From Vulcanimicrobiota bacterium (GTDB lineage Bacteria > Vulcanimicrobiota > Xenobia > Xenobiales > JADMJV01), in the NCBI GenBank assembly GCA_019637395.1, contig JAHBVR010000031.1, positions 1 to 46,565 on the forward strand: a stretch of 46,565 nucleotides of DNA, written 5' to 3'. The position numbers were made by a program, and so were the translations under genes. Of this stretch, positions 1 to 46,565 are shown piece by piece (within the stretch, counting starts at the first letter, position 1; each line of letters opens with the position of its first letter). Under the pieces are notes generated by a model. It ran no database searches. It was not told the origin of the DNA and was given only the letters and a program-made list of their open reading frames with translations.

Positions 1-1142
1 GGGAGAACGGGGTCGGAAAGAGCAGTGTGTTGAAGGCCGCCGCTTTGGTGACGGCAGGTAGTGACGCGCTGGTTGAACTGGTTCACGATGTGGATGTGTG
101 GGTTCGAACGGGGAGCGGCCATGCGGCCATTCGGGCGGAGTTGGTGACAAGCAAGAATGAGGTACGGGAGATTGGCTTGGAGCTGTACCGAGGTGAGGGA
201 CCGTCTCAGCTGCTTCGGCGCAACCAGGCTTCCCTGGAAGCCCTTGACTCTGCTCTGGCGCATTCAGCCCGTAACTATTTTGTGGCAGGGGTGGGTGCGT
301 CCAGGCGCTTGACTCGCGGTGACTCTCCCAATCTCAGCGGGCGCTCCTCGCATTATCGGCACGTGCGCGCTCAAAGCGTAGCGACTTTGTTTGATTCGGA
401 GGCGACGCTAAAGAGTCTTGAACTCTGGGCCATGGAGCTGGACTACACGAGAGGTCTGGACATTGTCAGTAATCTTTTAAGCGACTTGCTACCTGGATTG
501 CATTTTGCCGGCATTGACAAGCAGAGCGGCCAACTACTTTTTGAAACTCCGGACGGCGTAATCTCCCTGGGACAGTTGAGTGAGGGGTTTCAGAACATGT
601 GTGCCTGGGTGGGAGATCTAGCGCATCGTCTTACCACCGTCTTTGACGATTATCACTCGCCTTTCTCGGCCCGTGGTCTCTTTCTGTTGGATGAGTTGGA
701 ATTGCATTTGCACCCTCGCTGGCAGCGCAAGTTGATCGACTTTCTGCGCCAGCGACTGCCTAATTTCCAGATTCTGGCGACGACACACTCGCCGTTGGCG
801 GCTCAACAAACCCAGGAGAATGAGCTCTATATCCTGCAGCGGGAAGGGCGCGAGGTACAGGTTTCTCCATTTGAGGGCAATGCCAGTAGTTTGCTGCTAA
901 GCCAACTGGTAACTTCCCCAGCTTTTGGCCTTGAGACCGATGCTTCCCGTGAGACCGAGCACCTGCGCCGGCGCTACGTCGAACTCCGGGACAAGAAGCG
1001 AAGTCTGGATGAGGACTCCGAATTCGCTGGACTGGTGCAAGATTTGGGGTCACGGCCTGAAGGGGGACGGTCTAATTTGCTATTGTCCGAACAGCAACTC
1101 GCGTTCTTGAGTAAGCTAGAGGATGCCCAGAGAAGCTCTTGA
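1..1142 (+). CDS. ptuA: Septu-like AAA ATPase (PtuA), 5' end outside window
   Basis: Probable ATPase subunit of a two-gene anti-phage defence system. The frame is open from the first bases and begins inside a Walker A loop (GENGVGKSS, bases 1-26), so the true N-terminus lies upstream. The GTG at 27 is not the start. Further on are an ABC-type signature-like stretch (LSEGFQNM, near base 570), a Walker B (GLFLLDELELHLHPRW, near 680-720) and an H-loop (ATTHSPLAAQ, near 780). This order is typical of the OLD/AAA_15/AAA_21 overcoming-lysogenisation-like ATPases. The stop overlaps the TTG start of the HNH gene (TTGA), so the pair is translationally coupled. The Septu assignment rests on this partner. 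Retron-linked or other OLD-type ATPase systems use similar pairs and cannot be excluded without the upstream sequence. Confidence 0.8.
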   Translation, partial: ENGVGKSSVLKAAALVTAGSDALVELVHDVDVWVRTGSGHAAIRAELVTSKNEVREIGLELYRGEGPSQLLRRNQASLEALDSALAHSARNYFVAGVGASRRLTRGDSPNLSGRSSHYRHVRAQSVATLFDSEATLKSLELWAMELDYTRGLDIVSNLLSDLLPGLHFAGIDKQSGQLLFETPDGVISLGQLSEGFQNMCAWVGDLAHRLTTVFDDYHSPFSARGLFLLDELELHLHPRWQRKLIDFLRQRLPNFQILATTHSPLAAQQTQENELYILQREGREVQVSPFEGNASSLLLSQLVTSPAFGLETDASRETEHLRRRYVELRDKKRSLDEDSEFAGLVQDLGSRPEGGRSNLLLSEQQLAFLSKLEDAQRSS

Positions 1143-1993
1143 GAAAGTTGAACCGTCAGCTAGCCAATGCCCTGCGTCCCCTCGCTTTTCGAGCGCGAGG
1201 CAAGCGGACCTGGACCTTGGAATTGCTCAAGAATGAGCGCGATATTCAGGCGGGCTTGCGCCAAAAGCACGAATTTGACGAGAGCCGTTGGAAAGTTGTA
1301 AAAGACTCTCTGTTGAGTGATACCGCGGGTAAGTGCGCTTACTGCGAAGCACCAACAACCGTGGTTGCCTACGGTGATGTTGAGCACTTTCGTCCGAAAA
1401 GTGTTTACTGGTGGTTGGCCTATACTTACGAGAACTATCTGGCTTCTTGTCAACTCTGCAATCAGAAATTCAAGAAAGACAACTTTCCGATTCTTAATCA
1501 GCCCATGGCTCCCCCGGGTCCCCCTTTGCGGGGAGATATGACCGATGCTCAGTTACAAAACCTCCACGATCAGGTTTTTCTAGATTTCGCCGATCCAGTT
1601 CAGATGGCAGTGTTTGTTGCCTCCCACCAGGTGGAGCGTCCTTTGCTGCCCAATCCGTACCTGGATGAGCCGGACGATTATTTTGCTTATCGAGTCGACC
1701 ACGTCCTGAAGGAGGTGGAACTTGTCGCCGTCCCTGGAGCACAAGCCTATTTAGATGCTGCCGTACGCTACTATGGACTCAATCGGTCAGAGCTAAACCA
1801 GCTTCGTTATAACCTGGTGTATCGACCCTACAGGTTGGCTGTAAGTGTGTTGGATGACCCGCACTTTACAGGCACCCAGGCCTGGCAGGAGGCTACTCGG
1901 CTAGTTACGGAATCGTGTGCTCGCCAGGCTCCGTTTTCTGGCATGATTTGCTATTTTGAGAGGGTGCGAGCCTCCGGTGGTCAACTCCCTTAG
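1139..1993 (+). CDS. ptuB: Septu-like HNH endonuclease (PtuB/TIGR02646-like)
   Basis: Predicted 284-residue nuclease effector partnered with the ATPase just upstream. The zinc/HNH region is clear at residues about 60-115: CAYCEAP, then VEHFRPKS carrying the catalytic His, then ASCQLCNQKFK giving the second Cys pair and the Asn. This CxxC-H-CxxC-N layout is the one seen in the PtuB family (retron Ec78/Septu effectors), whose usual length is 200-300 residues. The start is TTG at 1139, which overlaps the upstream TGA by four bases; no better start is visible. In the known system the ATPase restrains or licenses the nuclease and infection unleashes it. Function here is inferred from family and pairing. 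Confidence 0.85.
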   Translation: MRKLNRQLANALRPLAFRARGKRTWTLELLKNERDIQAGLRQKHEFDESRWKVVKDSLLSDTAGKCAYCEAPTTVVAYGDVEHFRPKSVYWWLAYTYENYLASCQLCNQKFKKDNFPILNQPMAPPGPPLRGDMTDAQLQNLHDQVFLDFADPVQMAVFVASHQVERPLLPNPYLDEPDDYFAYRVDHVLKEVELVAVPGAQAYLDAAVRYYGLNRSELNQLRYNLVYRPYRLAVSVLDDPHFTGTQAWQEATRLVTESCARQAPFSGMICYFERVRASGGQLP

Positions 1994-2020
1994 CCTCGGC
2001 AGTGCTCAACCGATTGGTTC

Positions 2021-2260
2021 GTGAGATATGGAGAGCTGGCGTGTAGTCGGAACTCCACTGTAACCGCTATCAGCCCACTGAGATTGTGCACACTGTGTGC
2101 GCAATTTGTAGGCGGCTGTGCGGTCGTCCGTTTCGTTACCGACTCAAACAACGCTACCATCCGTCCCACCGAGGACGTGGACTGCATTCTGAGAGTGGGT
2201 CGCCACTACTTCCCGGTCTGCCTGGACTCGTCAGTGCGGCCTTGTCTGGAGAGCGAGTGA
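2021..2260 (+). pseudogene. Decayed nucleotidyltransferase (AbiEii-like) remnant
   Basis: This fills part of the 415-base gap after the HNH gene. A 79-codon frame holds a stretch from FVGGCAVV through TDSNNATIRPTEDVDCIL (about 2100-2190). This matches the GG-A...TD...RPTxDVDxI pattern at the active site of stand-alone nucleotidyltransferases of the AbiEii/MNT type. The rest of the domain is missing: the frame ends at 2260, and no continuation is recognisable although another plus frame stays open to 2319. I read it as a truncated gene left at the edge of a defence island. The remaining bases to 2408 hold only a 12-base palindrome (2324-2335) and no gene. Confidence 0.5.
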
Positions 2261-2408
2261 GTCAGTCTGCGGTGACTTTCAGGCGCACTAATTTGGAAAT
2301 AAGCAAAGGGTCCGCTTAAGCTGGCCCTGCAGGGCAGTTGAGGAGCCAGACGCGGAGCCCCGCCTGGAGCAATGCCGGCAGAAGCTGGGCAGGGCCCTCG
2401 ATTTCGCT

Positions 2409-4532
2409 TCAGTAGGCGCGGACGGTGATGTGGACCTCCTGGGTGGCGCCCTCGGGGGTGCGGGCCTGGATGCGGTGGGGGCCGGGGTGGAGGGGCCAGT
2501 CGGCCTCCACGGGGAGGCCGTCGATGGTCCAGTGGACGGGGCCGCCGCTGGCCTGGAGTTGCAGGGTCTGGTAGCGGCGGTCGAGGCGGGGGTCGATGAC
2601 GAAGGTGTCGCCATCCTGTGGGAATTGAATGTGCAGGCCGGCTTCCACGGGTAGGCCCTGGGGCCGGGCCCAGCCGGCATAGTCGTGGCCGTAGACGGGG
2701 CCGGAGGCGCGGTGCATCGCGCATGTTTCCTGGGTGGGCCGGGTGAACCATTCCGAGAGGGTGCCCTGGCAGTGGGCCCCGGGAAGCTGGCCGGAAGCGC
2801 TGCAAACCCGGCGCTTTACAAGGCCGGGTGGAGGAGTGAAGGGCTGGGGAGGGCGGGAACGGTGCAGGGCCAGCATGACTTCGCGAAAGATGGGTCCGGC
2901 CCCGGCCACTCCGGAGACGTCCTGCATGGAGCCGCCGGCGATGGGCCCGGCCCATACTCCCACGGTGTAGCGAGTGCTGTAGCCAAGCGTCCAGTTGTCG
3001 CTGTACTCCCGGGAGGTCCCGGTTTTGACCGCGCAGTCGAAGGGTAACGCCAGCACCGAGTCGTGGCCGAAGGCGGGAGCGCGGGCGGCCGGGTCTTTCA
3101 GGATGTCGCTCAGCAGAAAAGCCGTTTGGGGCGAGAAGACCCGCCGCGATGTCTGCGCGGGGCGGCCTCTTACCCAAACTTCCGCTCGCCACTGGCCGCC
3201 GTTGGCCAGAGCCATATAGGCGCGGGTCAGCTCCAGCAGGGTCACTTCGCCTCCGCCCAGGGTCAGGCTGAGCCCGTAGTGCCGGGCGGATTGATCCAGA
3301 GAGTCGAGGCCGAGCTTGTGCAGCCGCTGGAGCAGGGGGGCGACGCCCACCCGGTGGGCCAGGCGCACGGCCGGCACGTTGTAGGAACTGGCCAGGGCGG
3401 TGCGCAGGCGCACCGGTCCATGGAAGGTGCCGTCGTAGTTGGTGGGGGCAAAGTCACCCGTGCTGGTGGCGTAGTGCACGGGCAGGTCGGGAATCAGGCT
3501 GGCCGGCGTCAGGCCGCTTTCCAGGGCCATGCCGTAGGTGAAGGGTTTGAGGGCGGAGCCGGGCTGGCGTGGCGAATCGCTGAGGTCGACCTGGTTGCGG
3601 CGGAAGTCGGGAGAGCCGACCAGGGCGCGCACTTCACCGCCGGCGTTGTCCAGCACCACCACGGCCGCGCCGTCCAGTCCACGCCGGCGCAGCAACTCGA
3701 CCTGGGTGCGCACGATGCCTTCCACTTCGCGCTGCAGGTCGCCGTCCAGGGTGGTTTGCACGCGCCCGCTTCCTGGGGGGAGACGGCGCTCGACCTGGCG
3801 GCAGAAGTGGGGGGCCAGCAGCGGGTCGTGGTGGGCCTTGATTGGCAGCGGTTCGGCCAGCGCCTGCCGGTACTGGTCGGTATCAATCCAGGCCAGCGTG
3901 AGCATTCGCTTGAGCACCCAGTGCTGCCGCTCCCGGGCTTTTTCAAAATGCAAAAGCGGATTATAAATATCGGGTCCGCGCGGGATTCCGGCCAGCAAGG
4001 CGGCCTGGGCCAGACTGAGCGAGGCGGCCGGGCGGCCGAAGTAAAAGCGGGCCGCGCTTTCCGCCCCGAAAGTGTTGTTGCTGTAGGGGACCCGGTTGAG
4101 GTAATGCTCGAGAATGGCGGGCTTGCTCAGCGAGCGTTCCAGGCGTAGGGCCTGCAGGCTTTGCCAGGCCTTCTCCAGCCAGCCGCGCGGGCGCCCGTTC
4201 AGGTTGGCGATCAGTTGCTGGGTGAGGGTGGAGCCGCCGGCCACCACCCGGCCGGCCCGCAGGTTGTGGTAGGCGGCCGCCAGCGTGGCGGGCGCGTCCA
4301 CGCCCCAGTGAGCGTAGAAGCGCTGGTCCTCGGCGGCCAGGGTGGATTGGACCAACCAGGGGGAGATCTGCTGGAGAGGCACGGGCAGGTTGTCGTCGGC
4401 GCGCAGCCGGCGGCCCTGGCGGTCGAGCAGCTCCAGGCGGTTGGCCGGGGTTACGTCTGGCATCGGCAGACGGTAGAAAGCCAGCCCGAGAGCGAGCAGA
4501 CTTCCCAATAGCCAGCGCCGCTTTGGTCTCAT
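2409..4532 (-). CDS. pbpC: Penicillin-binding protein 1C
   Basis: Bifunctional class A peptidoglycan synthase of 707 residues, close to the usual PBP1C length. An N-terminal signal anchor (residues 8-22) is followed by a GT51 glycosyltransferase domain with the catalytic Glu in AAEDQRFYAHWG (about residue 68) and GGSTLTQQL (99-107). The transpeptidase domain has SALK (near 326), an SYN motif and KTGTS (near 503). The last roughly 90 residues form the BiPBP_C domain that marks PBP1C. The start ATG shares four bases (ATGA) with the stop of the alpha-2-macroglobulin gene, so the two are translated together, matching the known yfhM-pbpC pairing. PBP1C is thought to repair cell wall together with the macroglobulin. 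Confidence 0.95.
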   Translation of the reverse strand: MRPKRRWLLGSLLALGLAFYRLPMPDVTPANRLELLDRQGRRLRADDNLPVPLQQISPWLVQSTLAAEDQRFYAHWGVDAPATLAAAYHNLRAGRVVAGGSTLTQQLIANLNGRPRGWLEKAWQSLQALRLERSLSKPAILEHYLNRVPYSNNTFGAESAARFYFGRPAASLSLAQAALLAGIPRGPDIYNPLLHFEKARERQHWVLKRMLTLAWIDTDQYRQALAEPLPIKAHHDPLLAPHFCRQVERRLPPGSGRVQTTLDGDLQREVEGIVRTQVELLRRRGLDGAAVVVLDNAGGEVRALVGSPDFRRNQVDLSDSPRQPGSALKPFTYGMALESGLTPASLIPDLPVHYATSTGDFAPTNYDGTFHGPVRLRTALASSYNVPAVRLAHRVGVAPLLQRLHKLGLDSLDQSARHYGLSLTLGGGEVTLLELTRAYMALANGGQWRAEVWVRGRPAQTSRRVFSPQTAFLLSDILKDPAARAPAFGHDSVLALPFDCAVKTGTSREYSDNWTLGYSTRYTVGVWAGPIAGGSMQDVSGVAGAGPIFREVMLALHRSRPPQPFTPPPGLVKRRVCSASGQLPGAHCQGTLSEWFTRPTQETCAMHRASGPVYGHDYAGWARPQGLPVEAGLHIQFPQDGDTFVIDPRLDRRYQTLQLQASGGPVHWTIDGLPVEADWPLHPGPHRIQARTPEGATQEVHITVRAY

Positions 4533-7500
4533 CGCACGACTACTTCTGTGGGGCCGGTGCGGCCGAAGATTTCCGGTTCATACATGCACTCGGCCAGGCT
4601 GGGCAGCAGCTTGTAGCGACCTGGGAAAGCGGCCCGCAGGTAGTAGCTGAAGCGGTGCACCCCCGGATCCAGATCGTCGGCGAAGAGCAGCACCCGGTCG
4701 TCATAGATCTCGTGATGGTTGAAACCACCCCACCAGGAGCTGTTGTCGCTCTCCAGATCCTGGCGTTCGGTGGCGAAGTGGGTCTGTACCACTTCCATGC
4801 CGGCCGCTACCGGATCGTTGACCACCACGAAGGAACGGGATTGGCTGCTGGCTACCGTCAGGCGCACGCGCAGCAGCGTGCCGGCCGCGTAGTCACCGCT
4901 CGAGGGAGCGCCCACCACCTCCACCTGTTTGACGATCGACAGACCGGCATCGGCGGCCGGCAACGGCTGCCGGGGCGCGTATTTGAGTTGGGCCGAGAGG
5001 TAGAGCGTGCCGTTGCCTTCGCGGCTGACGCGTAGCGGCTGCGGGCCGGGGCCCAGCGGAATGGAGCTGGAGAGAATATTGAGGCTGCGGCCCTGGAATT
5101 TCTCCTGCAGCACGGGTTGCCCGGCCAGCGCCAGAGTGGCTTCGAAGGCGGGAGGCAGGCTTTCGTGCTTGCGATACCAGGCGCTCAGGGCGTTGAAAAC
5201 GGCGGCGTTCTCCTGGGTGGTGTCCCAGCGGCCTTGCTTGCGCTGGCGGGCCAGCCAGTGCACCACCAATCCCGCCTGCGGGAAATCGTGGCCGGTTTCC
5301 AGCAGCGTTTCCAGGGCCAGCGCGCTGGTGCGCACCGGCGATTCGTAAGTGCGGTAGAGGTCACTGCCATCCTGGCGGAAGTGGGCGCTGGTCGGCGCCA
5401 AGGCCAGGTGACTCAGCAGTTGCCTGGCCAGGGCTTCGCTCTCTTTCGGGCGTTTGGCCATGGCGGAGAGCAGCCAGGCCTGGCCGGCCACGGGCAGGCT
5501 GGAGCGCTCCGCGTAGAGCCGGTTGGCGCTGGAGGCGTCGTCTTTGCCCCAGAGGGAGAGCACTTTGAGCATGTAGGCCTGGGTGGAGAGGGATTCACGC
5601 TGGCTATAACGGTGAGCCCAGAGCTGCGAGTCGGAGCTGTCGGCCAGAGCCTGTTCCAGGTATGTCAGAGCTTTGTCGACGGTGGCCTGGGGCAATCGGT
5701 ACCCCTGGTTACGGGCCCGGGCGCACAGGTGCAGAGCGTAGGCGGTGGCCCAGGGGGAGGGGGGATTGCCGGCCCACAGGGAGAGACCGCCGGTCGGGGT
5801 CTGCAGGCCGGGCAGGCTGTCGAGTACTTCCTGGACCAGGTGGCGGCCGCCCACTTTGTCCCCGCTGAAGGCCTCGATGACTTCGCGGGCGGCTACCATG
5901 GGCATGACCCGCGAGGTCTTCTGTTCCAGGCATTCATAGGGGTAAGCCTTGAGGTATTCCACGGCCGGCTTGAGCCCGGCCAGGGCCGAGGAAGAGAGAG
6001 CCACGTCCAGCCGGGCGGTGCCGGGGATGGCCTCAGGGGGCACGGCCAGCTCGACGGCCAGCGGTTCTTGCTCCACGCTCTCACGAGCGGCCGCCGTCTC
6101 CACCAGCCGAGGGATTTGAATGGGAAGTTTGCCTTCGAGTCGGTCACTGTGCTGGCCCAGGCGCGCCTGGAAGCGGAAGGTGGCCTGACCGGCCTGAGCG
6201 GCGCGGAAGGGAAAGCGCACCACCCGAGATTGGCCGGACGGAATCGGGATTTGTTGTTGGGCGGGGCCGGTCAGCTCGGCTCCCTGAGCGTGCAGCTCGA
6301 GCTGGACGGTGCCGTCGGCGCCGCTCTGGTTGTGGACGGTGACGCCGGCGTTGCTTTCATCCCCCAAATTGCAAAAGCGCGGCCAGGAGGGAGTGAGGGC
6401 CAGCGCCCGGCTGACCCGGATTTCGCCTTCGCCGCGACCGAACTGCGATTGCTGGTGGGCGATGGCCGAAAGACGGAAGGCGGTCAGGCTGTCGGGCAGC
6501 TTGAAGGTGACCCTGGCGCGGCCCTGAGCGTCGGTTTGCAGCGAGGGTTTCCAGCAAGGAGTGGCTTCGAAATTCCAGCGGTAGTCGCCCTGGGGAGGAA
6601 GGTCTGCGGGCGCCTCGGCGCCGCCTCCGCCGGGGTTGCCTTTTTCGCCGTAGCGCCGCTGGCCCACCACCCGGTAGCGGGTTTCGGCGGTGTTCACCGA
6701 GAGATGGCGCGGGCGAAAGAAGGTGGCGATGGGATCCGGGAGATGGTAGTCGATGAGGTTGAGCACGCCTGCGTCGGCGGCCACGAAGGTGACCTCGGCG
6801 GGGGCGGGTTGGCCGGCGGCGTCGCGCACCTGCAGATCCACCTGCACGGTGTCGCCGGGAGCGTAGACTTCATGGTCGGACTTGATTTCGACCTGAAGCC
6901 GCTGGCCTCCGGAGTCGACCGGGATTTTGACGGTGCCCAGCTTGCACACGGGGCGCGCCAGATCTTCGCCCAGGCTGCCGAATTTGTGGCGGGCCAGACG
7001 GCCCTGGATCAAGGCCACCGAGACGAAGACGTTGGGGGCATAGTCGTCGCGCACCGGGATGTTGACCACCGGAGCGCCGCCTTTGATTTCGCTGACGAAG
7101 CGCTCGAGGATCCCATCGCGTTCGACGGTGACCAGCAGGCGGGCCTGGGGGAAGGGGGAGGAAACGGCCAGACGCACGGTCTCTCCCGGCTTGTAGCTGC
7201 GTTTGTCGGGCACCAGCTGGAGGCGGTCGTCCTTGAGATACCAACCGGCGCTGCCCTGGCCGTAGCCATACAGCGAGGTGGTGGTCTCGGCCAGGCGGCC
7301 GGAGGCGTCGCGGCTGCGGCCGCGCAGCAGGTAGAGACCGGGCCCGGCTGTTTTCAGGCGCACGGATTGTTCCGCGCTTCCACTGGTCAGGCTGGCTTTG
7401 TCGACGGGAACATCTTTGACCTGGCTGACCCACTCGGTAGCATTGCCGACCTGGCGGCGCACCGAGTGGTATTCGTGGCGCAGCAGTTCGACTTCCACCT

Positions 7501-9961
7501 TGTGACCGGATTGGGCCGCGCCCTCGGGATCGATTGCGATGACTTTGCAGTCCAGCGGGCTGTGGGCGCCCACGAAACTCGATTGGGGGCGCAGTCCCAC
7601 GTAATAGGCGGCGGGATGGACGTGGACGACGGTCTGGTGGCTGACCTCGCTTTTATCGGGACTGGAGACGGTGGCGCGCAGGGTGAGGTCGACCGGGCCG
7701 GTCAATTCGTTGAATTTGAGGGGGACGCTGGCGCTGGTCTGGCCTTGGGCGTCCAGTTGCGTCTCTACCTGGGAGCGCAGGCTTTCTTCGCGGGGCCGAT
7801 CCTGGTCATCCCAGCTCCAGTCAAGCCAGCGCTCGGGTCCGAAGCTCCAGCCCGGCCAGCGGCTGGATTCGAAGTCGGCGATTCTGGCATAAGCCAGCCA
7901 CTGGAGTTCGGCGGCGGCCAGCGGGGCGCCGAAGAGGTAGCGGGCTTCGATGGGCACATGCAGGGTCTCCCCGCGCGAATAGTTGCGCGCGGCCGGTTTG
8001 AGGCCGACCTGAAATTGCACGGGCCGGTAGGCCTGCACCTGGAATTGGGCCGGTTCCTCGCCGTCGACCTGAACGCGCCAGGCGCCGGTGGGCGCTTCTT
8101 TGGGGAGGGCCACGTCCACATCGAAGGAGCCGCGTTCGCTCAATTTGACGTCCTGGGTAAAGGCCTCTTCGTCGCGACTGTTTTTGATGACCAGCTTGAG
8201 GGCGCCCTGGGGAATGCTCCAGCGGCTGCCCTGGCGTTGGCGGCGAATACCTTTGAGGTGGACCTGGTCACCCGGCCGGTAGATGCCGCGGTCACTGAAG
8301 ACCAGAGTTTCCTGGTTGACGGCACTCGAATATTCCGTGTCGAAGCCCATCCAGCGGTCGGAAATGGGGCTGCCGGAGCTGGAGCTGACCACGGCCAGGT
8401 CGGGGCCGCGTTGGGCGATGAGATAGAGGACGGGGGCTGAGCGGCGGCCCAGTTTGAGCCAGCCGGGAGCGCGCGCCAGGCCGTCCTGGTCGGTTTTTCC
8501 GTTCCACAGCACTTTGTTGTTGGCGTCGCGCATTTCCACGGCGGTGCCGGGCAGGCTGGCGCAGTTCTCCAGGTCGGTCACCCAGAGCAGCACGTCGTCG
8601 GGGGAGAACTTGGCCGTCAGTCCCATGCGAGTGACCTGCACCAGCGCCGTTTTCTGGCTCGACTGATACTGGCTGCCGGTATCCACCAGCACTCCGTCGG
8701 AGGGTTCAAAGCGCAGGGCCATCAGACCGAAGCCTGATTTGAGCAGGCTGTTCAGCTCCAGGGGACGATAGGTCAGGATATTACGGCGCGCGCCCGGAGC
8801 CCAGCGGCGGTCCAGTTGGGCGGGTGAGGGCACCCATTTAGGGGTGTCCAGCTTTTGCAGGGCCGGCACCACCGTGTCGCGCGTCAGCCGGGCGCCGCGC
8901 ACGCGCATTTGGGCGATGTTGAGGAAGCCGAGCGGCAGCTGGGCCGGCAGGTAGGCTTCCAAAATTCGTTCTCCCACCGGCGCGATGACGGCCGGGGGCA
9001 GACGGTCGGTGCTGACGTCCAGAGTCATGGCCTGGTTGAGTTTGAAGCCGTATTCATCGGTCAGACCCGGAGTGATGGTCAGTTGGTAGCGGGTGTCCGG
9101 ACGCAGGTCATAGTACAGGCGCGGTCCCGGATAGGAACCGGTGAGCCGGGCCGGAGGGCTGAGCTTGAGGTGTTTGTTCAATTCCTTGGGAGTGACTGGA
9201 TTGCTGAAGGTAAACTCCAGCGGTTCGCCCGGGTCGTGGCGCTTCGCCTTGTCCAGCTTGAGCAGGCGCAGGGGCCCGGGAACGGTGAGCTCGACTCCCC
9301 TGGCTTCGGCCAGGCCGAGATTTCCCTGGGCGGCCAGGGTGCCGGCGGCGATCCTCAGTTCGTAATCGCCGGGTTTGGGCAGGGAGGCGGGTTCTACTAT
9401 GAGGACCTGCTCGGGCTTATGCTCGACTTCGCCGGGCCGGGGGGAACGCACTTTCAGTCTCGTTCCCCCCCTCAGGCTGAGAAAAGGAGCGGCTTTGACC
9501 GGATCCATGGGCATGTTGAAGCGAATTTCCGCCTTGGGGTGGGCGCCTTGCCAGACCTGTGCCGGGGAGTCTTCGATTTCGGGGCGGCCGGTTTGAAATT
9601 CGAAACTGTATTTCTCGGCCAGCACGGCCCCATTGGCGGCTTTGGTGCCGGCCGGCACAGTGGCCGTATAGTGGGTGGCCGGCGCCAATTGCTTGGGATA
9701 AAAGGCCAGGGTGCGCACGCCGAGCCAGCGATAGACTCCGGGGATTGGCGGCTCCAGCTGGAGCGGTCCCCGAGCGCGCTCGCCAGCCGGTCCGAGCTCC
9801 ACCATGGGCTGGTCGAAGGTGACCACGATGCCGTCCTCGGCCTTCTTTACCTGATCGTGGGGAGCGGAGAAAACGACGTGCAGAACACGCGTATCGGCGG
9901 AGCTGATCCACCACATTCCTCCCAGCAGAAATAGGATCAGCCAGGACCACGGACGCTTCAT
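4529..9961 (-). CDS. Bacterial alpha-2-macroglobulin, thioester type
   Basis: Large periplasmic protease trap of 1810 residues. The start is the ATG at 9961 (MKRPWSW), preceded by a GGGGGT Shine-Dalgarno-like run; an in-frame ATG 31 codons upstream gives an implausible leader. The N-terminus is one hydrophobic segment (residues 5-19) ending SSADTR. No lipobox Cys is present, unlike E. coli YfhM. Repeated beta-sandwich (MG) domains follow, including the GxYRPGD motif (SDRGIYRPGDQVHL). The thioester CLEQ is intact at about residue 1344, then comes the alpha-helical TED and the C-terminal receptor-like domain. Proteases that cut the bait region are trapped covalently through the thioester. It is co-transcribed with pbpC. 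Confidence 0.93.
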   Translation of the reverse strand: MKRPWSWLILFLLGGMWWISSADTRVLHVVFSAPHDQVKKAEDGIVVTFDQPMVELGPAGERARGPLQLEPPIPGVYRWLGVRTLAFYPKQLAPATHYTATVPAGTKAANGAVLAEKYSFEFQTGRPEIEDSPAQVWQGAHPKAEIRFNMPMDPVKAAPFLSLRGGTRLKVRSPRPGEVEHKPEQVLIVEPASLPKPGDYELRIAAGTLAAQGNLGLAEARGVELTVPGPLRLLKLDKAKRHDPGEPLEFTFSNPVTPKELNKHLKLSPPARLTGSYPGPRLYYDLRPDTRYQLTITPGLTDEYGFKLNQAMTLDVSTDRLPPAVIAPVGERILEAYLPAQLPLGFLNIAQMRVRGARLTRDTVVPALQKLDTPKWVPSPAQLDRRWAPGARRNILTYRPLELNSLLKSGFGLMALRFEPSDGVLVDTGSQYQSSQKTALVQVTRMGLTAKFSPDDVLLWVTDLENCASLPGTAVEMRDANNKVLWNGKTDQDGLARAPGWLKLGRRSAPVLYLIAQRGPDLAVVSSSSGSPISDRWMGFDTEYSSAVNQETLVFSDRGIYRPGDQVHLKGIRRQRQGSRWSIPQGALKLVIKNSRDEEAFTQDVKLSERGSFDVDVALPKEAPTGAWRVQVDGEEPAQFQVQAYRPVQFQVGLKPAARNYSRGETLHVPIEARYLFGAPLAAAELQWLAYARIADFESSRWPGWSFGPERWLDWSWDDQDRPREESLRSQVETQLDAQGQTSASVPLKFNELTGPVDLTLRATVSSPDKSEVSHQTVVHVHPAAYYVGLRPQSSFVGAHSPLDCKVIAIDPEGAAQSGHKVEVELLRHEYHSVRRQVGNATEWVSQVKDVPVDKASLTSGSAEQSVRLKTAGPGLYLLRGRSRDASGRLAETTTSLYGYGQGSAGWYLKDDRLQLVPDKRSYKPGETVRLAVSSPFPQARLLVTVERDGILERFVSEIKGGAPVVNIPVRDDYAPNVFVSVALIQGRLARHKFGSLGEDLARPVCKLGTVKIPVDSGGQRLQVEIKSDHEVYAPGDTVQVDLQVRDAAGQPAPAEVTFVAADAGVLNLIDYHLPDPIATFFRPRHLSVNTAETRYRVVGQRRYGEKGNPGGGGAEAPADLPPQGDYRWNFEATPCWKPSLQTDAQGRARVTFKLPDSLTAFRLSAIAHQQSQFGRGEGEIRVSRALALTPSWPRFCNLGDESNAGVTVHNQSGADGTVQLELHAQGAELTGPAQQQIPIPSGQSRVVRFPFRAAQAGQATFRFQARLGQHSDRLEGKLPIQIPRLVETAAARESVEQEPLAVELAVPPEAIPGTARLDVALSSSALAGLKPAVEYLKAYPYECLEQKTSRVMPMVAAREVIEAFSGDKVGGRHLVQEVLDSLPGLQTPTGGLSLWAGNPPSPWATAYALHLCARARNQGYRLPQATVDKALTYLEQALADSSDSQLWAHRYSQRESLSTQAYMLKVLSLWGKDDASSANRLYAERSSLPVAGQAWLLSAMAKRPKESEALARQLLSHLALAPTSAHFRQDGSDLYRTYESPVRTSALALETLLETGHDFPQAGLVVHWLARQRKQGRWDTTQENAAVFNALSAWYRKHESLPPAFEATLALAGQPVLQEKFQGRSLNILSSSIPLGPGPQPLRVSREGNGTLYLSAQLKYAPRQPLPAADAGLSIVKQVEVVGAPSSGDYAAGTLLRVRLTVASSQSRSFVVVNDPVAAGMEVVQTHFATERQDLESDNSSWWGGFNHHEIYDDRVLLFADDLDPGVHRFSYYLRAAFPGRYKLLPSLAECMYEPEIFGRTGPTEVVVR

Positions 9962-9989
9962 TTTGACCCCCACGAGTATCGGTGGCAGG

Positions 9990-10039
9990 ATGGTAGCACA
10001 ATATGGCCGGTTGGCAAGATGGAATGCCCACAAGATACC
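9990..10039. promoter_or_regulatory. Divergent promoters between A2M and SDR genes
   Basis: In the 91-base gap, the minus strand shows TTGCCA (10017-10012), a 16-base spacer and TACCAT (9995-9990), reading toward the macroglobulin gene. The plus strand shows TTGGCA (10011-10016), a 17-base spacer and GATACC (10034-10039), reading toward the SDR gene. The two -35 boxes overlap on the same seven bases, so polymerase would bind one or the other. The plus -10 is weak (3 of 6 consensus bases); the minus pair is better. Confidence 0.35.
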
Positions 10040-10052
10040 CGAAGCTATCCGC

Positions 10053-11462
10053 ATGAGAGTGCTGGTGACGGGCGCGACCGGATACGTGGGCGGGCGATTG
10101 GTACCGCTGCTTCTGGAGGCGGGCCATGAGGTGCGCCTGCTGGTGCGCGATCCGGCTCGGGTGGGCGGGCGACCCTGGGTGGAGCGAGTGGAGTTGGCGG
10201 CTGGCGACGTGCTGCGCCCGGAGACCTTGGGACCGGCTCTGGAAGGGATGGAGGCGGCTTTTTACCTGGTCCATTCGATGGGCGGGGAGGGTGAATTTCA
10301 GGAGCTCGATCGGCGGGCGGCCGGCCATTGGGTGGCGGCTGCCCGGGGTTTGAGTCATACCGTCTATCTGGGCGGTTTGCTGCCGCAGGGATTGGCCTCC
10401 GATCATCTGTCCAGCCGGGCCGAGGTGGGCGAGATTTTGCGGGCGGGGTTGCCGGCCACCGAGTTTCGGGCCGGCCCGGTGGTGGGCTCGGGTTCGGCCT
10501 CCTTTGAGATGGTGCGCTACCTGGCCGAACGGGTGCCTTTCTTTCTCGCTCCGCGCGGGGTGCACAATGCGGTTCAGCCCATCGGTATCGGCGACATGTT
10601 GGGGTATCTGGTGGCCAGTTTAGAAAAAGGACCGCAGGGAGTGGTGGAGGTGGGCACCGAGCGCAGCAGTTTCGGTGGGATGCTGCAGGGCTACGCGGAG
10701 GTGCGCGGCCTGCGCCGGCCGGTCTGGGAGGTGCCGCTGGTCCGGCCCGGTTTTTGCGCCCTGATGGTGGGACTGCTGACGCCGATTCCGCGCAGCCTGG
10801 CCGCTCCGTTGCTGGAAGGCGTGGCTCATCCGGTGGTGGCCGATACCACTCGAGCCCGGCAGATCTTTCCCGAGATCGTGCCGCTCTCTTACCGCGAGTG
10901 TGTGCGCCGCGCCCTGGAGCGTATCGCGGCCGAGGACGTGGAGACTTCCTGGCGGGGAGCGCAGGGGCGGCCGCTGGAGTCGCGGCGGGTGGACTGGGCG
11001 GGTTTGTATCGAGCCAGTTGCAGCCATTTTGTGGAAGCGCCTCCGGCGGCGCTGTTCCGGGCTTGCAGCAGTTTGGGCGGAGAGCAGGGCTATCGAGTCT
11101 GGAACTGGGCCTGGCGGCTGCGCGGCTGGATCGACCAGTGGCTGGGCGGCCCGGGTTTGCGGCGGGGACGGCGCCATCCCTACGAACTCTTACCCGGCGA
11201 GGCCATGGACGTGTGGCGGGTGGAGGCGGTGGAGCCCGGGCGGCGCTTGTTTTTACGGGCCGAGATGAAGCTGCCGGGGCGGGCCTGGTTGAGCTTTGAG
11301 GTGTCTCCCGAGGGAACGGGCAGCCGCCTGGTCATCACCGCCCTGATGGAACCGCACGGTATGCCGGGTTGGCTCTATTGGTGGAGCACCTATCCTTACC
11401 ATCGCTTCGGTTTTCGCCAACTGGCTCGAGTCTTGGGCAGAGAGGCTCTAACCCTGGCATAA
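10053..11462 (+). CDS. NAD(P)-binding SDR/NmrA-like protein with DUF2867 domain
   Basis: A 469-residue two-domain protein. The Rossmann domain starts at once with VLVTGATGYVGG (residues 3-14), the GxxGxxG dinucleotide loop of atypical SDR/NmrA proteins, and runs to about residue 290. The C-terminal about 150 residues (from the SHFVEAPPAALFRA region) match the DUF2867 domain usually fused to such SDRs (YbjT-type). The start ATG at 10053 is chosen because the next upstream ATGs would precede the Rossmann strand by a non-homologous leader and overlap the divergent gene. The substrate is unknown; the family includes quinone/NADPH-linked and sensor-like members. The 3' end overlaps the convergent membrane gene by 15 bases. 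Confidence 0.85.
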   Translation: MRVLVTGATGYVGGRLVPLLLEAGHEVRLLVRDPARVGGRPWVERVELAAGDVLRPETLGPALEGMEAAFYLVHSMGGEGEFQELDRRAAGHWVAAARGLSHTVYLGGLLPQGLASDHLSSRAEVGEILRAGLPATEFRAGPVVGSGSASFEMVRYLAERVPFFLAPRGVHNAVQPIGIGDMLGYLVASLEKGPQGVVEVGTERSSFGGMLQGYAEVRGLRRPVWEVPLVRPGFCALMVGLLTPIPRSLAAPLLEGVAHPVVADTTRARQIFPEIVPLSYRECVRRALERIAAEDVETSWRGAQGRPLESRRVDWAGLYRASCSHFVEAPPAALFRACSSLGGEQGYRVWNWAWRLRGWIDQWLGGPGLRRGRRHPYELLPGEAMDVWRVEAVEPGRRLFLRAEMKLPGRAWLSFEVSPEGTGSRLVITALMEPHGMPGWLYWWSTYPYHRFGFRQLARVLGREALTLA

Positions 11463-12557
11463 GCGCAAGAGCGCGTCGGCGGCCAGCCCCGGCATCCAGC
11501 CGAGCAGATAGGTGGCCAACATGGCCAGCCAGAATCCCGCTACGGGTGTCCGAGAATGGCCGACCCGAAAGAGGATCGGGGCCAGCAGTTGAAAGGTCAG
11601 CGGACTGATCAGCGCCAGCTGGCAGCTCAAGGCAAAGAGAGTGGTTCCCTGCTGCGGAAAGAGCAACCACAAAGGCAGAACGGCGGCGGCCAGCGTCCCG
11701 CAATAAGTGCGGCTGAGTTGCCCGATGGGGCGACTCAGCCCCCGGCGTAGTTCTTCCGAACTGGTGGGAGCCAGCTCGTGGCAGCGGGTAGAGCGCTCTT
11801 TGTAGAGCAGGGTGCCGAACAAGACGAGAAACCCGCAGCCCATGGACGGCGCCAGAAAGCGCAGGAGTTCTGATTCTTGGCAAGCCACCAGGGCATACAG
11901 GGCGAAAAGGGACATCGCCCAAAAGGACCCGATCAGCTTGCTGTAGGGAGCGCGCCGCAACAGGCGGCAGATGCGGAATTCGTAGGGATTCTCGCTGCTC
12001 TCCGCGGGGCACAAGTCGAAGGGTTTGACCAGGGCGTCTTTGAGGGGTGACTTGATTCTCTCGTAGAGAACCAGCAGGGTCAAGAACCCGAACCAGGGGA
12101 GGAGAAAGCGGGCACTTGACTGCCAGCAGAAGATCGAGCTAGAGGCCAGCCAGAGGAGGTGGGTCCAACGCCTCCGATACGGGTAGGGATGGCAAAGCGG
12201 GCTCAGGGCCAGATGGAGCCAGAATGGCTTGAAATAGACCCAACGAAAAGTACCGGGATGGAGGCATTGGTGGACGGCCAGCAACAGGCCCGCCATGATC
12301 AGGGCCTGCCCGAGCAGGCTGAGGTAGAGCCGGTAAGAGCGGGCTTCCAGCCGGGAAGCCTGTCCGCTGGCCAGCATTTCTTCATTCTTGGATAGCTTCA
12401 CAGTGCGCAAAATCAGGGGCAGGGCGCGGCTGGAAAACCACATCGGCGGGAGCATCAGGATGGCCCACGAGAAGACTTTGGCCAGCAGCACTCCCAGGGC
12501 CAGAAAGAGCAACCAGTTGCGTGAAGAAGTGCGGGTTCCCAGCAGAAGTTCTCTCAT
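11448..12557 (-). CDS. Multi-pass membrane protein of unknown function
   Basis: A 369-residue integral membrane protein with about eight to ten hydrophobic segments, for example WLLFLALGVLLAKVFSWAI (14-32) and LLGQALIMAGLLLAV. A cytosolic-looking charged loop lies between the first two (LSKNEEMLASGQ). The topology resembles an ABC-2-type exporter permease without its ATPase, but no signature motif is visible and no ATPase gene is adjacent. It lies 78 bases downstream of the phosphoesterase gene on the same strand, so it may belong to that operon or use its own start. Direct copies of GTTAACCTG lie just upstream. Its 3' end overlaps the convergent SDR gene. Confidence 0.7.
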   Translation of the reverse strand: MRELLLGTRTSSRNWLLFLALGVLLAKVFSWAILMLPPMWFSSRALPLILRTVKLSKNEEMLASGQASRLEARSYRLYLSLLGQALIMAGLLLAVHQCLHPGTFRWVYFKPFWLHLALSPLCHPYPYRRRWTHLLWLASSSIFCWQSSARFLLPWFGFLTLLVLYERIKSPLKDALVKPFDLCPAESSENPYEFRICRLLRRAPYSKLIGSFWAMSLFALYALVACQESELLRFLAPSMGCGFLVLFGTLLYKERSTRCHELAPTSSEELRRGLSRPIGQLSRTYCGTLAAAVLPLWLLFPQQGTTLFALSCQLALISPLTFQLLAPILFRVGHSRTPVAGFWLAMLATYLLGWMPGLAADALLRLCQG

Positions 12558-12578
12558 CTTCTCAGGTTAACAAGTCCA

Positions 12579-12646
12579 GGTTAACTCCAGATAGCCGTCA
12601 TGTTGGCAAAAGATGTCCGGAAGATTGCTTGGCGGTTAACTCCAGA
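12579..12646. repeat. 13-base direct repeat flanking phosphoesterase stop
   Basis: GGTTAACTCCAGA occurs at 12579-12591 and again at 12634-12646. The second copy contains the TAA stop of the phosphoesterase gene. A further partial copy (AGGTTAAC) sits at 12564-12571. It looks like a small local duplication of the gene's 3' end; a binding site for a regulator of the downstream membrane gene is an alternative. Confidence 0.4.
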
Positions 12647-13640
12647 GGTCGGGGCGCCAGTGGTCGGCCCGGCCTTTGGGAGTCCAGTGGCTGCCGTCGG
12701 CCAGCACGCTGCTCCAGGCGTATTGGCCGTTCTCGGCATTGAGAATGTAGAGCTTGCCGCCTTTGGGGACGCGGTCGTGGCCGTAGCCGGCGTAGCCGGT
12801 GGCCCGGCCGTAGATGAGCTCGATGTTTTTCCAGGGGACGCTGTAGTCATTGACGTGGTCGTGACCGGCGATGCAGGCGCGCACACCCAGGTCGGGGAGC
12901 TGCAGGACGGTGGCGCCGTTTTCCACACCAAATCCGCAGGGTTCCAACTTGACGCCCTGACCTTTGCCTTCCTCCCAGAGCTGGCTGTGTTGCCTCAGAG
13001 GAATATGGAAGACCGCGAAGGCGGGGGGACCTCCGGTAGGCAGCGTGGCCAGCCAGTTCTGCTGGGGAGCGGCCAGGCCGGCTCCACTGGTGTTGATGCA
13101 GATCAGGCTCCATAAGGTCTTTTTCTCGGCGTTCTGGAGGTGGACCTGATAGCACCCGCTGTGTTTACCACCACGATAGAGAGAATGCGGGGAGGCGGCC
13201 AGGGCGCGGTGACCGGCCACATAGTCATCCAGGCGGTCGTGATTGCCCCAGGTAAAGAGCCAGGGGCGGCCCAGGCTTGCGAGCAGGGCCAGACAGTCGT
13301 CGAGGTAGTGGCTTCCGATGTGCACCGGATTGTTGTTCCACAGGTCGCCGGTGATGAGCAGCAGGTCGGGGGCGTGGCGATCGACCAGGCGGCGCATGTC
13401 GTCGCGGGTGCGCCGGTCCAGATCGGGGCGCCAGGGCCACTGGTAGAAGTGCAGATCGGTGAACTGCAGCATCTTGATGTGCGAAGGGTCTTTGAAAGTG
13501 ATGGTGGCGATGCTTTCGCCGGCCTCGGGATCCGGGGTCATGCCGGTATGATGCGGACCACGGGCTTCTCTAACCTGATCGGCGGCCAGTCCGGTCAGGG
13601 CCAGGCCGGCGGCGGCTTTTAAGAGGGTGCGCCGGCGCAT
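12636..13640 (-). CDS. Tat-exported calcineurin-like metallophosphoesterase
   Basis: A 334-residue secreted phosphoesterase. The N-terminus has a twin-arginine signal (RRRTLLKAAAG, residues 2-12, then a hydrophobic run to about 20). The metal-binding motifs appear in order: TDLHFY (D62, H64), TGDLW (98-99), WGNHDR (132-135), an AVFHIPL His, and AGHDHVND near the middle of the C-terminal half. This is the calcineurin-like fold with the purple-acid/PPA29-type architecture. It binds two metal ions and hydrolyses phospho-mono- or diesters in the periplasm; the substrate is not predictable. Its ATG directly abuts the TAA of the upstream gene (13641-13643), so the two are coupled. In-frame start and motifs are complete. 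Confidence 0.88.
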   Translation of the reverse strand: MRRRTLLKAAAGLALTGLAADQVREARGPHHTGMTPDPEAGESIATITFKDPSHIKMLQFTDLHFYQWPWRPDLDRRTRDDMRRLVDRHAPDLLLITGDLWNNNPVHIGSHYLDDCLALLASLGRPWLFTWGNHDRLDDYVAGHRALAASPHSLYRGGKHSGCYQVHLQNAEKKTLWSLICINTSGAGLAAPQQNWLATLPTGGPPAFAVFHIPLRQHSQLWEEGKGQGVKLEPCGFGVENGATVLQLPDLGVRACIAGHDHVNDYSVPWKNIELIYGRATGYAGYGHDRVPKGGKLYILNAENGQYAWSSVLADGSHWTPKGRADHWRPDLWS

Positions 13641-14315
13641 TTACCTCTGGATGGGCGTAAAGGTCTGCTTGAACTTCATATCGCCGTATTCGCCCTCGAG
13701 CTTCCAACCATCGCCCTGGGGGGTGAGCAGGGCATCGATATCGTGTACGCCCATGTTGCCCATGAGATGGAGGTTTTCGCCTTCCTGGTAGTAGGCGGTG
13801 GACATGCGGGCGCAGGCGAAGTTGCCCAGCGATTCGATAACCGGGTCGCCCTCGCGAGGGTTGGAGACGCGCCAGAGCGAGTGGTTGACGGGCATGCGGT
13901 TGGGGCCGGCCAGGCCGGTGACCTGGGTGCTGCCGTCCGCATTCAGATAGAAGTTGCCTTCGAATTCGCCCGGTTCGCTGTGGCCGGTGAGGGCCAGCGA
14001 GCCGTCTTCGGCGGGGGCGGTAGTCATGAGGAAGGGTTTGCCGTTGAGATTGGCTTCGATGGTGGCGGCGGGGTCTTCGGTGACCACGTATTCGATGACC
14101 TGATTCTCGGCTTCCAGCCGGACCTGCAAGGGCTGGTGCGACTCGGAGGCCAGCAGCGCGGCCAGGCGGTCCATTTGCGGCAGGAAATACATCTCGCGGC
14201 CGGTGTCCAGCACCGAGAGTTCGAAAGGGAACTCTCCCCGCACTTCGTCCGGGCAGGTGGTTTTGACGGGCCGCGGTTGGGGCGCGCGCGTATGGGAGGA
14301 AATGGAGTTAATCAC
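13641..14315 (-). CDS. Unknown 224-residue beta-rich protein
   Basis: No family is recognised. The protein starts with GTG at 14315 (MINSISSHTR), has no signal peptide, and a proline-rich start of about 20 residues. The rest alternates short hydrophobic and polar stretches as in beta-barrel or beta-sandwich folds, with a Cys near residue 21 and another near 169. Its stop abuts the start of the Tat phosphoesterase with no gap, so it is probably the first gene of that operon. A GTG start preceded by GGAAGT too close to act as a normal ribosome-binding site hints at a leaderless or alternative start. Confidence 0.6.
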   Translation of the reverse strand: MINSISSHTRAPQPRPVKTTCPDEVRGEFPFELSVLDTGREMYFLPQMDRLAALLASESHQPLQVRLEAENQVIEYVVTEDPAATIEANLNGKPFLMTTAPAEDGSLALTGHSEPGEFEGNFYLNADGSTQVTGLAGPNRMPVNHSLWRVSNPREGDPVIESLGNFACARMSTAYYQEGENLHLMGNMGVHDIDALLTPQGDGWKLEGEYGDMKFKQTFTPIQR

Positions 14316-14485
14316 ACTTCCGTTTTAGCAACGGTTTGCTGCTGGAGCGTGTCCGGTTTGTTGCTATCGCGCCAAGTTGGTGGGGTCGTGGTTGGTGAGC
14401 AGAATCGGCACGATTCGACCCGAAAGTTTTACAAATACCTGATTTTAGTAACACCTTGGGGGGTGCTCGGGGAGGCGGGCTGGGG

Positions 14486-14491
14486 TAGGCT
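14486..14491 (+). promoter_or_regulatory. Putative leaderless -10 box (TAGGCT)
   Basis: TAGGCT ends exactly six bases before the ATG at 14498, so transcription would start at or next to the start codon. No convincing -35 is visible in the G+C-rich stretch upstream. It is listed because the same arrangement recurs before 31461 and 37980. Confidence 0.3.
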
Positions 14492-14497
14492 GAGGGT

Positions 14498-15019
14498 ATG
14501 AAGATTCAGAAGCATTCGCAGAGCCCGGTCTTGAGAACTTTGAACAAGGCGCCTGAAGCGCCGCGGTCTCCAGACGGATTTACGCCGACGCCGGAAGGTC
14601 CGAACGAGCCCAGGACTTCCTGGTTTCACCGGAGCACCGGTGCGATCGCGGGCGCGGCGGTGCTGGCTACCGCGGGAACGGTGTTACTGACACCGCTGGG
14701 CAACGGGATGGGCGGAGATGGGCTGATTTACCCGATCGCCGGTATGCTGATCGGCGGCACGGTAGGATTGGTGACGGGCGCGCTGGGAGCGGGAGCGGCC
14801 CATTCGACCGAGGAGAAGACTTCGCTTTACCATCGAGCCACGGGCGCTGTGAGCGGTGCTCTGCTGGGCGCTATCGGGGGAGCGTTTGTGGTCGGCCCCA
14901 TGGGCAATGGCCTGGGCGGGGACGGGCTGATTTACGCGGCGGCCGGGCTGGCCGGCGGAGGAGCCCTGGGAGCGGTAACTGGAACTCTGCTGGCGGGGCG
15001 TTTTCCGGATCGGAGTTAG
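14498..15019 (+). CDS. Glycine-rich membrane protein with internal duplication
   Basis: A 173-residue protein of unknown function. A polar, proline-rich N-terminus (1-42, including DGFTPTPEG) precedes two near-identical halves. Residues 44-102 begin HRSTGAIAGA and contain LGNGMGGDGLIY (67-78). Residues 112-168 begin HRATGAVSGA and contain MGNGLGGDGLIY (135-146). Each half is two glycine-zipper helices around the conserved GNGxGGDGLIY loop, so four membrane helices are likely. Glycine-zipper proteins often insert into or permeabilise membranes, but the function here is unknown. There is no Shine-Dalgarno; a TAGGCT box lies six bases upstream. It is followed 11 bases later by the chimeric gene. 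Confidence 0.7.
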   Translation: MKIQKHSQSPVLRTLNKAPEAPRSPDGFTPTPEGPNEPRTSWFHRSTGAIAGAAVLATAGTVLLTPLGNGMGGDGLIYPIAGMLIGGTVGLVTGALGAGAAHSTEEKTSLYHRATGAVSGALLGAIGGAFVVGPMGNGLGGDGLIYAAAGLAGGGALGAVTGTLLAGRFPDRS

Positions 15020-15030
15020 CAGGGGGAAAT

Positions 15031-15861
15031 TTGAAACCCCCTCTGCCGTTGGCGCTTCTGTTCCTCTGTGGTTGCGGCGCGTCGTCCAGTGATTCATCCG
15101 GGCCTTTGCCGAGCAGCGGGAGCACCACCCAGACCAGCTACGCCCAAACGTTGAGCCATTTGCAGAGCAACCAGAGGATTGAATTGGAGCCGGGCCGTAC
15201 TTATGCACTCAATGCCACGTTGCTGGGGCAGAGTCTCGACAATGTGACCCTGAACGGTAATGGCGCTCACATTCTGATGAACGCTCCGACGGCGGGATTC
15301 ATGCAGTTGAAGGGCTGCAGCAATGTGACGGTAGCCAATTTGACGGTAGATTACGACCCGCTGCCTTTTACCCAGGGAACGGGTTCACTGAGTCTCAAGC
15401 TGCGCCCCTGGTCTCCCGATGATGCCGGGTTGATTCAGGAGGCCTGTGCGGAACCGTATCTTCGGCGCATGCTCGGGCTGCGCTCGGGAGCGGGGAGGCG
15501 GGCCGCCGAGAACTGGATTCGGCGGGCCGATGAGACTTCGTTGGTGATAGAACAGGACGGGGAAGCGTTGGGAGAGGTCGGCTTGCAGCCGGATGCGTTT
15601 GCCTATTCCGCCTTGCTTCATTACTGGGTGCTGCCGCGCGTGCGCGGGCAAGGCCTGGCCGAGCGCGCGGCCAGGCTTTTGTGCGATCAGGCGGCCGGAC
15701 TGATTTTGACCGCTTATGTGAGCGAGCGCAATCGGGCTTCGCTGCGGGTGCTGGAAAAGTTGGGTTTTCAGCGGGGCGGGTCCATCCGTCAGTATGCCGG
15801 ATTTCCGGGACCACGCGATACTTATACTTATTTTCGACTACCGCTTAAAGAGCCGGAATAG
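15031..15861 (+). CDS. Chimera: beta-helix lipoprotein N-terminus fused to GNAT
   Basis: A 276-residue frame with two unrelated halves. Residues 1-117 begin with a lipoprotein signal (LLFLCGCG, likely Cys15) and continue as the first coils of a right-handed beta-helix protein (NVTLNGNGAHI, NVTVANLTVDYDPLPFTQGT). At about residue 118 (base 15382) it turns into a complete GNAT N-acetyltransferase: LKLRPWSPDDAGLI at the N-end, the acetyl-CoA loop VRGQGLAERAARLL near 206, and NRASLRVLEKLGFQRGG. Acetyl-CoA is cytosolic, so a GNAT behind an export signal makes little sense. Deletion fusion is the likely origin; an assembly join is the alternative. The start is TTG at 15031 behind a good AGGGGG site. 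Confidence 0.7.
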   Translation: MKPPLPLALLFLCGCGASSSDSSGPLPSSGSTTQTSYAQTLSHLQSNQRIELEPGRTYALNATLLGQSLDNVTLNGNGAHILMNAPTAGFMQLKGCSNVTVANLTVDYDPLPFTQGTGSLSLKLRPWSPDDAGLIQEACAEPYLRRMLGLRSGAGRRAAENWIRRADETSLVIEQDGEALGEVGLQPDAFAYSALLHYWVLPRVRGQGLAERAARLLCDQAAGLILTAYVSERNRASLRVLEKLGFQRGGSIRQYAGFPGPRDTYTYFRLPLKEPE

Positions 15862-16167
15862 CTTCTGCATCAGGCTGGGGGGCTTTTGCGGAGCCGCCTC
15901 TTTGAGCTGGCGAGCAGGACGTTCCGGGCGGCGGAATCGGCGCACCTGGAATTGGGGCTGCTTGTCGTAGATTTTGCGCTTCTCGGGGTCGATCAGGTGG
16001 CTGTAGGCTTCCACCAGTTCTTTCATTCTGGCTTCGGCGTTGAGTTTGTCATGGGGGTTGAGGTCAGGATGGTATTTTTTGGAGAGGTTGCGGTAGGCCT
16101 GGCGGATGCGCTCAGGGGAAGAAATCGGTGGGATGTCGAGGATGAAGTAATAATCGCGAGTGACCAA
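15838..16167 (-). CDS. Small J-domain (DnaJ-like) protein
   Basis: A 109-residue co-chaperone-like protein made of an N-terminal J-domain and a basic tail. The J-domain spans residues 4-70 (DYYFILDIP ... IRQAYRNLSKKYHPDLNPHD ... EAYSHLIDPEKRKIYD), with the HPD motif that stimulates Hsp70 ATPase. There is no G/F region or zinc finger, so it is a type III J-protein whose basic tail (VRRFRRPERPARQ) may target it. The start is TTG at 16167, eight bases after GGAGA. The stop lies inside the 3' end of the convergent chimeric gene (24-base overlap). Confidence 0.85.
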   Translation of the reverse strand: MVTRDYYFILDIPPISSPERIRQAYRNLSKKYHPDLNPHDKLNAEARMKELVEAYSHLIDPEKRKIYDKQPQFQVRRFRRPERPARQLKEAAPQKPPSLMQKLFRLFKR

Positions 16168-16247
16168 GGCGAGAATCTCCTGACTTCACGGGTTTATGAT
16201 GGTTCTACGGGATCGGCGGGGAACCTTTGCTTCCGGTTGTTAAGCGG

Positions 16248-16583
16248 CTAATCTCGGTTCACTCCGAGGGTTTCTTCCACGGGGTCAGGAGGGCGCCAGC
16301 GCCAGGCGGCCAGGGGACAGCCCAGAGCAGCGGGAAGAAAGGCGGTGATGACCATGGGGTCATCGATATCGCCTTTTCCCTGGAAATACTGGATGGCGAA
16401 GCACAATCCGAGAAAGAGCCAGCCCAGGTTGGGCAGGATCCACGGATTGATGATGCGGGTGGGCATCAGCCGGTTCCATAGCACGCTCACACCCCAGCAG
16501 GGCAAGACCACGATCAGGTAGCCGGCTACGACCAGTCCGAACGAATAGGCGAGGGGGTTGGTGATGACGGTGTTGTTGGCCAC
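16248..16583 (-). CDS. Small membrane protein, start uncertain
   Basis: About 111 residues from a GTG at 16583, with three hydrophobic segments: SFGLVVAGYLIVVLPCWGV, ILPNLGWLFLGLCFAIQY and VITAFLPAALGCPLAAW. The frame stays open upstream to an ATG at 16775. The extra 64 residues are Ser/Thr-rich and unlike protein, and the plus strand there looks coding, so I prefer the shorter form. No Shine-Dalgarno is clear. The family is not recognised. The gene follows the decayed region and precedes the J-domain gene on the same strand. Confidence 0.45.
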   Translation of the reverse strand: MANNTVITNPLAYSFGLVVAGYLIVVLPCWGVSVLWNRLMPTRIINPWILPNLGWLFLGLCFAIQYFQGKGDIDDPMVITAFLPAALGCPLAAWRWRPPDPVEETLGVNRD

Positions 16584-17087
16584 CTGGAGTTTTTCGGCGG
16601 GGGTGGTCGCCCACCTGTGGGAAAACCAGGGCGATTTGCAGCAACTGGAGGTGCTGCGCCGCAGCCCGGCAGACTTCGTTGTCGAGTCGGCGCTTTGAGT
16701 ATTGACACGGTTGGTGACGGTGTTTCGCTGTAGCGAACTCTGGCTGTGGGGAGAGGTGGTGGGCCGAGAGCGCACCAGGCGGCAGGTGCTAGAGGTGGCT
16801 GTGCGGATAGATTCTCGTCTGCACCTGTGGTTTTTAATTTTGCCAGTGATGTCGGCCTGGAGGAGCTGGTCGTGGCCTGGCCCAACTCTCTTTACTGCCG
16901 GTTTTTCCCCTGGCTTTGTTGAGCTGGCTCCCCAGCGGCCTGCTGAAGTTGGCCGGCGATGTGCGCTGGTTGCCGCGGAGCAGTTGGCGGAAGTTCTCGA
17001 GTTTCTCCATGCGGGCTGTTTTGGTGCTGCTGCTGGTCTGGTTGCTGGCGGCCAGAGGGCTTTCTTCAGGTCATTGAGGAGGCTTAT
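16564..17087 (+). pseudogene. Decayed plus-strand membrane-protein-like gene(s)
   Basis: This explains the roughly 300-base gap between the neighbouring minus-strand genes. Three plus-strand frames in turn read like protein. The first is 16564-16698 (MTVLLATWSFSAGVVAH... ending VVESAL), a 44-codon frame with a membrane helix. A second stretch at about 16740-16830 contains GRERTRRQVLEVAVRIDSRL. The third is about 16870-17087, ending SMRAVLVLLLVWLLAARG and so on, another hydrophobic helix. Each ends in a stop and hands over to a different frame, as expected for a gene hit by several frameshifts. No family is recognised, and chance open frames in G+C-rich DNA remain possible. Confidence 0.25.
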
Positions 17088-17400
17088 ATCTGAGGAGGTC
17101 TTTCAGGCCTTCGGCCAGCCACTCGCGCCATTCTTCAGGATAGGGATGGCTGCTGTCGTCGAACTTGGAGAATTGTTCGCTCATTCCGTGTTTATGGCGA
17201 ATCGAGAGGTCGTCGCCGCTGTGGTAGTTGGCGTCGTGGGGCCCGTAGAAGTCCAGGTGGGGGCCTTGTTTTACTCCCTGGTGGTAGTAGGCCAGCGAAC
17301 TCACCGAGCCGTCCGCGGCCAGTTGGGCCACCCAGCCGATGCCGTTCCGGTCGTGGTTCCAGGGAAAGGGGATTTCTTCGGGTTGTAAGCGACCGTCCAT
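17071..17400 (-). CDS. Small protein in radical SAM operon
   Basis: A 109-residue soluble protein of unknown function. It has no signal peptide and no Cys. A W/H/D-rich core (YYHQGVKQGPHLDFYGPHD, then NYHSGDDLSIRHKHG) and an acidic C-terminal helix (PEEWREWLAEGLKDLL) can be seen. Its ATG (17400) touches the TGA of the radical SAM gene (17401-17403), so it is made from the same message. The many His/Asp residues could form a metal or catalytic site. It could be a partner, a substrate or an immunity-type protein of the operon; nothing in the sequence decides this. Confidence 0.6.
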   Translation of the reverse strand: MDGRLQPEEIPFPWNHDRNGIGWVAQLAADGSVSSLAYYHQGVKQGPHLDFYGPHDANYHSGDDLSIRHKHGMSEQFSKFDDSSHPYPEEWREWLAEGLKDLLRYKPPQ

Positions 17401-18558
17401 TCAGGCTTCCAGTGGTTCTTCGATGAGTTCGAAGAGGCCGTTGTCGAAAGGTTCTCCCGGTGCTTTTCGGCGCAACTGGATGCGTTCGCGCAGGCCTTTT
17501 TCGGCCATTTTGAGGGCGCGGTGGTGGCAGTATGGGTTATTGCCGGGGCGGTCGAAGAAGACGTGGGCGGTCCAGGTGCAGCCGCCCCGGCACAGGTCGG
17601 CGTGTTCGCATTTTTGGCAAAAACCCCAGAGGTGTTCGAGGGAATTTTCACTATTGATGTTCAGGGCGGGGGAGTTAAGGATCATGTCGCGGATGCTTTT
17701 TTCGCGGATGTTCCCGCCCCTGTAGGCCTGGGTGGGCAGGGAGGGGCAGCCTTTGAGGGTGCCGTCAGCCTCCAGCCCCAGGCCATGTTGGCCGGCCTGG
17801 CAGCCGGCCCAGACATGCCATTCATCGCCTTCGCTGCGCAGGATGCGGTCGAAGGGGCCGTAGTAGCCGACATTATTGCCGGGAGCGATGAAGACTCCCT
17901 CGGCCTCGGCGCGTTGCTTGAGGCGGGCCAGTTGGGGGAAGAGGTCGAGCAGTTCATAGGGTTGCAGTAGGATGTCGGGCTGGTCGGCGGCGTTACCCAT
18001 GGGCACGGTCATCTGCCATTGCCAGGCTTTCATGCCGGCGTCGCGCTGGAGTTCGTAGGCCCGGTGGATTTCCGGGGCGGTCAGGCGGTTGAGTTGGGTG
18101 TTGCAGGCCACGCGCATGCCGGCCTCGCGCAGGTTTTCCAGCGACTGGTAGCAGGCTTTCCAGGAGCCTTTTTTGCCGCGCAGCCGGTCATGGGTGGCTT
18201 CCAGGCCGTCGATGGATACCGAAGTCTGGCGGATGCCGGCCTGAACCATGCGGCGGGCCAGCTCTTTGGAGATGCCGTAGCCTCCGGTGGTGAGAGTGCA
18301 GGCCATGCCTTCATCTCCGATAGCCCTCGCAATTTCCAGCCAGTCTCTGCGCAGGAAGGCTTCGCCGCCGATGAGGGTGACTTCGTCGATGCCGACTTCT
18401 TTGAGTTGGCGCACTACCTCCAGGGCTTCGGCGGTGGTGAGTTCGTTGGGGCGGGCTTTGCCGGCTCGCGAGCCGCAGTGGCTGCAGGCCAGGTTGCAGG
18501 CGAGAGTGATCTCCCAGACGGCGTAGCTGCGCCGCTGGTAGGCTCGTTTAGCGGCCAG
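17401..18558 (-). CDS. Radical SAM/SPASM peptide-maturase-like enzyme, probable CTG start
   Basis: A 385-residue enzyme if read from CTG at 18558. The radical SAM motif CNLACSHC (residues 21-28) binds the 4Fe-4S cluster. GGEAFLRRDW follows. The C-terminus is a canonical seven-Cys SPASM domain: C-x-EADGTLKGC, then CQKCEHADLCRGGC, then a last Cys (YCHH), binding auxiliary clusters. Such enzymes modify peptides or proteins in cis-operonic partners. No ATG, GTG or TTG lies between the upstream in-frame TGA (18570-18568) and the cluster motif; the first GTG (18414) would delete it. CTG at 18558 sits seven bases after GAGG, which overlaps that TGA. It lies between the proline-rich lipoprotein gene and a small gene it abuts. 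Confidence 0.85.
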   Translation of the reverse strand: MAAKRAYQRRSYAVWEITLACNLACSHCGSRAGKARPNELTTAEALEVVRQLKEVGIDEVTLIGGEAFLRRDWLEIARAIGDEGMACTLTTGGYGISKELARRMVQAGIRQTSVSIDGLEATHDRLRGKKGSWKACYQSLENLREAGMRVACNTQLNRLTAPEIHRAYELQRDAGMKAWQWQMTVPMGNAADQPDILLQPYELLDLFPQLARLKQRAEAEGVFIAPGNNVGYYGPFDRILRSEGDEWHVWAGCQAGQHGLGLEADGTLKGCPSLPTQAYRGGNIREKSIRDMILNSPALNINSENSLEHLWGFCQKCEHADLCRGGCTWTAHVFFDRPGNNPYCHHRALKMAEKGLRERIQLRRKAPGEPFDNGLFELIEEPLEA

Positions 18559-18569
18559 GAGAAAGCCTC
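18559..18569 (-). promoter_or_regulatory. Ribosome-binding site overlapping upstream stop, deciding a CTG start
   Basis: Reading the minus strand, GAGG (18569-18566) uses two bases of the lipoprotein's TGA stop, followed by a seven-base spacer and CTG at 18558. Ribosomes ending the lipoprotein would re-initiate here. This is the only spacing-compatible start upstream of the iron-sulfur motif. Confidence 0.45.
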
Positions 18570-18948
18570 ACTGAGGTGGAGCGCCATGGACGGGCACGGG
18601 AGGTCCCTGGCCGGAAGGAGGAGCCGGAACTGGTGACTTGGGTTTTGCCGGCGTTTGCGCTCGGGGAGCGCCGTAGACTTTGGCGGCCGGGCGCTCTTCA
18701 GGGCTGGGCGTGGGGCTGATGCTGGCGCTGGGGGTCGGTTGCAGGCTGGGGGGAGGCCCTCCATAGACAGCCGTGGGCGCGCAGCCGCTGATGACTCCGA
18801 CGGCCAGGGCGAAGCCCAGGGCGGCCCAGCCGGAGAGGCGGCGGACTTTGGCTTCCTCGCGCAGCATGGATTCGGCCGCCTGCTCCAGGCGTTTTTGCAA
18901 GGCCTGCGGGTCTTTCCAGGACTTGCGGGGGAGAAGCGGTTCTTCCAT
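18568..18948 (-). CDS. Proline-rich lipoprotein with three V(Y/H)GxP motifs
   Basis: A 126-residue protein, possibly the substrate of the radical SAM enzyme encoded directly downstream in the same frame. Residues 41-55 are hydrophobic and end in the lipobox-like VISGC56. The mature part is Pro/Ala/Ser-rich and carries VYGGPPP (61-67), VYGAPRA (91-97) and VHGAPPQ (120-126, the very C-terminus), spaced about 30 residues. From the ATG at 18948 a charged 40-residue leader precedes the hydrophobic segment. A start at the ATG at 18867 would give a normal lipoprotein signal (MLREEAKVRRLSG...). Neither has a clear ribosome-binding site. Repeated YGxP-type motifs beside a SPASM enzyme suggest a modified peptide, but this is inference. 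Confidence 0.65.
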   Translation of the reverse strand: MEEPLLPRKSWKDPQALQKRLEQAAESMLREEAKVRRLSGWAALGFALAVGVISGCAPTAVYGGPPPSLQPTPSASISPTPSPEERPAAKVYGAPRAQTPAKPKSPVPAPPSGQGPPVPVHGAPPQ

Positions 18949-19047
18949 GGGCGGGGCTTCGGGGTTGGGAAGTCGGTTCCTACGCGGCCGCCGGCTGTTC
19001 CCGCGGCAGGGCAGGAAAACCCCCCTGATGGGGGCGAAATGCTTTGA

Positions 19048-20715
19048 ATGAAAAATTCTTTATGTAAAGCAATTGGTCTTGCCCTGGCAGCCGTGCTGGC
19101 TCAGGGCTGCGGCAGCGACACCTTCACGTTGGAGGCAGGCCCGGCTAACAATGGCCCGACGAGTGACCTCACCAGCACGTTGGAGCAGGCCATGGTGGCC
19201 AATCCGGATCTGGCTTTGCGTTTCGCCCCGACCGCTCTTCTCAATCCACGGCGGGCCACGCCTTCGGCCACCCTGCTCTCGGTGTCCGACCTGGAAGCCG
19301 ACTATGAAACTGTCTTCGGCAGCCTCAGCGACACCATGGGAGTGACTCTGCAAACGCCGCAGGTGCAGTCCAATATTCAGTTCATCGCCAGCCAGCCCGG
19401 CACCGGCTATTTCAATCTGCTCAACCAGCCGATTCTGAACAATCCTGTGGGCGTCACCCAGGTGGCTTTTCAGTCTCTGGAATATGACACCACCGTGCCG
19501 CTTCCCAACGGTAACCAGACGTTCCACGTCTCCGGCGGGCTGCTCCTACCCCAGGGAATCGGTAAAGCGCAGCTCAAAGGGGTGGTCGTTTACTTCCATG
19601 GCACCACCTTCAGCAAGGCCCAGGTTCCCTCGAACTATGGTTCCAACATCGAAACCCAACTGATGGCCGAGGTCTTCGCCTCCCAGGGCTACGCCGTGGT
19701 CATGCCCGACTATGTGGGACAGGGCGTGGACTGGCTGGATGTCCATCCTTACGTGGTTTATCCAAAGGCCTCGGCCAAGACGGCTGTGGACATGCTGGCG
19801 GCCGTCAAGCAGACCCTGCTCACCAGCTACGGAATTCTGCCCACCGATCCGGCCCTCAAGCTTTTCTCCGTGGGCTATTCCGAAGGGGGGGCTTACTCGC
19901 TCTGGTTCAACCAGTTCCTGTGTAGCAACCCCGGCCTGCTCGACTCCCGCTATCAGCTGACCCATTCGGTGGGAATCGAAGGCGCCTACGATCTGTCGAA
20001 TGTGACTTTCAATTACCTGTTCGACAACGTGCGGGTGGCCATCGGCAATACCTATCAGGCTCAAACCCAGACCCTGGTCAATATCGTGAAACCCGCCATC
20101 AGCGCCGACGTGTTCCTGTCTTATGCCTGCTACTCTCTGGCTGGAGACTATAACCGGGTGTTCTTCCAGGATTTTTTCGACATGGTGGCCACCGACCCGG
20201 TGCCTCAAGCCGTTTGCAATTTCGGCTTGAGCCAGCTCACCATCGCCCAGGCCTTCGCCCAGCAGAACGTCTCTTGCGCTACCCAGATCGTGTTCTCCGC
20301 GCTCGGAAAAAGCAACAATGGGGCGACCTATCCCAAACCGGCCGCCCTGCTCCTCAGCAGCAATAACAGTTGTAATGCCCTGGTGAGCAGTAACCTTACC
20401 GAGCCTGGCTTTCTGGGAGCCCTGGACACCGTTCTCCGGGCCGCCGACGTAGATCTTAGCGCCGTGGCCGACCAGGGTGTCAGCATTGTGTCCCTCGATC
20501 AGGACTCGGTCGTCACCCCCAACAACTTCGACTCCTTGCTGGCTAAATTTCCCGGCAAAATCCGCCACTCATATAAAGTCGACCACACCAAACTCCAGGT
20601 CGCATCCCCCTTCAGCCCACCCACCGGGCCGGCCGTTTTCGTTCCCACCGACCACCTCCACGCCCTTATCTTCGAGTTCCTCTACGCTCTCAACACTTTC
20701 AACAGCTTCCCATAG
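19048..20715 (+). CDS. Secreted alpha/beta-hydrolase lipoprotein (esterase/lipase-like)
   Basis: A 555-residue exported hydrolase. The N-terminus is a lipoprotein signal (LALAAVLAQGC, Cys21). The fold shows the HG oxyanion region (VVVYFHGTTFSKAQ), the nucleophile elbow VGYSEGGAYS (Ser about 278), an acid candidate in SLDQDSVVTPNNF and a His near the end (DHLHALIFEFL). This order fits secretory lipases and large esterases of the alpha/beta-hydrolase superfamily. It probably acts on esters at the cell surface or in the periplasm. The ATG at 19048 lacks a strong Shine-Dalgarno. Its stop lies 10 bases from the stop of the convergent peptidoglycan-binding gene. Confidence 0.85.
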   Translation: MKNSLCKAIGLALAAVLAQGCGSDTFTLEAGPANNGPTSDLTSTLEQAMVANPDLALRFAPTALLNPRRATPSATLLSVSDLEADYETVFGSLSDTMGVTLQTPQVQSNIQFIASQPGTGYFNLLNQPILNNPVGVTQVAFQSLEYDTTVPLPNGNQTFHVSGGLLLPQGIGKAQLKGVVVYFHGTTFSKAQVPSNYGSNIETQLMAEVFASQGYAVVMPDYVGQGVDWLDVHPYVVYPKASAKTAVDMLAAVKQTLLTSYGILPTDPALKLFSVGYSEGGAYSLWFNQFLCSNPGLLDSRYQLTHSVGIEGAYDLSNVTFNYLFDNVRVAIGNTYQAQTQTLVNIVKPAISADVFLSYACYSLAGDYNRVFFQDFFDMVATDPVPQAVCNFGLSQLTIAQAFAQQNVSCATQIVFSALGKSNNGATYPKPAALLLSSNNSCNALVSSNLTEPGFLGALDTVLRAADVDLSAVADQGVSIVSLDQDSVVTPNNFDSLLAKFPGKIRHSYKVDHTKLQVASPFSPPTGPAVFVPTDHLHALIFEFLYALNTFNSFP

Positions 20716-20725
20716 GACAGGTTGA

Positions 20726-21934
20726 TCAGTGCTGGGCCTGGTTGGCGTCCAGCAGGGTGTAGTGGAAGTTGCCGCCGTTGACGGCTGCTTTGAGTTTCTT
20801 GAGTTGATCGATGGGCAGGGTTTGGCAGCCGATGGAGGCGTTGCGGTCCCAGTGGAAGAGGATGCCGTCGGCGGTGGTGCCTCTCTTGACGGCGTTGGCT
20901 TTCTCCGCGTCGGAAATTTTGCCGTCGCGGTTGCCGTCGCGGTAAGCCGGCACGTTGCCGCCGCCATTGACCGCCCAGGCTTCGTGGCCTTTGTAGTCGT
21001 GGCGCCGGGTGACATCGTAGTTTCCTGGGCGTAGCTGGGCCACGCCGCCGGCCACGCTGCCGCGCGCGGTGGCGGCGTGGGTGGCGCCGGACAGCTCGGT
21101 AACGGTGGGCTGGCCTTTCTTGTCGCGGCCGAGGACGACAAAGGTGTCGTCATTGGAGCCGGTATTGCGGCCGGAATCGTGGCGTTTGCCGTCAATGCCG
21201 AGGCCGCGCAGACCGAGGACGGTGGGATTTTTACCGTCGATCTTACCGCCGGCGGCTTTGACCATGGCGGCGTAGTGATCATATTTTTCCTGGGTGGACA
21301 TCTTTTTGTCGGCCAGTTGGGGCAGGCCCTGGGCCTTCTTGGCGCCCGGGTCGACCTTGGCGGCGGGATCGGGTTTTTGAGCGCCGGGATCGGGTTTCTT
21401 GGCGCCAGGGTCAGGCTTCTGGGCGGCCGGGTCGGGCTGTTTGGCCGCGGGGTCGGGCTTTGGGTTGGTGGGTTCGGGCTTCAGGCCTTTGTTGAGGGCG
21501 CCCATGGTTTCCGGGCCGACTTTTCCGTCCACCGTCAAATTGTGCTGGCGCTGGAATTTCCTGACGGCCTTCTGGGTCTCGGGGCCGAATTTGCCGTCCG
21601 TTTCCAGCTTGGCCCCGGCTTTGTTGAGATGTTCTTGCAGTTGTTTGACATTGTCGCCTTTGTCTCGACGACTCATGTTGTCGCCGGAGAGGGGTTTGAG
21701 TTCGGCGCTTTTGGCTGCATTCGGGCTGGCCCAGGATTGGAAGTTGGGAACCTGCTTCTGATTGGACTGGACGGCCAGATCCTGGGAGAATTTGGTCTGA
21801 TCGACCTTGTTCGGTTGCTGGCTGCGCGTTTTCTGCGCCTTGGAAGGTGCCTGGGAGGCTTTCTTGGTCCTGGCTTTGGGACCGCTGGAGCTGGCGCGTT
21901 GAACGGAACCGGTTTGTTTTTTGATAGCGGTCAT
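20726..21934 (-). CDS. Peptidoglycan-binding protein with YkuD-like C-terminus and EF-hand loop
   Basis: A 402-residue protein starting at ATG 21934, seven bases after GAGGAGG. Domains in order: a basic Ser/Lys/Gln-rich region (1-90), one PG_binding_1 domain (VKQLQEHLNKAG ... DGKFGPETQKAVRKFQ ... VDGKVGPETM, about 95-150), a PDPAAK/PDPGAK repeat linker, and a C-terminal domain. The last has GILFHWDRNASIGCQTLP, resembling the H...SxGC active site of YkuD/L,D-transpeptidase-like and related phage proteins. Inside it sits a 12-residue calcium loop, DGNRDGKISDAE, matching the EF-hand pattern. There is no signal peptide, so export, if any, is non-classical. It may crosslink or bind peptidoglycan under calcium control. 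Confidence 0.75.
   Translation of the reverse strand: MTAIKKQTGSVQRASSSGPKARTKKASQAPSKAQKTRSQQPNKVDQTKFSQDLAVQSNQKQVPNFQSWASPNAAKSAELKPLSGDNMSRRDKGDNVKQLQEHLNKAGAKLETDGKFGPETQKAVRKFQRQHNLTVDGKVGPETMGALNKGLKPEPTNPKPDPAAKQPDPAAQKPDPGAKKPDPGAQKPDPAAKVDPGAKKAQGLPQLADKKMSTQEKYDHYAAMVKAAGGKIDGKNPTVLGLRGLGIDGKRHDSGRNTGSNDDTFVVLGRDKKGQPTVTELSGATHAATARGSVAGGVAQLRPGNYDVTRRHDYKGHEAWAVNGGGNVPAYRDGNRDGKISDAEKANAVKRGTTADGILFHWDRNASIGCQTLPIDQLKKLKAAVNGGNFHYTLLDANQAQH
21337..21462. repeat. Imperfect repeats encoding PDPxAK linker
   Basis: Six or so imperfect 18-21-base units encode PDPAAK, PDPGAK and related blocks in the linker of the peptidoglycan-binding protein. The copies differ mostly by synonymous or Ala/Gly changes. 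Such repeats vary in number between strains. Confidence 0.6.
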
Positions 21935-22034
21935 AGGAAGCCTCCTCGGGGGATGACTCCACTCTGACAGGGTTCTCCCCATTTCTGAAGGTTTGAGTTG
22001 TTGCCGGAATGTAAACGATGTTGCGCAGCTGTTG

Positions 22035-23720
22035 CTAATTCTTGCCGATTGCCGTCAGGGTCAGGCGGGCTTCCTGGCGCACCCGTTCGTCGGGGTGGTA
22101 AAGCAGGCGGCGCAAGCCGGGCTCGCACAATTGTGACTTGTGGGCGGCGATCCACTTCATTTCCAGAATCAGAAAGTCGCCGGTCACGCCGGGGTCGATG
22201 CGGCCGCTGAGGGCGGCGCCGCGGGCGTATTCGTCCACAAATTGGGGCGTTTTGTCGGAGTCTTCTTGGGCCAGCAGCCAGCCGAGCAGCAGGTCGACAT
22301 CCACGGTGGTGCCTTTGAGCTTCTCCAGTTCGAATGGGTGGTCGGCGCGCAAGCGATCGACCGCGGCCAGCATGGTAGTGCCCCCCTGGAAGGCGATTTT
22401 CCAGTCCACCTGGCTGAGGGCCTGGGCGGCCTGCCGGGCGACCGGCGTGCCGGCTTGATGGCGGGCCACCATGTAAGCCGCGGCGGCCACGATTTGAGGA
22501 TGCGTGCTGGTCAGGAAGGCTTCGGCGGCGGCCGCCTGAGGCCGGTCGGCCAGGCTGAGGATGAGGCTGGCGGTCTGGTTCGCTTGTTCGGTGTCGACCT
22601 CTTTGTGGCGCTTCTGTAGTTCCAGCACTACGGGAGCTACCAGGCTGTCGGGCAGACCGCATTCGGCCAGCACGTCGGCGGCCAGGGCGAAATTCTGAGC
22701 ATTGAGGATTTTTTCGAGCAGAGGCCGGGCGGCGCGGCTCTGGCTACGGGCCAGGTTGAGCAGCAATTCGGGAGGAACTTGTTTGGTGGCCACTTCCTCC
22801 AGATATTTCCAGGCGTCCTCGGGCAGAGGTCCCATGGCGGCCGCCACCTGCACCAGCCGATAGCGTTCGTCCAGGGGCGGGCTGGCATCCGGACCGAGTT
22901 CGGCGTCGGGCACCAGCGGGAAGTCCTGGCTGTCGATGGGCTGGCGGAACCTTTGCAGGACGTCGGGTTGCAATTGACAGAGTTTGTCATCGCGGCGTGC
23001 GGCTTGCTGCAGAAAGTCGAGCACCAGCGAGCGCGTGGCGGCGTACGCGTCGTTCAGGTGTTTGCGGGCTACTTCGGTGACTTGATCGGGGGCGTGTTCA
23101 AGCTGTTGGAAGCAGCCGTAGATGGCCATGTTGCGCAGGCTGGGATCGGGGTCATCACTTAGCTTGAGCTGCAGGGCCAGGACTTTGCGACCCAGCGGGC
23201 TGGCCGGCGCGCCCACCTGAAGCTGGCGATTTTGGGTGGCTTCGTTGGCCCAGTTGAGGGCTTCCAGGCGAATTTTGGGGTCCTGGTGCCGCACCAGGGC
23301 CAGCAGTCGGTCGTCCTGGGCGGGCGTGAGGTGGGGCTGGCTGGCTTGCTGGTAGAAAGCCAGCCAGATGGGGTGGCGCACCCGTTCATCGGGGTCGAGC
23401 AGCAGGGGCTCGGCGTTGGCGAAGTGGCTGGACGGGGTTTGGGCGTGGCTGAGGTAGCTTTCCAGCAGGCTGGCCAGTTCACGGCGCTCGGCCGGTTTTT
23501 TGCTGGACTTCAGGCGTTGCGTCAGGGCGGCGCAGACCTGTCCCCGCAGTTTGGGGTTTTCCAGGCTGTACATTTGCTCGGAGAAAGTCTTCAGGGCCTG
23601 GGCGCGTTTGGCCGGCTGTTGGAATTGCCGCAGGGCGCGTGTGATGTCCGCCTCTTGAGCCGCCACGGGCAGGCTCAAAGCCAGCGCCAGCGCTGCTTGG
23701 GTGAGATAAACTTTGCGCAT
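22035..23720 (-). CDS. Periplasmic HEAT-repeat protein
   Basis: A 561-residue exported alpha-solenoid. A signal peptide (LTQAALALALSLPVAAQE, cleavage after Ala-Gln near residue 22) is followed by helical repeats of HEAT type throughout, for example PDPSLRNMAIYGCFQQLEH and HPDERVRQEARLTLTAIGK near the end. No catalytic motif is present. Such proteins are scaffolds for protein-protein contacts in the envelope. It lies on the same strand as the Cys-His-Asp gene upstream (37 bases) and the peptidoglycan-binding gene downstream (about 100 bases). No Shine-Dalgarno is evident before the ATG at 23720. Confidence 0.7.
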   Translation of the reverse strand: MRKVYLTQAALALALSLPVAAQEADITRALRQFQQPAKRAQALKTFSEQMYSLENPKLRGQVCAALTQRLKSSKKPAERRELASLLESYLSHAQTPSSHFANAEPLLLDPDERVRHPIWLAFYQQASQPHLTPAQDDRLLALVRHQDPKIRLEALNWANEATQNRQLQVGAPASPLGRKVLALQLKLSDDPDPSLRNMAIYGCFQQLEHAPDQVTEVARKHLNDAYAATRSLVLDFLQQAARRDDKLCQLQPDVLQRFRQPIDSQDFPLVPDAELGPDASPPLDERYRLVQVAAAMGPLPEDAWKYLEEVATKQVPPELLLNLARSQSRAARPLLEKILNAQNFALAADVLAECGLPDSLVAPVVLELQKRHKEVDTEQANQTASLILSLADRPQAAAAEAFLTSTHPQIVAAAAYMVARHQAGTPVARQAAQALSQVDWKIAFQGGTTMLAAVDRLRADHPFELEKLKGTTVDVDLLLGWLLAQEDSDKTPQFVDEYARGAALSGRIDPGVTGDFLILEMKWIAAHKSQLCEPGLRRLLYHPDERVRQEARLTLTAIGKN

Positions 23721-23757
23721 GCGGTGATGCGTTCGCCGCCTACCACGGGAGAGGCCT

Positions 23758-24177
23758 TCAGGCCAACTGGTCGAGGACGCTCTGGGTGCGGGCCGAGGGT
23801 TGCCGGGTGAGGAAGCCGCAACCGCGCCCTTTGTCGTAGGGGACGGGGGTCTCGAACTGGTCGGCGGTGGGATCCAGGATGGTTCCGTCCTGGTTCTTTA
23901 AATACCAGTGCGGTCCGCCTTCGTGTTGAATGCTCTGGGGCGTCCAGCCGGCCGATTTGCCGCCGAGCCGATGGAAGAGGGCTTCGCTGGCCACGTAGCA
24001 GTGGCCGGCCACGGGGTTGGGATTGCCGCGGTAAGGCTGCTTGCGCAGGTTGTCGCTGAGCTGGCTGCGCACGTCCTTGATCAGCTCATGGTGCTTTGGG
24101 TCGGTGCATACGAAGGTGGTGACCTGGTCGCGAGGACTGGACTTAGGGGTGGTGGTGGCCCAACTGCAGCGAATCAT
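23758..24177 (-). CDS. Cys-His-Asp protein, papain/transglutaminase-like (phage-type)
   Basis: A 139-residue protein. The core has VAGHCYVASEALFHRLGG (a Cys at the start of a helix), then EGGPHWYLKNQDGTILDPTA (a His on a strand and an Asp about 10 residues on). This Cys-His-Asp order is that of small papain-like or transglutaminase-like folds and resembles uncharacterised phage proteins. It could be a cysteine hydrolase, amidase or deamidase. There is no signal peptide. The start at ATG 24177 has only a weak site (CAGGT). Confidence 0.55.
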   Translation of the reverse strand: MIRCSWATTTPKSSPRDQVTTFVCTDPKHHELIKDVRSQLSDNLRKQPYRGNPNPVAGHCYVASEALFHRLGGKSAGWTPQSIQHEGGPHWYLKNQDGTILDPTADQFETPVPYDKGRGCGFLTRQPSARTQSVLDQLA

Positions 24178-24259
24178 AGACCTGATTCTAGGGGCGGGAG
24201 CTGAAAAGAAGCTTAAGGAGCTGGAGGGCTCGGCTGGGGACGGAGCAAAGGCGGAAGAG

Positions 24260-25486
24260 ATGATGCGACGCGGGTCGATAACCCTTACCTGTCTTGGGTG
24301 CCTGGGGATTTTGTTTGCCTTGGTGGTGTTGAGTTGGCTGCGCGGGTGTGCGAGCGGGAGTTCGTCCTTGCCGCCGCTGGATGAGTCGTTGGAGTTTTCG
24401 GTGCGGCGAGGGAATGTGCGCCTGGAGGTGAGCCGGCCTCAGGGGATGGTGCGCCTCGTCGGCAAGGAACGCTCGGCGATTTATTCTTTGCGGGAGGAGC
24501 CGAATCCACGCGCGGGGCTGCCGATGAGCTCGGGGTGGTTGGTGCAGGCTAAGGCGCGCACTTTCGTGCGGGTGGATGCGCGGCGGCTGCAGGGGTTGGG
24601 TGGAGCGCAGGAGGGGCTGCGCAGCCGTTTGCTGGAGGCCTGGCGGGAGCTGGGAGAGGAGGAAGACCGCCAGTTTTTGTATGAGGTGCTTCCTTCGCGG
24701 AACCGTTTAGGCGGATCCTTTCAAGGCTCTTCTTTGAGCGCCCTCAAAGGGCCGGCCTGGCAGGGGCAGGAAACCTGGCAATTGACTTATGCCAGCCGGG
24801 TGATGGGATCGGGCGTGATCGCCCTGCCGGTGGGCTGGAAGTATTATCAGCGCGCCTATGCGCCCGGGCCGGGACTGGTGCTGAACAGTCAGAACTCCGA
24901 GCGTCCGGCCGGTTCGGCGCCCGATGAGGCTCTTTTTGGGAACATCGAGTTGACCGATTTTAAGCTCGAGCATTTTGCCGCCGATCATTTTCGGCCGCCG
25001 GTGGGCTACCGGGAACGCTACAGTGATGCGGAACTTCAGCAGGACACGCCGCGTACTCCGTTTTATCGGCACGTGCCACGGGACTATGGGCAGATTGGCA
25101 CGACGGGCTATACCCAGGAGCGCTGGAATGAGCGGAGGATTACGCTGATTCGCGAGGAGTATCTGCAGAAAAACAGCCGGCTGCGCCAGTGGATGTTCGA
25201 GATTTTTGTCTATCTTCTGGATAAGCCTGAGGAAGTAGTGCCTTTCGCCGAATTTTTGCGAATGGACTGGCTTGGTTTCAAGAGTTGGGATGCGCGGCCG
25301 CTGGCTCCGGAGGCCACGGCCACGTTGAAGTCAGGGTTTTTACTGCGTAAGAAGAATCGCTTGATTCGCCTGGACTTGAAGTATTTCAAGCGGGGCGCGC
25401 CCGGACAGCACAGTGCCGAGCAAGAGCCGGAAGCTCGTCAGGAACTGCAGACTCTGGCGCGGGAGTTATCCGAGCGTCTGCCCTGA
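24260..25486 (+). CDS. Membrane-anchored protein of unknown function
   Basis: A 408-residue protein with one N-terminal membrane segment (LTCLGCLGILFALVVLSWL, about 8-26) followed by a large soluble domain. The start is ATG 24260, with GGAAGAG just upstream; an ATG three bases on is equally possible. The frame stays open farther upstream but that part opposes the neighbouring gene. The soluble part begins with beta-type segments (SLEFSVRRGNVRLEVS) and ends with helices, and has no recognised motif. It is followed 45 bases later by the DsbD-alpha-like gene and may share its operon. Confidence 0.65.
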   Translation: MMRRGSITLTCLGCLGILFALVVLSWLRGCASGSSSLPPLDESLEFSVRRGNVRLEVSRPQGMVRLVGKERSAIYSLREEPNPRAGLPMSSGWLVQAKARTFVRVDARRLQGLGGAQEGLRSRLLEAWRELGEEEDRQFLYEVLPSRNRLGGSFQGSSLSALKGPAWQGQETWQLTYASRVMGSGVIALPVGWKYYQRAYAPGPGLVLNSQNSERPAGSAPDEALFGNIELTDFKLEHFAADHFRPPVGYRERYSDAELQQDTPRTPFYRHVPRDYGQIGTTGYTQERWNERRITLIREEYLQKNSRLRQWMFEIFVYLLDKPEEVVPFAEFLRMDWLGFKSWDARPLAPEATATLKSGFLLRKKNRLIRLDLKYFKRGAPGQHSAEQEPEARQELQTLARELSERLP

Positions 25487-25531
25487 TAAACGGAGAGCAG
25501 GGGATTTAGCGGATGCTCAGCAGGTGATGGA

Positions 25532-26290
25532 ATGAGAATCTTGTTTTGTTTCTTCTTCTTGACCGGATGGCTGGCGGCCGAGCCGCAGGTCAAGGCTCGT
25601 TTATTGGCCGATCAAACGGCGGTGGTGCCGGGAGGCCGCCTGCGCCTGGGGGTTTTACTCGAGCCTGCCGAGCATTGGCACACTTATTGGAAGAACGCCG
25701 GCGATTCGGGGTTGCCCAGCGAGTTTTCGTGGAAGCTGCCCAAAGGCTGGTCACCCGGACCTCTGCTGTGGCCCCTGCCGGGCCGTTTTGAGGTGATGGG
25801 CTCAGTGCTTTATGGCTATGATCAGGCGGCCTTGCATCAAATGACTCTGCGGTTGCCGGCGGGATTGAAGCCGGGGCAGAAGGTGACTCTGGGCGTAGAG
25901 GCCAGCTGGCTGGCCTGCAATGAGGAGGCCTGCGTGCCGGGAAAGGCCGAGCTGCAGTTGGTTTTGCCGGTGGCGGCGCGGGCCGTGGCCTCGGCGGAGC
26001 AGGCCCGGTTCGACGCGGTGCAGGCGCCCTTAGCGGGAAATTTCAAGGTTTCGCGCAGCGGCCAGGAGCTGCTTTTGGAGACGGATTTGCCGTTGGCGCA
26101 AGGGGTGTTCTTTCCCGATCCGGGTCTGCAAATTGTGGACGCCGCGCCGCAGAAAGCGGAGGGGCCCCCTTTGCGGCTGCGCTTGCAGGCGGCTCCGCGG
26201 ACAAAAGCCTTAACCCGGCTGCAGGGTTTACTGGTTGTGGGCGAAGGCAAGGCTCGTAGGGGTTATATGGTGGACCAACCTGTTCCTTAA
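25532..26290 (+). CDS. DsbD alpha-domain-like periplasmic thiol protein
   Basis: A 252-residue exported protein. After a short signal peptide (ILFCFFFLTGWLAAEP) comes a DsbD N-terminal-type immunoglobulin-like domain: HWHTYWKNAGDSGLPSEF and ASWLACNEEACVPG, the Cys pair that in DsbD-alpha passes electrons to periplasmic partners. It lacks the eight-helix membrane domain and C-terminal thioredoxin domain of full DsbD. The stand-alone alpha-like form is known in envelope proteins of this family. The ATG at 25532 follows AGGTGATGG. The redoxin gene begins 13 bases after its stop, suggesting a functional pair. Confidence 0.8.
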   Translation: MRILFCFFFLTGWLAAEPQVKARLLADQTAVVPGGRLRLGVLLEPAEHWHTYWKNAGDSGLPSEFSWKLPKGWSPGPLLWPLPGRFEVMGSVLYGYDQAALHQMTLRLPAGLKPGQKVTLGVEASWLACNEEACVPGKAELQLVLPVAARAVASAEQARFDAVQAPLAGNFKVSRSGQELLLETDLPLAQGVFFPDPGLQIVDAAPQKAEGPPLRLRLQAAPRTKALTRLQGLLVVGEGKARRGYMVDQPVP

Positions 26291-26303
26291 GGAGATTGTT
26301 GTG

Positions 26304-26882
26304 ATGAAGAAGTTTGCTCTGGGATTTTTGCTGACCGCGGCCATGGTGTTGCCTGGCTTCAGCGAGGCGAACGTGGGCCAGCCGGCCCCTGACTTTTCCG
26401 CCGCCAGCAGCAGCGGACAGACGGTCAAGTTGAGTGACTATAAAGGCAAATACGTGGTGCTGGAATGGACCAATTATCAGTGCCCCTTTGTGAAGGGCCA
26501 GTATGACTCGGGCAAGATGCAGGCCCAGCAGAAGAAATGGACCGCCCAGGGCGTGGTCTGGCTGACGGTGTGTTCGTCGGCCGAGGGCAAGCAGGGCTAT
26601 CTGGACGCCGGTGCCACCAATCAGTTGCTCAAGGACAAAGGAGCTGCCCCAACCTTTTCGTTGCTGGATACATCCGGCCAGGTGGGCCATCTTTACGGAG
26701 CCAAAACCACGCCGCACATGTTCGTCATCAATCCGGAAGGCAAAGTGATTTACAACGGCGCCATCGATGACCGCAAAGAGAAGAATTACGTGGATTCGGC
26801 CTTGACCGAGGCGCGCGCGGGGCAGACGGTTTCCGCCGACCAGACCCAGCCCTACGGCTGTGGCGTGAAATATTCCGAGTAA
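26304..26882 (+). CDS. Exported thioredoxin-fold redoxin (AhpC/TSA-like)
   Basis: A 192-residue secreted peroxiredoxin-like protein. A signal peptide (FALGFLLTAAMVLPGFSEA) precedes GQPAPDFSAASSSGQTVKL and EWTNYQCPFVKGQYD, where a single Cys replaces the CxxC of thioredoxins, as in peroxiredoxin-related redoxins. TPHMFVINPEGKVIYNG is the cis-Pro strand. The C-terminal QPYGCGVKY carries a second Cys, typical of this subgroup. It probably reduces peroxides or thiols in the periplasm, re-reduced by the DsbD-alpha-like neighbour 13 bases upstream. AAGGAG lies nine bases before the ATG. Confidence 0.88.
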   Translation: MKKFALGFLLTAAMVLPGFSEANVGQPAPDFSAASSSGQTVKLSDYKGKYVVLEWTNYQCPFVKGQYDSGKMQAQQKKWTAQGVVWLTVCSSAEGKQGYLDAGATNQLLKDKGAAPTFSLLDTSGQVGHLYGAKTTPHMFVINPEGKVIYNGAIDDRKEKNYVDSALTEARAGQTVSADQTQPYGCGVKYSE

Positions 26883-26914
26883 AACTTTGGCGGGTCCGGT
26901 GCGGGGGAGGGGGA

Positions 26915-27075
26915 CCTCACCTCTGATCGCGAGCGGCCCCGGCAGGGAGCCTGCGCCCAGGTGCAGCGCTCGGAGACTTCCCGCAAACTCACGACCTTGA
27001 CGAGGTGATCGAGAGGCCCGAAGGTCACGAGTCGTCTCGCGCCATCGTGACCCATCCCCGCCGCTGAAGCGGCTA
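26915..27075 (+). ncRNA. Structured intergenic segment, candidate ncRNA or dispersed repeat
   Basis: In the 288-base gap between the redoxin and propeller genes there are several dyads: GGTCACGA (27023-27030) with TCGTGACC (27045-27052), GGCAGG/CCTGC around 26942-26956, TCACCTC (26920s) with GAGGTGA (27003-27009), and GCCGCT/AGCGGC near 27060-27073. The strand of transcription is unknown. A 79-codon minus frame crosses it but looks unlike protein. The rest of the gap is A+T-richer DNA (27090-27135) that could hold the promoter of the next gene. Confidence 0.35.
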
Positions 27076-27170
27076 TGTGGAGTAGGGTCATTCTTTGTCA
27101 TTAATTCGTTGGTTTTTGGTAACAATTTGTTAGTGTCGGCGGCCGCATTGTGTGGAGGTGGAGGTGCGGT

Positions 27171-28598
27171 ATGCGACGATTACTACTGGGGTTTTTCTTG
27201 GTTTTGGGGATTTGTGGTTGGGTGTGGGCCGGGTCGGGAGTTTTCACTTTAACGGGGATGGTGGTGACCGGAATCAATCCTGCTCGGGGCAACGAGGTCG
27301 GGCGCGGGGATCCGCTCGGCGGGGTCGAAATTGAGGTGGAGGGAATGGGATTCCGCACCGTTTCCAGTGGCAACGGCTTCTTTCACTTCGAGGACCTGCC
27401 GGATGGAGAGTACCGCCTGGTAGCTCGCAAGTCGGGCTACGCGGATGTAACGCAGCGGGTGAGGGTAAATTATGCGGGAATGGCTTCCCGTTGCCAGATT
27501 CTCATGAATCCGCGCGATTCTACCTTTGTGGATAACATGGCGGTTTTGCCCGGGGATTTGTTTGTCGCTTATAGTCGCAAGCCGGAGAATGTCAATGACA
27601 TGGAATCCAGTCCCTTCAAGAATATTTGGCAGATGGCTCTGGCCGCGGGAGCTCCGATTCGGGTGAGACCGGAGGACTTGCCGCATCAGCCGACCGGTTG
27701 GGGCCAGTCTTACTTGATGAATCCGATTACGACCGCGGAAAACTGTCTGATGGTTTTTCCTTTTTCCAATCCGTCGCGTTCGGGGTTTTTAGCCACCCAG
27801 GTCAAGCCTTACTGGCTGTGTTTTGACCGCACCGGAACCTTTCTGTATGTGGCCGGCGGTGGCAGTCTGATCCAGGTGCTGGACGCTAAGCGCAATTATA
27901 AGGTGCTGCGCAATATTCCCATGGGTGGGGTGGTTACGGATTTGCGTCTGACCCAGGATGGGCGCTATATTTCGGCCTGTTTGATGGGGGGCAAGCCCGG
28001 GGTGGTGCTGCTCGATACGGGCACGAGTATGCCGGCCGGGTTTATAGCTACCGACACTCCTCCCTGGTCAGCCTGTCTGGCCGGCAACCGGATTTTTGCC
28101 TGTATGGGAGACGGCCGCCGTGGGGAAGTGGTGGCTTTGGATGCTGCCACCGGAGTGGAGGTGGGACACTGCAAAGTGGGCCATTGCCCTACCGCTATCG
28201 AGGCTACTCCGGACGGAAAACGCCTGCTGGTGGCTTGCTCCAAGAATGCCTGTGTGTCGCTGGTGGACAGTCTGGAGGTCAAGGAGATCGGGCGGATCGG
28301 CGTCGAGGTGGAGCCGCAGAAGCTGGCCGTCAGCCCGGACGGCAGCCGCTGTTTGGTCAGCAATCGGGTCAGCAACACGGTTTCGGTAATCGATTTGAAG
28401 TCGAGTCAGGTGATCGGGACGGTGGAAGTGGGCAAGGCTCCTCTGGGAATTTGTTATGGCCGCGGTGGCCGTCTGGCTTACGTGGGTTGCCGTGACTCGG
28501 GAGTGATCATGGTGCTGGACGGCAAGAGTGGGCAGGTGGTGCACACGACCATCCCCCTGCCCCACGCGGTACCCACGGGTCTGGCCATACTTCCCTGA
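27171..28598 (+). CDS. Secreted beta-propeller (YVTN-like) with carboxypeptidase-regulatory-like domain
   Basis: A 475-residue exported protein. A signal peptide (LLLGFFLVLGICGWVWAGS) is followed by a CarboxypepD_reg/SdrD-B-like beta-sandwich (VEGMGFRTVSSGNGFFHFED, LPDGEYRLVARKSGY) and then YVTN/NHL-type blades such as ATPDGKRLLVACSKNACVSL and AVSPDGSRCLVSNRVSNTVS. Such proteins bind ligands or proteins at the cell surface; no enzyme motif is seen. The start is ATG 27171 behind two tandem GGAGGT sites (27154-27165). It is monocistronic here. Confidence 0.82.
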   Translation: MRRLLLGFFLVLGICGWVWAGSGVFTLTGMVVTGINPARGNEVGRGDPLGGVEIEVEGMGFRTVSSGNGFFHFEDLPDGEYRLVARKSGYADVTQRVRVNYAGMASRCQILMNPRDSTFVDNMAVLPGDLFVAYSRKPENVNDMESSPFKNIWQMALAAGAPIRVRPEDLPHQPTGWGQSYLMNPITTAENCLMVFPFSNPSRSGFLATQVKPYWLCFDRTGTFLYVAGGGSLIQVLDAKRNYKVLRNIPMGGVVTDLRLTQDGRYISACLMGGKPGVVLLDTGTSMPAGFIATDTPPWSACLAGNRIFACMGDGRRGEVVALDAATGVEVGHCKVGHCPTAIEATPDGKRLLVACSKNACVSLVDSLEVKEIGRIGVEVEPQKLAVSPDGSRCLVSNRVSNTVSVIDLKSSQVIGTVEVGKAPLGICYGRGGRLAYVGCRDSGVIMVLDGKSGQVVHTTIPLPHAVPTGLAILP

Positions 28599-28712
28599 AG
28601 TTTCTTTTAACTTGACGGCAACCTGCCATGGTGGTCTGGGCCAACCGGAGGTGGGCCACATCTAGGTCTTTGGTCGGGGGGGAGCCGGGGAATTTCACTT
28701 GAAGTCTAGTTA

Positions 28713-29186
28713 GTGGACTTCGTAAATGAGTTCGAAAAGGAACTATGCCAGTTGAGCCCTGAGCAAGGTTGGGTGTTGCAGGTGTTGGGCCAGCATCGTA
28801 GCGCCTTGCTGACCACCCTGGTGGATACCATGGAACGGGCTCGCACGGGCTTTGTGGCCGAGACGCTGGAGGGGCTGCGGCAGCGAGGCCTGGCCGAGTG
28901 CTCCGACGGCATCTGGCGCCTCAGTTGGAAAGGTACCGGCGTAGCTAACTGGCGGGAACAGAAGGTCTGGATCGACTTGCTGCCGGCCGGCATGCGTTTG
29001 CCCGAACCCCGTCCGGGAGAGAATGGCAGCGATCTGGGGCCGGACTGCGATAGCTTCCGAGCCGCTCTATTCGCTCCCGGCCGTTGCTGGTGCGGGCGCG
29101 GGCGTACTGAGCACCGGACTGTTCCAGGCGAGCACGGGCGGGGTGCTGAGAGTGAAATAGAAGGTGGTTCCCTGGCCGACGGCTGA
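28713..29186 (+). CDS. Winged-helix-like small protein, 3' end overlaps kinase
   Basis: A 157-residue frame from GTG 28713. Residues 1-75 look real: helices with QLSPEQGWVLQVLGQHRSAL, then TLEGLRQRGLAECSDGIWRL, which resembles a winged-helix DNA-binding or MarR-like fold. From about residue 118 (base 29067) the frame lies opposite the histidine kinase gene for 120 bases and reads like antisense. The true C-terminus may therefore have been lost to a frameshift near 29040-29060, where another frame stops at 29052. The family is not recognised. Confidence 0.45.
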   Translation: MDFVNEFEKELCQLSPEQGWVLQVLGQHRSALLTTLVDTMERARTGFVAETLEGLRQRGLAECSDGIWRLSWKGTGVANWREQKVWIDLLPAGMRLPEPRPGENGSDLGPDCDSFRAALFAPGRCWCGRGRTEHRTVPGEHGRGAESEIEGGSLADG

Positions 29187-30296
29187 TTCGGCCCAGATGC
29201 TGCCTCCGTGGCGGGTGATGATTTTGTGCACGGTGGCCAATCCCACTCCGGTGCCCGGGAATTCGCTCTGGGTGTGCAGGCGCTGAAAGGGGGTGAAGAG
29301 TTTTTCGGCGCGTTGCATGTCGAACCCGGCCCCGTTGTCGCGCACGAAGTAGACGGTCTGGCTGTCCCGGCTGAGGCGGCTGAACTCGATGCGTGGCTCG
29401 GGTTGCTTGGAGGAGTACTTGCAGGCGTTGGAGAGCAGATTCTCCAGGGCCACGGAGAGCAACTCACGATCGCACTCGTCTTTCATTTCTTTCTCGATGT
29501 GGATGGCGGCGTTCAGGCGGCCGGCGATCTGGGCGGCCAGCGCGCTCAGATCCACCTGGCGTCGTTGCACCTCGGCGCGGGCGTAACGGGCCAGGTCCAG
29601 CAGGTTTTCGATCAGCGAACTCATGCGCTGGCCGGCCTGCTGGATACGGTCTTTATACGGACCGGGTTCGAGCATGCTGGAGAAGCCGTCTATGGCGCGT
29701 AAGGGAGCGCGCAGGTCGTGAGAGACGGTATAGGAGAAGGATTCCAGGCTGCGATTGGCTTCTTCCAGGTCGCGCGTGCGCTCTTCCACGCGGCGCTCGA
29801 GCTCGGCGTAAACCTGGATATTTTCCATCGCTACCGAGGTGGTGTCGGCCAGGGCCTGCAGCAGGGCTACCTGCTGTGGGTCCGGATGGTGGTGCCGGGC
29901 CCAGTAGTTGCCGATGGCGCCGATGGGGGCGCTGCTGCGGATGGGCACCATGGCCAGACTTTTGACGAAAGTGGGGCGGTAGGCGTCGGCGGGAATGCGC
30001 GGATCCTGGTAGATGTCGGGGATGACGGCGTTGTCCCGGTTCAGCATGGCCCAACCGCTGATACAGGCGGTCAGAGGGAAGCGCATGCCCTTCCAGAGGG
30101 GCTCGATGGCGTCTTCGTCGGCGTAGAAGCACTTGTCGCCGTCTTTGAGGACGAAGGTGGCTCCGTCGGCTCCGGTGAGTTCGCGGGCCACGGTGCGCAC
30201 GATTTCCATGACTCTTTCCAGAGTGCGGGCCAGGGAAAGTTCCTGGACCGCCTGGACCAGCCGCAGCATGGCTCGGTTATGGGCTTCGACCTCCAT
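29067..30296 (-). CDS. GAF-domain sensor histidine kinase
   Basis: A 409-residue cytosolic kinase. An N-terminal GAF domain (about 20-165) precedes a coiled coil (VEERTRDLEEANRSLESFSY), the HisKA dimer helix with VSHDLRAPLRAIDGF (His about 195), and the HATPase with N-box ENLLSNACKYS, G1 DNGAGFDM, F-box LFTPFQRLH and G2 GTGVGLATV. All catalytic boxes are intact. No response regulator is adjacent. It lies 13 bases after trpS on the same strand, an unusual operon partner. Its 3' end opposes a plus-strand gene. Confidence 0.92.
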   Translation of the reverse strand: MEVEAHNRAMLRLVQAVQELSLARTLERVMEIVRTVARELTGADGATFVLKDGDKCFYADEDAIEPLWKGMRFPLTACISGWAMLNRDNAVIPDIYQDPRIPADAYRPTFVKSLAMVPIRSSAPIGAIGNYWARHHHPDPQQVALLQALADTTSVAMENIQVYAELERRVEERTRDLEEANRSLESFSYTVSHDLRAPLRAIDGFSSMLEPGPYKDRIQQAGQRMSSLIENLLDLARYARAEVQRRQVDLSALAAQIAGRLNAAIHIEKEMKDECDRELLSVALENLLSNACKYSSKQPEPRIEFSRLSRDSQTVYFVRDNGAGFDMQRAEKLFTPFQRLHTQSEFPGTGVGLATVHKIITRHGGSIWAESAVGQGTTFYFTLSTPPVLAWNSPVLSTPAPAPATAGSE

Positions 30297-30309
30297 ACGC
30301 CGGGGTTTT

Positions 30310-31389
30310 CTAGAACTCCATGTTCATGACTTTGCGGACTTCCGCCAGGGTCTCTTGAGCGACTTCGCGAGCCCGGGCAGTGCCCTTTTTGAGGACCTGG
30401 CTGACCAGGTTGGGATCCTTGGCGAATTCGGCGCGCCGCTGGCGCAGTTCTCGCAGATGTTCGTTGAGGGCCTCGGTGACGGTGGCTTTGAGCTTGCCGG
30501 AGCCTTGCTCGCCGATTTCTTCGGCGATTTTCTCAGGTTTTTGACCGTTGCACAGGCTGACGATGAGCAGCAGATTGGCCACTTCGGGGCGGTTGGCGGG
30601 GTCGTAGGTGATCTGGCGTTGGCTGTCGGTTTTGGCTTTCTTGATGAGTTTGGCCGTCTCGTCTTCGGTGGCTCCGAGCATGATGGCGTTGTTGCGGCTT
30701 TTGCTCATTTTCTGACCGCCGTCCAGGCCCAGGATGACGGGAGCCTCCGAAAGCAGCGGATGGGGTTCGGGAAAGACTTCCTGGCCACGTCCGAAGCGGT
30801 CGTTGAACCTTCTGGCGATGACTCTGGAGAGTTCCAGGTGGGGGATCTGGTCTTTGCCCACGGGCACCAGGTTGCCTTTACAAAAAAGAATGTCGGCGGC
30901 CTGGTGGACCGGGTAGACGTACATTCCGGCGTTGATGCGGGTCAGGCCGGCGGCCTGGATTTCTTCCTTGACGGTGGGGTTGCGGTCCAATTCGGCCATG
31001 CTGACCAGAGTCAGGAAGGGGAGCAGCAACTGGTTGAGCTCGGGGATGTGGCTGTGCGGGAAGATGCAGGTGTCTTTGTCGGGGTCGAGGCCGGCGGCCA
31101 GGTAGTCCAGGGTGAGTTCCCGGACGTTGGCGGCGATGTTCTCGAAGGTGTCGCGGTCGGTCAGCACCTGGTAGTCGGCGATCACGATGTAGATGGGCAC
31201 GCCCAGGTTCTGCAGGCGCACGCGGTTACGCAGGGAGCCGAAGAGGTGGCCGATGTGCAGGGCGCCGGTGGGCCGGTCGCCGGTGAGCACCCGGAATTTC
31301 TTGGGATTGCTGGCCAGTTCTTTCTCGATGGCCGCGCTGCGCGCCACCGTGGCTTCGAAGGTTCCGTATTCAACTGCTGTGCTACTCAT
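30310..31389 (-). CDS. trpS: Tryptophan-tRNA ligase
   Basis: Class I aminoacyl-tRNA synthetase of 359 residues that charges tRNA-Trp. HIGH is at residues 45-48 (TGALHIGHLFGS) and KMSKS at about 226-230 (GGQKMSKSRNN). The length is normal for bacterial TrpRS. The ATG at 31389 has no Shine-Dalgarno but a promoter (TTGAAA, 17 bases, TAAGAT) ends nine bases upstream, so the leader is zero to a few bases. The histidine kinase gene follows 13 bases after the stop. Confidence 0.97.
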   Translation of the reverse strand: MSSTAVEYGTFEATVARSAAIEKELASNPKKFRVLTGDRPTGALHIGHLFGSLRNRVRLQNLGVPIYIVIADYQVLTDRDTFENIAANVRELTLDYLAAGLDPDKDTCIFPHSHIPELNQLLLPFLTLVSMAELDRNPTVKEEIQAAGLTRINAGMYVYPVHQAADILFCKGNLVPVGKDQIPHLELSRVIARRFNDRFGRGQEVFPEPHPLLSEAPVILGLDGGQKMSKSRNNAIMLGATEDETAKLIKKAKTDSQRQITYDPANRPEVANLLLIVSLCNGQKPEKIAEEIGEQGSGKLKATVTEALNEHLRELRQRRAEFAKDPNLVSQVLKKGTARAREVAQETLAEVRKVMNMEF

Positions 31390-31398
31390 AGGTTTTGC

Positions 31399-31427
31399 AT
31401 CTTAGGTTGTGCCGGCTATTTTTTCAA
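31399..31427 (-). promoter_or_regulatory. trpS: trpS promoter, near-leaderless
   Basis: On the minus strand, TTGAAA (31427-31422), a 17-base spacer and TAAGAT (31404-31399) match the sigma-70 consensus at nine of twelve positions. The -10 ends nine bases before the trpS ATG, so transcription should begin within about three bases of the start codon. This explains the missing ribosome-binding site. Confidence 0.6.
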
Positions 31428-31448
31428 GATGCTTTCAGGACCTTGGGC

Positions 31449-31454
31449 TAGGGT
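31449..31454 (+). promoter_or_regulatory. Putative leaderless -10 box (TAGGGT)
   Basis: TAGGGT ends six bases before the lipase ATG at 31461, and no Shine-Dalgarno is present. The -35 is not convincing. The trpS promoter lies back-to-back in the same 71-base gap. Confidence 0.3.
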
Positions 31455-31460
31455 AGGCCA

Positions 31461-32429
31461 ATGCAGATCCCCAAACTGGGCAAATTTACCCCCTGCGACA
31501 TGTGGAACTCGATCTTTGATGTGCCTATGGATTCGGAGTCGACGGCCAGGGTGGTCGACTCGGTGGATTTGGGCTCGTTCCGCGGCGATAAGGTTTTTAC
31601 GCCCACCAATGGCGCCGTGCTGGCGGCTCTGGCTACCATGGCTTATTCCAACCCGGTCGATCAGCGCGCTCATCTGCGCAAGCAGGAAGGGCTGGTTTCT
31701 TACCACTTCCTGGATTCCCAGAACAACGTGGGCGAGCCCGATACGGGCACCCAGGTCTCTCTGGTGGAGACTCGCGATGCGCTGCTGGTGGCGGCGCGCG
31801 GCACCACTCCGCCGTTGCTTTCCAAGGACCCGCAGTGGCAGGATTACTTTCACGATATGGCCGCCCTGCCGGTGCCCAATGATGCCGGAGACGCTTCCAT
31901 CCACGGCGGTTTCAAGCGGGCCGCCGACGGGATTTGGAGGCAACTGAAGCCGTATCTGGAGCAGGCCCGGGCGGCCAACAAGGCGGTCCACTTCGCCGGC
32001 CACAGTTTGGGAGCGGCTATTGCCCTGCAGCTGGCCGACCGGGCTGCCACCGAGATGGATCTGCTGGCCGGCAGCGTGGTCCGCACCGGAGGGCCGGACC
32101 TCGGTTGGGGGGATGAGGATAAGCATTTGCAGGCCAACGGCCTGGCCGCCCGCACGGTGAACTTTATCAATAACACCGACCCGATTCCGCTGGCCTTGCC
32201 GGGCGGGGTGACCAGTGGCCATCAGGTATATTTTGACCGGAATGGCCGGGCTGCTTTGGAGAAGGGGGTGCACTGGTGGAATCGTGGCCTGGGCAGTCTG
32301 AAGGGCTTGATGAAGGGGAACATCAACCCGCTTTATGACCACGTGCCGGTGTTTTACAACGAGAAGATCCAGGATCCCAAGAACGCGGCCGTGCTGGCCG
32401 AGTTGGAGCGGCTCATAGGAGGTCGCTGA
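31461..32429 (+). CDS. Class 3 lipase-like alpha/beta hydrolase
   Basis: A 322-residue serine hydrolase of the lipase class 3 family. The nucleophile motif HFAGHSLGAAIALQLAD is clear (Ser about 179). The oxyanion stretch AARGTTPPLLSKD comes earlier, the acid is probably Asp in NNTDPIPLAL, and the His is in YDHVPVFYNEK. There is no signal peptide, so it may act in the cytosol or be secreted by another route. The substrate is probably a lipid ester. The start has a leaderless-type -10 box. Confidence 0.88.
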   Translation: MQIPKLGKFTPCDMWNSIFDVPMDSESTARVVDSVDLGSFRGDKVFTPTNGAVLAALATMAYSNPVDQRAHLRKQEGLVSYHFLDSQNNVGEPDTGTQVSLVETRDALLVAARGTTPPLLSKDPQWQDYFHDMAALPVPNDAGDASIHGGFKRAADGIWRQLKPYLEQARAANKAVHFAGHSLGAAIALQLADRAATEMDLLAGSVVRTGGPDLGWGDEDKHLQANGLAARTVNFINNTDPIPLALPGGVTSGHQVYFDRNGRAALEKGVHWWNRGLGSLKGLMKGNINPLYDHVPVFYNEKIQDPKNAAVLAELERLIGGR

Positions 32430-32591
32430 GGTCGCCGAGCGGGAGTTTTTGGGCGGGCCGAAGCGCGGCCTGCAGACCCTGGGTGAGGCCCTTGTCGAGC
32501 GCTTCTTTTTCGCCTGGGAAGTACCTTTTTTCACCCTTTCGGCCTCCTGTGGTGGTAGAGTTCTCTGTCGGTTGTGGTCATTTTGATCGTG

Positions 32592-32627
32592 TTGACAGTC
32601 ATAGTGTTGATGTGACAGTATAACTGT
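32592..32627 (+). promoter_or_regulatory. Candidate operator and promoter region before vWA gene
   Basis: A perfect dyad ACAGT-ATA-ACTGT lies at 32615-32627, and GACAGT occurs twice (32594-32599 and 32614-32619), 20 bases apart, about two helical turns. TTGACA (32592-32597) could be a -35, but TATAAC (32619-32624) is 21 bases away, too far for a standard promoter. The rest of the 220-base gap (32430-32591) holds no convincing gene. Confidence 0.35.
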
Positions 32628-32649
32628 ATTGCTGTTCAGGGGGTTGGCG

Positions 32650-34767
32650 ATGTTGCAGTTATTTACGGATCGTTCCGCCATCAGTACCGAAAAGGCGGTA
32701 GCGGTGGATGTGTTGGTTCGGATTGTTCCGGATATTCCGGCTGAGCAGGCGGAGCGACCGCCCTTGAATCTGGCTCTGGTGCTGGATCGATCGGGGTCGA
32801 TGGCCGGGGAGAAGATACGCTTGACGCGCCAGGCGGCCTCGCGAGCGGTGGAGTCCTTGTTGGAAGGCGACGTGATCTCCATTGTTTTGTTCGACCAGAG
32901 CGTGAACGTGCTGGTCAGCCAGGCGCAGGCCAGGGAAAAAGCCAGGGCGCTGGCGTTGCTTTCGCGGGTGGAGGTGGGCGGGCAGACGGCTCTCTTCGCG
33001 GCCTGGGAACGAGGAAGTCATGAAGTGCTGACCACCTTGGATAAGCAGCGAATGAATCGGGTGGTTTTGCTGACCGACGGAGAGGCTAATGTGGGCGAGA
33101 CGAGAATCGACCCCATTTGCTCGGCCGTCAGCCGCTTTGCCGGGCAGGGTGTGCAGACCACCACTCTGGGCTTTGGCGGCGGCTACAACGAGGACTTATT
33201 GCGCGCCATGGCGGCCAGTGGCGACGGCAACCATTTCTATGTGGAATCAGCCGAGCAGTTGGCGCCTTTCCTGGAAATGGAGCTGTGCGGCTTGCGCGCC
33301 ACCCAGGGTAAACAGGTGCGGCTGCGCCTGCAGCCGGCGCCGGGAGTGCGGGTGGAGTGGTTGGGTAGGGTGGAGCTGGACGGGGACGGGGCCGTGAAGT
33401 TGTCCGATTTGATCAGCCACTGTCCACTGCAGCGAGTGCTGCGCCTGCACGCACCGGCCGGACATTTGGGGCCGTTGCTCAAGGTGGGGTTGGCCTGGAC
33501 CTGCGCGCGCGAGGGGGCCCCACGCGAGTGTGTTTCGATTTTACAACTGCCCTGTGTGGATGAGGCCGAGCGGTTGGCGCTGGCGCCCGACCCGGTCGTG
33601 GTGGCCCAGGTCTCGGTGGCGGAAATGGCACGCTTGCGAGAGCTTGCCATGGAGGAGCTGAAGCGGGGCCAGGAGAGGTCTGCTCTCGAGCTGCTGCGTT
33701 CGGGACTGCGTTTACCTTTGTTGCCGGCTGAGGAAAGCGAGGACGCCGAGGATTTGATTCGCACCCTGGAACGCGGCGATTATGGTTCGGGGCACAAGAA
33801 GGCGGCTATGAGCGGGCATGCCTACAGCAGCGGTCATGGTTCGGCTCACTACAAGAAGGGCGAGGCGCACGGCTCTTTGCCGCTGCGCGAGGGCCGGTTG
33901 CTGCGCACCGCTCCCTCCGGCGGCGGCCGCGCCTGGAATCGCGTCGAGGGTATGTTGCGCGGTCTCTTATATGGAGGAGGCTCGGGAGAGGTCCCCAGTT
34001 TGGTGCTGGCGACCCTGCAGTGTCTGCGCCGCCAGCCCTTTGAAGTGAACAGCCTGGTGCAGGCGCTGGCTCAAGCGCCGGTGCTCGGCCCCAGTCCTGG
34101 CCTGGCCCGAATGCGCGCCATGCACGCGGCCGGCCGGCCCTGGAATCAGCTGGGCGGCGACACCGCCGGCTGTGGAGCTTTGCGCCGTATCGCGCCGCTG
34201 TTGGTGCCCCATTGCAATGCTCCGCGCCCGTCGTTGTGGCGCGAGGTGGCCGTGGCCACGGCCCTGACTCATCAGAACAACGCCGCCCTGGTGGCTTCGC
34301 TGGGCACGGCCAAGTTGCTCTGGGAAATGCTGGGGGTGGGCGGAGTGCCTGCCTCGGACTGGTATTTGCAGCACTTTCTGGAGTGGTCTTTGGATTTGGA
34401 GGACGGGCGCAGTTATCCGAGTCACGGACGGCATTTCCGGGGCTGGCGGGGAACCCTTTGTCAATTCCTGTCCGCGGCGATTCTGGAGGCGCGGACCAAG
34501 AATCTGACCGTGCCGCAGGTGATGCTCGGGTGGGGCAGCGGACCCTATGTTTTCGAGATGGTGCCCAACTGGCTGTATATCCTGGAGCGGCACGCCCACG
34601 AGCCGGCGCTGGCGCTGGAAATGGCCGTGAGCAATACGGTTGAGTCGCATTCCTTGGGGGCGCTGGTGGGTGCGGCTTTGGGAGCGCTGCATGGGCCTCA
34701 GCCGGGCTGGGCGTTGGCCCCCGAGCTGGAGCAGGAACTCGCGCTGGTGCGGGACCGCTGGTTTTAG
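32650..34767 (+). CDS. von Willebrand A domain fused to degenerate ADP-ribosylglycohydrolase domain
   Basis: A 705-residue two-domain protein. The vWA domain (about 35-220) has a full MIDAS: DRSGSM (46-51), a Thr in GGQTAL, and LLTDGEAN. A beta-sandwich follows, then a Gly/His/Ser linker (SGHKKAAMSGHAYSSGHG, about 381-398). The C-terminal domain (about 430-705) follows the ADP-ribosylglycohydrolase plan: RVEGMLRGLLYGGG, ALRRIAPLLVPH, ALTHQNNAALVAS, and AVSNTVESHSLGALVGAALG near the end. The metal-binding Asps of the family (GDALG, and DxD/T near the C-end) are replaced, so it is probably not a hydrolase. The start is ATG 32650, seven bases after GGGGG. It may bind metal and ADP-ribose-related ligands as a sensor. 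Confidence 0.75.
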   Translation: MLQLFTDRSAISTEKAVAVDVLVRIVPDIPAEQAERPPLNLALVLDRSGSMAGEKIRLTRQAASRAVESLLEGDVISIVLFDQSVNVLVSQAQAREKARALALLSRVEVGGQTALFAAWERGSHEVLTTLDKQRMNRVVLLTDGEANVGETRIDPICSAVSRFAGQGVQTTTLGFGGGYNEDLLRAMAASGDGNHFYVESAEQLAPFLEMELCGLRATQGKQVRLRLQPAPGVRVEWLGRVELDGDGAVKLSDLISHCPLQRVLRLHAPAGHLGPLLKVGLAWTCAREGAPRECVSILQLPCVDEAERLALAPDPVVVAQVSVAEMARLRELAMEELKRGQERSALELLRSGLRLPLLPAEESEDAEDLIRTLERGDYGSGHKKAAMSGHAYSSGHGSAHYKKGEAHGSLPLREGRLLRTAPSGGGRAWNRVEGMLRGLLYGGGSGEVPSLVLATLQCLRRQPFEVNSLVQALAQAPVLGPSPGLARMRAMHAAGRPWNQLGGDTAGCGALRRIAPLLVPHCNAPRPSLWREVAVATALTHQNNAALVASLGTAKLLWEMLGVGGVPASDWYLQHFLEWSLDLEDGRSYPSHGRHFRGWRGTLCQFLSAAILEARTKNLTVPQVMLGWGSGPYVFEMVPNWLYILERHAHEPALALEMAVSNTVESHSLGALVGAALGALHGPQPGWALAPELEQELALVRDRWF

Positions 34768-35363
34768 GGCTCCTGGTTTTGAGGGCGGATCTCCAGGCGT
34801 AGTTCGCTGGTTTTGGCCTGTTTTTCCAGGATGAGCTTGACCATGAGCGATTTCCCATCGGTTCCGAAGGTAAGTTCTTGGACGTCGTCGGCCAGGGTCT
34901 GGTAGCTTTCCTGATTGGAGTTGAGCCCGGGATCTTCGCGCAAGTGGGCGGCGGGGTCGAAGGCGGCCCAGGGGTGGTGGGCTTTGGCGGCGCCGGGGTG
35001 GTAGAGGCAGCGGTAGAGATGGCCGGTGTTGTTGGCATAGTAGCTTAAGTATCGGTCCCAATCGGGTAGGCCGCTCTGGGGGGAATACGAGGTGGGCAGA
35101 TCCCAGCGCGCCAGAGTGGGGCAGCAGAGTCCGTGGCGTTGGGGACGACTGGTATCCAGAACGGTGGAGGCGGCCACCGTGCGGCGCAAGTCTTTTTCCA
35201 GCCAGGCGCTGACGCGGCGGGCTTCGCCTTCCAGGCCCTGGCGGGTGATCGAGAGCTGGAACATGCGCGTGCCCATGCGAAAAAGAGCGAAGAGGGCGAT
35301 CATCAGCAGCGAGAGCACCGCGCAGGCGACCAGCGTTTCCAGCAGGGTGGCGCCCTTTTTCAT
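34764..35363 (-). CDS. Pseudopilin-like protein (PulJ/GspJ-type)
   Basis: A 199-residue prepilin-like protein. The N-terminus GATLLETLVACAVLSLLM is a class III/IV pilin signal with a Glu at +5 after the Gly-Ala cut. The length fits GspJ-type minor pseudopilins. The ATG (35363) shares four bases with the stop of the upstream pseudopilin gene. The stop overlaps the convergent vWA gene by four bases. It is likely part of a type II secretion or type IV pilus tip complex. Confidence 0.85.
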   Translation of the reverse strand: MKKGATLLETLVACAVLSLLMIALFALFRMGTRMFQLSITRQGLEGEARRVSAWLEKDLRRTVAASTVLDTSRPQRHGLCCPTLARWDLPTSYSPQSGLPDWDRYLSYYANNTGHLYRCLYHPGAAKAHHPWAAFDPAAHLREDPGLNSNQESYQTLADDVQELTFGTDGKSLMVKLILEKQAKTSELRLEIRPQNQEP

Positions 35364-35770
35364 GGCTTATAGTGAAGCCGGCTCAGGTGGGTGCTCAGGC
35401 GGCCTTGACCGGGATGGGCTTTGTTCCACCACCAAACTTCCACCTCGATCAGGTAGGCGGTTTGGTAGAGGCCGGGCCGGGGCCCGATCCTGGTGGTGCT
35501 GAGTTTGTACCAGAAGTCGGTGGTCTGAGCTTTATCGGCGCTGTAGAGTCCTACCGAAAGCTCGGGAGGCACCGGGTAGTACATGTCCAGGCGGATGCAC
35601 TCCTCGAGTTTGGCCTGGGCCAGGTAAGCACCCATCGACTGGTGGGAAGACTTGCTGGAGGCGCGCAGCAGGCTGGTGAAAAGTAACATGGTGGAGGTGA
35701 GCAGCAGGCCCAGCAGAGCCACGGCGATCACCACTTCGGCTACCGTCAGGGCTCTTATCTTTGGTTCCAA
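35360..35770 (-). CDS. Pseudopilin-like protein (GspI/PulG-type)
   Basis: A 136-residue prepilin-like protein with ALTVAEVVIAVALLGLLL near its N-terminus (Glu +5), typical of pseudopilins. The body is short with a Trp-rich segment (VEVWWWNKAHPG), matching minor pseudopilin size. It overlaps the upstream PilX-like gene by 16 bases and the downstream gene by four. The three form one operon, but no ATPase, platform or secretin gene is in the window. Confidence 0.82.
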   Translation of the reverse strand: MEPKIRALTVAEVVIAVALLGLLLTSTMLLFTSLLRASSKSSHQSMGAYLAQAKLEECIRLDMYYPVPPELSVGLYSADKAQTTDFWYKLSTTRIGPRPGLYQTAYLIEVEVWWWNKAHPGQGRLSTHLSRLHYKP

Positions 35771-37902
35771 AAGACCACTTCCATGCGGCTGATGGTGCCC
35801 CCGTTGGCTTGCGAGGAGAGCAGCGATTTGAGGTAGTCGCCGTTGTAGATACTGTCGACGCGCGAGGCGTTGAGGATGCCCAGCGCGCCTTGGGAAACCA
35901 GTGCTCCTTCGATTTGAAAGCTGTGGCCGCCCATATCCGCCAGGAAGTCCTGGCCGGCGTAAACCAGGCCCTTAAAATCCACGCCTTCGGGATCGATGGC
36001 TTCCATCGGGTTTACGGTGACGGCCGGGCCGATGTAATCCTTGAGGGTCTTGCCGGCGGCAGCGGCCTGGTTGGCCATGGCGTCCATCATGTCGGTCATG
36101 CGCACCTGGTTGTCGCCGCCCAGCAGGCTGAGGTTGAGTTTGTCGCTGAGGCCGGGTTGGTGGGGGTCGAGGGTGGCCTGGGCCAGAAAGTCGCGCACCC
36201 GCTGGTAGCGACCGTAGCTAAATCCATCGGTCCAGCTGGCCACGGCCGCGTCCACCTGGCTTTGGATGCCGGTATCGGTGCCGTAAATGGGATATTTGCT
36301 CTTGAGTTTGTTGATCCAGAGCGACGGTGCGCCCAGGTCGGCGTCGCGCAGGTAGGGTTGCGTCACGTCGGTGTCGTCGTGGTTACCCACGATCAGGCCT
36401 TTGGTCGGCCAGATCATGCCCATCCAGCCGTCCAGGGAGCTGTACTGATCGCCCGCATTCATGGCATCGTAGCCTTGCAGCGCCAGGTGGAGAGCATCCC
36501 AATCCACGCTGGTGACCGCCTGGTAAGGCGGGGCGGCCGAGGTCAGGCGCACCTTTTGTTCGGCATACAGGGTGACCTGCAGGTCGGGCGTGGTGGCCAA
36601 CTGGCTTTTGCCGCGGGCTTCCAGGTTCTTGGTGATGAGGCTACCCGAGCCCACCACCGCGCCATCCATCTTTAAGTCGCCCTGTACCTGCACGGAGGCC
36701 AGGGAATCCGCCGTCAGCGCTCCATCCACGTAGCCCATGCCCATGGTGGGGGGCTGGCGGCCGCTGATGCTGGTATCCGTTTGAAAAGTGACCCGGGTGT
36801 CGTCGGGGATTTCCAGCCGGTAGTCCTTGAGCGGCAGGGTCTGAGCATTGCTGATGTCCGGGATGAAGTCGGTGTATTCGGTGGCGCTGGCCGTGTCGTT
36901 GACGTTGTGGCCGGCGTCCGGCCAGTAGAGCACTTTGTTGGCGGCGGTGAAATGGTAGGTGCCGCCTTTGACGGTCTTGGGTGTGGCGATGGGCTGGCGC
37001 AAATCGCCCGGGGCCAGATCGGGGATGTGCACGACTTCGCTGGAGTTGGGCTGATAGCGGCCCTGCGAGATGAGGTCGGCCTGGGCGCGCTGAGTGGGGT
37101 TCGTTCCCAGGTCGGCGCTGGGGGAGGTGAGGGTGAGGGCCAGGCTCGGCGTGGTGGTGGCGCTGAGGTTGTGGCCCAGCAGGATCGTCTGAGGGGTGAT
37201 GGCCGAGCCCTGGTTTAACTGGATTTGGGCCGCTTCCGGGATGAGCAGGCGGGCCTGAGAGCGGATTTTGTTGGTGCTGGCGTCACGCGACTGGATGGAG
37301 AAGTGGTCGTTGACCTGGATGCCGAGGTCGGCCTGGCTGAGCATGGAGGCGTCGATCAGGTAGCGTTTGGCGATCATGACGTCAAGCTGCACCTGAGTCC
37401 TGCCGCTGCGGGCCACGATCATCAAATTGGCCGCGCCGGGTGGGGTGGCCCGCAGGTTGTGAGCGGGCTGAACACCGCTGCTGTAGGGCGCGTTGAGGCG
37501 ATTGATGGATTTGAGTTCAGGGCGAGTCTGGCTGAGGTAGAGGTCGGGGAGTTTGTCGTCCTGATAGCGTTGGTCCTGGAACGAAATCTGAAAAGTGCCC
37601 TGGGGGGTGACTCCGATGGCGCAACCGTTGCGTTCGATGACTTTGAGGGCGGGGGTGTCGATGGTGACCAGCGGTGGGGCGGGAATGTCCCAGACCGGGT
37701 CTGCCTGCAGGCGCATGAGCGCGTAGTTGAGGCCGCTCTGGCCCAGTTCGGTGGCCTGGCGGGAGTTTTCCGACTGGCTCTGGGTCTGCAGATTGGCCCG
37801 TTGCACGTTGAGAAAGGCGCCAGCCAGGGTGAGCAGCAACATGGTGGCCAGCAGGGTGGAAGCCAGGGCGATGCCGTTCTGTTTTGACCGGTCGGTACAC
37901 AT
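35755..37902 (-). CDS. PilX/GspK-like large pilus-assembly protein
   Basis: A 715-residue protein with an N-terminal PilX-type start: a short basic cytosolic stretch (MCTDRSKQNG), a hydrophobic helix ALASTLLATMLLLTLAGAFL, then a Gln/Asn/Ser-rich region. The large remainder is beta-rich, with no recognised catalytic site. The start ATG 37902 is the last before the helix; the open frame upstream is non-protein-like. No Shine-Dalgarno is clear. It heads the pseudopilin operon and faces the promoter of the giant gene across 77 bases. Confidence 0.7.
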   Translation of the reverse strand: MCTDRSKQNGIALASTLLATMLLLTLAGAFLNVQRANLQTQSQSENSRQATELGQSGLNYALMRLQADPVWDIPAPPLVTIDTPALKVIERNGCAIGVTPQGTFQISFQDQRYQDDKLPDLYLSQTRPELKSINRLNAPYSSGVQPAHNLRATPPGAANLMIVARSGRTQVQLDVMIAKRYLIDASMLSQADLGIQVNDHFSIQSRDASTNKIRSQARLLIPEAAQIQLNQGSAITPQTILLGHNLSATTTPSLALTLTSPSADLGTNPTQRAQADLISQGRYQPNSSEVVHIPDLAPGDLRQPIATPKTVKGGTYHFTAANKVLYWPDAGHNVNDTASATEYTDFIPDISNAQTLPLKDYRLEIPDDTRVTFQTDTSISGRQPPTMGMGYVDGALTADSLASVQVQGDLKMDGAVVGSGSLITKNLEARGKSQLATTPDLQVTLYAEQKVRLTSAAPPYQAVTSVDWDALHLALQGYDAMNAGDQYSSLDGWMGMIWPTKGLIVGNHDDTDVTQPYLRDADLGAPSLWINKLKSKYPIYGTDTGIQSQVDAAVASWTDGFSYGRYQRVRDFLAQATLDPHQPGLSDKLNLSLLGGDNQVRMTDMMDAMANQAAAAGKTLKDYIGPAVTVNPMEAIDPEGVDFKGLVYAGQDFLADMGGHSFQIEGALVSQGALGILNASRVDSIYNGDYLKSLLSSQANGGTISRMEVVFWNQR

Positions 37903-37944
37903 ACGCCAATCATAGCATAAATTGTTGCAAGATCGACGCATGGG

Positions 37945-37973
37945 TTGGCAGTGGAGCGATAGTTGGTTAGAAT
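37945..37973 (+). promoter_or_regulatory. Strong leaderless promoter of the giant gene
   Basis: TTGGCA (37945-37950), a 17-base spacer and TAGAAT (37968-37973) match the sigma-70 consensus at ten of twelve positions. The -10 ends six bases before the ATG at 37980, so the transcript should start at or next to the A of ATG. There is no room for a Shine-Dalgarno. Confidence 0.7.
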
Positions 37974-37979
37974 GACCCA

Positions 37980-40900
37980 ATGCAATTGCGGCCGGTTTCT
38001 TCTCAGCTTCCCAAGCCTCTCTCTGTGCCGGCCGCCCCTGTGGCCGTCGCCAAAGACCAGTTCCAGTTATCTCCGGCGGAAGAGAAGGAACTGAAGGCCT
38101 GGAAAGACCGCCTGCGCCCCGAATTGGGCCAGTTGCAGTCCCCACCCATCGGCTCGGCTTCCCTGGATGAGGCCAAGAACTATGTGGAGAGCGTGCTCGC
38201 CCGCGTGGCCGGCGCAGATTTGAAAGACTTGAATGTGCGCGTCGAGGTGTTCTCGGGGGACATTGCGCAGGCCGGTTTGGACGATAGTTCTTACCGCGAG
38301 GAAGCCTGGAAGGAAGAGCATCCCGACCAGGCCTGGCCGTTGCGCACCTGGTATGGCCTGCCCGATGACGGCAAGCCGTTCTATCGCCTGGCTGTGAACG
38401 CGGGCTTGCTGCGCACTCTGGCCACGGAGGATGAGTTGGCCTTCGTGCTGTCGCAGCAGGCCGCGCAGTTGATTTTACACGCCAAACAGGATCCTGGGGG
38501 CGAGGAGGAGTTGTCGGTCAACGGCAATTCCTGGATCGAGCCGGGGGCCATGCAGGCGGGCGCCGATCATGACGGGGTGGAACGCATGGTGCGGGCGGGC
38601 TATAATCCGCACGCTTGTCTGACGGCCCTGGAGCGGCTATACACCAAGAATCCCGAGAAATATCCGGCCGATGATCAGAAGCGCGCCTTAAAAGCGGGGG
38701 CGGACGGCCATGAGCACGAGGGGCTGCGCGTGGCCCTGGTGCAGACGCAGGTCGAGAATTTCAAGAGAAGCGGTCATCCGACTGCGTCGCTGGCCGAGAT
38801 TCCTTTGCCGGCCGGGATCGGTGGCCAGGGACCGGCCCTGTATGAAAAAAACGTTGAGGATTTTCCGGCTTATCAGACCAAGCACAACACCCTGGCCGAC
38901 CTGGTTTCGGGCGATGTGACGCCGGACTGGATGTTCGAGAACGGATCCAAGCCTCCACAAGTGGGCGACATTCGCCGCACCGAGGCGGCTCGTGACGATC
39001 ACGAGCGAGCTTTGCTGGGAGTTTGTGATCACCTGGCCGCCTCGGGCAAGTCGGTGCAGCAGCAGGTGGACGGCCTGTTGCGCTTGATGTTGTCGACCCG
39101 CGGAGACTGTTTGCCGGCCACCTTTACGGCTGAGGGAGCGGCGCGCATCGGGGCGTTCTTGCAGCAGCCGGGCTGGTCAGCCGAGAAGTTTAACCAGTCG
39201 CTGGTGCGAGAGCCTAAGAGCATTCAGCGCGAGTTCGTGCAGAAGGTCTTTTTTCACGAAGGTTTTCAGCAGGTCGGTGGGGGTTTGGTGGAGTTAGCCC
39301 CTGCCATGTTCTGCGTGGACGGGAAAACCGGCCTTTCCGACGTCAACAAACTGGTCGAATTTTACCGCAAGAATCAGGACGAGCCGGAGTGCACCTGGCC
39401 GCTGGCGGCTCGGGCTGACGCCGCTTTGCGCGCCACCGTGGAGAAACTGGACGGGCCGGCCCTGGCCCAGCAGGTGGACCTCGCCGGTGTGCCGCTGGCT
39501 CTGTCGCTGGCCACGCGCTTGTTGAGTTCGCCGCATCAGGATGCCGATGAGCTGGCTTTGATGCAGAAGTCATGCGCCGGCGTGCTCTCGGCCGGGGTGG
39601 CCGTGCGCGAGAGTCATGCCCTGCTGCGCCTGCGCCCGCCGTTGCAAGAGGGTCCTAAAGTGACTTCTTATCTCAATGGATTGTTCGCCTCCGAGCCCTG
39701 GGCGGGTTTTTCGGCTGCTTTCGAGGAACAGTTGCCGGCGGTTTTGCTGGACGTGGCCCGCACCTGCTCGGGCCAGGTCGATTTTGTGTCCAGCGAAGGC
39801 CGTCCGGCCGCTTTGGAAGCGGGAGCCGAGCGGCGGCTGTGTGAGCTGGCCGGGGACAAGGATGTGCAGAAGTTCTTGCTGACCCACTGGGCTCACGAGA
39901 CGCGGGTGCCGGGCTCGGCGGCGCGCCGGAGCTGGACCGAGAAATTGAGTCCCCTGTTGGCGCCGGTGGTGGCGCCGGACCGCTCGCAACATGCCGGTTT
40001 GCTGCAAAAGACGCTGCAGGACGGCTATCGAGTCGAGCTGGCCGATGTGTCCACGGCGACTTTGAAGAGTCTGGAAGAGCGCCACAAGGCGGGCGAATTT
40101 GAGCCCAAGCCGGGTGATTACGCCAACGAGGAAGACTATTACAAGGCCTTAGAGGACTATCAGGCGCGCATGTTCCGGGTAGGCCAGCAGATGAAATTTC
40201 TGGCTCCCACCGAGAGCCGGCTGGTGCTGTCGCCGCTGGCCGTGCTCGGACATGATGTGAAGGTTGGGTTTAAGGGCGATTTCCGAGCTGTACTGGGAGC
40301 CGCCGAGGAAGCGGTGGACCGTTCCAAGACGATGCGCCGGTTGGGCGAGATCAATGACGATGAGCCGGTGGGCGTGGATGCCGGAGCTTTTATTTTAGAG
40401 GGTTTTCTGGGGATGCAAGGGTCGGTGAAGGACCTGGACGAGTGGTATGGCCTGGCTAAACGCTCGGTGGACTTCTGCTCGCCGGCCATGCAGGCGCGCC
40501 CAAATACCCATAAGGCCCTGGGCAATGCCCTGAATGACCGTCTGGCCGGCCTGGAAGGCGAGGCCTTGCGCGGTTGGCTGGGCAAGGAAGATGTGCTTGA
40601 CTGGCTGGCCGCCAACCAGGCCGCGGCTCTGGTGGCCAAACTGGTGGATATTGGCGGGTCCACCGAGGGGATGGCCGCTCAAGTGGCCGCTTTGGACAGC
40701 GAACTCAAGTTACGCGAAGATTATCCGGTGGTGTACCATAACCTGCGCAATTTGATTTCGGAGTCGGCCAAACTGCAGCCGGGTACGGTGGACCAGGTGT
40801 TCCCGCCCGATCCGCGCGACGGTATCGAGGAGATCGCCGTCTTCGGCAATCAGATGCGCGGTTTGTCTTCGCTGATCGCGGTGTCGCGCGGGCGCTCGCC

Positions 40901-42626
40901 GGAAGAACAGTTGGAAACCGTCGAGTATCTGATGGGACGGCACAAGCAGATGCCGGCCTACCTGGAGGCGGCCAGCGAGCAGCAGTCGTTCGCGCCGGTG
41001 GCCCAGACGATTCGCAATGTGCGGGCCGAGCTGGCCGACGCCGAGCCGATGGTGCGGGTGGTGGTGGCCAACTCGTTCCTGGCCGGCCCTTCCGGCATTT
41101 TGCGCAACCCGGAGGGACGCGAGGCGGTGCTCGAGCATTTCCTCAAGGGGGTGCCGGCAGCCCACCTGGATTTGTCCCGCAAGGTCGGCAAGGCGATTTT
41201 GACTTCCCAGGGCGACGCCGATACGCTGGCGGTAGCCTATATGCTGGGCCAGAAGCCCAAGATCGACGCCAACGGCGAGCCCATCAAGCAGGACGAGGCC
41301 TCGGTGTTGTCCAGGCTTTTCGACTCTTACGGCGTGCCGGGCATCAAGATGAAGCAATACCTGGCCTTCACCTCGGAGTTCGCGGACTTCCGCGAGGCGT
41401 TCGAGTCGGCTCAGGACGCGGCCATGCCGTTGAACTACTACCAGGTGCTCAAGTTGATTCAGGACCGCTTCGGCGATGAGTGGCCCGAGGACTTGAAGGT
41501 GGAGCGAGTTTTGGGTTCGGGCTCGGTCAACGTGGCCATCCGCTACTTCAATAAGGAAGAGAACCGCGGTGAAGTGGTTTCGCTGGGCCGTCAGGATATT
41601 ATCGAGACCACCCGCTACGACTTCGATCGGTTCCATAAGTTCTTGAATGCACTGACGGAAACGCCCGAGGATAAAGAGAAATTCGGCTACATTCTGGGCC
41701 TGCTGGGCATTATCGAAGATTCGGTCAAGCTGGAATTCGATAAAGAGTCGGCCATGAGCGTGCAGCAGACGGCTTATAAGTCCTATCAGCGTAAATACGG
41801 CGATTGGACCGTGCGCAGCATCGACGCCTACTCGGTCAAGAACCTCGGCATGTTTATGGAAGAAGCCAGGGGGAAGACGGCGCGCAAGATCTTCACCACC
41901 AAGCCGGAACTGTACCGGGAGGCGATGCGCCCGATGGCCAGGGCCGAGATGGGCATTCTGCGCGGCCAGACCAATGAGGGGAACTGGTTGCCCAAGACCA
42001 CCTTCGCCAATCCAGACTTCCACGATGGGCAGGTGCTCATCGAAGAGGCTTCCAAGACGGTCACCATTCTGGACTTCGGCCAGGCGGTGCCGATCGATAA
42101 CGTGGATCGCGAGGCGGCGCTGGACCTGTTGACTATTATCGGCAAGGCCGACAGCGCCAAGGCGGCCGCCAGGCGTTTGAACAAGCTTTATTTTGAGGGC
42201 CGGGACGTGATGAGTCCTGAGGATATGCAGGATATCCTGCACCGCCAGGAGCGCATGGACTGCTTTATTCATCTCTTGTCCTTGATTTCACGCAAGGGCG
42301 CGCACGTGCCCATCTCCACCGTGCACTGGGTGCTCGGTTTGAATCGCCAACTGGCTCTGGGCAAGAAGCTCGACCAGTCGGTGCAGGCTCAGGTGCGCAA
42401 CATCGTGCTGACCCACAAGGTGGGCCTGCCGTTGGGAGTCTACAATACCGCTCATGCCGTCCGTGAAAAGGTGGCGGGTTGGGCTTCCGCTCTCGGCCAC
42501 GCGCTGATCGGTTGGGCCCTGCCTCCTGCGGATCCGACGCCCAATGTGGCGCCTTCCGAAGAGCCCTTGCCTCCGGCTCAAGAAGAGAACTGGGCCTGGA
42601 ATCCCGGCGACAGCTTTCTCAAGTAG
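37980..42626 (+). CDS. Giant protein: degenerate M48-like domain plus ABC1/UbiB-type kinase domain
   Basis: A 1548-residue protein with no signal peptide. Residues about 60-260 follow the M48 metallopeptidase layout (LATEDELAFVLSQQAAQLIL, then ADHDGVERMVRAGYNPHA), but the HExxH zinc site is QQAAQ and the third ligand is absent, so it is inactive. A long helical middle region (about 300-1170) has no recognised motif. The C-terminal domain (about 1175-1480) resembles ABC1/AarF/UbiB atypical kinases: ERVLGSGSVNVAIRYF, then NPDFHDGQVLIEEA, then VTILDFGQAVPIDN, the DFG-like metal site. UbiB-type proteins support isoprenoid/quinone metabolism. The combination is unfamiliar to me. It is transcribed from a leaderless promoter and followed 25 bases later by the nucleotide transporter. 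Confidence 0.8.
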   Translation: MQLRPVSSQLPKPLSVPAAPVAVAKDQFQLSPAEEKELKAWKDRLRPELGQLQSPPIGSASLDEAKNYVESVLARVAGADLKDLNVRVEVFSGDIAQAGLDDSSYREEAWKEEHPDQAWPLRTWYGLPDDGKPFYRLAVNAGLLRTLATEDELAFVLSQQAAQLILHAKQDPGGEEELSVNGNSWIEPGAMQAGADHDGVERMVRAGYNPHACLTALERLYTKNPEKYPADDQKRALKAGADGHEHEGLRVALVQTQVENFKRSGHPTASLAEIPLPAGIGGQGPALYEKNVEDFPAYQTKHNTLADLVSGDVTPDWMFENGSKPPQVGDIRRTEAARDDHERALLGVCDHLAASGKSVQQQVDGLLRLMLSTRGDCLPATFTAEGAARIGAFLQQPGWSAEKFNQSLVREPKSIQREFVQKVFFHEGFQQVGGGLVELAPAMFCVDGKTGLSDVNKLVEFYRKNQDEPECTWPLAARADAALRATVEKLDGPALAQQVDLAGVPLALSLATRLLSSPHQDADELALMQKSCAGVLSAGVAVRESHALLRLRPPLQEGPKVTSYLNGLFASEPWAGFSAAFEEQLPAVLLDVARTCSGQVDFVSSEGRPAALEAGAERRLCELAGDKDVQKFLLTHWAHETRVPGSAARRSWTEKLSPLLAPVVAPDRSQHAGLLQKTLQDGYRVELADVSTATLKSLEERHKAGEFEPKPGDYANEEDYYKALEDYQARMFRVGQQMKFLAPTESRLVLSPLAVLGHDVKVGFKGDFRAVLGAAEEAVDRSKTMRRLGEINDDEPVGVDAGAFILEGFLGMQGSVKDLDEWYGLAKRSVDFCSPAMQARPNTHKALGNALNDRLAGLEGEALRGWLGKEDVLDWLAANQAAALVAKLVDIGGSTEGMAAQVAALDSELKLREDYPVVYHNLRNLISESAKLQPGTVDQVFPPDPRDGIEEIAVFGNQMRGLSSLIAVSRGRSPEEQLETVEYLMGRHKQMPAYLEAASEQQSFAPVAQTIRNVRAELADAEPMVRVVVANSFLAGPSGILRNPEGREAVLEHFLKGVPAAHLDLSRKVGKAILTSQGDADTLAVAYMLGQKPKIDANGEPIKQDEASVLSRLFDSYGVPGIKMKQYLAFTSEFADFREAFESAQDAAMPLNYYQVLKLIQDRFGDEWPEDLKVERVLGSGSVNVAIRYFNKEENRGEVVSLGRQDIIETTRYDFDRFHKFLNALTETPEDKEKFGYILGLLGIIEDSVKLEFDKESAMSVQQTAYKSYQRKYGDWTVRSIDAYSVKNLGMFMEEARGKTARKIFTTKPELYREAMRPMARAEMGILRGQTNEGNWLPKTTFANPDFHDGQVLIEEASKTVTILDFGQAVPIDNVDREAALDLLTIIGKADSAKAAARRLNKLYFEGRDVMSPEDMQDILHRQERMDCFIHLLSLISRKGAHVPISTVHWVLGLNRQLALGKKLDQSVQAQVRNIVLTHKVGLPLGVYNTAHAVREKVAGWASALGHALIGWALPPADPTPNVAPSEEPLPPAQEENWAWNPGDSFLK

Positions 42627-42651
42627 CTTTTTTTCAGGCTTCTTTGCTTAG

Positions 42652-44178
42652 ATGCTGGCTATGATCCAGTTTCTATGCGCCGTCACCGGAGCGAAGGAAG
42701 AGGAGCTCCGTCAGGTTCTGTATAGCTTTTCGGCGCTGTTTTTTTTGTTGCTGTCCTACTACATTATCAAGCCCATGCGGAATTCCCAGTTCCTTTCGGA
42801 TTTTAATCCCAAGTTCTTGCCCGTGCTGATGCTGGTGGTCCCTTTGATTTCTTTTGTGGTCACCAAGCTCTTCAATTACCTGGGCGATCGCATGGACAAG
42901 TTTAAGCTCATCGTGCGCACTTATTTGCTGTTGATGGCCATGAAGGTGGCCTTTACCTGGATTTTGCAGTATGGCGGCAAGCCGGGCACGGTGATTTTTT
43001 ACTGGTGGGGCTCGGTGTATTTTTTGCTGGCCTTGCCGACTCTGTGGGGTTGCATTAACGATTTCTTCTTACCCGAGCAAGGCGAGCGCGTCTTTGGTTT
43101 TGTCCAGTTGGGCGCCACGCTCGGCGGTATTGCCGGCGCTGCCGCCTCCGGCATCATCGCCCGTATCGAGAAGCTGGCCCCTTACGCTACCATTCTTTCG
43201 GCTCTGGCCATGGGTTGCGCACTGGTCTTTTTAATTCTGGCGGCCGCTTTGCGCAGGCCCAGGAGGGAGCAGGTGGTCAAGACCGCCAGGAGCGAGACGG
43301 TCAAGCAGGGCAACTTTTGGAGTGACGTGCTCGGTCTGATTCGTATCCGCTACGTGCGCTCGATTGCCATTATGGTGACCTGTCTGGCCTGCTTCACCAC
43401 CTCGCTGGACTTCTTGAGTCAGGCGGTCATCGATCAGCGGTTGGCCCACCGGCAATACGAGGAGACTTTTCCCGAGGTGGCTTCCAGGCTGGGAGAGGAG
43501 GGCTACCAATTTTTCTACTCCTTGAAGTCGCGGCCGGCCGCCGAGATTGACACGGCTCTTAACGAGTTTGGGCTCAAGCATGACGTACACGGTTGCCGCG
43601 AGCGCTATCAAGAGTATAAAAAGGCTTTGAAGAACAAAACCAATGCGGTATTCTCCGATGTTTTCTTCTATCAGGGGGTGCTGGGAGTCTTTTTGTTGGT
43701 GGTGGTGGCCCGGCTGATCTTCGCCTATCTGGGCATGAAGGTAGCCGTCTCCATTCTGCCCGCCTTTGCTCTCATTGCGGTGGTGGCTTTCTCTTTTCCG
43801 ATCGAGATTCTGGCGGTGGAGGTCCTGTTGGCCTTCAGCGGTTCGTTCAACTACGCTTTGAATAACGCCACCAAAGAAATCCTCTATTCGGCTACCACCG
43901 AGGAAACCAAGTTCAAGCATAAACCCTTGATTGAGGGACCGTTTATGCGCTTGGGCGACCAGTCGGCTTCGATTATGAATATGCTGACCACCGCGGGAGC
44001 GGTGGCGCTGGGACTGAGCGCCGCCGCCGGCGATCGTATCTTCCTGGCCTTCACTTTTTCGCTGGTGCTGATCTGGTGGCAGGCGATTGTCTACGCCGGC
44101 AAGGAGTATGACAGGAATCGGGCCGCTGAGCGTACTGCCGACGGCGTGGATCCGGGCCTCAGTCCTTCAGACGACTGA
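42652..44178 (+). CDS. Npt/Tlc-type nucleotide transporter (ATP/ADP translocase-like)
   Basis: A 508-residue inner-membrane carrier with about 11-12 helices. The N-terminus EEELRQVLYSFSALFFLLLS then YYIIKPMRNSQF is the hallmark of the NTP/NDP exchanger family; LGATLGGIAGAAASG follows. A soluble insertion (about 260-330, from YEETFPEVASRL) breaks the helices. Such carriers exchange ATP for ADP in obligate intracellular bacteria, but free-living lineages also encode homologues of unsure substrate. The ATG at 42652 or the one at 42661 could start the protein; TAGATG lies six bases before the latter. It lies 25 bases after the giant gene. Its stop overlaps the convergent kinase by 12 bases. Confidence 0.85.
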   Translation: MLAMIQFLCAVTGAKEEELRQVLYSFSALFFLLLSYYIIKPMRNSQFLSDFNPKFLPVLMLVVPLISFVVTKLFNYLGDRMDKFKLIVRTYLLLMAMKVAFTWILQYGGKPGTVIFYWWGSVYFLLALPTLWGCINDFFLPEQGERVFGFVQLGATLGGIAGAAASGIIARIEKLAPYATILSALAMGCALVFLILAAALRRPRREQVVKTARSETVKQGNFWSDVLGLIRIRYVRSIAIMVTCLACFTTSLDFLSQAVIDQRLAHRQYEETFPEVASRLGEEGYQFFYSLKSRPAAEIDTALNEFGLKHDVHGCRERYQEYKKALKNKTNAVFSDVFFYQGVLGVFLLVVVARLIFAYLGMKVAVSILPAFALIAVVAFSFPIEILAVEVLLAFSGSFNYALNNATKEILYSATTEETKFKHKPLIEGPFMRLGDQSASIMNMLTTAGAVALGLSAAAGDRIFLAFTFSLVLIWWQAIVYAGKEYDRNRAAERTADGVDPGLSPSDD

Positions 44179-45645
44179 GCCGTCGCCGCGCGTTTCACGC
44201 AAGGGGAAAAAGACTCGGAAGGGGTCGCCGGGTATGGTGACCGCCTGGGCGAGTGGCGCGGCGGCGTAGAGGTCTCCACTGGGATTTTGAGTGATGCGCA
44301 GTTCCACCCATTGGTGCGCTCGATCCAGACTTTCGCTCTCGTGGACGGGGTGGGTGCTCAGGTGTAGTACCGTGCCCGGGTGGACGGCGTTGAGGGCCAG
44401 GTTGAGAAGCATTTGCTCGAGTTGAGCGCGGCCGCCCTTGAGCCAACTGGCCCGGGTTTGCAGTTCCAGTTGCAAGCGCACTTTGCTGAGGGAGGCGGTG
44501 AGCAGGGAAGCGGCGCCTTCCAGCATTTCCTCCAGGGTGGCTCGTTCTGGTTCGAAGTGGGCTTCCTGGTTGAGTTTTAGCAACTGGTTGGCCAGGTCCT
44601 GGGCTTTTTTGAGGGCGCCGCGGGCTTCCGGTGGAGCTTGATCCAGGGCACTTTCCAGCTTTTTGTGCAGGTGTAGGAATTCTTGGGCAAGGCTGGCGGC
44701 CACGGCTCCCACGGCCTGCATCTTCTGGCTTTCTTCGCTGTGGCGTTCGGCCGTGATGTCTCGGCAGATAAGGATCCCGGCCTGACCCTTGCAGTCGAAC
44801 CAGCGCCAGCCGTCCTGGCGGTGCAGCATGCGGCAGCGCACGTCAGTTTTGGGCTTTTGCATCTGTTCGGCGACTTGCGCCCAGTCGTCTTCGTGCACCC
44901 AGTTGAGAATGGGGGTTTTGAGGATGTGGCCGAAGATTTGGCGAGCCGCCGGGTTGGTGAAGATCACCGTGCCGTTGCTTTCGATTTCCAGGATGGCATC
45001 GAGCGCGTTGTCGACCAGGCTGCGGAATTTCTGTTCGGCCTTGCGCTGTTCGGTGATATCCCGCGCGATTCCGACGTGCACCAGTTCGCCGTTGCGGCCG
45101 GTGGCCAGGCGCGTATTGCTCCATTGTAGCAGGCGCCGTTCTCCGCTTTTGGTGAGCCAGTGGTTTTCGCTGTAGGTGACGTCGGCGTCGTGGAAGCATT
45201 GCTCGACGACGTGCTGGACTTTCTGGCGCTCCTCTTCGGGAATAAGCTCGTAGAAAGGCCGGTTCTGCAGTTCTTCCGGGGTGTAGCCCGAGAGGGAGCA
45301 GACCGAGCGGTTGACTTTGCGCATGCGGCCGCTGTCGTCGCTGAGAACGATCAGGGCGGGGGCGTATTCGAAGATTTGTTGGAGTAGCTCAGCGCTGTCC
45401 TGGTTTTTGTAGCGGATTTGGAGCCGGTAGTACTGCTGCTCCGGTATGAGGCGGATAGCGATCTCTTCGTGGTTGTGCGTCCGGGTGCCATGATAGGGGC
45501 CAGGGGGTAACGCAAACAGGGTCCAAGGGTCGCTGGGGTCAGCCCCCCACATTTGCTGGAAGCGGGGGTTGCACCAAATGTAGCGCTTTTCGGCGGGGTC
45601 GTAGAGCGCCCAGGCTTCCTCGGATTCTATGAGCAGTTGCTCCAT
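44167..45645 (-). CDS. PAS-domain histidine kinase-like protein, degenerate catalytic core
   Basis: A 492-residue protein starting at ATG 45645. Three PAS-type domains are visible: an N-terminal one (WALYDPAEKRYIWCNPRF), a middle PAS with PAC (GIARDITEQRKAEQ), and a third (DNALDAILEIESNGTVIFTN). The dimer helix reads VGAVAASLAQEFLHLHKK, where the phosphoacceptor His of the family is Gln. The N-box LLNLALNAVHP is kept, but the G1, F and G2 boxes are missing before the stop. It is therefore probably a signalling scaffold without kinase activity. There is no response regulator nearby. Its 3' end overlaps the transporter by 12 bases. Confidence 0.8.
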   Translation of the reverse strand: MEQLLIESEEAWALYDPAEKRYIWCNPRFQQMWGADPSDPWTLFALPPGPYHGTRTHNHEEIAIRLIPEQQYYRLQIRYKNQDSAELLQQIFEYAPALIVLSDDSGRMRKVNRSVCSLSGYTPEELQNRPFYELIPEEERQKVQHVVEQCFHDADVTYSENHWLTKSGERRLLQWSNTRLATGRNGELVHVGIARDITEQRKAEQKFRSLVDNALDAILEIESNGTVIFTNPAARQIFGHILKTPILNWVHEDDWAQVAEQMQKPKTDVRCRMLHRQDGWRWFDCKGQAGILICRDITAERHSEESQKMQAVGAVAASLAQEFLHLHKKLESALDQAPPEARGALKKAQDLANQLLKLNQEAHFEPERATLEEMLEGAASLLTASLSKVRLQLELQTRASWLKGGRAQLEQMLLNLALNAVHPGTVLHLSTHPVHESESLDRAHQWVELRITQNPSGDLYAAAPLAQAVTIPGDPFRVFFPLRETRGDGSVV

Positions 45646-45714
45646 ATTTGTTTTGGATACCGAAGTCCCCGTGAAATTCCTTCGTGGGGTCTCGGAGATT
45701 TGGAGACTACGGTT

Positions 45715-45969
45715 ATGAGAAACGCAATTGTTATTGGATTGATGTGCAGTGGATTGGCTCTGGCCGCTCCGCCTTCCAAGGCCAAGGAGAGCAAAGCGGA
45801 TTACAACGCCAATGTGGCTACCAACCGCGAGGTGGTGCAGATGCTGGAGCGCTCGAAGAAGTTGCTCCAGGGGCAGAAGGGCCACAATGCCCGCCGCGAT
45901 CAGGCTATCGCACACATTATGGCGGCCATGGCCGACGTGCGCTCACAGACCTCTAAACCCGGACACTAG
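45715..45969 (+). CDS. Small exported helical protein
   Basis: An 84-residue protein starting at ATG 45715, with TGGAG about ten bases upstream. A signal peptide (MRNAIVIGLMCSGLALAAPP, cleavage after Ala-Ala) precedes a Lys/Ala-rich helical body (NREVVQMLERSKKLLQGQKG). No family is recognised. It lies divergent from the PAS protein and ends just before a clear terminator, so it is a monocistronic unit. Confidence 0.65.
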   Translation: MRNAIVIGLMCSGLALAAPPSKAKESKADYNANVATNREVVQMLERSKKLLQGQKGHNARRDQAIAHIMAAMADVRSQTSKPGH

Positions 45970-45979
45970 TCGGTGCGGC

Positions 45980-46016
45980 GAAGCCCGATTCCGGGGTCGG
46001 GCTTCATCGTCTTTTT
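45980..46016 (+). terminator. Rho-independent terminator
   Basis: A nine-base perfect stem, GAAGCCCGA (45980-45988) with TCGGGCTTC (45997-46005), an eight-base loop and a T run (46012-46016). It lies 10 bases after the stop of the small exported protein. Confidence 0.8.
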
Positions 46017-46042
46017 GAGCCGGGGTTGTGCCCAATCAGGTT

Positions 46043-46165
46043 TTAGTCGAAGCAGGCGCCGCGGTTGCAGAGATTGTGTAGTTCGGCGGCCTGGTAGATA
46101 ATCGGTCCAGGCGGTTTCGGCAGGTCTTTTACGGCCTGGCAGTGGCTTTTGTCGACCGTTTTCAC
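46043..46165 (-). CDS. Possible 40-residue Cys-containing peptide
   Basis: A short frame from GTG 46165 to TAA (46045-46043): it begins MKTVDKSHCQAVKDLPKPPG and ends ELHNLCNRGACFD. Three Cys and a protein-like composition support it. The GTG overlaps the TGA that would end the repaired ankyrin frame, so it could be a coupled small gene or the tail of that gene in a third frame. Confidence 0.3.
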   Translation of the reverse strand: MKTVDKSHCQAVKDLPKPPGPIIYQAAELHNLCNRGACFD

Positions 46166-46219
46166 TTTGTTTGGCCATTCTCAGGAAGTGATAGTTCTCC
46201 AGGGGAGCTGCTAGCAGGC

Positions 46220-46253
46220 GGAAGAGTTTGCGCTCTGGAAGAGTTTGCGCTCT
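46220..46253. repeat. 17-base perfect tandem duplication
   Basis: GGAAGAGTTTGCGCTCT occurs at 46220-46236 and again at 46237-46253 with no gap. The length is not a multiple of three, so it shifts any reading frame. Confidence 0.85.
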
Positions 46254-46274
46254 TTTTGTTGGGAAGGCTTAATG

Positions 46275-46306
46275 GACTGAGTCTTCCGCCGACTGAGTCT
46301 TCCGCC
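46275..46306. repeat. 16-base perfect tandem duplication
   Basis: GACTGAGTCTTCCGCC occurs at 46275-46290 and 46291-46306. TCTTCCGCC is the reverse complement of GGCGGAAGA at 46218-46226, so the two duplicated units also form an inverted pair. Confidence 0.85.
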
Positions 46307-46565
46307 TCAGGGTTCGCGCCGGCGGCCAGGTCACCGGCCCGATGGAGCGGACTCTCTCCGCCGAGCGCCCGGGCGTTGGGATCAGCCCCCTTTGGCCAGG
46401 AGCACCGTCACGATTGCTGGTAGGCGAGCGGCCAAGTGAAGCGCGGTCCACCCCACAGTTTGCGTCAAGGAGCATTCGACGGTCGCTATGTCATTCGTTT
46501 GGGCTGCCTGAAAGAGCTTGTTTCTTTCGTCCATGGCTTCATGACCCCCTTAAGTAAAAGAACCT

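Follow-up and report, generated by a model that had tools for sequence, protein, structure and literature searches.

The window, by which we mean the whole 46.6-kb contig analysed here, from the little-studied phylum Eremiobacterota, carries on its minus strand a lipoprotein gene, a gene for a radical SAM/SPASM enzyme and an ORF of 109 residues. Their features are as follows.

18568..18948, minus strand: putative substrate lipoprotein, 126 aa, with a PlpY-like helix, a hydrophobic segment, a lipobox with Cys56 and a proline-rich tail bearing XYG sites
18850..18936, minus strand: PlpY-like helix, residues 5-33 (LLPRKSWKDPQALQKRLEQAAESMLREEA), in the signal-peptide n-region (BLASTP, hhalign, PlpY profile scan)
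18781..18834, minus strand: hydrophobic h-region plus lipobox (GFALAVGVISG-C56), lipoprotein signal (sequence; GC kept in three orthologues)
18754..18768, minus strand: XYG site 1, VYGGP (kept in 3/3 orthologues)
18664..18678, minus strand: XYG site 2, VYGAP (kept in the sister genome, missing from genome G017)
18577..18591, minus strand: degenerate site 3, VHGAP, predicted to be unspliced (comparison with the sister genome, whose locus L009 has VYGAP)
17401..18558, minus strand: predicted radical SAM/SPASM splicease of PlpX type, 385 aa counted from the probable CTG start (62% identity to PlpX; TIGR04103, 636 bits; tree)
18475..18498, minus strand: radical SAM motif CNLACSHC (CxxxCxxC) (sequence; alignment of homologues)
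17527..17802, minus strand: SPASM domain with seven invariant cysteines (alignment; Pfam PF13186)
17071..17400, minus strand: orphan ORF, 109 aa, abutting the enzyme (TGA/ATG, 17403-17398; codon-position GC like that of its neighbours)

The lipoprotein opens with a charged n-region of 38 residues, followed by a hydrophobic stretch that leads into ISGC at residues 53-56; on inspection this matches the bacterial lipoprotein pattern [LVI][AST][GA]C, and Cys56 is the predicted site of cleavage and lipidation. No Nif11-type leader was recognised in the protein by Pfam or NCBIfam. As a preliminary description of this DNA had noted, three V(Y/H)GxP motifs follow at about 30-residue spacing (VYGGP61, VYGAP91 and VHGAP120, 30 and 29 residues apart), the last ending two residues short of the C-terminus; when the 71-residue tail was shuffled 100,000 times, three V[YH]GxP motifs never arose, and two xYGxP motifs arose in 0.05% of the shuffles. 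Sites 1 and 2 are VYG, but the third reads VHG; because the sister genome has VYG at this position, site 3 has probably decayed.

The gene arrangement described earlier was likewise recovered: the enzyme follows the lipoprotein in the same frame with a single TGA between them, all seven SPASM cysteines are present, and the 109-residue ORF abuts the enzyme at the TGA/ATG junction. The cysteines (C253, C271, C314, C317, C323, C327 and C344) were invariant across 12 homologues and, together with the radical SAM CxxxCxxC, reproduce the set found in PlpX. Within the enzyme ORF, no ATG, GTG or TTG codon occurs from the lipoprotein stop to the radical SAM motif; a CTG lies at 18556-18558. The sister genome (G002, locus L009) has a CTG at the same place, near 3149; there the codon runs into the lipoprotein stop, the two together reading CTGA, and AAGGA precedes it. 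In G017, a genome of a different family, the lipoprotein stop is TAG and the GTG start of the enzyme comes directly after. Since the CTG is common to the sister genome and the G017 enzyme starts with GTG at the lipoprotein stop, the CTG is probably the enzyme start, giving 385 aa. The idea that the TGA is read through, or decoded as selenocysteine, to give a fusion was rejected, because the two genes lie in different frames in the sister genome and G017 has TAG followed by a GTG start. The enzyme lacks a C-terminal tail of ~33 residues that is present in 79 of 80 related enzymes from one genome scan (hereafter the scan set), a short C-terminus that it has in common with several lipoprotein-type enzymes of Myxococcota.

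The lipoprotein and enzyme pair was found in two further genomes, G002 (92% enzyme identity) and G017 (locus L091; 68-69%). The G017 lipoprotein keeps LMPRAAWRDP, a GC lipobox and VYGGPP, and has a single site. Conservation of the YGxP motifs, on which the earlier reading depended, held for site 1, beside the lipid anchor, in all three orthologues, but site 2 was kept in two of them and site 3 was intact in G002 only. G002 has one flank of the unit in common with the window, but immediately downstream of the enzyme it carries an unrelated 428-aa ORF where the window has the 109-aa one. In G001, which belongs to the same genus, lipoprotein and enzyme are both missing from the corresponding site, and this type of enzyme occurs in 2 of 5 genus members examined. 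The 109-residue ORF is probably coding, judging from its composition. Its product, which the preliminary description could place in no family, matched none in NCBIfam or Pfam; a search of 58 related genomes returned one weak match (E 0.009) and no convincing relative, there was no homologue among the first 88 loci examined, and its predicted fold was unreliable (pLDDT 41). On these comparisons the ORF is outside the conserved unit, and the three-gene unit proposed earlier was abandoned, the third gene being an orphan in 58 relatives and replaced by a different gene after the 92%-identical sister enzyme.

The best NCBIfam match of the enzyme was TIGR04103 (nif11-class peptide radical SAM maturase 3), almost all of whose model it covers; at 636 bits it stays under the curated equivalog cutoff of 725 and is not assigned to the equivalog, and its putative substrate is not of the Nif11 class. 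The second-best family, TIGR03913 (GDL-motif-associated maturase), scored 421 bits against a curated cutoff of 591.75, and the window enzyme differs from it in its C-terminal domain. We take IPR026482 to be the InterPro entry for TIGR04103. IPR026482 includes the PlpX of Pleurocapsa sp. PCC 7319, which, with its partner PlpY, excises tyramine from Xaa-Tyr-Gly (PMC11002830, PMC10533398). The plp locus was sought among genomes sharing an order with a Xenococcus MAG and was recognised by the published core sequences, AVAAMYGVVFP and PLFPIRPLYGLPI (PMC10533398 Table 1); the precursors at one locus, L136, end in AVAAMYGVVFPW... and PLFPIRPLYGLPI, which are plp cores. Because its precursors carry these published cores, the radical SAM protein of L136 is, judged by sequence, PlpX or nearly so; it scored 824 bits on TIGR04103 and shares 62% identity with the window enzyme across the full length, 386 residues.

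In a midpoint-rooted tree, which owing to that root does not establish polarity, the window enzyme and its two orthologues formed the sister group of a clade containing PlpX, other cyanobacterial enzymes, this genome's two paralogues and a few Thiothrix and Myxococcota enzymes, and most Myxococcota enzymes fell in a separate clade. Assignments of the enzyme to the heme or PQQ type of SPASM protein were rejected on scores (636 bits for TIGR04103, 144 for heme b synthase). Comparison with solved structures returned distant SPASM relatives only. Elsewhere, the SPASM gene of locus L103 (G004:C74), a distant one (32%), has four TGA codons in frame and is either a pseudogene or a recoded contaminant. 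Spliceases are a catalogued kind of enzyme, with 27 characterised and 939 predicted systems (PMC10533398); the designation "candidate peptide-modification system" can be narrowed to a probable PlpX-type splicease.

Around the 80 scan-set enzymes, ORFs with XYG in a splice-like context were collected within 1.5 kb; such an ORF lay on the same strand at 70/80 loci and on the opposite strand at 1/80, compared with 0/18 control loci of other SPASM enzymes. Relatives of the enzyme adjoined XYG-bearing ORFs in further sets of loci as well, so that the neighbourhood comparison proposed at the outset came out in favour of the pairing of enzyme and YG-bearing protein. At the window locus, VYG sites 1 and 2 of the adjacent protein are kept in the sister genome and site 1 in G017. 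The proteins adjoining this genome's two paralogous enzymes carry five near-perfect QPVYGAP(M/F) repeats (L002, 907-1446) and ten near-perfect QP(L/M)YGV repeats (L003, 2668-3549), with the XYG units QPVYGAP and QPLYGVVIDPRPRPEP. Kinship with PlpX and the XYG ORFs at 70/80 loci lead us to predict that the V-Y-G-x-P repeats are tyramine-splicing sites (C8H9NO, -135.08 Da). That the SPASM enzyme acts on the adjacent lipoprotein at its YG motifs, as first proposed, is probable, and the two proteins make a well-supported candidate splicease-substrate pair. Two small proteins of 115 and 98 aa (L002:2755-3102 and L003:3618-3914), related to each other (~42-44% over 61 residues), flank the genome's other splicease loci and may be a further component there.

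The first ~33 residues of the lipoprotein (LLPRKSWKDPQ..., MEEPLLPRKSWKDPQALQKRLEQAAESML) resemble PlpY, the small partner of the splicease. PlpY proteins form a family of ~65 residues with the core PLLPRSAW.., encoded just downstream of the enzyme at 76 of 87 loci (the 80 of the scan set and seven others; all 76 lie in the scan set, hence 76/80), and the L136 PlpY is a member (VLPRQGWQDKQAFIKALIKAKQSLE). No separate PlpY partner gene is present in the window, where the PlpY-like segment is instead fused to the substrate; because PlpY genes accompany 76/80 relatives and not all, this does not by itself exclude the enzyme from the PlpX type. The likeness was first spotted by eye, and the shuffle and whole-set controls came later. 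BLASTP of the lipoprotein N-terminus against PlpY gave an E-value of 5e-6, and hhalign of the three orthologous N-termini against the PlpY family gave a probability of 92.7 and a score of 35.9, compared with a mean of 9.8 and a maximum of 17.8 in 300 column shuffles. Run against 18,479 translated frames, the PlpY profile reached at E<1 just two proteins outside its family, the window lipoprotein and its sister-genome orthologue. The similarity spans ~31 residues and gives a weak E-value (0.2) with a single-sequence HMM; LPRxxW is kept in the three orthologues. The PlpY-like helix fused to the substrate is likely a new element of the locus, and it carries the first reading further, adding to the N-terminus a possible function as modification leader that the preliminary description had not seen.

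No clear PlpY was found within the 1.5-kb flanks of the genome's two other spliceases (L002, L003). A PlpY-like helix was also sought in their precursors and rejected: the L003-type precursor (YPRAGWQPQQ) gave a profile probability of 4% and a score of 19 against a shuffle maximum of 14, and those of L002, L086 and L087 were negative by profile. The segment VYPRAGWQPQQ of the repeat protein (L003:2668-3549; also L092 and L105) does recall the LPRxxW of PlpY, with weak profile support.

Compared with PlpXY/PlpA of Pleurocapsa sp. PCC 7319, the window has a 62% identical enzyme with the same cysteine set, XYG in the adjacent substrate and an LPRxxW helix; it differs in that the helper helix is fused to the substrate, whereas plp has a separate PlpY, in that the substrate is a lipoprotein, whereas the plp precursors are Nif11-leader peptides, and in the missing C-terminal tail and probable CTG start of the enzyme. 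Closer in substrate type are systems of Myxococcota (L146-L174), in which membrane lipoproteins with repeated [LAV]YGxP adjoin the enzyme and several enzymes have short C-termini, although the enzymes there are 50-57% identical and mostly in the separate clade, and the lipoprotein N-terminus is a CxxCxRHV..CPFC ribbon and not a PlpY helix. A related enzyme occurred in 81/379 sampled Myxococcota genomes, and most inspected loci adjoin YGxP-repeat lipoproteins; the window is thus not alone in pairing a YGxP lipoprotein with a splicease-like enzyme, a combination common in Myxococcota. The L146-L174 systems are probably among the 939 predicted ones of Scott et al. 2022 (figure as given in PMC10533398). 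In the signal regions of many of these lipoproteins, RRxxRAA stands ahead of the hydrophobic stretch. The same ribbon was seen at the enzyme C-terminus in another Eremiobacterota family, at 5/5 loci (L093, L121-L124; E 6e-6 to 3e-4), and may be a second recruitment module of variable position. Such modules seem to shift among three states, free, fused to the substrate and fused to the enzyme, and the window helix would be the substrate-fused case for PlpY.

Taking together the homology, motif conservation, gene pairing and PlpY similarity observed in sequence, and the lack of a PlpY gene nearby, we consider it quite probable that the locus is a two-gene splicing unit, in which a PlpX-type splicease acts on a pre-lipoprotein with a built-in PlpY-like helix. 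The mechanism and function that we infer, including the chemistry, the action of the helix in cis and the succession of export and cleavage, are as follows. In the cytoplasm, the splicease would act on sites 1 and 2 of the pre-lipoprotein, cut tyramine (C8H9NO) out of Val-Tyr-Gly and rejoin the backbone, leaving alpha-keto-beta-amino acid (ketoamide) residues; a separate PlpY would be dispensable, the LPRxxW helix of the substrate n-region recruiting or positioning the enzyme. The lipoprotein would then be exported and lipidated at Cys56, and signal peptidase II would take off the n-region, helix included. Signal peptide and modification leader would be one segment, because the PlpY-like helix lies in the signal-peptide n-region and would be removed with it. 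The mature product would be a membrane-anchored, proline-rich lipoprotein showing electrophilic ketoamides, perhaps a protease trap; this is the leading guess because spliceotides have been reported as protease inhibitors (work cited in PMC11117315). Counting against such a unit are the TIGR04103 score (636 < 725), the missing tail, the brevity of the PlpY likeness (~31 residues) and the lack of a Nif11 leader.

Whether the helix is needed in cis is where a rival reading comes closest. The splicease may act on the lipoprotein while LPRxxW is only a leader or n-region alike by common ancestry and no PlpY substitute, the enzyme being active without PlpY or with another helper; Myxococcota splicease-like enzymes do pair with lipoproteins that have the Cys-rich ribbon in place of LPRxxW, and the paralogous spliceases without a clear PlpY in their flanks count against a needed cis helix. 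Yet LPRxxW is kept in the three orthologues of a locus that has no PlpY gene, and PlpY lies downstream in 76/80 homologous loci, which leaves this reading possible, if rather doubtful. With comparable tentativeness, perhaps slightly less doubt, we propose that a surface lipoprotein has a signal peptide which also serves as splicease-recruiting leader, the PlpY helix having moved in or PlpY having arisen from it; it is likewise conceivable, at about that strength, that each molecule recruits the splicease, is spliced and exported, and has its helix stripped on lipidation, leaving ketoamides at the membrane.

The other explanations fare worse. Crosslinks are common among SPASM enzymes, and the YG sites might serve another reaction (an aryl crosslink or thioether) of a peptide-modifying SPASM enzyme; given 62% identity to PlpX, the far lower scores of more distant SPASM families (heme b synthase 144 vs 636 bits) and the splice-site-like context of YG followed by a small residue and Pro, this is improbable. 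Loss of the start codon, of the C-terminal tail and of the site 3 Tyr might instead betray a decaying locus with a vestigial lipoprotein: there is no ATG/GTG/TTG start, the third site is VHG, the tail is missing, and the enzyme type was found in 2/5 genus members examined. But the frame is open, the catalytic cysteines are invariant, identity to the sister genome is 92%, and the CTG position and missing tail are common to both; since the tail is also missing in G017, whose start is a normal GTG, recent decay does not account for its loss, and we regard decay, too, as improbable. The 109-residue protein could serve as a working third member of the system, for instance as partner or immunity protein, in view of the TGA/ATG abutment, which points to co-translation, and of its coding-like GC pattern, but its lack of convincing homologues in the 58 relatives and first 88 loci and its replacement in the sister genome make this very unlikely.

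Spliceases yield reactive ketoamides in proteins and serve in bioorthogonal labelling (PMC10533398). A two-gene unit whose substrate contains the helper suggests a compact tag for the splicing of membrane proteins, and it makes the role of PlpY directly testable. Predicted backbone splicing would thereby reach beyond secreted peptides and take in membrane-anchored proteins of Eremiobacterota and, in this survey, of many Myxococcota (81/379 sampled genomes with a related enzyme).
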